This document shows positions 1-64,000 of a DNA stretch of 64,000 nucleotides, piece by piece (positions within the stretch are counted from its first letter, which is position 1; the number at the start of each line of letters is the position of its first letter). This DNA comes from Polytrichum commune (taxonomy: Eukaryota > Streptophyta > Polytrichopsida > Polytrichales > Polytrichaceae): contig OX485808.1 of NCBI GenBank assembly GCA_950295325.1, forward strand, positions 36,047,180 through 36,111,179. Reading direction: 5' to 3'. The translations under genes were made by a program, and so were the position numbers. The notes under the pieces were generated by a model. It made no database searches and had not been told where the DNA came from. It was given only the letters and a program-made list of their open reading frames with translations.

Positions 1-1289
1 GGGCCATTTAGAGCAGAAGCAGGTAAAATTTTGAACCTCATCTGTCTTTGTATCACTGCAAGGGTTTCTAGGGCATTTGAGGGCTCATGTTTGTTAAGAA
101 TGGTGTTATTGTCTCTACTCAGATAGGGGAGAGGGCAATGGTACCAAAGGATGTAAAACAGTTGCTGTATCGGCTACTCAAGGACCAATATATTCAAGTT
201 GAGGTGTGTTATGCATCTATACGAATATCTTCATATCGCTCAAATAATTTGATGTCATTTGACTATGTGATATTTGTTTGGTACTTTCAGTAAAAACAAA
301 TTGGTTTCTATTCATTATTCAAGATGGATTGGTTGATTCTGTAATGTGGATATCCATCTGTCCATGCACCTTATGTCAACCTTCATATGTGAAGAATTAT
401 GTTTGATGGAGGAACCATTTGTATGTACAGGAAATTGCAAAAACCACAGAGCATGTGGCAAGCAAGTCCATACATCTTTGGAAAGTAAATTATAAGGCTG
501 TGCTACACAAGGTGTTAGATGATTTGTACCATTCTGCAGCAAATATCAGCCTACGGCTAGCTCATGAACTTGACAAGGAGCAAGAGGTGTGCTTAAATTT
601 GACCAAGTGCTTGCAGATATTAGAGTTATCCTTTAATTTAATGGGAGTTTTTGTCATGAGTTGGTCCCCTGTGATCTCTCATTGGTTGTTTTGAATAAAA
701 AATCAGTAATTTCTTTCTACTTGTGGTGCATGCTCAGAGGTAGTGTTTGAATTTGAATGAAGAGCAACCTATTGCGGTTCATCGAGGGTCAAGCTCATTA
801 TAGCACCTCTTGGATGCCAAAATGAGTTTGACCCTTTCATGAGCTGATATAGAATGTCCTTTGTGCAAACCTCCACACTACCTTCAAGCATGCACTGGAA
901 ATTTGCAGAACGTGGAAGGTAATGTATGCAAAACAATCAACTGCCAACCAAAAGTCATGTTGAGTTAGAGGAATACTCTCTACATTCAAAAAACTGGGCA
1001 CAATATTGTTGAGTTATACTTGAGATGCTAGTCATAGATGCAGTCTATGCATTACCTGCAACTTTTGTGTGTCAATGTAGTCCATTTCCAATTGCACTGG
1101 ATACTATACAAAATGTCTAATTCAATGATTTCTTGCTCTTTGTAGGTGATGGGACTCCTTCGCCAGCCTAATGTAACATTAACTAGCAGCCAGCAACAAC
1201 AAGTGAGACGAATCCGACAAATCACTAATTGCCTAGAGGGTTCCTTGCTAAAATTAGATGAAGCAATATTACTTTTTCATGATTTTTAG
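1..1289 (+). CDS. RPC3: RNA polymerase III subunit RPC3 (C82), C-terminal exons, 5' truncated by window
   Basis: Four exons can be joined in frame: 1-22, 123-203, 431-586 and 1146-1289 (TAG at 1287-1289). Each border has GT/AG and the frame is kept. The joined protein reads GHLEQKQ, then IGERAMVPKDVKQLLYRLL, EIAKTTEHVASKSIHLWKVN and a last exon ending in LDEAILLFHDF. This matches the C-terminal part of RPC3/C82 proteins (the EQKQ...AM...LY.LL winged-helix segment, the 'tpdHapSrt.yLw.vN' segment and a C-terminal coiled stretch ending in 'E.q.DE.i.ll'). In other eukaryotes RPC3 belongs to the RPC3/RPC6/RPC7 subcomplex that helps Pol III initiate in the nucleus. The protein's N-terminal winged-helix domains lie upstream of the window. 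Intron 3 (587-1145) contains a foldback repeat at 623-978. Identification is by recalled family similarity and I consider it solid. Confidence 0.85.
623..978. mobile_element. Foldback MITE, family 1, copy 1
   Basis: The element begins GAGTTATCC and ends in a degenerate reverse complement (GAATACTC). The two halves are mostly complementary to each other, so the whole unit would fold into one long hairpin. Its centre carries 'TTCATCGAGGGTCAAGCTCATT' type sequence, split here to keep it short, and the matching inverse. It sits inside intron 3 of RPC3. Related copies are at 7559-7877, 10361-10707 and 57418-57983. A TA lies before the left end, which would fit a TA target. Confidence 0.7.
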
Positions 1290-2385
1290 TTGAGAGCAGA
1301 AATGTAATAAGAATACATTCTGTATTGCATATGGTTCATGTGATGTTCTGCATTCTTTTGTCTCTAGATTGTTGAACAAGGTAACATTGTACCTGGTGGA
1401 CGTGCAAAGACGACACTGGTTTGCAAGTGGAGACACCCATTGCTGGTAGTATTTGATAACATTTTTATAACTACTGCATGTTTTTGAATAAAGATGAATG
1501 CCAGAGTTCGTATGCTCCTGGGATCTCTAGTCCAAGTGCATACGATGGTCCTTTAAGGGGCCCCATTTTGAGGTCCACATGTGCATAGAATGGCATTTAT
1601 GTGTGCTTACTCTGATGTTAGATGGTGTGTAGAAGCGTATTATACCACATTCACACAAGTGTGTCTTGTGTTAAAATTTTGCCTATAAGGCACAGATAAG
1701 TGGTTATAAAATGATTGGAGAATAGGACTACATATGGCTAACATGGAGCTGCTCCTTCAACTTGTCAAGTGAAAGTTGGCATATGCTCCGAGGTCATGCA
1801 ACTATTTCTAGAAAGGCTTAATTACTTATAATATGTGTGTGCTTAAAGTCCAATTAAATCCCAAACTAGCTAGACACCACATAAGGGGACACAGACATTC
1901 AGAGACCATTTTTTGATGATCAATTTTTGCTGGCCAAGTTTACTGTCCTCAATTGAAGCACACGGAGCATTAGGTGCGACCTAAAGGAGCAAGAAATGCT
2001 GATGTTCACTTGTAATTTGAATTAGGATTCATTTGCATGCAAGGAGAACTTACGAAGTGTGCAACATCATGATCATGTTCATAGCTGTTCCTATTACCAC
2101 CACTACAGTAGCTGACAATTAATAATTGAATCAGGACTTCCAGCAGGCATTGAGGGATTGCACACTTAATTATCAAATATGTGACAGTAAATAGTCTGGG
2201 ATCAATGTCACATTGTACTAAAACCTAAAATTAGTCACCACATATATATTCTATAAATGCTGGTTGTCATTCTGCACATAAGTACCTTGCATGAAATGGG
2301 TTGTTCTACTAGTGCACAGGAATTTGGAATATTGAATTTGCTGCTACTTGGGAGGGACAAGAATGTGGAAATTGCACATACTACA
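1290..2385. other. RPC3 3' flank, no gene seen
   Basis: This AT-rich stretch probably includes the RPC3 3'UTR near its start. I see no conserved reading frame, RNA gene or clear element in it on either strand. Confidence 0.5.
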
Positions 2386-3150
2386 AATTGCAAAACAAAA
2401 TCAATCTCCCAAACTTTTAAACTATAATGCATGATGCCTTCCAAACCCTGCTCGTTCCACATCTGGACTGCATTCATGTGTCTACAGCTCGAATTCTTTT
2501 GTCTACCTACCTTGCTGGCAACTAAGAGTATTTACCGGTTTCAAAAAAGTATGCTGCATTCTCTTCTAGAGCACTTACCAACCTTTAGACCTCCAATTCA
2601 CATGCACACAAATATAAATGTCACATCCAGACATGAAAAAGACACAAACTTCTTCTTATGTAGATACCACAACTTACAAAACAAAACCGATCTCCAGAAC
2701 TTTTGAGAGCACGGGCACCACAATGCAAGATGCCTTCCTTCATGAATCCTGACTCATTCCATGTGTGAACTCCATTCATGTGTTCTTCCGCTCAATTACT
2801 TTCCCTACCTACCTTGGTGAGAACTAAAAGTGTTGCTACTAAAATCTCAAACTCCCACCTGTTTCAATACCAACCTTTGAATCTCTAATTCATACGGACA
2901 CCAATAAAAATGTTACATCCAGACATGAAACCACACAAACCTTTTTATGTACATAGCACAAATTGCGAAACAATGCAAGATGCCTTTCCTTCAAAATACC
3001 CTGACACCCCATTCCACATGTAGCCTCCACCCATTCACGTGGTCTACATCTCAAATTCTTTGCCCTACATACCTTGCATCGAACTACTACTGTTCCTCCC
3101 AACTAATATCTCAAACTCTTACCTGTTTCAAAAAAATGTGCTACATTCTC
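2386..3150. repeat. Three diverged tandem units derived from the 3' end of the UROD gene
   Basis: Units start at about 2386, 2668 and 2959 (periods about 282 and 291 bases). Each holds 'caaaac..aat/atctc', 'gcAtGATGCCTTCC', 'TTCCACAT', 'TCATGTG', 'CCTACCTACCTTG', 'TTACATCCAGACATGAAA' type segments. The unit nearest UROD runs into its last codons. The first unit still contains a recognisable copy of those codons on the minus strand around 2537-2580, reading LEENAAYFFETGKY against [16 protein letters not shown] in the gene. The middle unit keeps only a short remnant of it. Confidence 0.75.
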
Positions 3151-4332
3151 CTCCGGGGTACCAACCAACACACCATGTCCAAGGTTAAGAATGTGTTTAT
3201 GCCTCCCTGCCTTGGCTACCGTATCGTGTATTCTCCTCTCAATAAACTCCCGTGTACCGAACAAAGCCGCGGGGTCCATGTTCCCCTGCACCGCTAAATG
3301 GCTCCCTATCCTCTCTCTGGCCTCCGCCATATCCACAGTCCAATCAACACTCACCACATCAACACCCGTGGACGCCATCCGCTCCAACAATCCACCACTT
3401 CCACTAGCATATAAAATCAAAGGCAAATCCGGATGAGTACTCTTCACCGCAGCCACAATCTGCTTCAGATAAGGTAAACTAAAAACCTCGAAATCAACCG
3501 GACTCAAATGCGTGGCCCAGGAGTCGAAAATCTGGACGGCTTGCGCACCACAATCCGCTTGATACCTAACGTAAATGATCACAGACTCCGCGAGCTTCTG
3601 AAGCAACGAGTGAAGAATCTCCGGTGACTCGAACGCCATTCTCTTAATAATCGTGAAATGCTTAGACGAGCCTCCCTCAACAATGTACGACGCAAGCGTG
3701 AACGGGGCTCCTACAAAACCTAAGACCGCGGACGCGTTCCCAACCTCGGAGCGGAGAGCGGTCAGAGCTTGCCCTACGTAAGGAACAGCCTCCTCGGGTA
3801 CGAGTTCGCGAACTTGTGCGACATCGGATTTCGTTCGCACGGGGTTATGTATCACGGGCCCCTTGCTCTTGAGAATGTCGAATGGAATGTTCATCCCCGT
3901 GAGAGGTGTGAGGATGTCGGAGAAGAGAATTACTCCGTCGGGCTTGAACGCTCGCCATGGTTGGAGTGAAACTTCTACTGCCAGCTCAACATTCTCGCTC
4001 CGTTCCCTGAACGTTGGATGTTTCTCGCAAAGCTCCTGGTACACCTTCATGTAGCGGCCTGCTTGGCGCATCATCCATACCGGGGGCCGCTCGATTTCCT
4101 CTCCTCGGATGGCTCGCAGCAGTAGAGGCGAGTCGGGGCTCTCTGTTGCGCTTGCGGTGGTTTGGTTGCGGGTGTCTGTCTCCACTGCTTGTTGTGCGCT
4201 TGCGGCAATTCGGTGGTGGAAGGGGAGGTTGGTGCGTGGCGTGTTGCGGGACGTGAAGCGCGAGAGGCGCGAGCACGGGGAGGTCGAAGGGAGGAGCGTG
4301 GACGGGGTGGTTGCTGCGGCCATGGTGGCCAT
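3103..4332 (-). CDS. HEME: Uroporphyrinogen decarboxylase, plastid-targeted, intronless
   Basis: A single open frame of 409 residues. It encodes uroporphyrinogen decarboxylase, which removes four acetate carboxyl groups from uroporphyrinogen III to give coproporphyrinogen III in heme and chlorophyll synthesis, in the plastid in plants. Residues 1 to about 65 are rich in Ser, Thr, Arg and Ala with few acidic residues, typical of a chloroplast transit peptide. The first family signature [11 protein letters not shown] is at 84-94, FSDIL with the catalytic Asp at about 139, the second signature [17 protein letters not shown] at 205-221, and NLGHGV with a conserved His at 386. The C terminus [11 protein letters not shown] matches the family end, so the gene looks full length. 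I chose the ATG at 4332 (A at -3, G at +4). A second ATG three codons on lies in GCCACCATGG and may also be used. The frame is open to 4434 but the extra residues are not family-like. Lack of introns contrasts with every other complete gene here. Confidence 0.95.
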
Positions 4333-4409
4333 CGTCTCTGTTTCGCTGCGAAAACACCAACGAACGAAACCAACAGACAAGGGACTTGGAAATAGGCAGA
4401 CCCAACGCA

Positions 4410-5055
4410 AAGGAGAATCGGATTCGCTATCCAAAACGCCTCATCCACAACTCAAGCCCAATCGAGGTGCCAAGCCATGCACTTCTCAAGACCTCAATGT
4501 GTATATACATATATATCCATGTCTCAAGGTACACCACCCACACGAGAAAGAAAGATTGACTTGCTATTCAAAATTTCTCATCTCTAGGGAATTAGTGGGT
4601 TTGACACCATCCCGATGTTTTTTACTCTCATGAGTCTTTTGATTTCCCTGAATTTAAATTCAATTTCATTTCTTTCCATAAGCCCAATCGAGGTGCCGAA
4701 CCAAGTCCTGTTGAAGATTGAGACCTCCTCTTGAGTTTGGTTTGGGAAGGGGGGGGGGGTGCATTTCTCATGTAATCAAATTGGGGTAAAATGATTTATA
4801 ATCGAATGCGGTTTATCAATGTGGTTCAAACAAGAAAGAAAGCATGACTTGCTATCCAAAACTCCTCATCCGCAACTCAAGCCCAATCAAAGTGCCAAGT
4901 TGTGCACTTTTGAAGACCTCAATGCCCATGTGTCAAGATAAATCATACGAGCAAGAAAGAAAGAAAGAAAGATTGACTTGTCAATGAAAACTTCTCGTCC
5001 ATTGTATAAGCCCAATTGAGGTGCCAAACCAAGCACTTTTGGAGACCTCAACCTC
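4410..5055. repeat. Diverged tandem units upstream of UROD
   Basis: A compound motif recurs near 4410-4500, 4548-4725, 4832-4925 and 4955-5050. It consists of 'GAAAGAAAG.TTGACTTGCTA', then 'AA..CTCATCC', then 'AAGCCCAATCGAGGTGCC' and 'GACCTCAA'. The first unit overlaps the likely UROD 5' leader. The gene therefore has diverged copies of both its upstream and its downstream flank. A run of ten or so G is at 4750-4760. Confidence 0.65.
4499..4520 (-). promoter_or_regulatory. Possible TATA box of UROD
   Basis: On the minus strand this reads ATATATATGTATATACAC, about 170-185 bases upstream of the UROD start codon. Position and composition fit a plant TATA box with a leader of roughly 130-150 bases. 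AT-rich DNA produces such matches by chance, so this is only a candidate. Confidence 0.3.
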
Positions 5056-7558
5056 CTTTGAAATTCGAGTCTACTTGGGGGTTGTAGATCCCATTTCTCA
5101 TGAAATAAGATTGAAATATATTGAGCATATAAGATTGATTCATATGCCTACTCTAGAGGTGGTCAAAGTTCATTGATTGGACGATGAGTGTCTCTCACAA
5201 TGAGCTTCAACACTAATTTTGAGAGATGTTTTGTTTGGGGTGTTGCCCACACTACCAAAGAAAGTTGATCTTGCTACGGGCAACAACCATAGCCTTGAAA
5301 TATGATTGTGGAGTTGTGCAGATGTGTTCCAAGTGTCTAACAAACACATTGCAGATGATTATTCATGTTGAATGGTATTCAAGCATCTAGATACGCTACG
5401 GACATCACAGAGGATAACTTAGCTATTATAACTACATCAAGAACCAACTCATGCTCATGGCGTAACAAAGGTAGACGGGTCTTATATGGTTACTTTTTCA
5501 AACTTGCCCACTTCTCCTACAATATGAAACATGTGATTAGTATGAAATGTTTAGCAAATCCAAGTTGAAGGCTATGTCCACTTTCCCCATAATTTTCAAA
5601 GCTCATATGAAAAAGTTATTCAATATCAAGGTAAATAGTCATGTGCCCATTAAATGGTCATTCATGCCCCTTAATTGTGTCAACTACTGAGCTTAGAATG
5701 GTTATCGTATTTTGAGCATGCAGTCCAATCTCAAATGACTTTTTAGTATCCACACCGAAGCCACATACTCCTCAAATGTAAGTGTCTGATTGGGATAAGT
5801 AACCAAATGAGGCATGAATACCTCAATTAATTCTACCTACCTCACACACATCAAGGTTCCTTTTCTCCAACCAATTACTCAAACTACATTGATTATGGGA
5901 TATATACCTACTCACACTGATAGTGATAAGAGTTCATCCTACAAACAATCCTTTGATGACTCACTGCACTTATCAAACCGATATCACGTCACATATGTAG
6001 TCATCCTTACTAAAAAATGCCCCCTCTAGATTCTTGCCTAAAATGAACATGGTTTCAACATGAAAACCTAGGGTCAATTTTGGACACATTTCTAATCAAC
6101 ACTCACATAGTCATACTTCATTCATATGATGTCAATAAATTACGTGCTCCACTGTGTTGAAATCCCCTTTTAATTATCGTCAAGATTCAAGTTCCAACAA
6201 TGAGTGAGGTGATCTAATGTGCTCCAATGCTTACAATGTACATTATAGGTGTAGTTAGCAGTAGCCACATCTAATTGAAACCCTCACTCAAAAGAGTTCC
6301 TTATAGATTCTTGACGAACATGAAAATGAATTGAACATGCAAACCTAGGGTTAGTGTTGGACACAACCTGTAATCAACACTTAAAAAAGTTTCATATTCT
6401 CTTCATCCACATGCTACATGTTAAGGTGTGGTGAATTTTACATGCTAAGAAGTGTCAATATCCTTCTTTCAATTACAAACAAGACCTAACAAAAAACGAT
6501 GTGCCCTATTTATAATTATATCCTTAGCGGGAAAATTTTGGACAAATTATGACTAGAACCTCAGCAATTCACATACAACAACGGCCACACAAATGATCAA
6601 TCACATCTTAGCCCATATTCGGCTATGTTACACTGGCAGATGCCAACAATGAGTCATGTCGCTGAGAACTTCCCCCATTGTCAAAATCCTGAACATTTTG
6701 TTGTGAATTTGCGAGGTTGCGTTGTGGAGTGATATCCTTGGGTCAACTGGTGGACCTACTGCAACACAAACCTACATAAATTAAAAAACATTAAGATTAT
6801 GAAATTGACATGCAATATTTTGAAGCTATTGTGATTCCAACATCATAGAGAACCTTTCCCCTTGAAGCCTTGAGGGGTGAAGCATTTTCTAAGATGTGTA
6901 GTAAAATAAGGGTCTAGGAGTTTAGGGTGAACTATTAAAAATGAGAACCTATGTTGCGAAGTCAAAGGATCACATCCGTATACTTAACTATACAAAAATA
7001 AATTATACTTGCATAATGAATTTAGGAGCACAAAACATCAAGAATCCATCCTAATCACAAATCTCATTTTTTCGAAGAGAAAATGATAAGAGTGGGTCAC
7101 GTAACAGATACTAGAGATTGGTGGGAAGTTATAAGTATACTATGATCTTGAAGTGATTATGTTGTCAAAATAACTCTTAGTGAGTGAGCACTTCATGGGT
7201 ATAGAGGAGAACCATACATGAAACTTTAGGATTGCACTTCAAATGGCTACAATTTCAATGGCTACATTTGAGGGAAAAGTGATGCTGAAAATCCTCTCTT
7301 TTTTCTGCAAGATCCAATTAATTGAAATAGCAGAGTCCCATTTTAGGACGCTTAGGCCATTAAGGGCTGAAACAGGAATACTTTTCTTTCCTTCTTTTGG
7401 GTTAGAAGGTTACATTTTCTTGAAACCTTGAAATGCACTGTGATTTCATGGAAATAAGGTTAATTCGCTCCTTCATTCCTTCAGCAATGCTACTGCCTAA
7501 TCAGAAATCAAAGTTAGTTTTATAGGGACTGAATGATCAATTTTTCACAACAAGAATG
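5056..7558. other. Intergenic, no gene seen
   Basis: I find no supported gene. The region contains a diverged tandem duplication at 6018-6480 (listed separately). The missing 3' end of the PPTase gene could lie in its right part, but I could not identify it with confidence. Confidence 0.4.
6018..6480. repeat. Tandem duplication, about 280-base period
   Basis: Sequence around 6018-6130 ('TAGATTCTTGCC..AACATG', 'CAACATGAAAACCTAGGGT', 'TTTTGGACACA', 'TAATCAACACT') returns at 6297-6415 with substitutions. No coding potential is seen in either copy. Confidence 0.55.
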
Positions 7559-7877
7559 GAGTTATCCTCTAACTCACATGACTTTTGGTTGGGAGTTGGT
7601 TGTTTTGCATACAACACCTTTCATGTTGGGTAGATATTTAGTGCATGCTTGGAGGTCGTGTGGACATTTGAAGGAAAAACATTCTACATTGGTTTGTCGA
7701 ACTCATTTTGGCATGGCAAGAGGTACTAAAATGCCCTCAAGGAATCCTCATGAAACAGGTTGCTCTTCCATTCAAATTCAAACACTACCTCCAAGTATGC
7801 ACCAATGAAACAACCAACTGAAAGATCATAGAGGAACAACTCCCAACAAAAAGTCTTGTTGACTTTAAGGATAACTC
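7559..7877. mobile_element. Foldback MITE, family 1, copy 2
   Basis: It begins GAGTTATCCTCTAACTC and ends GGATAACTC, with complementary internal halves (for example GGGAGTTGGTTGTTTTGCAT against AACAACCAACTG and ACAACTCCCAAC). It lies just downstream of the last recognised PPTase exon and may interrupt that gene's 3' part. Confidence 0.75.
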
Positions 7878-7939
7878 TAATGTGAGGTTTAGTTGTGAGG
7901 TTTGGTTTTGTGGTATTATTGTAGGCCAGAGAAACGAAC

Positions 7940-10931
7940 CCAGTGATTGCCACCTAACTTGTGCAGCCAAAATTGCCATCCAGCTGCATACACCCCATCA
8001 ATGTGAACATGAGCTGAGTCTCCCCAAAGTCCATTTTGATAGTGAAATTCTGCTTGTTGCATTTTAAAATCCATCCCAACCCCCACCGCCTTTCCATATG
8101 CTTCCTTCATGCTCCAATGCCTGTATGCCAAGAAACTGTGAGATTCTGGAGGCTTATAGGTTGCAGGGCTATGTACTCCACTGCTTATTCTAATAATCTT
8201 CTCCTTGTAATCCTCACCCGTTTTGCATTTAAAGACAATTCATGCATGGGAAAAACTGTAAGAAGATGCACACTCGTGTCATTCAAAGACTATATTTGGT
8301 GTTGATTTGGTATAGAGAATGTTGCATGGTATCACTAAACAACATTAATGATGGTATCAAAGAACCTACTCGTGAGTGTCAAAATTGTAATACTAGTCAA
8401 GTATTGATACGTGGTGGGTATGGCAAGATGAGAGAATCTTTATTTGCCCAAGTTATTGTTTAGGTTGATACCATTCTAAACCATATTGATACTAGGGCGA
8501 GTTTGGTTAGGTATCAAGGTTCTTGCATGTTATATATACCCAAATGGTATTGAGAAAAAATTCAAATTCAAATCCTCATACCCTACTGGTGTCAAAAAAT
8601 ATGAAATACTCATTACAGATACCTGAATGGTATTAAAAAAAAGACAATACCAGTCCAGCACTGGTTATATATCATGTGAGTTCTCCTTATAGTTCACTTT
8701 CGTTTCATTAAATGCAAGAAGCTGCAGACTCATCAATTGCACGGCTCTGTACTCCTCTGCTTATTATAATATTTTCTCCTTGCAAGTCTCACCTTTTTTG
8801 CATGAAAATACCTTGCATGGGAAACTGTGAGAAGATGCACACAAATTCATTCTAGGGTTACACACGTAAGTTGCTCTAGGTGGCAAAGAGGGCACAGATT
8901 TAGATACCTATGAAATTGGTCATAGAGAGCGCCTGCTTCAGGGCCGGCACTCCGAATGGTGTTCCATTCAAACAGGGTGAAGTAGGATGTGAAGTTTTTG
9001 AAGTATTCCTCAGGAGGCTCATCAAAGGATGTGGAGGAGCCAGTAATGTCCACGCCCACTGGTGAGACGGGATCAGTAACCAACACAACGTACTGACCAT
9101 GGTGGCTCACATTGAAGCTTAAATTTGAGAATTTGCCACTTCCAACTTTATTCACCTGCCATCATCATCAATTAAATTCGACTTCAATTTTTGCAAGTCT
9201 TTGAAGAACGAGGAATGCACAAGGTGAGTGTTGTTTTCTGTGAAGGCAATTAAATATATCCTTGCAGTAAGTATCAGTGTGCAAACATCAACACTTACAG
9301 CTAAAAGGTAACCGATAAACCATGAAACAGAAACTAGGATATAAAGCTAATCCAAAGCTTGTGAAGCTTATATTATATGTGTTCTCAGACCTCAATTTTG
9401 TGGACACAAGGAGCCCAAGAGAGATAAGAAAATATACCCTGAAGTAGGGAAATTGAACAAAACCCTCAAGTTTGGTTTATTCAAGAAAACACCCTTATTT
9501 TCTTAATCTAAGAGGGCTTCGACAAGCTCCCCCCTCTTAGAGAGACGACCTCTAGTTCTGCTAACAGCACGATGTTTACTAAGGTAAGTGGGTCAAATTT
9601 GGTTACTTATCTTAATCAGATACCTATAATTGAGTGGTGGGTTGTTAGGTTCAGATCCAAGAACGGACACCAGAAAGACATGTGCTTAGAACGAGACTGG
9701 ACTACGTGCTCAACATTTGTTAACCATTCCAAGCTCAATAGTCAACATATTTGGGGAGGACATATGTGCCTTCTTATGGCTCACTGTCAGAGGACTTTGA
9801 TAATTCGTAACTATTTGAGATCAGCCCTAAAACTTTATGGGATTGATGCTGGCTTCTTCAGACACATTTGCGGATGCACAAAAAATTCAATTTGAGTTGT
9901 ATAAGGTAGTAAACAGCTAAAAGTAACCAAATAAAGCCCATCTACCATTAAGCCTTTAGGAAGAAGAAGACACAACAAAGCGATTGATAAGAAGGTGATG
10001 AAGGACTGCGAATTAGGAAGAGGGTTTCAATGCTTATCAACTTAAAGATTGAAAAACGGAGAAACAGAAAAATAAATTTTAGGATAGGGTTTAGGGTTTA
10101 ACGTTAGACCAAGTATGGCTTGCCTTGTGGGGTGTGTGAGATGCAAATCTCTTCATATTTGATGCCGAGGAGGTGCATGAGCTTGTACTGCAGTAATTTG
10201 CTTACAATTGCTCTTTTTCGATCCTCCATGCTCCGGTACCTACTTAACCCTCCCCCACCCCATCATCAGAAACTTCCTCCAAAGTGATGTGCTGACTTTC
10301 ATCATATGAAATAAGGCATGGGCATTGAAGCCAGTTCTGAGTGACTGTTTTAAAAAATTAGAGTTATCCTTTAACTCAATGGGAATTTTTGTAGGGATTT
10401 GGTCCTCTATGATTTTCCATTGGTTGTTTTGCATGCGATACCAATAATATCTTCCCACTTGTGATGGTGCATGCTCGGAGATAGTGTTTAAATCTGAATG
10501 AAGAGTAACCTATTTTGATTCATTGAGGGCCAACCTCATTTTAGCACCTCTTCACTGCATACCAAATTGAGTTTGACCCTCAACGAAGCGATATAGAATG
10601 TTCTTCATTCAAACCTCCACACTACTTCCAAGCATGCACTGAAAATTCACCGAACATGCAAGGACTTGAATGCAAAACAACCAACTCCCAACCAAAGAGG
10701 ATAACTCTATTGTGGAAGAATTGTTGCAAAAAAGTCATCAAGAAAATTGAGTCAGTGCTTCATAATTTGCAAGGTCTGTGAAGGAACGAACCGTTGCACA
10801 GAGGGCCACTCTGGGGGCGGCAAAAGTGCAAGGCAAGAGTGAAATTCTTGATCTGTGGGCCTCCAAAGTGATGTGTTGACGGCCCATCGCACCATTGCGT
10901 CATCCTCCTCCTTCTCCACCATCTCCATCAT
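7940..10931 (-). CDS. 4'-phosphopantetheinyl transferase (Sfp/AASDHPPT type), four exons, 3' end not found
   Basis: Exons on the minus strand are 10792-10931 (first ATG at 10931), 10110-10239, 8908-9155 and 7940-8120. All are joined in frame, giving 231 residues so far. The enzyme transfers 4'-phosphopantetheine from coenzyme A to a serine of acyl carrier proteins. Family blocks appear in the expected order: VRWAVNTSLWRP and ALLPPPEWPSVQRYRSMEDRKRAIVSKLLQ (split over exons 1-2), TPQGKPYL, FNVSHHGQYVVL, VGVDI (Mg-binding Asp), then HWSMKEAYGKAVGVGM (the W..KEA..K motif). Exons 1 and 4 end at a weak donor, GTTCGT. The usual C-terminal exon ('SVARG...' to '..TVEELIP') was not found. A foldback MITE lies immediately downstream at 7559-7877. 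So the gene may use a distant last exon or may be truncated. Introns are full of repeats, including a copy of the gene's own upstream flank in intron 2. Confidence 0.8.
8128..8842. repeat. Direct repeat pair in PPTase intron 3
   Basis: About 140 bases at 8128-8272 ('GCAGGGCTATGTACTCC', 'CTGCTTATT.TAATA', 'TGCATGGGAAAAACTGT', 'AGAAGATGCACAC') recur at 8716-8842. The space between them is filled by the family 3 element at 8293-8667. The first copy abuts the acceptor of exon 4. Confidence 0.65.
8293..8667. mobile_element. Short interspersed element, family 3, copy 1
   Basis: It contains 'CATTAATGATGGTATCAAAGA', 'CATTCTAAACCATATTGATA', 'ATAGACCCAAATGGTAT'-like segments shared with 58847-59222 and, less well, 31470-31735. 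The outer ends are roughly inverted (GTTGATTTGGTATA on the left, and the complement of GTGCTGGACTGGTATTG on the right). This suggests a non-autonomous DNA element, here inside a PPTase intron. Confidence 0.55.
9172..9492. repeat. Copy of the PPTase upstream flank, inside its intron 2
   Basis: This stretch matches 10938-11277, the DNA directly upstream of PPTase exon 1. Shared blocks include 'TTTTTGCAAGTCTT.AACGAACGAGGAA', 'AGGTGAGTGT', 'CTTGCAGTAAGTATCA', 'AAACATCAACACTTACA' and 'CCTGAAGTAGG'. The copy ends only about 17 bases upstream of the acceptor of exon 3, just as the original ends just upstream of the exon 1 start codon. Confidence 0.75.
9581..9947. mobile_element. TIR element, family 2, copy E
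   Basis: A diverged member of the family with ends resembling AAGGTATGTGGGTG..TTATTTGGTT. The left end AAGGTAAGTGGGTCAAATTTGGTTAC mirrors the right end GTAACCAAATAAAGCCCATCTACC. The internal 'GACTGGACTACGTGCTCAA' and 'GGGGAGGAC' blocks are shared with 21202-21577. It lies in PPTase intron 2. Confidence 0.6.
10361..10707. mobile_element. Foldback MITE, family 1, copy 3
   Basis: The cleanest copy: GAGTTATCCTTTAACTC at the left, GGATAACTC at the right. The central arms are 'TTCATTGAGGGCCAACCTCA' and its rough complement 'TGAGTTTGACCCTCAACGAA'. The element is flanked by TA on both sides, as expected for a TA target duplication. It lies in PPTase intron 1. Confidence 0.8.
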
Positions 10932-10937
10932 TATTTC

Positions 10938-11277
10938 ACTCAATTTTTTGCAAGTCTTCAACGAACGAGGAAAGCAAGAGGTGAGTGTAGTTCTCTGTGA
11001 AGGTAAATGAATAAATCCTTGCAGTAAGTATCAACGTTCAAACATCAACACTTACAAATGAAGATAACCAGGAGTAAACCATAAACCAAGAATCAGGATA
11101 TAAGTAAATAACGATCCAGAGCTTTTAGAGTTACATACTCAAGCGAATTGTGTATAACATGTGTACTCAGGCCTCAATAATTTCATCGTCACAAAGAAAT
11201 CAAGAGAGATAATACTAAAGCCTGAAGTAGGAAAATTTAACAAAAGCCACAAGTTTATTTTCTTCGAAAAAACACCA
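10938..11277. repeat. PPTase upstream flank, source or sister of the intron 2 copy
   Basis: Partner of 9172-9492. It immediately precedes the first PPTase exon, so it probably holds the leader and promoter of that gene. Confidence 0.7.
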
Positions 11278-11309
11278 TCTCCACCATCATCAGACCTGGC
11301 TTTCAAGGT

Positions 11310-11935
11310 GTAAGCTTAACTTCACTTACATCTTGACAGGTTTTGGTGCAGCTGTGACTTGCTCTACGGTTGCTTGCGATTCACTTCCCTCACTGTAGTA
11401 AATAGGGGGCTTAAGACCAAGAAAACCAAACCCTAAGAATCTCACTCTGCCCTCGTGGAATTTGGAATGAAGGCCAACCCTTCAATGGCCTGTAAAGTAT
11501 AAGAATAGACAGCTAAATTAAGGCTTCTTCCCTCCTTCTAAGTTACAACGCATCACCGAATGTACCCACATGCCTCAGATTGCAGAGAATGTCCGTAGAG
11601 AATGTTTGGGCGATGTGGGCAAGATACTCTCATTTCAAAAAAGAAAAGGCAGCTTCTGTGCAATGTGCATTCAGCTTTACAAACAACTTTCAAGATGTAA
11701 CTTGACTTACTTCTTGAAAAGTTTTGATGCACCTGTGGCTTGCTCTGCGGTTGCTTGCGACTCACATACGTCACTGCACTAAAGAGTGAGTTTAAGACCA
11801 AGTAAATCTTGTTAACCCAAAGAATCTAACTCTGCCCTCCTTGTTGAGGTTTGGACGATGAAGGTCAAGAATGGAAAGCTAAAGTTACAACCTATCACCC
11901 CCACACACCTCGGATTGCAGAGGGTGGAAGTTAGT
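11310..11935. repeat. Tandem duplication, period about 380 bases
   Basis: Blocks at 11330-11480 ('TTTTGGTGCA.CTGTG.CTTGCTCT', 'CGGTTGCTTGCGA', 'TAAGACCAAG', 'AATCTCACTCTGCCCTC') return at 11710-11870. 'CCTCAGATTGCAGAG' near 11573 returns as 'CCTCGGATTGCAGAG' near 11908. No coding frame is conserved. Confidence 0.6.
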
Positions 11936-11984
11936 TACTGGACGACTCAGATGTAATGATACTCAATGCATTGCCTTAGTACCA

Positions 11985-12425
11985 TGAGTAAACCAGATTC
12001 AAGGCCATAATCAAGACGCACAGGGTATGCACCTGAATTGTGGGAGTGGCATCAGGGGCATGCTAAAAGTGTTCTTTCAGCCAGGGTTTAGGTTACAGAG
12101 TTTGGAGAAAATTTATATGAACATCATCGCACAACTTGGTGAGACTCAATACAATGCATGATGAAATGCATGACATGCCTGGGATGAGAGGCTCACCAGG
12201 GTCCAGTGCAAATGTGTGAAGGAAACGGAGGAAGTTACCATGAGTTAACCAGATTCAAGGCCATGATCAAGAAGCAAATCTATGTACCTAAATTGTGGGA
12301 GCGGCATCAGGGGCATGCCCAAACTGTTCTTTCGGCAGGGGTTAGGGTTACAGAATTTGGAGATGTACATGACCATCATCATCGCACGAGGTCTGACTCA
12401 ATACAAACTCCATGAAATGCATGAC
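11985..12425. repeat. Tandem duplication, about 250-base period, ending at the Tc1 insertion
   Basis: The block 'AACCAGATTCAAGGCCAT.ATCAAGA...ATTGTGGGAG.GGCATCAGGGGCATGC' (split here) occurs at 11990-12180 and again at 12247-12425. Both copies end in 'GAAATGCATGAC'. The Tc1-like element begins right after the second copy. Confidence 0.65.
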
Positions 12426-12654
12426 GTACAGTGACTGCCAAAACTGAGTACAAACACAACATATTGAAATTCAACAAACAATGTAAGGAAATTGGATGCA
12501 CCAAAAATGAAACCATAAATTGCATACGATTACCATTGCAATCAGTCATACTTCCATGGGAATTGAGGCCTATTACACACAAGTATGCAGGTACAAAATA
12601 GTAAGGTGAAGTTCAATCCAAAACTTAGTGTTGCTCACACAAGCTAAAACAAAG

Positions 12655-13690
12655 TTAAAAATTTGTCCACCTACCCTTAGGAGCTATAACAATTGCAATG
12701 CGCTCAGGCATGCTCCTATACAAGTTCTTACTCTCATTGGGAGTAATTGAAGCCCAACAATCCTCAACACGCTCCCACAATTCTAACATTCCTTTGGGAG
12801 GTCTCTCATATTGGTTTAGTCGACGTTTTAAAGTTGCCCACAAGTGTTCGATCGGATTCAAGTCTGGAGATTGCACCGGCCACTTCAAAACAGTAAATTC
12901 TTGCGAATTCAGCCAACGGCGCACACTCTTGGATGTATGTTTTGGATAATTATCATGTTGAAAAATCAAATTGGCAGGATCCAAATTATATGCATGCAGC
13001 GTATGAATCAACTCTCGCTCTAAAATTTCTCTATACATGTACTGATCCATTCTTCCCTCAATCCTACACATCATACCAGGGCCACTCAGAGTCATGCAAC
13101 CCCACATCATCACTCCCCCACCTCCAAACTTGACAGTTTGTTGCACCATTCCAGCACTTCTACTCTGTCCATCACGAAACCAGCACCAATTGCGACCATC
13201 AGAGCAAAATCGGTTGATTTTTGTTTCATCGGAGAATACTAGACGATCCCAATCATCATCAATCCAATGGCAATGACGTCTAGCAAATTTTAATCGTCCC
13301 TTAATTTGAAGAAGTGTGAGCTTTGGTTTCTTTTGCTTCACTTTACATTTCAAACCTGCTTTTCATAACACTCTCCTCACAATACTATCGCTCATACCAA
13401 CATGAAGCTCTTCTCTCAAGGAATTTCCAACTTTGTGTGCAGTTTCTAAGCCACCCACAGTGATTTCTCTTACACAAGCTATATGATCAGCTGCACTGTA
13501 CACCTGTGGCCTGCCACCAAAACTGTTATTGACATCACTCAATTCACTCAAATGTTGCTTACGAAATTGTGCAACCCAACTTTGGGATACGGTACCTGTA
13601 AGTCTCTAGCAACATTTCTAGTACTTTCACCCCTCCTCAACTTCTCTAAAGTAGCTTCTTCTATTTACTTTCTACCTTGGGGGGGGGGGC
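12655..13690 (-). pseudogene. Tc1-like transposase, broken
   Basis: The catalytic part at 12655-13353 is open for 232 residues. It contains VFSDETKINRF (first Asp), IFQHDNYPKHTS (second Asp) and SPDLNPIEHLW (Glu), with 34 residues between the second Asp and the Glu (DD34E). WGCMTLSGPG and the VLKWPVQSPDLNP stretch are typical of Tc1-like enzymes. Upstream, the helix-turn-helix part continues to about 13690. It is interrupted by an in-frame TGA at 13363-13365, a frame shift near 13590-13605 between NVARDL and VSQSWVAQF, and a TAA near 13660 after GRK. A run of G at 13680-13689 closes the readable part. Such an enzyme would cut and rejoin the element's ends at TA sites. This copy cannot be functional as it stands. 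Confidence 0.9.
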
Positions 13691-13715
13691 AGTGTGTTAA
13701 AAAGTTAAGGATATA

Positions 13716-16084
13716 GGTGCGAACAACCACTATTTTATAAGGGGGTATTACTTTCAATTCTCTTCTTTTTTTCACATGCTATCATTATGTAAATTTCTAC
13801 TTTGGGTTAATAGAAAAAATGGCTTCCATTACTTATAATTCCAAATTACCTATTATTCCATACCCTATAGTACTTTAAAGATGTCTAGTGTCATTTTTGA
13901 TACCCTATATTACTTTTAAGTTCATTTATAATTTTTTGCCCCCATGTTTTTAAAATACCCTATCATTTGTTCGTACGGGGAGGTGACTATTGAAATTTTA
14001 GAAACCACGTGAAATAAAAAAATAGGGTCAATTTAATTCATCGAGGGTAAATTTTACAAATTCGTTAGATCTACCATAGCATTGGAAATATGTCCTCTAC
14101 ATGATTATTTGTAAAATAGGGTGGTGAAAAATTCCTCCATTTTAGTAATCGGTAGAAAAAATAGGGTATTAGATATTGGATCCCCCCAAATGTGTGTAGT
14201 AGGATCAATAGAATAATTATGGGATTGACTACTTGGATGAAGAATTGTGTAAATTTTGTCCAAATTTGAATGAAACGCGTTAGTATGGAGGGAATTGTTG
14301 TGGATTTTTTTGGGGGAAGGAATGTTGTGACTTCTCAATGGCCATTGGCTTGCTTAGGGTTGGGCAAGTACAGTGGCGTGAAGGCGGTGAAGCGTTTGGG
14401 TAGGAGGTCTTGCGTTGGTGAAGTGTGGCGCATAGGCGGTAGGTAAGACACATTTTTTGGAGTTTTCTTCTTTGCTTCATAACGTTCACACAAGGTGTTT
14501 CATGAGCACCAAAGATTCAGCTTGCTCCGCTTGCATGCGGTAAGAATTGATTTCAAACTCCAATTCCTTGATTTTTCCCTTTCACTATCTGTTTTTTGAC
14601 GACATACTATTGATTTCCGACGCCCTCCTAAATGTGAGATGTAGAAAGATGAAGAGTTACAAAACCTGAATGTGAGCATAGAAAGATGAGATGCTTTCCA
14701 AGTTATTATGTACTTGTATCTTGTTCTTTGAGACATCTACCTCAAGTGAGATGTTCTGATGTCGCTACCAATAGTTGTAAAAATGTGTACGTTTTGATGA
14801 GATGTGTCATTCGGATTTTGTGTAACATATGGTTTCGTAGTCAGAGGACGAGGTCCTACTGGAAATTGCAGTGTCATTCCATGAGAGGCCAATTTTGTCA
14901 TCGAACTGGAACTAATGTCGTGGAAACTAGGAGATTACTCAGATGAAAAATAGATTAAATTTTTTTCGTGAGGTTGGAATTGGGTTCTAGAAAGGCCGAT
15001 ATTGGGATCATCTCGGAAATGTGAGCCAATTTTTTTCATATGATCATTTTCAACCCTAGAATTATAGGTTTCTTTCAAAGATTTCAAACATAAAATTATA
15101 AACTCCATTATGTAATTAAAGTAATGCTAGTATTGTCCAATATGCCAACAATCTATTGATTATATTTTTGCTACAACAATCTTTTGTAGACGATCGATGA
15201 TGCGCTACAACATTTGGCAACTTCACCATGGTAGACGTAGAGGATTGCGCTTTGCCTTGCACTCTGCCTTGGAGGAAGACTTGGTGGAGTGGTTGGAGAC
15301 TTCAAAGGTTACCCGCCTCATGCATCAATTAGTTTTAGTTATTCGTCATCATTGGTGTTAAGCAAATCTCTCCAAATTTTTTAGTCTTATCATGACATTG
15401 TAGAGGATATTGACATGTATTGGAGGGTACATAGTTATATCTTAACCCTTCACATTGTAAATATTTGGTACAAGGTTGAATGTGTTTGTGAACACAATTG
15501 AAGTAAATGTTTCCAATTTGTGTATTTAACTTTCTTTCATTTGAATGCAATCTTTTGTTTTTGGAGTACATAGTTGTGCAAAAAATCATGTTTTGTGATA
15601 ATTGATTGTGTCTCTTATTTTGTTCTATCCGTTTTTACAACTTGTCTATGTTAGCTTGTACATTTTGTTTATCTCCATGTTTATTGGTAATCTTTTAAAT
15701 AATATCCAAGTGTTATTGATTGTGTTTTGAACGGCATTTTGAACGGTTTAGCATTGGTAAAACTAATTGAAATTGATTAAATGACAAAATGGATGCTATG
15801 GAACGTTTGTTGCTTACATAGCCAACTTTGCAATGTTATAGTATTCCGTCTATTATTTGGTACTTGTATGATTTATAAAAAAAATATGATGCCAAAAATT
15901 AGCCTTTCTAAACAATTACAAATAAATATAGGGTATTAAAAAATACATCAAAGTAGCTTTATATCTACATATAGGGAGGGAAAAAATATTGAGAGGTGCA
16001 TAAATATCCCCCCATTAAATACCCCATTATTGCACGTGGTTACAAAATGTAAGGGGGTGTGATCCCCCCATGTTTGTTCGCACG
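13716..16084. mobile_element. Nested TIR element, about 2.4 kb, unclassified
   Basis: Its left end reads TATA then GGTGCGAACAAC. Its right end reads TTGTTCGCACG then TATA. The ends are inverted copies (GTGCGAACAA) flanked by TATA on both sides. It lies within the Tc1 element, upstream of the transposase start. The interior is AT-rich with repeated 'TACCCTAT' and 'ATAGGGTA' blocks, and contains a second end-like sequence (TTTGTTCGTACGG) near 13970, which may mark another nested copy. A 54-codon frame from 15200 (MRYNIWQLHHGRRRGLRF) is not recognised. No transposase was found. Confidence 0.6.
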
Positions 16085-16516
16085 TATATTGCTACTCCAA
16101 CCAATGACTACCCCCCCCCCCAGTTTCTACCAGCAGTAGAGAGAGACCTCAATGAAACCATTTTGCTCAATTTGCATACATGATGTGCACTGAATGGGGA
16201 CACAGTTATAAATGTGAATGTGAAGAACATTCCCACCCAAAAAATCGGACCCAGAATACCACTTGTACATGTTAGATTTGTAGCATTCATTGCGTAATCC
16301 AAGTGTGAGCATAATTGAGTTTTGGAGCTAATTTACTTTGATCTAGATCTTTCTCAAATTATCTTGCATTGCTAGACTTGTAATTTGGTAGCCACATCAT
16401 TTACATGCATGTATACTTGAGCCATCAACTGATTTGGCATTAAATGCAATAAATTATAAAATATGAATGGCTAAAGGTAGACTAGGTTTTTTCGTACTCA
16501 GTTTTGACAGTCACTG

Positions 16517-17653
16517 TATATGCATGGGGTAGTGGAAAAGTTGTTAAAAGTCAAGAGTACGTGTGGACCGAAAGTAAACATTGATGGCATGTTGGTCAAT
16601 CAAATCCTAAGATGCTTCGCATCGTCCTTCGCAAGACTCACAATGCCAAAACATTGGGTGGACATTAAGTTCCTCCATACGAACTATGGGGGGTGTCAGA
16701 TTTGGGCGGGGGCAGCCTCTAGGGAAATTTATGAACCCGTCCGAAAATTGCTGCCTGCCCCGCCCAACTTCGAAAAAAATATTGCCCTTGCATTCTTGAA
16801 GGCCGCTTGACTACAAATCCCATATTGAGTGCACTTCACCTTCAAGGTCTAAAATCCAATATATATGTGCACTTCCAATTAGCAAATAAGCAATTCATTG
16901 TGATTTCATTCCGGAAGTGAACCATCAATGAAACATGTAATTAACTTGGAGGTCAAATAAAATTACAAAATCCTCATTAACATTATGGTTATAATTTTTA
17001 TGACTTACCATTTGAAATTGTCTTCGTCATTCTAAAATGACACTTAAATTTAGTGTGCTGATTTAGTATGTATATTTTATAATATTTTAGTAATGCCATC
17101 TACTTTCACAAGTATTCATACACAATTAATCAATTGATGCCCGCATACCTTAAGTTCTCAATCAATCTAAGTGTGGGGGGCTTTTCGGAAGGAATGGGAG
17201 GCCTTGCAGGATTGCCCCACGGAATGGATCTGGATCTTTGTTTCACACTTTTCCAAAAATTCCCTCTGCGGATCTTGACCTTTAGTCTCTCTCCTGCCAC
17301 TACAAGTTTCCCACATCATCGGCACTTGACATTCATTCTCCCCCGTTCCTACAAGTAATTCACAGCGCACATGTTGGCCATTTCGCATTCTTTTTTCTTC
17401 TTCTTCATGCTCTGCCTTCCATTACGTTACCTCCAATTGTGCGCCCAGAACTTGCATGTCTTGTAGCATGCTGTGATGTTAACTGTTCCATTTTGCATTG
17501 TCCCTCCTGGATGATGAACTTTGGTATTCTTGTCCTCATCAAAGGAAAGCAGTTTTTTGTGAAGGTAGTTTTTTGATGCGAGATTTTTCTCTTTGTCTTG
17601 TAGGTTCTTCTTCCCTAACCAAATTTGAAAGTGGTATCAAAAGCAACATCAGC
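16517..17653. other. Intergenic, AKR upstream region
   Basis: No supported gene. The part next to 17654 should contain the promoter and leader of the aldo-keto reductase. I see no convincing TATA box. Confidence 0.4.
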
Positions 17654-21885
<4,232 letters not shown>

Positions 21886-24800
21886 GCTGGAAACTACTAC
21901 AAGATGTGGTAGTAGCTCAAGCTTGGATCTCATTGAAACACCGAATCTGCAGCATTCGACAACACCTATTGGTAAAACAATCTGTGAAGGCATGTCAAAA
22001 AAAATTAATTAAATTAGAACGGAGGGTACTCCAGCATAGATTGTTGGCATCACGCAACACAGAAAGTGTATGTAGCTCACATACACAACATTGGTAAAGC
22101 AGCAGATGCATATGATACAAATCTGTAGCTATGTACTATACTCTCGAGGGCGTAAACTTGGCTTGTGTGCATGAAATTCACTGTTCCATGCTCATTGTTT
22201 AATACTCTGAATCTCTCTATATAATCGGTTTGGGGACGATAACCACTAACCAATGGCGTGCATGGAGGTGTTATAATGAGATTAATCTATGTGCTCATAA
22301 TACAGACACAGTTTTAGGTTCAATAGTGAACACGACTGGCGGAGCGCATGTGATCATTTGGAAAAATAAGAAAATCTGCACTGTGGTTTTTGATAATCAC
22401 TTCTGCATCTCTCTTTTGATTGTAAGATTCACAATGACGGTGTTAGTGATTCGCATTCGCTAATCAGATGTGCAGTGGGAAGTGCCCACAATAGGGTCAG
22501 GTAACCTACCTTGCTTTTGAGGCAAGTGGGAAATCCCATCAAGTCAATTGTTTTGTGTGGAAAGGTCTGTTTGAATACGAAAGCATTTGGGTTCGTTAAA
22601 TGGACACAAACATGGTGAGAGAAGCAATTAATCTTTCGGTAATGGAAACGGCTCCCGAGTTTTTACAGAACTATCACTGTATTTGGTAATCGGAGACTTT
22701 TTCATGATTTTGAGACTATTGAAGGACGTAGTTTTTCAAATAAAGAACACGAAAAACACAAAAATATATTCAATGTGACTTAATAAAGTGATTTGCATCG
22801 GCGGCACTGACCAATTTGGCATAAATACATGTCTTCATAATAAGAAATTGAACTAGATATTAAACCATTTGCATTTATTTTGAGACTTTCCAAAGTCTCT
22901 CTAATTGACGAATATAGTGATAATTGTATGCATGTGTATGTCCTAACTACACTGTTATGATGGCACATGCTGTGGGCATGCTATGAGTGTGACTTACTCT
23001 TTGCAACAATATAGTGTAATATACCATTAGGCATATAAAATAGTGTGGAGCCTTATATGTGAGGGAATTGTTTTTGCATCAATTTCTCCACTGGACATTA
23101 CATAGTTGCATGGTTGGATTATGTTTTCATATGTAGAGTGGAGGTGACCAAAACTGATCACTTAAGAGATTTTGCCCCGAATCTGGAGAAGTATAAGGCG
23201 GTGTAGATTTTTTCTATGTAGGAAGAGAGCAATCAAGAGGATTGCAATTTTTTTTGGTAATTTTATTCCTTGAATTGAAATTAGTGTGAATTTTTGAAGC
23301 CAAAAGTTGGCCCTAACATATTACCAATGTCGAGAGTCTGCCATAACCGCTCATTTTAATCACTCGTTCCTTCTCACTTTAGCACTCAAGACCACGACAT
23401 GTGTCAAGGCACTATTGTAGTAATTTTGCCACTTCATCACTAATTAAACTATTTTAAGAAAACCCAAGAATTTGGAAACTATATTTTAAAACATCTCGAA
23501 AACTAATATGGGAAAAAAAATTAGTGTTCCTTAAAATCCGGGATTCTTGAATCTAAGATAGACATTATAATAATCGTATTCCTTTAAATAGTCAAAGTGA
23601 TAAATGTACTACCGTATTGGTTTTGGCCTGATCAAAATTCCAATAACTTATAGATTGATGATGGGATCTTGATTGGGAATAGGCGCCTCTACTATAGCAT
23701 TCGACAAGGGCCTCCACTATCTTACCTCCATGGGAAAAACTTAGATAATAAGAAGAATCCGACGCCAATATGAATAGTGAATTTATTAGTGTAAATACTA
23801 GTGAATAATGAATGATACAAATATTGCAAATATTACAAATAATGCCGGTATTTTCAATGAACAGTTACTATGAATAGGATCTTCAATGAATAATGTTGGG
23901 ACGAGCAATGTTTCTAGCAAATAATGCCAAGTACATAAGTCCACCCAAATGCCAAGTGTCAGCATGAGCGTATGAATAATAATGCTACTTTATTCGGATG
24001 TAAAGTATTATTATTTTTGGATGGGCATGTAGGATATAATTGCTTTATCCTAGGGTTAGAAGAATTGACCCAAATGTCTAAAACTAGGATTTAAGTATGT
24101 TTGGATTCATGCATGATATTTGGACAATTCCAATTGCCAATATGAGTCACATACACTACATGGAAAAACTACACAAATATGGTGGTTGGTGAACATGGAA
24201 TACAAACATTTGAAATTGTGGTTGTTGTGTTGTTACTGAATTTCCTATGGTCGATTAATAATTTTGTCCCCACATGTGAACATCCAACACATATTGAAAC
24301 AAAATTAGACTAAGTCCAAGTCTTGACTTATAACATACTAAATTCTATCATAGGATCTTACAATAGGATCGTATGGTGAGATCCTCCAAAAGAAAATGCA
24401 AAGTCGCTAATGATAATAGGGTACAAGCATGATAAAGTCACTTGTTCAATATCACCTACTTGCACACCACTTGTACCGTCTTCTAAAATATGTAGACTTT
24501 TCTTGGAGTTTTTTTTGTCATCATAATTTAATTGGCTTTGTAGATCAACATGTTTTTAAAATATCTATGATTTTTTTCTTCACAAAATTCAAAGTTAGTG
24601 TATAGTTATGAATCACTTTCATTGAAAACTAGGCAAGGATCAGGATTGTCCACTTTACCGTGCTTGCACCCAATATTATAGTAGTGAATTTGATTGTATT
24701 TTCATTATTAAACATTTAATTCTATATAATTAACACCAATATATTTATATATACATGGATTTCTAATCATATTTTAACATCATAAAACTCAACAAATTAT

Positions 24801-25889
24801 TAAAGATTTATACATTTTCCATAATATTAAGGTATATGACAAGTGTGTCGTATGATTCTATGATAGATTTGAAGAAACCAAGAAATCTAGATTTTAAAAA
24901 CATGTCTAGACTTACATAAATATAGCATTGTCAACTTTGTATATAGAGTGGTCCACAGTGTTTACCATTATCAATGTACTTCCTTGCATTAACAACACTT
25001 GTATCATCTGGTACGTAGTGTGAGGTAGCATTCCATGTTACACGTTGCCATAATGTTTTACTGGGAACATCATGTTTCTACCAATGCAGGTAACTTAATA
25101 TATCACATTCCTTGATGTGCATACTACATACTATTAGCTACATATGTTAAACGATCACAAAGCTATAGTAACGTGTACGGAGACTTGTCAAATGTTAGTG
25201 ACCTTAAATGGAGGAAAGGTTTGAGACATAAGATAGGAGCACCTTAAACCAAGAATTTAAGGTATTTGACACACATGTGGCAATTGTATGAGCCCAAAAA
25301 ATTGTTCCCATGTAAATAAAATAAAACCTTGTGTATTGTAAGTTTTCTTTCTCTCATATTCAAATAATTAAAAAAGTTTCAAGCGAAAATTGTGTTGGCA
25401 CTTGATAGGGGAGCCTTATGTTCACATGGTGAACATTCTCAAAATCAACATGTAGAGTAGAGGCACCCATAACCGAATACTTAAGAGATTTTGCGCCACA
25501 TCTAGAGAAGTATAAGGTGGTGCAAATTTTCCCCGTGTCGGAAAATACAAATCAGGATGATAGCAAATTTGTCAGTAACTTTATTCCTTGAATTGAAATA
25601 ACTCTGATATTTTGAAGCCAAAAGTTGGCCCGATGATATTACCAATGTCTAGAGTCAATCATTACCGCTCACTCCTCCTCACTTTAACAGTCATAACTAG
25701 GACATGTGTCATGACATTATTGGTTCCGGTCTGATTGAAATTTAACCCCAGCCTGGTCGAAATTTCAGTACCCTATAGATTGCCGATGGGTATTGATCGG
25801 GAATAGGTGCCTCTAGTATACTTAGTATGCAAGATTTAGAGGGTGTTGATTTTGGGTGTTGTCTTGGTTCAAGGTGCTTCTGCCTTAAA
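21886..25889. other. Intergenic, no gene seen
   Basis: About 4 kb between the aldo-keto reductase and the repeats upstream of the lipocalin gene. It contains a pair of diverged direct repeats (separate entry) and otherwise AT-rich DNA without conserved frames. Part of 22930-23060 resembles 61190-61400. Confidence 0.5.
23130..25830. repeat. Direct repeat pair, copies at 23130-23735 and 25452-25830
   Basis: Shared blocks are 'TGTAGAGT.GAGG', 'ACTTAAGAGATTTTGC.CC', 'GAGAAGTATAAGG.GGTG', 'TTTATTCCTTGAATTGAAAT', 'GAAGCCAAAAGTTGGCCC', 'ATATTACCAATGTC', 'GACATGTGTCA' and 'GGGAATAGG.GCCTCTA'. The copies are about 2.3 kb apart in the same orientation and lack clear TG..CA ends. Confidence 0.6.
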
Positions 25890-26900
25890 CCATATTCAAA
25901 ACGATGAGATTCGTTGACAGTAGAAAGTCCAGAGAATTTTCTGACGACACGGAAAATCTTAGGTTCCGCAAGGACCTTGAGATGTGAACTTGAGTGGCGA
26001 GGACTACGAAAAATCGTGTGCAAATTGGTGCAAGACCGGCCGATATCCGTTGAGAGTAAAAGTTAGGTACTTGTCAGTTGAAATTCGTCTTCTTCTTGCC
26101 AAGAAATGAGCGTCTGTACATTCGCAAGACCGTAACCTCCCAATTTGATGGCCGTGCAAGCAAGCTATGATCTCCGACTTTTCGGTTGAGAAACATTTGA
26201 ATCTGACAACACGGGGTTTGGTGAGGGCCGTGAGATATGAGCTACGGAAATTCTGTTTGAAAATTTCTGTAAGAAGCAGTAATGAATACCTTGCAGATCG
26301 AGTGATTGTCAGCTGAACTTCTTGCCAAGAAGCTAGTTTACCTTCCAACTTCGTGGCTGAGCAAGCAAGCCATCTCCGACTTTGCGTGGATTCTCGAAAC
26401 ATCAGCTCCGAGATAGCCTTACGAAGCGATGGGATGGATGTTAGTGGCGTAAAAGGAGATGCGTGAGTCATCGCCACCGAAAAGATGAGATTCTTCGAAA
26501 TTAGAAGAAAGTCGGTGAGGACTAAGGATGTGAACTTGTGTGCCGAAGTCGTGTGAATGTTTTTGTGCAAGGAGCCGGATTACAGTTCAAGACAGTACCC
26601 TCCCAATTTCTTGGCTGGGCAATAATCCATCTCTTTCCCGCTTTTAGTTGTTACTCGTAATTAACATCAGCCCCGATATATCCTTACCATGCAATGGGAT
26701 GGATGGTAGCAGCATAACAAGGACATCCTTGAGACATCGCCACCAAAAAGATGATCTGATTCGTCGAAAGAAGAAAGTCGGTGAGGACCGAGGATGTGAG
26801 CTTGAATGCCAAAATTGCATGTCAAACTCTGCGCAAAGAGCCGAAACACAGTTCAGTGTAATTTTCAGCTGAAATATGCTTCGTATCTTGCCAAGTAACT
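25890..26900. repeat. Diverged tandem units upstream of the lipocalin gene
   Basis: A block containing 'GATTCGTCGAAAGAAGAAAG', 'TCGGTGAGGACCGAGGATGTG', 'GAGCTTGA.TGCC' and 'CATCGCCACC.AAAAGATGA' occurs at 26740-26880 and 26470-26580, and more weakly at 25900-26030. Blocks 'GGCTG.GCAAGCAAGC.ATCTCCGACTTT' also repeat near 26150 and 26365. The longest open frame (26004-26570, minus) is probably a by-product of this repetition. Confidence 0.6.
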
Positions 26901-27119
26901 CGTATGTTTCGCTCACCTGCAAGACGCTCACCTCTCGACATCTTGGCTACGCAACCAAAACAACCACCAACCAACCAACCAACCAAGTCACCTACTCCAA
27001 CGTTTCCTCATTTCTCGAACAACCGATTCAGTCATTCCAAGCATGGAACTATCACCTTCATAGTCATTGCGCCACACAATCTTGATATTATGTATCAAAG
27101 TCGAACATTCCAAGCCATC

Positions 27120-30100
27120 ATGGAACTACCAAAACCTCGACCGACGTTCTTGATCACTCTTCTTCTCGCAAACCTCTTCCTCCTCCTCCTGCCCAAAACT
27201 CAAACCCTCACCTTCGACACACCTCCCGATGGAGCAGGAACTCTTCACCTAAGCTCATTCTGCGACCGAGCAACATCAAACACTACCATCACAACGTGTC
27301 CCGCCATCTCCACATTCGACCTAATCGACATCACAGCCTACGCAGGACTGTGGTACGAGATCGGAAGCACCGCACAGTTCAAGCTCACAACGTCGGCAGG
27401 GATGAGCCGAGTGGAAACAAACTACACAGTAATTCAAACCACCTCCTCCTCCTCCTCGGACGAGGATCATCATCTCCACTCCACCACGACAATCTCTGCA
27501 GTGAACAGCGAGGTTCGAACGCTAGGCCCAATTGCAACGACAGGAGTGGCAGGGATCAACCGAGGCGCCAAGGACGTGTGTCAGGGGGTTAGGGACGTGT
27601 GTTCTTCGCTTGGCTCCCAGAGTGACTTAATGCAGTCTGTGAATGAGCTGTGTAAAGTTGCGTATATACTTGCGGACGATCGGCCGGACCTGTCTCCGAC
27701 CCTGACGAGTGTGGCGAAGCAGGTGCAAGGGTACGCTCTCAACATCTCCAGGGAGCTGCCTATGTTGGCGAGGCATGTGAAGGAGGTGCAGGTCCAGAAT
27801 GGGTACCTGAGTGAGGCCAATGGGACGGCCAAGGCCAGAGTGGAGCAGTTGCGGTTGGATCTCATCGCCATCAGCAAGCATGTGGGTGTGATTGTGGAGT
27901 TTGTGAACGAGATGGCCGCCGCGAGGAAGTCCCTCGTCGAGGTTAGTCTTGCAACCACACCATCTTCTTCGGAACCTCTAAAGCTACACATGGTGTCTTC
28001 TTCTGGACGGCTCCACAATTTGCACATACTCTTTTGGCATGTGGATGAGATCACCGTGAATCGTCTCATCCGGTTAGCAATTGTGAAGTCTAAGTCATGA
28101 AAAATGCTGTTTCAAGTGTCAAGTAAATTGGAATCTGATTTGCAAAAGTTATAAGAGGTCAAAGTGAAGATTCTTCTTTCTCGTCTTTTCAAGCAATGAG
28201 CAAGTATGTGGATGTGATTCTGGAATTTGTGAACGAGTGGATGGTTGCTTCAAGGAAGTGTCTCGCTGAGGTGAGCTTTGCAACCACATCTACTTCTTCC
28301 AAACCTCTAAAGACAGACCTGATGTCTACTTCTGGAGAACTCCACAATTTGCACATACTCTCTTGACATGTGGATGGGGTCACCGCGAATCGTCTCATCT
28401 GCTTAGCAATTGTGGAGTCTAATTAAGTCATGAAGATGATACCTCAAGAAGTGCTCGTGACATCTCAAGAGACAACTATCAAAAACAAAGTCGCTGTTTT
28501 CAGTGTTCAAATTGGCATTCAAGCTCGTCTATATATGTCTCGATTGATCAATTGAAATTGAAGTGCGAATCTGTGTGTCAATCTTTGCGCAGGTGGCATT
28601 AAAGCTAGTCATGGGTGGAGAATTTGTGAACTCGGTCGACGTGACTGAAGCGTCCGTGATAATAGCAGGTGCTGAGCAGAGTATATTAGTGAGCACGAAA
28701 CGCATCGAAGAAAGTCTGGGTGGCATGAGAACCGCGTCCGAGCTCATACTTTCAGATCTAAACAGGCCCATGGGAGAGGTGGCGTGGGATATTCCTGCCA
28801 TCGCCACTCAGAACGAAACCTCCAAAGGCAAACTCCAGGTGCGATTCATTCCTAAACAAGATTCATCCTCGACACTTTTTGAGTCAATTGCATGCCGTGC
28901 CGGGGATTCGCTCCCTTGTAGAGATACGAACCACTTGAGATGAAGGGGTGCTTTCAGGGGAGCTATATAATAATGCACATATTCATGGAATATTCCTCAT
29001 ACTTGATGAAATTTTGGGAATATATCTAATATACATTTTAGTTTTATTTTTTAATATCCTAAATTTTTTAGTTTAACATTTTTATTTTGAAACATTAATC
29101 AAAATCTTATCTTTGATTGCACCACATGTTTTAGTGGAGCGTCAGTGCTCCTCCCCACCCCTCCATCCTTCCCTTGCTATTTGATTAGTGCATTTTTGGG
29201 GGTGGCCATGATAATTTGTAGAATTTGCAAGGGTCAACGTTTTTAGAATATGATTTGAAGCTGCTAAAACATTTTCAAGGAGCACCTCCATAGTTTTGGA
29301 GTTGTTAAGTTTGTATTATCTAAAACACTTTTAGGACTACAATTTTTTTGAAATTCAATCAAAAGTGAAACAACTAGGTACAAAGAATTTGGATGGTGAG
29401 CCCTAATGCTTTAGGAAAAATGCACTTCAAAGCACTTTAAAATGTAAGCCTTCTTGAATTATGATAAAAGTGATATCAGTAAAATCCTCTCAATGCATGT
29501 AACCACAACCTATGGGGTAGGGGCCTTCCTTATAGGGATAATAATGAACCAAATGCAATAAAAGAGTATTTTCAAGGGGACTATGAAGTAATGTGTATAT
29601 ATCATCAGATGTATGGATTGTTCCATACATCTGATGAATATTGTAGAACTTTATGTTATACATTCTCAAAATGAATTTCTAGTACCCTATATTTAAGTTA
29701 TTTTTTCAATAAGATTTATTACTCTTGATTTTATTCCACCTTATTAAATTTTTGCACATGGTTCTTAATATATTACAAAGAGTGAGCTCCACACCACCAA
29801 GGAGCCACTACGGTGTGCATATCTCATGTTGAAGCGAAAATTAAAGTTGTAGTTTGATTTGGACACCAAACAAGATGCAGAGGATTTTGTTTTGTTTTAT
29901 CAATGGCTCTGCCCTATGGGAAGAGAATCCTAAGGGTGGTCTCTGAAATACATCAAAGTTTGGCTATCAACCAAAACCTACCACATATGGTGTTAGCAAC
30001 ATGCTTCACAAGCTGAGTCCAGTTGCAACGGACATTTTGATGTAAACTGGTCGTTAAAATGAGCCCAAAGTTTGGTCATGGATGGACAACCAATCATGAT

Positions 30101-30506
30101 TGGCCACGTGTGCAAGATAATACTAAGACAGAGCACTCTTGCGACTAGCCGCTTGTTTAAATCATTCTTCTAATCGGGAATCAAAGTGGGGTGTGTGCAG
30201 TTTTCTATCATGGGATTGTCCGTTCCATATTGGATCATAGCGCTCGAGGGGGCTCCATCACATGGTTACAAAGCGGCACTCGTGTACTCTTGCATGGAAA
30301 ACTTGGTAGTTGGGGCGATCGAGCAATCGTTCTTCGTATTATCAAGGACCCCCACAATTCAACCCGCAATATTAGAGCGGTTCATTAATGTGGCGGTGTC
30401 TTTGGGAATCGATCTTGAGTGTGAGAATCCATTCTTACAATCAACGTGTGCAAACTCCTCGCCCGTTGTGAAAGAAGCACCGACACCCCTTACGTGTTGT
30501 AGCTAG
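27120..30506 (+). CDS. Secreted lipocalin-like protein with large helical insertion, three exons
   Basis: Exons 27120-27941, 28593-28838 and 30201-30506 join in frame to 457 residues. Residues 1-29 (MELPKPRPTFLITLLLANLF, then LLLLPKTQT) form a typical signal peptide. FDLIDITAYAGLWYEIGSTAQFK at 66-88 (quoted in part as GLWYEI, 76-81) is the lipocalin G.WYE motif, followed by the strand ETNYTVI. The last exon gives VPYWIIALEG at 364-373, then YKAALVYSC and FFVLSRTPT at 400-408, matching the C-terminal half of lipocalins (apolipoprotein D, bacterial Blc). Between the second strand region and GKLQFSI (353-359) lie about 170-200 mostly helical residues not found in normal lipocalins. Cys at 48, 60, 154 and elsewhere could form disulphides. 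Family knowledge suggests binding of a small lipophilic ligand outside the cell or in the secretory path. The inserted part is unrecognised. An in-frame ATG at 27090 would add ten residues and weaken the signal peptide. Confidence 0.75.
27894..28425. repeat. Tandem duplication covering the end of lipocalin exon 1 and the start of intron 1
   Basis: Sequence 27870-28095 is repeated at 28197-28425 with about 80 percent identity by eye. The second copy keeps an open frame (SKYVDVILEFVNEWMVASRK, then CLAE) in place of SKHVGVIVEFVNEMAAARKSLVE, and it still ends in a good donor (GAG|GTGAGC). It lacks an obvious AG acceptor with a pyrimidine tract, apart from TTTTCAAG just before it. Confidence 0.75.
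29603..29636. repeat. Perfect 15-base palindrome
   Basis: CATCAGATGTATGGA, a four-base loop TTGT, then TCCATACATCTGATG. It lies in intron 2 of the lipocalin gene. It could be a remnant of a MITE. Confidence 0.8.
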
Positions 30507-30564
30507 CGAGTGGCAAATACTTCAAACTTCCCTAGTAATGGCGAACACTCAATTGTGCCCTAAG

Positions 30565-31011
30565 TTACCGTAGCTCTCTTGCAGCTTGGGCACCTTTTTG
30601 CCTAATAATTAATTGAAGTGTGAAAGCAAGTTAGGCAACCCAAAAAATAATATTCTAAAATTGGGAAAATTCAAAAAGTAATTTAAAATAAGTTAGACAT
30701 TCATTCCCATTTGTTTGTCTCATTCCCAATTTTATGGAAGTGCGTCAAAATGACTTATGGAGCAAATTCCTGCTTGTATTGTTTCTAGACCATGAGTGAG
30801 ATTGATGTTGCGTGAAAACACTGTTGAAGTTATTTGATACTACTTTGTTGGATTCTAGTGAATGTCACTTGCATTATTATGATTTTAGGCACTCTTTGAA
30901 TGTTTTTTTTTTTTTTTTTTTGGTGGACACTCAATGAAATTAATTTCCCGGAAATTTAGGCACCTTTAAAATCAATTATTTTTTGCCCAAGTTGCTAGAG
31001 AGTGACGGTAA
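30565..31011. mobile_element. TIR element, 447 bases
   Basis: The left end TTACCGTAGCTCTCTTGCAG, followed by CTTGGGCACC, is inverted at the right end as GGTGCC..GCCCAAGTTGCTAGAGAGTGACGGTAA (split). The element lies just downstream of the lipocalin gene and has a run of T at 30904-30922. Non-autonomous DNA element, superfamily not assigned. Confidence 0.65.
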
Positions 31012-31469
31012 ACCTTGAAATACTTAGAATTGTTTCCTCAATGGTTCCATGATGAACTTGCTTATGGCCACAGCCGAAGCTAGCTTTGGAGCAAGCGTCA
31101 TGGTGCATTGGCTAAGTGTGATGGTTGCCAAATGTGTCCATTGTGACATGGTGGCACTTGGCCCCGTGAGGTATGATAATAGCATGGTAGATAATGGCCC
31201 ACATGGCATTTAAAACTTTCCTTTAGTTGGTTTAAAAAAACATTTTATTGAGATTATCATGTATGTGAAAATATTGTATAACTTACTTGGGATTTGAAAG
31301 TAAACATTTCATTGGAAGTTGTGATTTTTTTGTAAGTTTATGTTATGTATATAAGTACAAACTTTTGAAGGTCTCTTTGTTTACATACTTTGTTTGGGTG
31401 ATAAGTTTAGAATGGCTCATCTATTAGCAGATCCACAACATGCATTTGTTGGGCGAGTGGACTCTTTTG

Positions 31470-31735
31470 TACCGTTGTTGAAATTTTGCATGATTTGATA
31501 CAATGCGTTCAATATGCCATTATTTGGATCGATATTCTTCTAAACCATATTGACATCAAGATAATCTTGCCTAGATTTGAAAGTTCTTGCATGATATATA
31601 GACCCAAATGATATCCCAAACACTCAAATATCATCAAATACCCTCAAATACCCATCTCTTCATGGTAAAGAAATCTTCATTATAGATACCCAACTGGTGT
31701 TCAAAAAGACGGTACCAATCCAACATTGGTTTATT
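31470..31735. mobile_element. Interspersed element, family 3, copy 3 (diverged)
   Basis: It shares 'CTTCTAAACCATATTGA', 'TTCTTGCATGATATATAGACCC' and 'GATACCCAACTGGT' blocks with 8293-8667 and 58847-59222, with gaps. Confidence 0.45.
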
Positions 31736-32701
31736 CTTTACATTCATTGGTCTTTGAAGTCAAGTACTATGAATGCCCGCATGCCCAAGTTGAAATCAGT
31801 AGCTCTCAAATCCTTGACAGTTGACATGCGAGCAAACAACGTGCTAGTAAAATTGTGGATTTTTTCTTTTCTTTTGCCAGATGGCCATAAAAATACTTGA
31901 TTCTAGGATATCAACATTGATCCTTGACCTTCCTATAGGTTTGTGGCCAATTCAATTCCAGTGACTTGGACTAGACTAATTTAGGGTTCCTAACCCCTAA
32001 CTTACCATGCCCAATTTTTCTCACATCTGCCCAGAAAATGTGGCCTCTATTTTAGTTACCGTATCTATAGATCTAAAGTTTTTGTAACTAATTCAACTGC
32101 ATAGATGTTTACAAGTTGGAGGTGACTACTCACGGTCCATATTTTTAGCTTTGAAGTTTTATTACGCAAGAGATCATAATAGGACAATCAATAATGGTCT
32201 TGAGAGGCAACAATTTAGAAATGAAATCGGGGTTGGTTTTTTGATCGAACCTCCACTCAAATCGTCTCCACATGACAAAATGTTACCCTCATTCAAAAGA
32301 GGGGCAATGTACCTAGTAAAATCAGCTCACAAATCTTGAAACCACTATTTTGTGATTTTTCGGGAAGTTTTGTAATTTGAGGTAGTGGAGCCACAACTAT
32401 GCACCTTTCATATAGATTTACGCTCACCAACACATCTCCAACTAAAAACTCCAACTGTAGATGTTTAGGATGTGTTGTTATTGAATGTCATGCAAATTTT
32501 CAAATCAGTCGGGAATCATTTGCACATAGGGATCACCAAAAAGAATATTTAAGATATGCTTTCCCTAAATAGCAGAGGCGACAAATGTCAAGGATGCATA
32601 CATGGATCAGTTCCACTGTAAACCAGTTGAAAGCACACTCCCATATTTGAATTAATCCAAAAATGACTAACTTTGTTGAAACAAAATCATCCACATGGCA
32701 T

Positions 32702-33323
32702 CAAGGGCGGAGCCAGGGGGGCTTTGGGGGGGGGGGGGGGGGGGAAGGGGCTCAACCCCTCCTGACATCACTAGTAGAAAACTATGCCAAAACAACTACA
32801 AATTTTTCTTTTTCGTTTTGTAGCCGCAATGTTAAAAAATTATGGGCATGTAATACACCATTGGAAAGGTGAAGATCTTTCCAACAATATAGTATAAGCC
32901 CCACAATTCCTAAAATTTTAGTTGGTAAAGCCCAAAAACATCTACAGTTCTTTAGCAACTCCAGAGCAAGCTGGTCAAAAGCACCGCAATGCCTAAACGA
33001 TTGCGGTTCTTTTTCATAATGTTTTCTACGAGTGCATTGAAGGAAAGGCGTACATCTGCTTACTATTGGCGATGTCTATTGGCGATGTCTATTGGCGATG
33101 ATTGGATGGTCGATCTGATGATCATCTATATCGAAAAGACCATTACCAAAGCTTTGGATATTAACATTATCAAAATTATGGGGATGTTAGCTAAATGAGT
33201 TGAAATCTCTCAATAAATAATCAAATTCGACCACCTATTGAAATTTGAAAATAAAATTTACATTGGATGTTTCCATATTCTGTGGTCAACCCCCCCTAGG
33301 TCAAAATCCTGGCTCCGCCCCTG
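32702..33323. mobile_element. hAT-type non-autonomous element with 8-base target duplication
   Basis: The left end CAAGGGCGGAGCCAGGGGGG and the right end CCTGGCTCCGCCCCTG are inverted. They have the common plant hAT form CAGGGGCGGAGCC. The flanks CATGGCAT (32694-32701) and CATTGCAT (33324-33331) are an 8-base duplication with one mismatch. The interior has a run of about 18 G and no transposase. Confidence 0.85.
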
Positions 33324-33707
33324 CATTGCATGACATAGCAGACATGAACATGAACAAGAGGAGAAATTCAACAGTCCAAAAACCATCCAAACGGGTGTCA
33401 AAGGGGTCAGAGCGAACTGTACACGACCAAATTATGGTTGCATAGGACATTATGGACGAAAACTTATTCCAGTGACATATTCAATAAATAAAATAGCAAC
33501 TTCTGAACTACATACTATTGTAGGGTTTTGATGCCAGTTGAATGAGAAGTGCGTTCATATGCAATAAATCCCTCACTATGTAGGTTTGGGTCTTTCCGTT
33601 GGCCGGGCCAACTTGCAAATCTCTCAAGGTGCTTGGCACTTGGATCATGCTTTGTTCCCTAGGTGAAGTTCATCCTTCTTGCAATGATAAACCCCATAAA
33701 CTTTATT

Positions 33708-34135
33708 GGCTCTGTCTGTAGGACAGAGGCTATGCATCAACTTCTTCGTTTCAAGAGCAAATTTCCTAACCACTTTGCGTTCAGACTTGGACATTACTTG
33801 TTCTTGTTATTTTTGGTCCACTTTATTTAATGTGGATGTTAACTATAATTATATATGTATATGTGTATATATAGAACTATAATTGCTCCCTAAAACGCAT
33901 TGAAAGAAATCTAGTTAACTATAGTTATTTCGGAAGTTCTTGATTATTTATTCTAAAAATTTCAGATGATATCAAAATCCTTGACCTGCATTTGAAAAGA
34001 AGGTGCACAAAATTCAAGAAAGGTTTGGTATAGTAAATAGCCATGGATTGGCATGAGCAAAATGAACAACTATAATTGTAGTCTTTCATAGTAAAGGACA
34101 AAGCCTCACGGTTCTACCGTTTTCTTGTTATTATA
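33708..34135. repeat. Dispersed repeat, first copy (second at 52809-53183)
   Basis: Long, well-conserved blocks are shared in the same orientation: 'TCTGTAGGACAGAGGCTATG', 'CATCAACTTCTTCGTTT', 'TTACTTGTTCTTGTTATTTT', 'TTGAAAAGAAGGTGCAC', 'ATAGCCATGGATTGGCATGA' and 'GCCTCACGGTTCTACCGTTT'. It could be a solo LTR or a non-autonomous element. No coding part is seen. An (AT)n run follows. Confidence 0.65.
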
Positions 34136-34321
34136 TATATATATATATATATATACTTTTATTATTATTATTACATCAGTAACTTGACTCTAAAGGGTGT
34201 CTGCAGTTCTCGACTCACGCACGTGTCATGAGGTTAAATTTTCAACTGTAAAACTCCACGACCAAGGTGGAGGCCTCCATGGATATAATTGTGGAGTGTA
34301 TTTGCTTGAATTTGGTCCCTG

Positions 34322-35271
34322 TATACCGTAGGTTCATAGCTGGTTCGACACATGTTAGCCGAATAATTAATTAAATTTCAAAAAGTCGGTTCGGCACCTA
34401 AAAATAGAATATTCATATTTTCTGCAATTTTCTCTTTCAATTTTAAAATTTCGGATTAAATTCATTTTCTATCTTCTATTTAACTTATATCTTGTACATC
34501 TCTCTTGCATTGAATGACAAGTAAGATGTGAGTGAAAAGTTGAGAATGCTCTGTGCTTTATGCAACTAGAGTGGAGTTGTGTTCAACAATGCATATGGGA
34601 TATGTAAACTTTGAGGTGAAGCACCGAGTTAGACTTCATTTTTATAACACGCATAACTTTTGCATAGAGTCTTCAAATGACATAAAATTTGTTGGAGGTG
34701 AAAGATTACTTGATTTCTAAACTTTTCTTAGACCAACAAAATTCCAAAAAAGTTGATCTTCTATGCACAAATGAGCTCCGAAAAATTGTTATGAACGCAT
34801 TTTAATTTTTTGATCTTTACACGGCTGCAATGTTTTGTCCATATCTTTTGCATAAAGACTTATTTTGACACAAAACTTGTTGGAGGTGGAAGAAGGATTG
34901 ATTTCTCAACTTTTGTTAGTTGGACAAAATTCTATAAAACTTCATCTTCTATGCTCAATTGGACTCCAAAAATTTGTGTACAACACATTTGAAAAGCCTC
35001 ACCTAGAGTCTTGCTACTTCTTAACCCATATTCTTTGTGGACTAATGTAAGTGAGCTTGATTACAAAAGGAGCACCTTCTCTCTTTCAAAATTCACATAT
35101 GCTTCCACTGTAAGTAAAACTCTAGTGAGAAGTAAAAATTTCTTATTTTTTGGAAATTTTGAAAAATAATTAATTTCATATTCGGAAAAAAAATGCCAAT
35201 AATATTCCAAAATTTTTGGCATCCATTTTTAGAATTAGTTTCTGTAGAACCAGCTATGAACCTACGGTATA
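34322..35271. mobile_element. Element of 950 bases with perfect 25-base terminal inverted repeats
   Basis: TATACCGTAGGTTCATAGCT (continuing GGTTC) at 34322-34346 is matched exactly, inverted, at 35247-35271. The interior contains a roughly 195-base direct duplication (34648-34803 and 34842-34992), sharing 'TTTTGCATA.AGACTT', 'CTTGTTGGAGGTG.AAGA' and 'TGATTTCT.AACTTTT'. No transposase frame was found. Possible TA target, not resolved. Confidence 0.8.
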
Positions 35272-38200
35272 TAACCTCGATTGTAATCCAGAAATTTTGA
35301 CCACGCTATTTCACACCGCCAAGCTGGATGAATGACATGCCACATGCACAAGATTAAGTGCTCATTGATAACATGTGAGCCCAACCTGGTGGAGATGCCC
35401 TCGAATCAAAGATGGTGCGATTATTATAAGCACACACATCTTTCAAGTTGAAATGAGAAAAGGAACATAACAATTTCCACAAGGATACACGTCACCATAT
35501 TTCACCTCTATGATTGAATGAAAGTTTGCACCGAATCGCGTGTTTGTGGAGTCCAACGTAAGGTAGAATTGCCCAATTTGGTGCCTAGTAATCAACGGAC
35601 ACCTATATTTCATTGGTGAATGGTTGGTTGGGTGTGGATCTAAGGGCCACTTCACACACGAGCCAAGAGCCATGACCATGAAATTGTGAGAGCCCAATAG
35701 AAAGTGTGCAAAGGCCGTCTCAACACACCTCCAAAATCATGTAGTGTGGTCACAGATCCTCAAGTGTGGTGTGAAGTCATATGTGACGGGGCCCTCAACC
35801 CAATGCTATTTCAATGAATTTCTATTCATGCGGGTCCTCCCACATGGTAAAATAGGATAAATCAACGGTTATGAGCGTTTGGAGTGCCATGGTCTCCTGG
35901 TTCTGTGTTAGCCCTAACTCCAAGAGGTGGTTTTTGAAAATAATCCAAGTGACCATGAAACATGATCCATTCGATGCCATTTAGGAATCCATGTAGACTT
36001 TACATCCATCTTGCATACACATACTACGCTGGTCCCTCAAGCGTAGTGTGAAGTGAACTTGGAGCGGCTCCACCTTTTCCACCAATGAGAGTGCTTGAAA
36101 TGCAACGGTCACGGACACTTAGTCTTGTGTGTGAAGTGGCCCTATGGACACCAAGAAGATATCATGTGTTTACAAGAGATTGGACTACATGCTCAAAGTT
36201 TATTGACCATTCGGGACGTAAGTCTCAACCTAATTGGAAGGCCTGTGTGATCATTTAATAACTCGGAGAATCTTTCAAACAATCATGATGCACATCTTCT
36301 TGTCCCCTCTATGATGTTTTTGGCACATGGCGATCAAAACAAACAACTCAACACTTGAATCCCCTCTGAAATTTGAGACTAAACAAATGATTATAGTAAC
36401 CAATTCTATGTCATTCTTCAACCACGGGGACTCCACAACAATGTCACAATTCCGTCAGTGCCTGAATGCTCACAAAATCAAAACTAAATCGATTGAACTT
36501 GGAGACAAGTTACTTTGGTCAACAATCTTATCATAGTACATGTATGTCAATGTAATCGGTTTGGGGTTGTATCTCACCTAGTAGGTGGCGCTCTCTGAGT
36601 GGCTTCCAAGGAGGCCAATTATATGACAATAATCACTACTCAATGACGTGTCATGTAGGTAGGAAGGACGTGGCAAATAGTCATTGGCTCAATGCAGCCC
36701 TGCCACCATTATATGTGCGGTATTGATTCTCTAAAATCAAATATCAATGTATAATGGTGTCCCTCAATAGGCTCGGCCTACATGCTATTGAAGTCCCTCA
36801 ATTATGTAAATTAGGTGTTGATTTTTTTAGATGACGAGTATTGGTGTATGATCGTCTTGTGGATTGTGGTAGATGGTTAGAGACGGAGGATGAGCTCCAT
36901 ATGCTTTAAGAGTTTCACTATTTGCTGTGGCAACTAAATCACATATTGAGACGAAAAATTTCTCAATTTGCAAATATCGCAGCACTTGGAATAAAGCTTA
37001 ACTTACCAAGTGTTTTAAGTACGCTTGCTCTAAGTGGGATTTACTTTACCGTATAGTTGTGGACGTCCTTCATCGATGCATAAACCTATAATTGTTCAAC
37101 TAGGCACATACAATCAAAGAAGAAGTTGTTTGAAGGGCATTTGATCAAATGTGGAGGGTGGAAGTTTTTTTTGGTCTTGGTACAATTAGGATGAGTTTCT
37201 ATGTAGGTTGTCTGTCCACCAGATTCTAGTGTGAGTAAGGACAAAGCTGTCCAAATGTAAAGGGAATCTTGTGGGGTAGGGTTCGTATGTGCCAACTAGC
37301 TACTCTCATCTTCTCCAATCCAAACCCACCGTACCTATTAACCTCTTCCTCCCAGTTATCAAGGATGGAGTTCTAGACCAACATTGGTTCCCTTGAGTTT
37401 GTAACCAGTCTTAATTCCCTCAATGATTAGTACTTGTAGGTTAAAGATTCCTCAGTGGATGCATGAAAGTTTAGCAGACCGTGTTCACAGCCCTCCACGT
37501 TCTAACGGACAGCCAAAATGTGGTTGGATGGCGGCTTGTGCTTAACTACATGCAAACACCTCTGGCCCACCATTATCTAAAATCTAATGGACGAGCGGCC
37601 TACATGGAAACTCACCCTTAATTCGCAATTCATGTGATCTCGGTCTTTCACTAAATTATTCATGAGTTTAGGGTTTAGTTTTGCAGATTACAAAAGCTCC
37701 CCGCCTCAGATACTACTCCTCTCTTCAGTCACATGTACTAACTTAATCCTTCACCAAAGTCCAATAATTTACTTACACCAAGTGTTGCAGATATAAACCC
37801 CTTTGTTATGCCAATCACCCATAGTTTTTGAACAGTTAAATCTGTAATAAAACTTGCCCTCAATTTTTGCAACAATTTAAACAGTAGGTTCTCATTGACC
37901 ATGCAATATCCTTAGATAACGTTTCAAATAGATGTGCGTTGCATAACATGAACTTTCACCCAAATTTGATCAAGACTTCAACCATAAAACCCTAAACCCT
38001 ATCACCCACGATGAGTCATCTTATTTCCCAAATGCTAGAGCTACCGATATTTTGTGTTGAAGATCGGTATGTCATAGTCTAAAGTTCACGAGAATGGTTG
38101 GATTTGTGCGAGATTTTTTGATACACTTGACCTATATATTTTAAGGCGGGACAAAGTAGTAGCTCATGGCTATTATGTAGTGGCCCTTTACTACTCTATG

Positions 38201-40105
38201 GGTGAGGCTTTCATTTTGGAAAATGCTTCAAACGCTGCAGTGGATTCAACATGGCTCATCGAGCATCCTCCGGTTAAGATTGTTTTCCATTCTATAACTT
38301 CTTCATGAAGCACATAATTCCAATGGCATAAATTTCTTAGCTACACATCTTTCTACAACCAAAGTTGATTGATGCTAACACATTTGATTTCTCAATCACC
38401 GATAGGGTTGTGTGTGATGTTGCTTATCAACGTGTCATATGCACTTTGTCCAAATTTTGCAAAGTAAAATAATTCGGGATATTGAAGTAGCATCTGCATC
38501 TATGTTGTTGCTAGACTCACACTCTCAAAAATGTTCGCCTCCCATGACCTTTACTTTTTGGTCTGTTGAACATGATGCACACTTGGGTTTCACCTAAGTT
38601 GTGCTAATACATGGAAAATATTGGTATTGATGTGTATGCGGTGTAATGCATTAGTGTTAGTGCAAAATTCCACAGTTAAGAACCTCTTCGGCTTCAGCCC
38701 GTGGGAGTTTTTTACATGTGAACGGGCAATTGGGCGGGTGCATTACAAACATCAATTGTTTTATCTATGAACTGATGTTTTTATTTTGTTGCCATGATTT
38801 GTGTTATGGATAAAGCTGGAGCAATGGAACCAACCAAGAAATTAGTGGCAATACTCAAAGCTAATAGCATCCATTATGTATGTCTTGCCAACCGTTGATG
38901 GGGAGGTGAGGGGGAGGTAATTCAATATTCAATGTTTTGTATTCAAAATCCAATCTGCATGAACTCGATTCTTGATTTAATTAGTTGTTTCTTCATGTGA
39001 GGGCTCTAAAATATATGACCAAAGGGGCCCTAATTTGTGGTGTTAAATTTGGAAACATTGAGCCATGGTGTTACAAATGGTAACAATTTAATTTGTTGTT
39101 TATAAAGGTAATTACATGCATGGAATCATTTTCAACTTCAACATGAAGGATCATGCTTGCAATATGGTTATGTTTGGTGTTTGAAACACTCTTTTGTAAT
39201 TACAAGACGTTGATGACTAGAGCTTGTTACTTGCAAGGCCTAGAGTCATGTTTGATGGACACTTGTTACCCCATGGTTGGATGATTATTTATGATGTATT
39301 GGATTTTTTCTAAATATACCATACTTATGTTCTCCTTTAGGTCATGTACATTGGATAAAAATTTTGAACATCCAACTCTTTGCATGTGTAGGTATTGGGA
39401 TTTTCTAGAATATAAACTATGTTTGCTTTGTGACAAAGTTCAAAATTGTTCTTACATGGAAAGTAGCAACTATGCTAGGGAAGATAAATGTTGTTCAAGC
39501 AATTGTACAACTGCATCTAGCTATCCTTATAGCCTCCAACTATAGAGGTATATGGTTAGTCGAATATTGCTAAACTTCTATAAATATCTCCTATTTCATA
39601 ACATTGTTTAGAAAGTGTATGCATTGTTGACATGCTTTATTACAATACATCTTTCATATTGGTGTTTAAATATTAATCATCCACTCTTACCTCTACTCAT
39701 TATTCAACATTAATTCTCCTAGCTTAAACCTCTCCCTCCATACTCCTCATTGACCAAGCTTCATCTGATTGGTTGTTTTGATTAAACTAACTTTACACAC
39801 TAATAATGGCCTCAAGTAATAAGACCCACATTTGTATTTTTCATGGACATGGCTACATTTTGGTTTCACATGTTATCCAATTTTCTTCTAACCACCATGT
39901 TGAAATTTGATTATTCTTTGTCACTGGTTGCAAAAAATAAAGGTTCTCATTGAAGTGTTAGCATCTCCTATAGATGATATTGAGAAATTCAAGCACATCT
40001 TCCACTCACAAGAAAGGGTATGATTATGGTTTGCATTGCATGTTACTTAGTTCCTTGTTCTTAATAGATAATGGTCAAAGATGTGATGATGATTAATGTT
40101 TGGAA
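35272..40105. other. Gene-poor intergenic region
   Basis: No supported gene in nearly 5 kb. It holds an inverted repeat pair near 35640-36150 (separate entry), a partial family 2 relative around 36170-36290, and otherwise AT-rich sequence. A short frame around 38150-38330 (ALYYSMGEAFILENASNAAV) is not recognised and has no supporting signals. Confidence 0.45.
35635..36152. repeat. Inverted repeat pair, probable foldback element
   Basis: 'GGGCCACTTCACACACGAG' near 35643 is the inverse of 'TTGTGTGTGAAGTGGCCC' near 36124. Blocks further inward (CATTGGTGAATGG against CCACCAATGAGAG) also pair loosely. The ends are not sharply defined. Confidence 0.45.
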
Positions 40106-40345
40106 AGACTCGATCAGTGATCGGGGAGATTTTTGGGTATAATCGGTTGAGATCCTAGTGTTTGCAAGTCCAACCGGTTACATGTTGACATTCTCCGGTT
40201 TTCCTTTATTAAATTGGGGTATATTCTATAAATCCCTCTAAAATGATCGGTAATCTTCCTACAGTCTTGAACTTCAACCGGTTATTTCTCAAACTCAACC
40301 GGTTCATTTGTAACTAACTGCCGGTTCTCCCTGATCATTGGACTC
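40106..40345. repeat. Possible MITE holding a cluster of AACCGGTT palindromes
   Basis: Perfect AACCGGTT lies at 40172-40179, 40276-40283 and 40297-40304, with several CCGGTT or ATCGGTT near-copies between. The outer ends GACTCGATCAGTGATCGGGGAG and CTCCCTGATCATTGGACTC (each split by mismatches) are roughly inverted. Confidence 0.5.
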
Positions 40346-41450
40346 GATATATGATTTAGTAGTACTATTGTATGTATGATCTTCGTTGAACGTGTAGATT
40401 TATTCTTGAGGTAGTGTGTTCTGTTTTCTGGTAGCTAGAAAGTTGTGTGAGGATTTTTCAAGTAGTGGTGGATTGGTGGACAGTAAGATACAATGTGCAC
40501 AGTAGAAAAGCAGTAAGAAAGGCGAACCAAGCACATAGACTTATGTTGAAGTGGATAGCAGAGTATTTTGTAAATTGAAAATACATATGACATTCTTCAC
40601 ACACACAAGCTTGCTTTGTTTTCTGTTACAATCAATGGGCAATCAATCCTTGCTAGAGCTCCAAGCTGCATGCCATCAATTGATATTTATAGAAAACGAA
40701 AAAAAAATTAAAAAAAATTGAAGCTCAATCATCACCACTTAATGATTGAACCGGGTGAGGTGATTACCCCAAAGATTTTGAGATTAAGTGCACATATGTT
40801 CTTGGATAATTGCCTGATGCTATTAGAGAGCACAACTATGTATTGCTAAAATTTCAAACAATATTATGGTGGTTGTCACCAACCAATGATTGCTCAATTA
40901 GCTCATCATACAAGGTATACAGTTTTATGAACATGCTTGGGAGGCTTGAAGCTAAGGGCAAACTTGAAGTATTTAAAATTGACATGTGAATCGAATCATT
41001 TTCTCAATCGACTGGAAATTGTTGTGAATGTTGAAAGCCTGTTACAAATTGCGTCAAAGCTTTTGCAATGAGAGTAATTGGTCCCGCGCTATCAATTAAA
41101 AGGTAGCCCTCCCTGTTGTCAAAAGTTTGTGGGGCTGTCCATCATTTCTCAAGTAGACTACTCTCTAATCCTAATTCTTCTCTAACCACCATACAGTATT
41201 CTTCAACAAGTATCATATATCCTTCTTGCATTTCTCTAACAACCACAAAACTTGAGGAAAAGCAATGTCCTGTTGACTTAGCCTAATCCCCTCCCCCTCA
41301 TGTTGGGTCCACCTACTATAGTCAAGCACATGCTAAGAGCTGAGTATATTGACCAATTTTCCACCTAAACTGGCAACTTAGCATATTTAAGGTAAGTAGA
41401 AACATGGGTCGGCTAGGTTTGGGAAAAAATTATTTGCCGATAAAACATAC

Positions 41451-41669
41451 AGATGTAACTATGTAGGTGTATTCTCCACCAGCCACAGTAGAACCATCGT
41501 CTTCTGGTGTCTCAACTAGATCATAACCATCAGGACCTACGAGGCAACCAAGTCCATGCGACCGTCTCAGAGTGTAGAATAGGTGTCTCTTTTGAACAGC
41601 AGGCTTGAACTTTCTTTTGCGGCATACTGTGTTCCCGTTTTTGAAAATAGTGACAATAATGTCCGCCAT
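41451..41669 (-). CDS. Orphan coding exon, unknown protein
   Basis: An ATG at 41669 in a good context (GCGATGG) opens a 73-codon exon. It begins MADIIVTIFKNGNTVCRKRK and contains LGCLVGPDGYDLVETPEDDG, then GEYTYIVTS. It stops exactly at a strong donor (TCT|GTATGT) at 41450. Amino acid content is protein-like rather than random. I do not recognise the family. The charged 'FKNGN' start is loosely reminiscent of ubiquitin-like or doublecortin-like N termini, which is not enough for a call. I found no second exon to the left, where only AT-rich DNA follows. It may be a gene remnant or the first exon of a gene whose other exons I cannot see. Confidence 0.4.
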
Positions 41670-41689
41670 CGCTGAATCACCTAACAAAT

Positions 41690-42020
41690 CAGTTCCCTTA
41701 AAATAGCCACAAAGACTACAATGAGAGCAACAAAATGAAGTGTTGACAGGTAACGAACCTGCCATGGAAATTGTGGCAACAATCGTTAGCTAGGTTATAA
41801 TTACCATCAGTAAGTGCTCCCTAACTTAGAAATCAACTGCCAAAGAAGGAACAAAACTTAACAACATGATGAGCTGACAGCGAGCACATTGGTTCCCTTA
41901 AAATAGCCAGAGGCTACAATGAGAGGAACAAAACAAAGTGTTGATAGGTAACGAACCTGCCATTAAATTTGCGACAACAACTGTTTAGCTTATCATTACC
42001 ATGAGCAAGTGCTCCCAAAC
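41690..42020. repeat. Tandem duplication beside the orphan exon
   Basis: 'GGTTCCCTTAAAATAGCCA', 'GACTACAATGAGAG.AACAAAA', 'GGTAACGAACCTGCCAT' and 'AAGTGCTCCC' occur at 41690-41830 and again at 41890-42020, a period of about 196 bases. The unit corresponds to the upstream flank of the orphan exon. Confidence 0.65.
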
Positions 42021-43185
42021 TAAGAAATCAAGGACCTTTCAAGAAGAAAGACCACACTTGACAACATGGTAAGAGGAAGCCAAGGAAAAACACTGCCCAA
42101 GAATGATCGAGAAGTTTGACTTCCATGGTATGGTACATGAGAAAGAGATCAATACACACTCTACTATGTTGATGGATTGGTGTAAACTTGCAGTTAGACT
42201 CAACTTATCTATGCCATTTTCTTATTTTTGTCACCCAAGGGCACTCCAAGTTCGATTCGACTCTCACTCCATCTAAAGTAGAAGCGCTTGTCACAAAGAC
42301 CTTTCCTAAAGTTGTCAATATCTTCTAGAATGCAGCATGTCAAATCCAGGATAATTGTCAATTGATAATTGCTTGATTAAGGGTCTTCATAATAGGCCTG
42401 TCCACCTTGTTAACTCCAGTCCACTTCGAGTCTACCTCAACTTCTCCAGTTTGGGTTTGCCAGGAATATTTCCCTTAATCCTGTTATTTTGAATACTTGA
42501 AAATTGTTAGAAAATCAATATCTCCCTCAAATTAGAGAAATTACAAAATTGCCTTGGTGCACACCTACTCATGCGATGGCACCACTTGGCAAGCAAGCGA
42601 TTGGAGAGATCCAAGCTCGACATCCAAACAAAACAATTCAATGATCTATCAATACAGATAAGTACCAACATTGGAAAAAGCACCAACATGGAAACTAATT
42701 ACTAAAACCTGCAAACCCCAGCACCTGATAACGACTTTGAGACCTACCCAATCACGTCAATCACCCAGAGAGAAAATGATGCAAACCACAATTGCCAACT
42801 CTTTGTGGAAGAAATATGCAACAAGGATTCCCCCAAATTTCTGTGAGGTAATGACACAAATCCTCATTGTACTGTGTTGATTTGAGTCGTTGCTGAAGGC
42901 AAGAATATTTCCAATTTGGACATCACAAGTCCCCACATTCTGGTGAGAACCAACAATGTGACCCCATATGAATGCTACCACCAGTCAGAATCACCCTACA
43001 ATGTCTAGAAACACTTGGAAGTAGGATCCTTTCTTGAGCAAGTTCAGGAGACTTAAAAATCCTAGAGGGTAAAGTGGCGGAGATCGTTAAATCACAAGTA
43101 TATTTTGCAAGGTAGAAACTGATACAGGTGACTATAGCAACATAAGTGTGTACACAGCTAAAAAGAACATCATCCAACATTGTAT
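42021..43185. other. Spacer downstream of RPT6, no gene seen
   Basis: Only the RPT6 3' flank and AT-rich DNA are visible. No conserved frame on either strand. Confidence 0.45.
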
Positions 43186-46464
<3,279 letters not shown>

Positions 46465-49400
46465 GGCTGTTAAAATCCCCTACAATAACAACACAGCTTG
46501 CACAGACTCAATCCCACTTACTTACACAGCAATCAAAGGATCTGGGTTCCGAAGCGCGATGCAACGACAGCAATCGCGGATGCAAGAGTGAGAAGAGCGA
46601 GAGCAGATTCTAGGTTTCGGGGCCAAGCACAAGCAACTTTTCTTTCCTGAATGTCTTTGCAATGGGCAGTGTGAACAGGGAGTTTCCTAAACCTCTTCAC
46701 ACTCAGGGCAGTGTATGACCGGGTATATGCAGGTTATGACGTATGTGGTCTAATAACCGGCTGTCCGGATACGGGTATCACTTTCTTGTGCATTCAGGAA
46801 GACGTAAGCAAGTAGGGAGAGATTTAATTATCGTATACGAGCGTACCCTTCATTCATCCAACATAAAAGCCATGAAAAAGTGTGCATCTTGGATGTTATT
46901 TTTTTTAGTTCATTTGACATCGGAATCACTTTAAAACATCCTGAAGGTCATCTAAGGTGAATCTGCAACAAATCTATAGAGGTCAAGTTTTTATGCTAGA
47001 TAGATTAGAAATATGTTCATATACAATAATTCCCTCTCTTTTGCAATGAGCTTGTGATGTTCATGTTGATGTTTCTCAACCCAAGTGTGAGTAAGGCCTT
47101 TCCTAAAACACATCACATGAAATACTAGGGATGAACAACATATGAGGAGGGTAGGTTTAGAACTGTGACGCGTTTTACATTCATAACCAGTCACTTTGTT
47201 CAAGGAGGGCACTTCCAACAACTCTCTTGCACTTTTGATCCACACATAGGACATTTCATCCATAATCTATAATTTACATCCATGAGTAGACCAAGTATGT
47301 CCCATAACGGGCAAGAAATGATGGATGTCTCTTTGTTTTCGCAGCTTGTTGTTGGTGTTTCTTGACCTAGGTGTGAACATGAACTTCCCCTAACCTATTC
47401 AACCTTCCAGTTGTGTATGAATTGGATGTGAACATGTAGGTCTAGAACTTTGCGGCACTTAAAAGGTCTAAAGGGTAAAAGCATTTTCTAAAATGTGTTA
47501 TTTCTTGATCATATTTTCAAAGGTATCTTGAGAATTATCACAAGAATGGAAGTTGTGAGGCAACATCAAAGAATGACATTCATAAGGTTTCAAATACCTA
47601 TAAGAGATTGTTGATACTCCTACAATGAATTTAAAAGTGATTACTATGATATTTTATTACAATCACAAGTATCATTTTTTAATGAGATTTTTACCCCAAT
47701 TTGACATAATTTATTAAGATTATATAAGTATCCTATAGATTGGTGGAAAATTGCAAGCACTAGAAGGGATCGAACCGTCAAGAAAGATGATGAGATGTAA
47801 GCAATTCATGAGGTGTAAAGGACAACCATACATGAAAATTTATGATCAAGCTTTTTAACACATTTTGTGCTTCACAAAGAGTTTAAAACATACAAATAGA
47901 TTGTTGTTTTATCATTCAAACATTAATATCGAAATTTACCCCCCCCCCCCCCAAAAAAAAGTGAATTGCATGCTTTATACATTTTTAATCATTCAAGAAA
48001 TTGAGATATGTGTTGAAAATGGATTGAATACATGCTCAAAATCTAACAACCATTCTAAACACAATACTTATTAGTCAACATATTTGGGGAGACATACATG
48101 ATCATTAAGAACTCATTGAATCTTCACTTTGACAATGAATAGGATACTGATGAGAGCTCCAAAAATTACGAGGCAAGTGGCTATGAGCATGATATGGATC
48201 TGCTACAATAAATAACTTACAATAATTATGTGTTCCAAATATTTACAAGAAGTGGGTTAGAGAGAAAAGTATCCATTTTAAGGCAAGCTTCCTAAATTGC
48301 ACAAACATGTTTAACTCTTAACTTCCCCTGCAACTATTTCTTGGTTGATGGATTACTTCTCCCTACATCAACCCCGCCTAACTCATACATCCACAATTGG
48401 AAATACTCTAATCATCAAGCCAGCATGGGTTATCTACCCATAGACACTTGACATGTGCAATTTGGAGATGATTCGAATATGGAAAGAGGTATCAAAATGG
48501 GAAGTGCCCGTGTTTTGTTGTGTTGCGAGCTTATATGAGGGTGTTGACTTCAATCAATGGTTGCCACTTCAATGCAAACTTTGTATGAACATTAAAAGTG
48601 TTTATTTTGCTAAAGATGATTTGTTCTAAAAAAATTAATGTTTTTTGTAAGCATGTCCTTCATGCTCACATCAAATATTCAATCTAAGTTTCAAACACTC
48701 TTTGAATGTAATTGAATTTTAAAAAAATCCTTGCAAACTTCAATTGCAAGGTGGGTAACATGTTATGATTTGCACATTTTGGCTTAAGAATTCGTGGAGG
48801 TACTCAACTATTGAGTTGTTCCCACCCAATGGATCACACATGCATTTCACTTATTTCCAAATGAATTTGATTACTTATCAATATTTTTTTAGAGGGTAAA
48901 GCATGATATTATCATGTGAACCCCATTTCTCCACATTTTATAATATGAAAATCCAAAAGGATATTTCATGCCCATTTTTCCTTGAAAATAGTTCATCTCG
49001 CATGTCTCAAGATCCTACAGATATATCCCACTTGAACCTCAAAATTTGTCGATGAAACTCTTGCAAATAACATTGAGTGAAATGCACTCAAATCAACCCT
49101 TTCATAGACATGGGACGTTGGGGTTAAGCCATGCTTACTTTAGTTGTATCAGTGCATGTGATGTTGACTAGGTGGCTTGAGCTCTAGCAACCAAAGCAAC
49201 ATGAGTCATTGCCTCCAAGGAGGAAAACATACATGCCTAATCCCGCCTCACTCAAGAAACTAAGTTTACTTAAAGTAAATGACTCATTCCCAACTAGTTA
49301 AGCAATTTCGCATATTTGTAGTATGGGTATGATGATTGACCCCCCCCCCCATGTAGAGAAATAGAGTTAAGAAGAGACTCATATTTTTGCAATTTTTTTT

Positions 49401-49737
49401 CCTCAAAAACTAACTAACCATGAATTTTTGAAGTGAAGATTATGTCTTTCCTATTCCTACCATATAGGTTAGCATGTTTCCAACCAACATTTGCTTACAA
49501 AATCAATAATGTGTGAATCACATAATTGATAACTATGGCACCTAAACATGCTTTCAATCTACACCTCATACCGTGCTACCCAAGGATGAGGTGTTAACTT
49601 ATCAAGAGGTTGCCCTATCAATCTAACCATACAATGTCAAAATGATCAATAACTTGTGTCAAGTTGCATGAGAATAGACCACCCTATGCTGCGAAAATGG
49701 GGGGACAGTCGATAATGGGTCATTTACCTTAAAAGAC
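46465..49737. other. Intergenic, RPT6 upstream and repeats
   Basis: RPT6 promoter and leader lie at the left edge without a clear TATA. The rest is AT-rich with no supported gene. A diverged family 2 fragment is at about 47990-48140 ('GGATTGAATACATGCTCAAA', 'TTGGGGAGACATACATGATC'). Runs of C occur at 47941-47952 and 49340-49350. Confidence 0.45.
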
Positions 49738-49859
49738 AAGTCTTTAGATGGGGGTCCAAGGGGAAGGGTCCAACAAAATGGAGCAATCCTATTGGTTGAG
49801 AGGTGTAAATTGGGCGGAAACAACTCTTCTTTGGAAGCGACGCATATCCATCCAATACA

Positions 49860-50700
49860 TGCCCTATTTGCAATTCACCAGAAGCAGACACATGGCTGCA
49901 CATACTCCTTAAATGCAAACAACAACACATACATGCACTAACAACAAACATACATAACAAAGCGGTATGGGAAATACGTAAGCTTCTCATCTCAAACAAA
50001 GTGACAAGACACTACATACTTATGAATGCGGGCACATACAATGAACTACCTCAAGAAAACACAATACCAACATGGTTACTACCATGCGCATGTGGCACCC
50101 AAAGATGCCATTACAACGCTAGGCTCAAACCCGACATAGATAGATAGATAGAAACTCCGGTCCTTTTTTAGCGAGGGGCCGGCGTGAATAAAGTGTCCAT
50201 TCGTAATGTCAATGACCCGATGCCCACCGGACAAGGGGACATTGGGGCAATACTACTCTCCCCTTTTCGAGGATGGGCACAACGCTAGGCTCAAACCCGA
50301 CATACTATGCATCTTAGGCCATCCATACAACTACCCACCGCCAGAAGTACCTACACCAGAAATCACTATACAATTCATAGAATTCACATACTACAACGAC
50401 AAGTTCACTGCTGAAACGAGTGAGAGGAAAATTACAAAATATCAACCACTCGTTAATAATATCAAAGCAAAGGGATGGAATACAACTCCACTCATAGTAC
50501 TAGCATCAGGTGCCAGAGCTACAACTCACATCCCATCAATGAAAGAACTAGAAACAAAGCTTAAACTCCCTACCTCACAAATTCGGAACACATTTAAACA
50601 AATCAATCTAATCGCCATACAATACGCACACCTAATATTAGTCCATAAAAGACAAATAGAAAATAGACAACCTATCATAGACTTACAAGACCGTGTTTAA
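49860..50700 (+). mobile_element. LINE 3' end: C-terminal zinc finger and restriction-like endonuclease, split by a SINE
   Basis: Joining 49860-50138 to 50305-50700 gives about 224 uninterrupted codons ending in TAA. They begin CPICNSPEADTWLHILLKC, a CCHC-type finger, followed by HNKAV and then KPDILCILG with IEFTYYND and KYQPLVNN. This gives a K/RPD...E-F-T...K pattern consistent with the restriction-like (PD-D/EXK) endonuclease domain at the C terminus of early-branching LINEs (R2/NeSL-like). Such domains cut the target for reverse transcription. The reverse transcriptase part is not found upstream, so the copy is probably 5' truncated. The absence of stops or frame shifts suggests recent insertion. 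An AAG.CTTTAGATG.GG.TCCAAG block near 49738 and again near 50938 may mark the outer flanks. Confidence 0.65.
50139..50278 (-). mobile_element. SINE-like insertion with 26-base target duplication
   Basis: A 140-base insert splits the LINE frame. It is flanked by identical 26-base copies (50113-50138 and 50279-50304, beginning ACAACGCTAGG and ending CCCGACATA). Read on the minus strand it ends in a TATC simple repeat after 'GGACCGGAGTTTC', as retroposed SINEs end in a simple tail. No B box is seen, so it is probably 5' truncated. Confidence 0.85.
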
Positions 50701-50774
50701 GTCTTACGAATCCAACACACTCTCCCCCCCCCCCCCCATGGTACATGGTACCGGTTTACCGGTAAAACCACTAG

Positions 50775-50933
50775 TTACTAATACAGTGTCTACTCCTTTC
50801 AAAGGGTGAAGTAGTATTACATCCAACGCCACTACCCTGGGGTATGGCCAAGGGTATTCTACGAACATGCATTCTATTCACTCCGGGCCCCCATAAGGAC
50901 CGGAGTTCTTCTTCTTCTTCTTCTTCTTCTGGA
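50775..50933 (+). mobile_element. Second SINE-like element of the same family, (TTC)n tail
   Basis: It shares 'GAGTAGTATT'-like, 'TTCTATTCACTCCGGGCCC' and 'AAGGACCGGAGTTC' blocks with the 50139-50278 insert (compared on that element's minus strand). It ends in a run of TTC. It follows the LINE 3' end and a run of C at 50726-50739. Confidence 0.6.
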
Positions 50934-51538
50934 CTGAAGGCCTTTAGATGAGGATCCAAGACCACGAAAAAGCAAAGTGAGGCATCTCCTACATGGCATC
51001 ATTTTGGAGGGAAACAAGAGAATGTGGCTTTGCCACAAGAGGCTCTGACCTAAATTGACATTTAGAAAGTAATTATATTTGATGACTAGCTCTTCTCATA
51101 TTAAATTGGAAATATCACTGAGCTTCCACTAAGCTTTGCCAAACCCTATCCATTAAGTTATAATAGCGTTACCTCGGCCCTAGTACCACTTAAAAGCATT
51201 CTCCACAATACCTCTAACCCATGACATGGGATAGAGCCAACAAACACTAATTGTCTGACCCAAGAAGAGCTAGTAATTTTAAATAATTACTTCGAAGAGG
51301 AGCTAATGGTTCGGGGAACCATTTTTAGAAAGGTAGGATCCAAAGAAGGGGTTGGTCCAAAGGGTTTAATTGGTCTCAAATTGCTTCAAATTGGTCCCTA
51401 TGTTCTTGAACCGTGGATCCCCACATAAAGTCCCCCTTAACTTACACTCATCAACTATAGAGTGTTCAACCCCAATATTGAAGCTTATGTGTCAATCGAA
51501 TCAATCATCACCAAACCAACCTGATTGTAGTACCAAGT

Positions 51539-51914
51539 AAGGTAGATGAGTCTTTAGTAGCTCGTTTTCTTAATTGGACCCCTATATTTAATTGGTGTGT
51601 GGTTTGGTGAGGATCAAGGAGCAAACATCATAAAGACACATGTTTAAAGTGTTTGGTCTACGTCTTCAAACATAAATAACTACTCTAAACTCAATAATGA
51701 ACATAGTTAGGAGGACCTACATATGTAATTAAGAAATCAACAAACATGCAATTCTGATAACCATAACTAGATAAGGGCATGTCCGATTTTTAATATGGAT
51801 TTTGCAAATATTTCATTGTAGATTTACTAATGCAACACGAGTTTTGTTGTGTAATTATAATTGGTAGAAGTTGGAGAACGTGAAAAATGAACCAAATAAC
51901 ACCCACATGCCTTA
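51539..51914. mobile_element. TIR element, family 2, copy C
   Basis: Same orientation as 21202-21577. The right end AACACCCACATGCCTTA is well kept, the left end is degraded. Internal blocks 'CTTAATTGGACCCCTATATT', 'GGTGAGGATCAA' and 'TTGTAGATTTACTAATGCAAC' are shared with the AKR-intron copies. Confidence 0.7.
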
Positions 51915-52769
51915 TGTATCTCCATACAATTCCTTTAAAAATTATATGCAAAATGCTTTAAAAACTCTCTCTCTCTCTCTCTACTCTCTCTCTACTCCGT
52001 TTTTACCTTGCCATAAGTAAATTAAATAGGTAATAAAACATAACCCCTAAGAGCAAGCACTTTAGGGTTAGGAAAGTGTTACCTAATAGATATCCGCCAT
52101 AAATATTATTCTAAGGACCTACGGATGAGAAGATACACCTAATCCTATATTAAGTAAGAGGAGACATGAGAACCTCCTTTCAAAGGTTAAGCCGCATATG
52201 CAATTCACCTTAAGTAACTTCTAGGTTTAGTGTAAGTAAGTAAGTGCGGACTTGTGAAAGGTGTAAGCTACCTATCTCAGTGTGTAGTCACCCAAAGTTG
52301 AAATGGCTAAGGAATAGGTAGAACACTTGATGTATGTTTAAGTATTATGTATACAAAATGTATGATTATGTTGTTGCCATTTGTGTGACATAGAAAACAA
52401 TTGGGTTTTGTTGTTATTCACCATGGGTACGTTACTAACCCTCTCTTAGGACTTGGTTGGTGCCATGGGCACATGTGAGGTAGACCCTTCATAACTTGGA
52501 CGGCTATCTTAAGTTTTGTATATCATCTTTGTGCAAAAATATTGTGTGTATAATGCTTGAATATGTAGTGAGATACAAAGCATTTGAGATTTGTAAATAA
52601 AACTTGTGAAGTACATTATGAATGACTGGCACGTATTCCATTGAACTTGACTTTCTAAGTATTGGATATGGAATGCCATATATTGTTTGACGGCACAAAG
52701 ATTACAACCTTAGTAGTTTGAATACTCAAAGGTTTGAATAAATTTAGATACATACCAAGTAGAGTTATG
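51915..52769. other. Intergenic, no gene seen
   Basis: AT-rich sequence with a (CT)n run at about 51966-52005. I see no gene. Confidence 0.45.
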
Positions 52770-52808
52770 CCCCCTCCCCACCTGACTTTAGCGAAGCCTA
52801 AAAGTTTG

Positions 52809-53183
52809 TTGTTGGCTATGTCTGTAGGACAGAGACTATGCATCAACTTCTTCGTTTGAAGAGCAAATTTCCTAATCACCTTGTGTTCACACTTGGACGT
52901 TACTTGTTCTTGTTATTTTTGGTCCATTTTATTTAATGTGGATGTTAACTATAGTTCATATATATATAGTTATTTTGGCAGTTCTTGATTATTTATTTTT
53001 AAAATTTCGGGTGAGAAGTGAGTAGCTTGAATCCTTGACCCGTATTTGAAAAGAAGGTGCACCAAATCCAAGAAAGGTTTGGTATAGTGAATAGCCATGG
53101 ATTGGCATGAGTAGAGCAATTAACTACAATTGTAGTCTTTCATAACAAAGGACAGAGCCTCACGGTTCTACCGTTTTTTTGTT
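52809..53183. repeat. Dispersed repeat, second copy (first at 33708-34135)
   Basis: Shortened relative to the first copy: it lacks about 50 bases around the AT-rich run. It ends with the same 'CACGGTTCTACCGTTTT'. Confidence 0.65.
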
Positions 53184-53663
53184 ATAAAAACACGGCCTCC
53201 ACACCATCGACATTATCTAGTGCCGCACCTAGTTGGCAAATGATGTGGCATGGCTTAAAAGTGGAGGTTTTAAGCCCCAAGCACCGACCCTCCCATCAGT
53301 ACCTAGACATGAGGCAAGAATGTAGGACCTTTAAAAGTGTCGCCTCCCGCCCTTGTGATTGGTTGCTTTTTAGTCTTAGCTATGAGGGCATGAGGAGCTC
53401 CATTAACAAAAACTGATGGTAAGATAGATGAGTAGTAAGGGATTTGGGGATGGGACAAAAACTTTCCAACATGTCATTGCTTGGTAGATAAAACCATGAA
53501 CATGTGTGAAAGCTACTTACTTAACTAAAACCTACTCAAAAATCTCCGGAGCAAGTTCTTGTAGGTGCATTGGGATAGCCGGATGCCTCCCTTATAACCA
53601 AGGGAGCTTTACCCGGGTTTTAGGAAAGACTTTGGTTATTTGGTAAAAGTCCCGGGCACATGG

Positions 53664-53713
53664 GCGGAGGGCCACCTCCGCCCCAGCCTGGCGGAAGCCA
53701 GGTGGCCCTCCGC
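53664..53713. repeat. GC-rich hairpin and CCCTCCG tandem repeat
   Basis: GCGGAGGGCCACCT and its perfect complement AGGTGGCCCTCCGC are separated by 22 bases. It is followed at about 53776-53817 by five tandem CCCTCCG-like units. Local GC content is far above the surroundings. The frames seen in this block come from its composition. Confidence 0.85.
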
Positions 53714-54034
53714 GGTTGGCCGGCGGGGGGGCCGGGGAGGTGGCTGACCAGCCAGGCGGGTTGCCTGCGCACTGGCCCTCAGCCCTCCGCCCTCCGCCCT
53801 CCGCCCTCCGCCTCTCCTATCTGTCAACATTTTTTATTATATATAATTTTTTCCTTCTTGATTTGGTGTGGTTGATGGGGGCGGACCCGTCCCTTCCGGG
53901 TTGGGGCGGACGGTCCGCTCTGCCCCCACAGCCGGCGGAGGTCATCCAATGCCGGATGATTATCATCCTCCTCCGCCTGGCCAAGCGGCGGAGGAAGCTC
54001 ATGTGCGCAACACTAAAGTCAGGTGGGGAGGGGG

Positions 54035-54469
54035 TTATTTGGTTATTTAGTAATAAAAGTTTAGAGATAAATTTGCAATGATATGGCCAAGAAGGATGGT
54101 CCCACCCACCATCATGGATTTTGAAAGATACATAGATATGTAGAGGAATGGTTTGGCCTCTAAACAAGAGGATGTACTAAGAAGGGACTATGCTTGAATG
54201 TAAGCATAGATCTATTCAAGAAATGCCCATCTCTCTCTCTGCAATAGAAACTTGATGCTATTCGCATCACTAACTAAACAGTAGTGCCCCTCTCCCTTGC
54301 CATTTTGGGAGAAGCTCCTTGGATCGAAACATCATGTTGACTGATGCAAGTGTCCCTCTCTTCAATTCGTAGAGGGGGAGAGAGAGAGAGAGAGAGATAG
54401 AGAAACAGAATTAGATTCATCTTTTTGGGGGAGAATTGGCACATTGTGCCCAATTGAAGCCGCAGTCTT
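54035..54469. other. Intergenic, no gene seen
   Basis: Contains a (GA)n run at about 54372-54400. Nothing else is recognised. Confidence 0.4.
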
Positions 54470-55545
54470 CACCAGCTCTACTCTACTTATAGACTTACTG
54501 GGTTAAAGGTTGAGCTAGGGTTTGATGTGAAAGAGCTTCATATACATTCTCACAGTAGTATCTTTGTCGAATATTAGGCTTGTCTAATAATAGGCATAAT
54601 GATTTGAAGCTTTGAAGATTTCTTGACAGAGTGTAAGTAATCCAGATCAAGGATTTTCTTCCATGTTTTTTTAATTTTTTTTTTTTTTGTCATTTGTATC
54701 GTTGCATTCTCCAGCAGCTCCAATAAGACTTACTTGGGGTCAAGGTTGAGCTATGGTGGAAAATTGAAGAGCTTCATTTACTCTCTCAGAGTGCAGTGGT
54801 GTCTTTGTTAGGCAGGTTTGGCTGGAGATTGTAGGCAGTGTTTTTGATCCTGAGTATTGCAAACTTCTACCCACTGTTGTGATCCAGATGAATGATTTCT
54901 ACCATTCTTCTCAAATTGATAGCTAGACTAAAAGTCACCTTAAAACCATGAACCCAGTTTTTTTCCTCATTTGTGAAGCCGAGCTCTCCAGCAGCTCCAA
55001 TACGGCTTATGTGGGGTGAATATTGAGCTAGGGTGTAAAATTGAAGACTTGCACAGTAGTATCTGTGTCGAATTTTAGGTTTGGCTGAAAATTGGAGGCA
55101 TAGAGTTTTGATGCTAAGTTTTCAGTTCTACCCACTGTTGTATTCTAAGTTATCTGTTGTAATCTGCCATTATTCTCAAATTTCAAATTGATAGCTAGAC
55201 TGAAGGTCATCTTGAACCTCGAACCCATATTTTTTCAGTTGTGAGGCCGAAGTTTCCAGCAGCTCCAGTAAGGCATATGTGGGGTGACGATTGAGCGAGG
55301 GTGTAAACTTGAGAGTTTCACATTAGTATCTCTGTCGAATTTTAGATTTAGCTGAATATTGTAGGCATAGTGAAGTTTTGATGCTGAGTTGGCATAGTGA
55401 AATTTTGATGCTGAGTAGGCGTAGTGAAGTTTTGATGATGAGTTGGCAGTGGGTAAATTGAAATAAATATTGTTGCATCATTTATCTCATTCTTCAGTTT
55501 GGTAGCTAGATTAAAGGCCAGCTGCAGTGATTGCACTCTCACTCA
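54470..55545. repeat. Four diverged tandem units (about 250 bases) upstream of dNK
   Basis: Units begin near 54470, 54711, 54984 and 55255. Each contains 'CCAGCAGCTCCAATA', 'GACTTA.T.GGGGT', 'TTGAGCTAGGGTGTAAA', 'CACAGTAGTATCT.TGTCGAAT', 'GGTTTGGCTGAA' and 'AAATTGATAGCTAGACT'-like segments. The last unit holds a nested 27-base repeat (GCATAGTGAAGTTTTGATGC, then TGAGTTG), three times at 55366-55447. The units directly precede the first dNK exon and probably include its leader. Confidence 0.8.
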
Positions 55546-55660
55546 CTCAGTCACTCACTCTTAACCTTTCAACTTGATGTGCAGTGATTGCATTCACTAA
55601 AGGCATCCTCCTTTCTGTGCATGTTGTGAAAAATAAACAAAATAAATTCTTGAGTGACAC

Positions 55661-58600
55661 ATGGACGGTACTTTGGAAACACGGATGGGTCTGCCAATTG
55701 ATGAACAACAGCTCAAGGTTCCTCCTTTTCAAGACGTAAAAGTTCAATGCTGTCCTCTTTTGCGAAAGCGGGGTGAAGGGCCCATACGCATTTCCTTTGA
55801 GGGAAATATTGGGGTAGGGAAGTCTACAATTTTGAAGCTGCTTAGTTCGCATCCCCAACTTTATCAGTTGAGTTTCACTCTTCTCCCTCATTTCTCCCTC
55901 ATGTGTTTGCATTTTTCTAGAGATAATCTCAAAGAAATTCTATTTCACCTCAAAAAGAATGTTTTGAGAATATTGCTTGGTGTTGTAGCATGAAGAATAT
56001 TGCTTGTATGCCTAATTTTTATGTCAAGGCATGTGTGATTGATTGCTTGGAAGTATCATGTTGCTGTTTTTACATTACTTGCTACAGCGCCAAAAGCAAC
56101 CAACCAGTTCTGAAGCAATAAAGATAAAATAAATTCATCGTATCCATGCAAAGCTGGTGGCAAATAATTCATGCAATCTTTCTTTTCCAGTTGTGAGCAA
56201 GATGGCATATTCATCCTTTATTGTGGATGTTTTTGCTGAATTTTTGCAAGGTATGGGGGTGTTATTCGTTTTTTGTTTTGTTCACATTCTCCAACTTCTG
56301 CTGATTAGATTTACGCAATGAAACTTGTGTTGCATTAGCAAATCTAAGATGGATCTTCAGCAAAAACTGGATTGAAATTCAGACCCCCTCTGATTTAGTG
56401 ATGATTGTCGGAAGTGTATGTTTGTTGAGTCCTTAACTGAATACATAGGTCCTCACAATTGTGTGGACTATTGGGTGTGGAGTAGTTAAAAAAATCTCTA
56501 GACATAGTACAATCTCTTTTAAACACGTGTCTTATGGTGTTTGCTCTTTTGATCCTCACCGAACCACACACCAATCATATATAAATGCCCGATGAAGAAA
56601 AGCAACCAAATGACACCCACATACCTTATCAAAGCATATCTTGTTTTGTGCTGTATGTTGAGATGGATTGTTCTTTTTTTTGCAGAGTAATTGAAACGTT
56701 GCAAGAGCCACTTGGGGAGTGGCAAAATGTCAACGGTACAGGTCTCAATATGTTGGAGGCTTTCTACAAAGATCCCAAGAGGTCTCTCATTTCCACTGTT
56801 CTACCCAGTGGTAATCCATGAAGTCATATCATTATAGAGCTTGCAAATAATTAAATTCATATTGTGATTTTCATTTGATCAATTTTACAATATTCATAGC
56901 TCTTGATTTATCAAATTGTCTCCCTTTTATTGCATCGGCTTTGTGATTCCATGTCAAGTCTGAGTGTGGAATTGTGTTTTTGTGTTTATGGGGCAGGTAT
57001 GCTTACCTGTTTCAGAGCTTTGTATTTACAACTCGATTTCTTCAGGTGAATGAAGCCGCATTAAAATCGAAGGCATCACTCTTGTTGACCGAGCGGTCGG
57101 TTTTGACAGACCGATGTGTGTTTGTGGAAACGGCTATAGAACAAGGTTATTTTAACACTCTCGAGGCGGCGGCCTACGATGCATGGTACCAAGGCGTATT
57201 GGCAACACTCCCAACTGCGGTATGTCCCTATCGAATGTCTTCGCTGACTGATTTAATTACTGTAAGTTGCTGTCTGGTTCAACACAAAATAGTTAATTCT
57301 TGGAAATTATATTTGCCATGTGTTGTATCCACGTCAGTCAAGACCATGCTCAATCCAACATGGAAATCAGCTTTTGGTACTCTATGTGTTGAACCAGACA
57401 ACACTCTACGGTAATCAGAGGCATCCTCTAACTCATTGGGATTTTTCATTGGAAGTTGGTCCCCTATGATTTTCCATTGGTTGCTTTGTATACAATAACG
57501 ATTTCTTCTTTCCACTACACCGTTTATGGTATTTAGTGTCGTTTACTATTGGGTGTTACTCAGGGCTATATCTTTTTAACGATAATGTAAGTTTTAACCA
57601 TGTAAAGAAGTTAGTGTTCTATTTTGTCCATACAACCAATTTGACCTTTGTGGGTAAAAGATCAGATCTATAATAAATAGTTAGAGCTTCGTGTAATTCC
57701 AATAGTAAGTGAACTAAATACCATAGATGGTGCATGGTTGGATTTGAAAGAACGGTAATCTATTTCAGTTCATTGAGGGGCCAAACTCATTTTAGCACCT
57801 CTTGATGGCATGTCAAAATGAGTTCAATTCTTAATGAACCGATATAGAATGTTCTTCGTTCAAATCTCCGCATGACTAAGTTACCTCCAGGCATGCACCG
57901 AAAGCTTATGAAACATGGAAGGTGTTGATGTATGCAAAACAACCAACCCCCACCCAAAAGTCATGTTGAGTTGGAGGATAAAATTTGATTGTCCTTGCAA
58001 ACATTCAGTTTGGATATATATATATATATATATATATAGGTTTTACCCATTGCAAAAAAATCATCAAAGCTTCGGCCTTCATTTTTTCTAAAGCCTCATA
58101 AGGATCTATTTTCTTTCCAAGTTTTCTATATTGGCATTTTTGGTCTTCTTGCAAGTTGTCCCCCCAACCACTCAAAGTTGGCTCAAACTTTAAATTGCAG
58201 GTTCCAGATGCCTTTGTCTACCTCCGAGCTGATCCGACAGTGTGTCACGAGCGTCTGAAAACACGGTATGAATTTTCTTCTTAAAGGCATCACTCCAAAA
58301 ACATTCACAAGAAAAACATTACCAAGTTCAATGTTCATAAATTCGTCCAAGCTGCATTTGTATCAAGTTATTATTGTTTTCAATGTGGTTCAATTAATCT
58401 ATACAGAAGAGATGATGATATCTGAAGATATGGATGCATGCCCTTTGTTTCTCTTGTATCTAAATTTCTGATTGTACTTTTTGACCCAAAGCCTATACTT
58501 GGACTGTGAGTTTACAAATAGAATTAATATGCTTAGAGGGTTTGATCCACCATCTAACTCATGACCTTCCCTAAATGAAACGAATAAGTTGGATCTGTGC

Positions 58601-59700
58601 TGTTAATGAGGTTAAAAGTGCCAATTAACATGGTTCCCTATGTGTTGCAGAGCACGGTCAGAGGAAGCTGGGGTTACTTTGGATTATCTTGAGTCGTTAC
58701 ACACCAAACATGAAAAGTGGTTCATAAATGGTGCATTGAACCATTCAGGAGAAGGTGGGTAAAATGGTGATGTTTTTCTTGTGAATTCAGGACATGCAGA
58801 AGTGTGTAACATCACTTTGTCTAATTTACTTTGTAGCTGAAAGAATTTTTGCTGGTCTGGTATATAGGTGAATGCATGTTGTTGATAACCAACATTAATA
58901 ATGGTATCAAAGAACTGAGCCTGAGGTATCAAATTTGAAATATTATTAAAGTGTTGGTATTTGGTGGGTATGTCAAAGTAAGAGAATCTTTGTATACCCG
59001 GGTTATTGTTTGGGTCTAACACCATTCTAAACCATATCGATACTAGGGCAATTTTACCTAGATATGAAGGTTTTTGCATGGTATATAGACCCAAATGGTA
59101 TCGAAAACAAAACTACCGTCAAATACCCATACCCTGCTCGTCATAAAAAATGTGAAATCCTCACTCTAAATACCGGAATGGTATCAACAGAGGATGATGC
59201 CAGGCCAACCCTGGTTTGGTATTTGGATTGAAATGGTTGCTTTAATATGAATTACTATGGTGTTGATGTGAGAAAAGGTAGAAACTTCATACAAAACAGG
59301 ATATTGAACTTGGAAGTCAGGTGGACAATAGATATGTGCTGACCTGAATTACCAATAGTTTCCCAAATGGAAATATTCAGAAAGAAATTGATATGCTCTT
59401 AAGTGCGTCTAGGCTTTTACATGTTAGTATTAGCTTCCATTTACGGGATGCAATAAATAAAGCATAGGAATATATGAAAACTATACTGAAACCGTTGGTG
59501 GGGTATCTTTTGCAGGTAATTGGGATGGTAAGCCTAAAGCAGGTTTTATGAGCTCCACGTCAGATATGCCACCTGCAATCCATGGTTGCCCAGTTTTTGT
59601 TGTAGATTGCACTTCCAACCTGCAGTTTGGGAAGCCTTCTCAAGAATGTGATGCAGTGATTAATCAAATTGTTGACTTCTTGCTTTCTACCCTTAAATAG
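55661..59700 (+). CDS. Deoxynucleoside kinase (dCK/dGK/TK2 family), six exons
   Basis: Exons 55661-55866, 56686-56781, 56997-57219, 58201-58265, 58651-58754 and 59516-59700 (TAG) join in frame to 292 residues. The enzyme phosphorylates deoxynucleosides with ATP in nucleotide salvage. The P-loop GNIGVGKST is at 48-56. IETLQEPLGEWQNV follows, with the family's E-P..W segment. ERSVLTDRCVFVE at 133-145 is the conserved ERS/DR block with the Glu-Arg pair that contacts substrate. VPDAFVYLRADPTVCHERLK, then EEAGVTLDYLE.LH..HE.W, form the lid and following helix. The sequence looks closer to the dCK/dGK type (RISFEGNIGVGKST, LDYLE.LHTKHE) than to the flowering-plant dNK I recall (EGNISVGK), but this is memory, not alignment. 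There is no obvious organelle presequence. Introns contain family 2, family 1 and family 3 elements, and the gene appears intact. Confidence 0.92.
56248..56627. mobile_element. TIR element, family 2, copy D
   Basis: The left end AAGGTATGGGGGTGTTATTC and the right end TGACACCCACATACCTT are inverted. This is the best-preserved pair of ends in the family. It lies in intron 1 of the kinase gene. Confidence 0.85.
57254..57418. mobile_element. Small TIR element in dNK intron 3
   Basis: TGTCTGGTTCAACACA at 57271-57286 and its perfect complement at 57385-57400 extend outward with mismatches (ATTACTGTA on the left, TACGGTAAT on the right). A relative is at 62652-62809. A family 1 foldback element abuts its right end. 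Confidence 0.7.
57418..57983. mobile_element. Foldback MITE, family 1, copy 4, with internal insertion
   Basis: The left part AGAGGCATCCTCTAACTCATT and 'TCCCCTATGATTTTCCATTG' and the right part 'CCAACCCCCACCCAAAAG', 'GAGTTGGAGGATA' match the other copies. The centre 'CATTGAGGGGCCAAACTCAT' is present. About 200 extra bases near 57520-57740 are not in the others. It lies in intron 3 of the kinase gene. A (TA)n run follows at 58016-58037. Confidence 0.7.
58847..59222. mobile_element. Interspersed element, family 3, copy 2
   Basis: Good match to 8293-8667 over most of its length: 'ACATTAATAATGGTATCAAA', 'GGTGGGTATG', 'GAGAATCTTT', 'ACCATTCTAAACCATAT', 'ATAGACCCAAATGGTAT'. It lies in the last intron of the kinase gene. 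Confidence 0.65.
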
Positions 59701-62700
59701 ACCATCCCATATGTAAGTAGCTGAAATTTGATTGTTTGACTTTGTGTCAACAAAAACAACTCCGAGGGTAGTGGGAAGAAACAGGGACATCTATGCATGG
59801 CGTCTATGCATGGCTCCTTGAAAAATACAGATTCCCCTTTATTCACAAATTGAAAAAACATGTTGTAAATATGCTTGGAAATGACCAATCTGTTCAAATT
59901 AAATGTTTATTGCAATGTCTTAATTACAAACGCGCATTCACCCACCCTTGGATCACACATTCAACCTTAGGCTGTTGGTGTCTGAGCAGATAGTGTTAGC
60001 ATTTTCTACAAGTTTGAAATTGTGTGACCCAGTTAGGGTTGCTTTTGTATGATGTTGGTGACAGAATTTGGCCTAAAAATGATAGAGAAATGTGTCATCT
60101 TCATGTAATCGATATACTGTGTAAGAAAAGAATTTGTTGTACATAGGTTTTAGCAACAGTTTTGGAGTAATTGTTTGATATGCGAGGTAGTTCACAAAAT
60201 TTTCTCCTCCTTGATACAATCTTGTGACCAAAACTCCTCCATTTTTCAGTATATCGGGTTAAACGCTATGCCAAAAACATGAATTTGAAACACGGATTGT
60301 GACTTAACATTCATTGTGATGTCTTGATCACAAACCTGATTTTGCAAACCATGTTCCTCTGACACTGGAGGTAAGATTCTACTGTAAGAAAGCTTAAAAT
60401 ACGAGCAATAATGACTTGAATGATTGATTGTTATAGCAGTTGGGAGGTTCCTGAAGACTTTCCCATGAAATTGCTTGGAGCAATGTTGCTTGTAGATTGA
60501 CAAGATTTTTATGTCAAATTTGAGAAGTCTAATCATAAAAGAGGACATGTCTGCACCAAACTACGCTTATCACAAGACTAAGAAGTTTTCTAGGGCACTT
60601 TGACAAGTATAGTTCTCCAAATATATATCCAAAATATACATGTCTTTACAACATGGAAATAAGGATTTGAACACATGCAGCATAGTTGGATGGTTTTTCT
60701 ACAGCATTCTAGATAGTTGTAAAGAATTTACCATTCACTTAAGTAGTGTGTTCTTATGTGTCAATGGTGGGATGCAATATTATCGCGAAGCCATTTAATT
60801 GATATATTTTTTATACTTACCTAGTAATTTACTATAAGATGTAATTTCACTAGAATAAAATTTCCTAATCTTGTTTTTTAACATTTTTACTATGTGGGCT
60901 CGAGACAGTGGATCTTCCCTTAAGTCATCATGGAGACTTTAGACCAACACCTTACATGTGCATCATGGAATAAATAATGGATGACTAAGTAATGGTTCAA
61001 GGACAAAAATGGCATACTCATTAATAGTCACCCACATCAATTTCCACTCTGAGTAGACAAGTAGAGTGGCCTACATCAATAATTTCCACCCACACTAGTA
61101 GGAACATTTAGTGTAGCCACTTCCCCACCACTTATAGTAGCATAGGCTTTCATTATCTACTCGGGCCAGACATCTTTCAAATTATGACCTACTTTGAGAA
61201 GTTTGTTTTTACGAATGTCCATAATATTTTGTATGAGAGTTTGTGTTTGTGACTACTATGCTTCTGGTAAATATTGTGGACATACTTGTGATGTGAGCTA
61301 CCCTTTGATGCACTATAGTGTCACCCACAATTAAACCATCACCTAACCATCACGCAATAAAATAATGTGGAACCTTAAATGAGGGAATTTTTTTTTTGTC
61401 AATTTGTCTACAAACTTGTGCGACCAAGCAACTTCTATCAAACTACATTATTTTGTAAAAATACCAAAATTGAAGTAGATTCTTGTTTGGGAGAAATATG
61501 AAGTTTCTGGAGAAAAGGAGATTTTCAATTTTGTTAAAGTATTTTTTGGATGTAGGTTCAATATTCAAATCTTAGATTCAGCCTCCCCCCCCCCCTCCCC
61601 TGGTAGGACGGGTATGAATTGGATCTCGCCTTGTTGGAAGTCTTCAATAGAAATGTTGCAACCTACACCTTAAACCTCCGAAAACATATATTGTGGGTTT
61701 GAATATAGTGTGCATTCACAATGTAGTTTGCACTAAATGATGGTTGGGTTGGGGGGATTGTTGGATAACATCGTAACTCCTTATCCATCCAAATTAAGAC
61801 ACACTCAGAGAAATCATGTCCCCTTTCCACCGATTTGGCTACCAAAGTATGATTTGGGAGACATTTTTTGGTTGCCTGCCATTGACATCTCCTTTAATCC
61901 TTGTTGGCACACTAATGCACACTAATGGGACCTCATTCCATGCATTGATTGGGGGTTGCTTGAATATGTAGAACCTTTTGGGAAGCATTAGTTGTAGCTA
62001 GGGGTAAGGTACGATGTTCTTTGCTTTGGGTATTTCAACACATCTCAATTGATTATATGTGTGTCCAAATGCAATCACACAATCTCAAGTTCAAATCAAG
62101 TTCAAATTCTTTCTAAACAATAATGTATCGGGATTGCTTTTGAGTAAGAATCTCAATAAGGTCCAAGATAACCCTAAACTACCAGATGATAGCAGAGAGG
62201 TACTCAAACCGAACATAGTGGTTGGCAATTCGATTCCCAATTGTGAAATCATCTCTCTACTTGACAACAAATTAGCCAGGTGATCAAGCACCTCTTGTGC
62301 TCCAAGAAACAAAACAAAAAGAGTAAGAATCACAATCAAGTGTAGTTACCATACTCGATCCATGGTCCAATGTCATTTCATGTTTGTTGATGTTCGATTT
62401 AAGTTGAGCATTGGATACAATACAAATTAGGACGCCGGGAAAAGAGAGATGATGAGAAATGATGTGGGGCCTCTAGTTACGAGTCCATTAAAGCTGCCAT
62501 CCTTACCATAATATTCATGCGGTAGTTGCCCAAGTCCTCGTACTTAGGCACTCACATGCATCAACTTTGGAAACTCATGTCGTTCTTGTACAATATATTT
62601 GGGCACCTTTACCGAGCCCTCCTTTCAATCATGTGCCAAACTAGATAATGGCCCGATAGAGTGTCGTGACTCGGTGTCTTGTTTGACACAAAAACTAACT

Positions 62701-63012
62701 AAACTATTGGAGGAAATATCCATGATGGATTGGAGACGCTTGGACTTCGTGTGGAGGCTATCTTTTGGCACTCGTGATAAGTGTTGGACCGAACAACACT
62801 CTATGGTACACACTCCTCATGAAGAGGAAAACTAAGTCGACGTAAGATTCTTACACATACTTTAGAGTTAAATGTCAAGTGGTGGATTGGGAAGGAATTG
62901 AGCTTCCCAACCCCCAGTTAGTTAGATGCGTTGATGAGGTAAATGAGGTAATTTGTCAATGGTTAAGAATGAATTGGGTAGCGAAGAAGTTGTTTGTTCT
63001 CTATTCACCCGG
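59701..63012. other. Intergenic, no gene seen
   Basis: About 3.3 kb downstream of the kinase gene. It contains the 62652-62809 element, a stretch around 61190-61400 related to 22930-23060, and a run of C at about 61586-61603. No conserved coding frame was found. Confidence 0.5.
62652..62809. mobile_element. Small TIR element related to 57254-57418
   Basis: Left GATAGAGTGTCGTGACTCGG and right complement CATAGAGTGTTGTTCGGTCC are inverted with mismatches. Both resemble the outer ends of the element in dNK intron 3 (CGTAGAGTGTTGTCTGG). Confidence 0.55.
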
Positions 63013-63262
63013 AATAAATAAATAAATAACCAACACCAGGCAATCCAATGTGAATTTGAGCTTGTTAATCCTACCCTGCTCAAGAATCCTCTTGGTGCAA
63101 GGTGGGGTTTATTGTCTACCTTGCGGTGGGTGGGCTCTTAGCTTCCTACCTACCTAACAAGTTTTTTTTTCAGTCAAGTAGAGAGAAGATTTCACAGCGG
63201 GAATCGAACCGCCAACCACTCCATTCGAAAATGGGTACCTCTCCACTATCACTTAATAATTA
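63013..63262 (-). mobile_element. tRNA-derived SINE candidate
   Basis: On the minus strand, GTGATAGTGGAGAGGT (A-box-like, near 63238-63253) is followed about 30 bases on by GGTTCGATTCCC (B box, 63199-63210), as in a tRNA head. A body of about 160 bases leads to a (TTAT)n tail at 63013-63030. The tRNA-like part lacks a complete cloverleaf, so it is not a tRNA gene. Target duplications were not identified. Confidence 0.55.
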
Positions 63263-64000
63263 GGGTCATCTCTGACCTTATTTACTCGATAAGAGAAAAA
63301 AATCAAAAAAAAAAAAAAAAGACAAAAAACTTCGCTTCCCACCTTGGATCTCTCTTTATAAATCAGAGCATCTCCCTTTATATGATCACTCCTCATTGGT
63401 CTTAGTTGTTGCCAAAGCTCCTTAATTTCTCTCAAAGTTAGGCTAGCTCACGGTGGCCAACCCCATGTAAAACAAGAGATTCCTTTGCCTATCTCAACTG
63501 AAGCATAACATGATACTACTTCACTTTTGAGCTCTACCTACATTAATTATCCCAATTAGTGTGTGTGTGTGTGGGTACTAGTTCCCAAAACATGTACTAT
63601 TGTTCCAAGTCTCAACATCAGTGTTGGCTGAAGTCTTCGTTGACTGATACTAAATTCTTGAATACTTGCTCATTTACCATACATCTCAAGAAATTAGTGT
63701 GTGCTTTTAAGGTGTTTGTAGAGTGATCATAAAATAATGTGCAGTAGTGAATAGTGTCACGATGAATAGTATCTTCCACTGAATAATGCCATGATGAACG
63801 ATGCTTCCTAGATCTTTTGGTGGTACTAATTCCATAGCATGAAGAAATTTATTATCATCTTCATTCATTTCCCACACTCACTGTTAGCCCTCCCTCACTA
63901 ATTGGGATAATTAGTATAGTGGTTTTGGGAGGTTACCTTGCCCGTTCCTCCCCATACTACATACCAAACTTTCTAACATGTCTTATTAAGGAATTAATAA
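63263..64000. other. Intergenic to window end
   Basis: Contains an A-rich run near 63297-63320 and a short (GT)n at about 63560. No gene seen. Confidence 0.4.

Follow-up and report, generated by a model that had tools for sequence, protein, structure and literature searches.

A Polytrichum commune gene that may encode a secreted lipocalin carrying a helical insert of about 200 residues

Can a lipocalin barrel be interrupted by a domain-sized helical stretch and still be recognized as a single domain? The question is raised by a locus of Polytrichum commune that lies in a 64,000-nt stretch of genomic DNA, analysed here as a whole and referred to as the window. Three exons on the plus strand (27120–27941, 28593–28838 and 30201–30506) join in frame without a stop codon, and their translation gives 457 residues. 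Both introns are GT–AG introns of phase 0, and the terminal codon of exon 3 is TAG. The reading frame is open from 26862 and holds a second in-frame ATG at 27090, upstream of the ATG at 27120. This exon placement had been proposed in a first-pass annotation, which also assigned a signal peptide and the G.WYE motif to the first exon and PYWIIALEG and FFVLSRTPT to the last. The proposal held up on translation: the exons join in frame, exon 1 encodes a signal-peptide-like start, as judged by eye, together with G.WYE (residues 76–80), and both C-terminal motifs were found in exon 3. The features of the gene are collected in Table 1.

Table 1 Features of the three-exon lipocalin-like gene (window coordinates; aa, residues of the 457-residue product)
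Feature	Position	Strand	Basis or remark
Signal-peptide-like start, aa 1–29	27120..27206	+	Translation; judged by eye
Cys60 (TCP), first of the cross-half pair	27297..27299	+	Aligns with apolipoprotein D CP cysteine and paralogue C48
Lipocalin N-half, strands A–B, G.WYEIGSTAQFK, aa 61–106	27300..27437	+	19.7 bits, profile positions 26–68
Possible strands C and D, aa 107–148 (TISAVNSEVR, ATTGVAGIN)	27438..27563	+	Tentative placement; a second candidate scores alike
Helical insert, exon-1 part, aa 149–274	27564..27941	+	Codon signal; low-confidence AlphaFold helices
Intron 1, GT–AG, phase 0	27942..28592	+	Donor percentile 0.995 among window GT sites
Helical insert, exon-2 part, aa 275–347	28593..28811	+	AlphaFold helix on exon 2 alone
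Start of strand E, aa 348–356, NETSKGKLQ	28812..28838	+	Profile match from aa 348; last codons of exon 2
Intron 2, GT–AG, phase 0	28839..30200	+	Donor percentile 0.957 among window GT sites
Lipocalin C-half, strands E–H, C-terminal helix and stop, aa 357–457	30201..30506	+	Profile and paralogue identity
Cys387 (VYSC), second of the cross-half pair	30291..30293	+	Aligns with apolipoprotein D VYSC cysteine and paralogue C164

Donor sites were scored with a matrix, and the percentiles in Table 1 are relative to the GT sites across the 64,000-nt window. GC content by codon position in the exon-1 part of the insert was 0.60/0.37/0.75, a pattern matched by 0 of 2,000 shuffles. The corresponding periodicity was not significant in exon 2 (218 of 2,000 shuffles), exon 3 (1,588 of 2,000), the lipocalin portion of exon 1 (635 of 2,000) or the two introns (991 and 1,673 of 2,000). 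The codon signal therefore backs translation of the exon-1 insert only. The protein contains six N-glycosylation sequons, and we infer that the three-exon product is spliced, secreted and glycosylated.

A sequence spanning the border of exon 1 and intron 1 (27867–28101) recurs as a tandem copy, 81–87% identical, inside intron 1 (28193–28434). This duplicate of the exon end is real but lies outside the proposed product. It carries a donor-like site at 28271, the second-best donor of the region by this matrix, and an AG seen by eye at 28203–28204 would border a 66-base in-frame stretch that is a possible alternative exon. Diverged direct repeats, with spacings of 205 to 581 bases and several of about 265, occupy 25899–26954 upstream of the gene. 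Elsewhere in the window are a uroporphyrinogen decarboxylase frame (3106–4440, minus strand), a Tc1-like transposase frame (DDE_3; 12658–13362, minus strand) and a deoxynucleoside kinase exon (56947–57411, plus strand).

The two ends of the chain were compared with a profile of 35 bacterial lipocalins, confirmed from 64 candidate stretches in a prokaryote scan that was queried with a paralogue from contig C2 of the same genome; this paralogue was itself one of the profile rows and is thus not independent of the profile. Residues 61–106 and 348–429 matched collinearly with 44.0 bits in total, the latter stretch contributing 21.8 bits over profile positions 97–167. Pfam Lipocalin_2 (PF08212) likewise matched the joined chain in two stretches (27.2 bits against a cut-off of 24; E 4.3e-6). 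Searched separately, as the first-pass annotation had proposed for the halves, exon 1 (14.4 bits) and exon 3 (16.4 bits) each fell below that cut-off, which is why the gene went unlisted when the whole genome was searched with Pfam. Once residues 148–349 were left out, the Lipocalin_2 match became a single stretch over profile positions 1–138 of 146 (30.6 bits, E 3.7e-7). The best of 21,115 single excisions removed 134–343 and yielded one domain of 56.0 bits over profile positions 26–167 of 178. Shuffling the C-half brought the score to at most 26.8 bits and shuffling the N-half to at most 32.1 bits (60 trials each), against 54.6 bits in the same coarse scan; this collapse indicates that both ends are needed for the match. 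G76, W78, Y79 and E80 are invariant in the alignment, and LSRTPT aligned with its last-strand R; we take the G.W of strand A and this R to be the lipocalin-defining motifs. Strand periodicity at 170 degrees was suggested in the N-half (66–148; 24 of 500 shuffles) and absent from the C-half (331 of 500 shuffles), the latter being a point against the barrel. The profile, excision and shuffling comparisons support the reading that both ends are collinear parts of one lipocalin domain.

The halves also share a candidate disulfide. Cys60 and Cys387 correspond to the cysteines in CP and VYSC of apolipoprotein D, which bond to each other. If Cys60 and Cys387 do the same, the two halves would be tied to each other across the insert. 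Both cysteines of the pair were present in 0 of the 35 bacterial rows, all 35 of which have a gap at the second column. Apolipoprotein D has four conserved cysteines forming two intramolecular disulfides, according to an excerpt of PMC8530192. Its strand-B cysteine is found in the C2 paralogue and is absent from this protein.

Apolipoprotein D was also the best match in the PDB, a weak one (residues 59–107 and 348–433, E 0.018 joined, neither piece being significant alone) that reached E 0.00055 without residues 148–349. With the apolipoprotein D/Lazarillo/Blc group (PF08212, PF00061) the protein has in common a signal-peptide-like start, G.WYE, the CP...VYSC cysteines, the last strand and the C-terminal helix region; unlike this protein, members of that group have about 170 residues and no inserted domain. 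A search of the genome (408 Mb, 64 contigs) with the protein returned the gene itself and the C2 paralogue (five matches; six best candidates scored). The paralogue (G000:C2:59541361-59541891, minus strand; L006) is 41% identical over residues 47–106 and 37% identical over 350–435. It also has WYEIGSTAQFK, VYSC and LSRTPT, but all of its barrel lies in a single open frame of 226 residues, without the insert. Its PDB matches to Blc, Sandercyanin and apolipoprotein D (E 1.6e-9 to 7.3e-8) are closer than the one to TIL-1 (E 0.0091), and the paralogue may have an upstream exon.

Among the matches listed in a genome search with PF08212 were the C2 gene and one TIL-like gene on contig C1. TILs belong to the same Pfam family as this protein, and the C1 gene, which has a break at profile position 112, lacks the insert. 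Plant lipocalins are classed as TIL and chloroplastic, and TILs are without a targeting peptide, according to an excerpt of PMC2527315. Set against plant TILs, which have no targeting peptide and an uninterrupted barrel, the present protein has a signal-peptide-like start, judged by eye, and an insert. VDE resembles this protein in being a plant lipocalin that carries large additional regions; in an excerpt of PMC13181403 its barrel is surrounded by flanking domains, one of which is believed to take part in oligomer assembly through coiled coils. The extra parts of VDE flank the barrel, whereas the extra part here interrupts it. The VDE profile (PF07137) gave no listed match to the joined chain at E up to 10, in a search whose HMMER filters drop most matches above 0.1; in the genome it had at least five matches, on contigs C1 and C3. 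The genome also holds 28 NAC-domain matches, apparently representing about 14 genes, five matches to microbial-type terpene synthases, and eight to a fungal-type lectin (FB_lectin) within about 244 kb (G000:C3:54242166-54486206); among the lectin matches, three opposite-strand pairs score equally. Such a combination of families, VDE included, suggests a bryophyte.

At both 100 and 103 degrees, residues 149–347 showed roughly double the hydrophobic periodicity of shuffled sequences (0 of 500 shuffles at each angle), and in the barrel parts it was not above shuffles (239 and 221, 301 and 343 of 500). A rough Chou–Fasman calculation was less clear and mixed over the insert (mean helix 1.058 versus strand 1.022). 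AlphaFold, run on exon 2 alone, predicted one 40-residue helix (exon residues 17–56 of 82; residues 291–330 of the protein), with a mean pLDDT of 72.4 in the best model, in which block means over the helix were 65–95, and of 51.2 to 61.7 in the other four. The model of exon 1 alone was poor (mean pLDDT 41.2): it placed low-confidence helices at 169–185, 193–227 and 234–273, further helices at 65–77, the strand A region, and at 136–163, the proposed strand D, and strands at 84–93 and 96–105, and was mostly helical after 136. At the sequence level, the reading of the stretch between the halves as about 200 extra, largely helical residues is largely supported by the periodicity and the exon-2 helix.

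The insert resembled none of the families searched. No Pfam family exceeded its cut-off in a search of the insert by itself, which the first-pass annotation had also proposed (DUF1664, PF07889, 14.8 bits versus 34.6), or in a search of exon 2 (DUF5749, 12.9 bits versus 28.2), and no NCBIfam model did so on the exons. The only PDB matches to the insert had E values of 0.96 and 1. Within its own genome the insert found only itself and no second copy among the two candidates scored, and in viral contigs three stretches fitted a pattern and none was confirmed. An origin from internal repeats was considered and rejected, the exon-1 part matching the exon-2 part no better than shuffles did (156 of 500); among ten helix pairs compared, only h1–h2 stood above shuffles (1 of 300).

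The right edge of the insert (343–350) is better fixed than its left edge (about 107 to 150). All 25 best single excisions had right edges at 343–350, and TSKGKLQ at the end of exon 2 is already strand-E-like. Profile positions 69–96, which cover strands C–D, were unmatched on their own, and 241 residues occupy the place of these 28 positions. By eye, ISAVN and TTGVAGIN (124–147) resemble strands C and D, and GKLQFSIM strand E, in comparison with the paralogue's IIGYASVVSRGRLAVTFF; this placement would imply one insert, in the D–E hairpin, which sits at the closed end of the lipocalin barrel. The single-excision scan, which tests one cut only, preferred a left edge at 126–136. At left edges of 172 and beyond, reported at every fourth position, the score did not exceed 33.3 bits, with a small bump at 240 (33.3 bits). 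The helix-rich stretch that had been annotated at about 149–340 retains its helical character, but its limits shift, the right edge to near 344–350 and the left to somewhere in 107–150.

The C–D hairpin might instead lie within this stretch, at about 218–245 (VKEVQVQNGYLSEANGTAKARV), so that one barrel would carry two inserts, about 110 helical residues from B to C and about 100 from D to E. Among 10,000 double excisions the top score, 66.8 bits, indeed kept 218–245 (27771–27854), against 64.4 bits when residues from 120 were kept, and the bump at left edge 240 in the single scan and a motif, V.V.N...SEA.GTA, like that of bacterial rows such as L029 point the same way. MAFFT placed lipocalin C–D material there in two alignments, with strand C of the paralogue near 216–235 and the bacterial strand D near 230–240, that is, inside the insert. 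Alignment A2 (31 of the 35 bacterial loci, without L035, L037, L038 and L042) was set aside as support, strand D having fallen inside the insert, and no later result rests on alignment A3 (20 of the 35 loci). The difference between 66.8 and 64.4 bits is, however, meaningless beside shuffled middles, which over 25 trials gave a mean of 63.6 and a maximum of 68.5 bits, the unshuffled middle scoring 64.0 in that scan. Because shuffled middles score as well, the sequence does not choose 120–147 (one insert) over 218–245 (two inserts), and the gain from removing the middle supports no particular edges. The strand periodicity suggested at 66–148 and the low-confidence helices modelled over 193–227 and 234–273 argue against two inserts, which we regard as unlikely, if the strongest of the alternatives. 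The insertion within one barrel proposed in the first-pass annotation is supported by the collinearity of the ends and the need for both in the match; its assignment to a single loop is one of two placements that fit equally well.

The remaining alternatives concern the insert itself and the transcript. An insert that is a low-constraint spacer, such as an exonised intron or an expanded loop, with no fold of its own, would leave a lipocalin in which one loop is very long. Such a spacer would account for the lack of Pfam and NCBIfam matches over cut-off, the insignificant PDB matches, the single genome copy among the candidates scored and the low AlphaFold confidence of the exon-1 part; the helix periodicity, equalled in none of the 500 shuffles, and the 40-residue predicted helix, with block means of pLDDT up to 95, make it improbable. 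A shade less probable still is a main product of ordinary lipocalin size, in which an internal donor of exon 1 joins exon 3, the insert is skipped and the three-exon form is at most a minor one. Phase-0 GT sites at 27513, 27546, 27576, 27588 and 27597 do join exon 3 in frame and give one domain of 37.9–43.9 bits, but four of the five donors score 1.2, 0.79, −0.5 and −0.5 against 5.08 at 27942 by the same matrix, and that at 27546 is outside the 12 best phase-0 sites. Moreover, a direct join to exon 3 drops the start of strand E and scores below the best excision (56.0 bits), and the insert within exon 1 has a separate codon signal. Least probable of all, in our estimate, is a decaying gene in which reading continues from exon 1 through intron 1 as far as the stop at 28098–28100 and exon 3 is a remnant. 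The frame is open to 28100 and the intron holds a tandem duplicate of the end of the exon, yet the three exons have open frames of matching phase and are bounded by GT–AG introns, and the cysteine pair and the motifs are retained in both halves.

We favour, by a slight lean, a three-exon gene for a secreted lipocalin with one barrel and a helical insert of about 200 residues, acting as a carrier or scavenger with an arm. One eight-stranded barrel would be built from strands A–D, encoded by exon 1, and strands E–H with the C-terminal helix, encoded by the last codons of exon 2 and by exon 3. About 200 residues of amphipathic helices would be inserted between the halves, most likely in the D–E hairpin. 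The protein would most probably carry or scavenge a small hydrophobic compound outside the cell, with the ligand held inside the barrel, and the helical arm might let it assemble with itself or dock on a membrane, wall or partner. What the arm does is the part of this proposal in which we have least confidence, and it is doubtful. The in-frame exons, the two collinear halves, the need for both and the helix periodicity between them are observed; the single folded barrel, the insert-bearing loop, the binding of a ligand and the function of the arm we infer. The protein is, in sum, a real-looking, unusual lipocalin variant whose function we offer as conjecture.

A broader suggestion, which we hold tentatively and somewhat short of an even chance, is that the gene represents a lineage-specific class of plant lipocalin with a helical arm of about 200 residues, made up of one D–E insert or of two inserts flanking C–D, that is secreted and assembled or docked through the arm. 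The top-ranked open-licence full texts showed no plant lipocalin into which a helical domain is inserted, which agrees with the first-pass annotation's remark that no such protein was known; orthologues without a name may well be in public records. In the literature examined, lipocalin barrels vary by short loops, such as the 10- and 20-residue insertions of one cluster (excerpt of PMC4532494), or by additions at their ends, as in VDE (excerpt of PMC13181403). Interrupted genes can escape domain searches, as happened here. If the proposed structure is true, a domain-sized insertion within the barrel would mean that the lipocalin fold tolerates far more, and would offer protein engineers a natural fusion point. 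It would also mean that a secreted kind joins the two classes of plant lipocalin, TIL and chloroplastic, that are described in an excerpt of PMC2527315.
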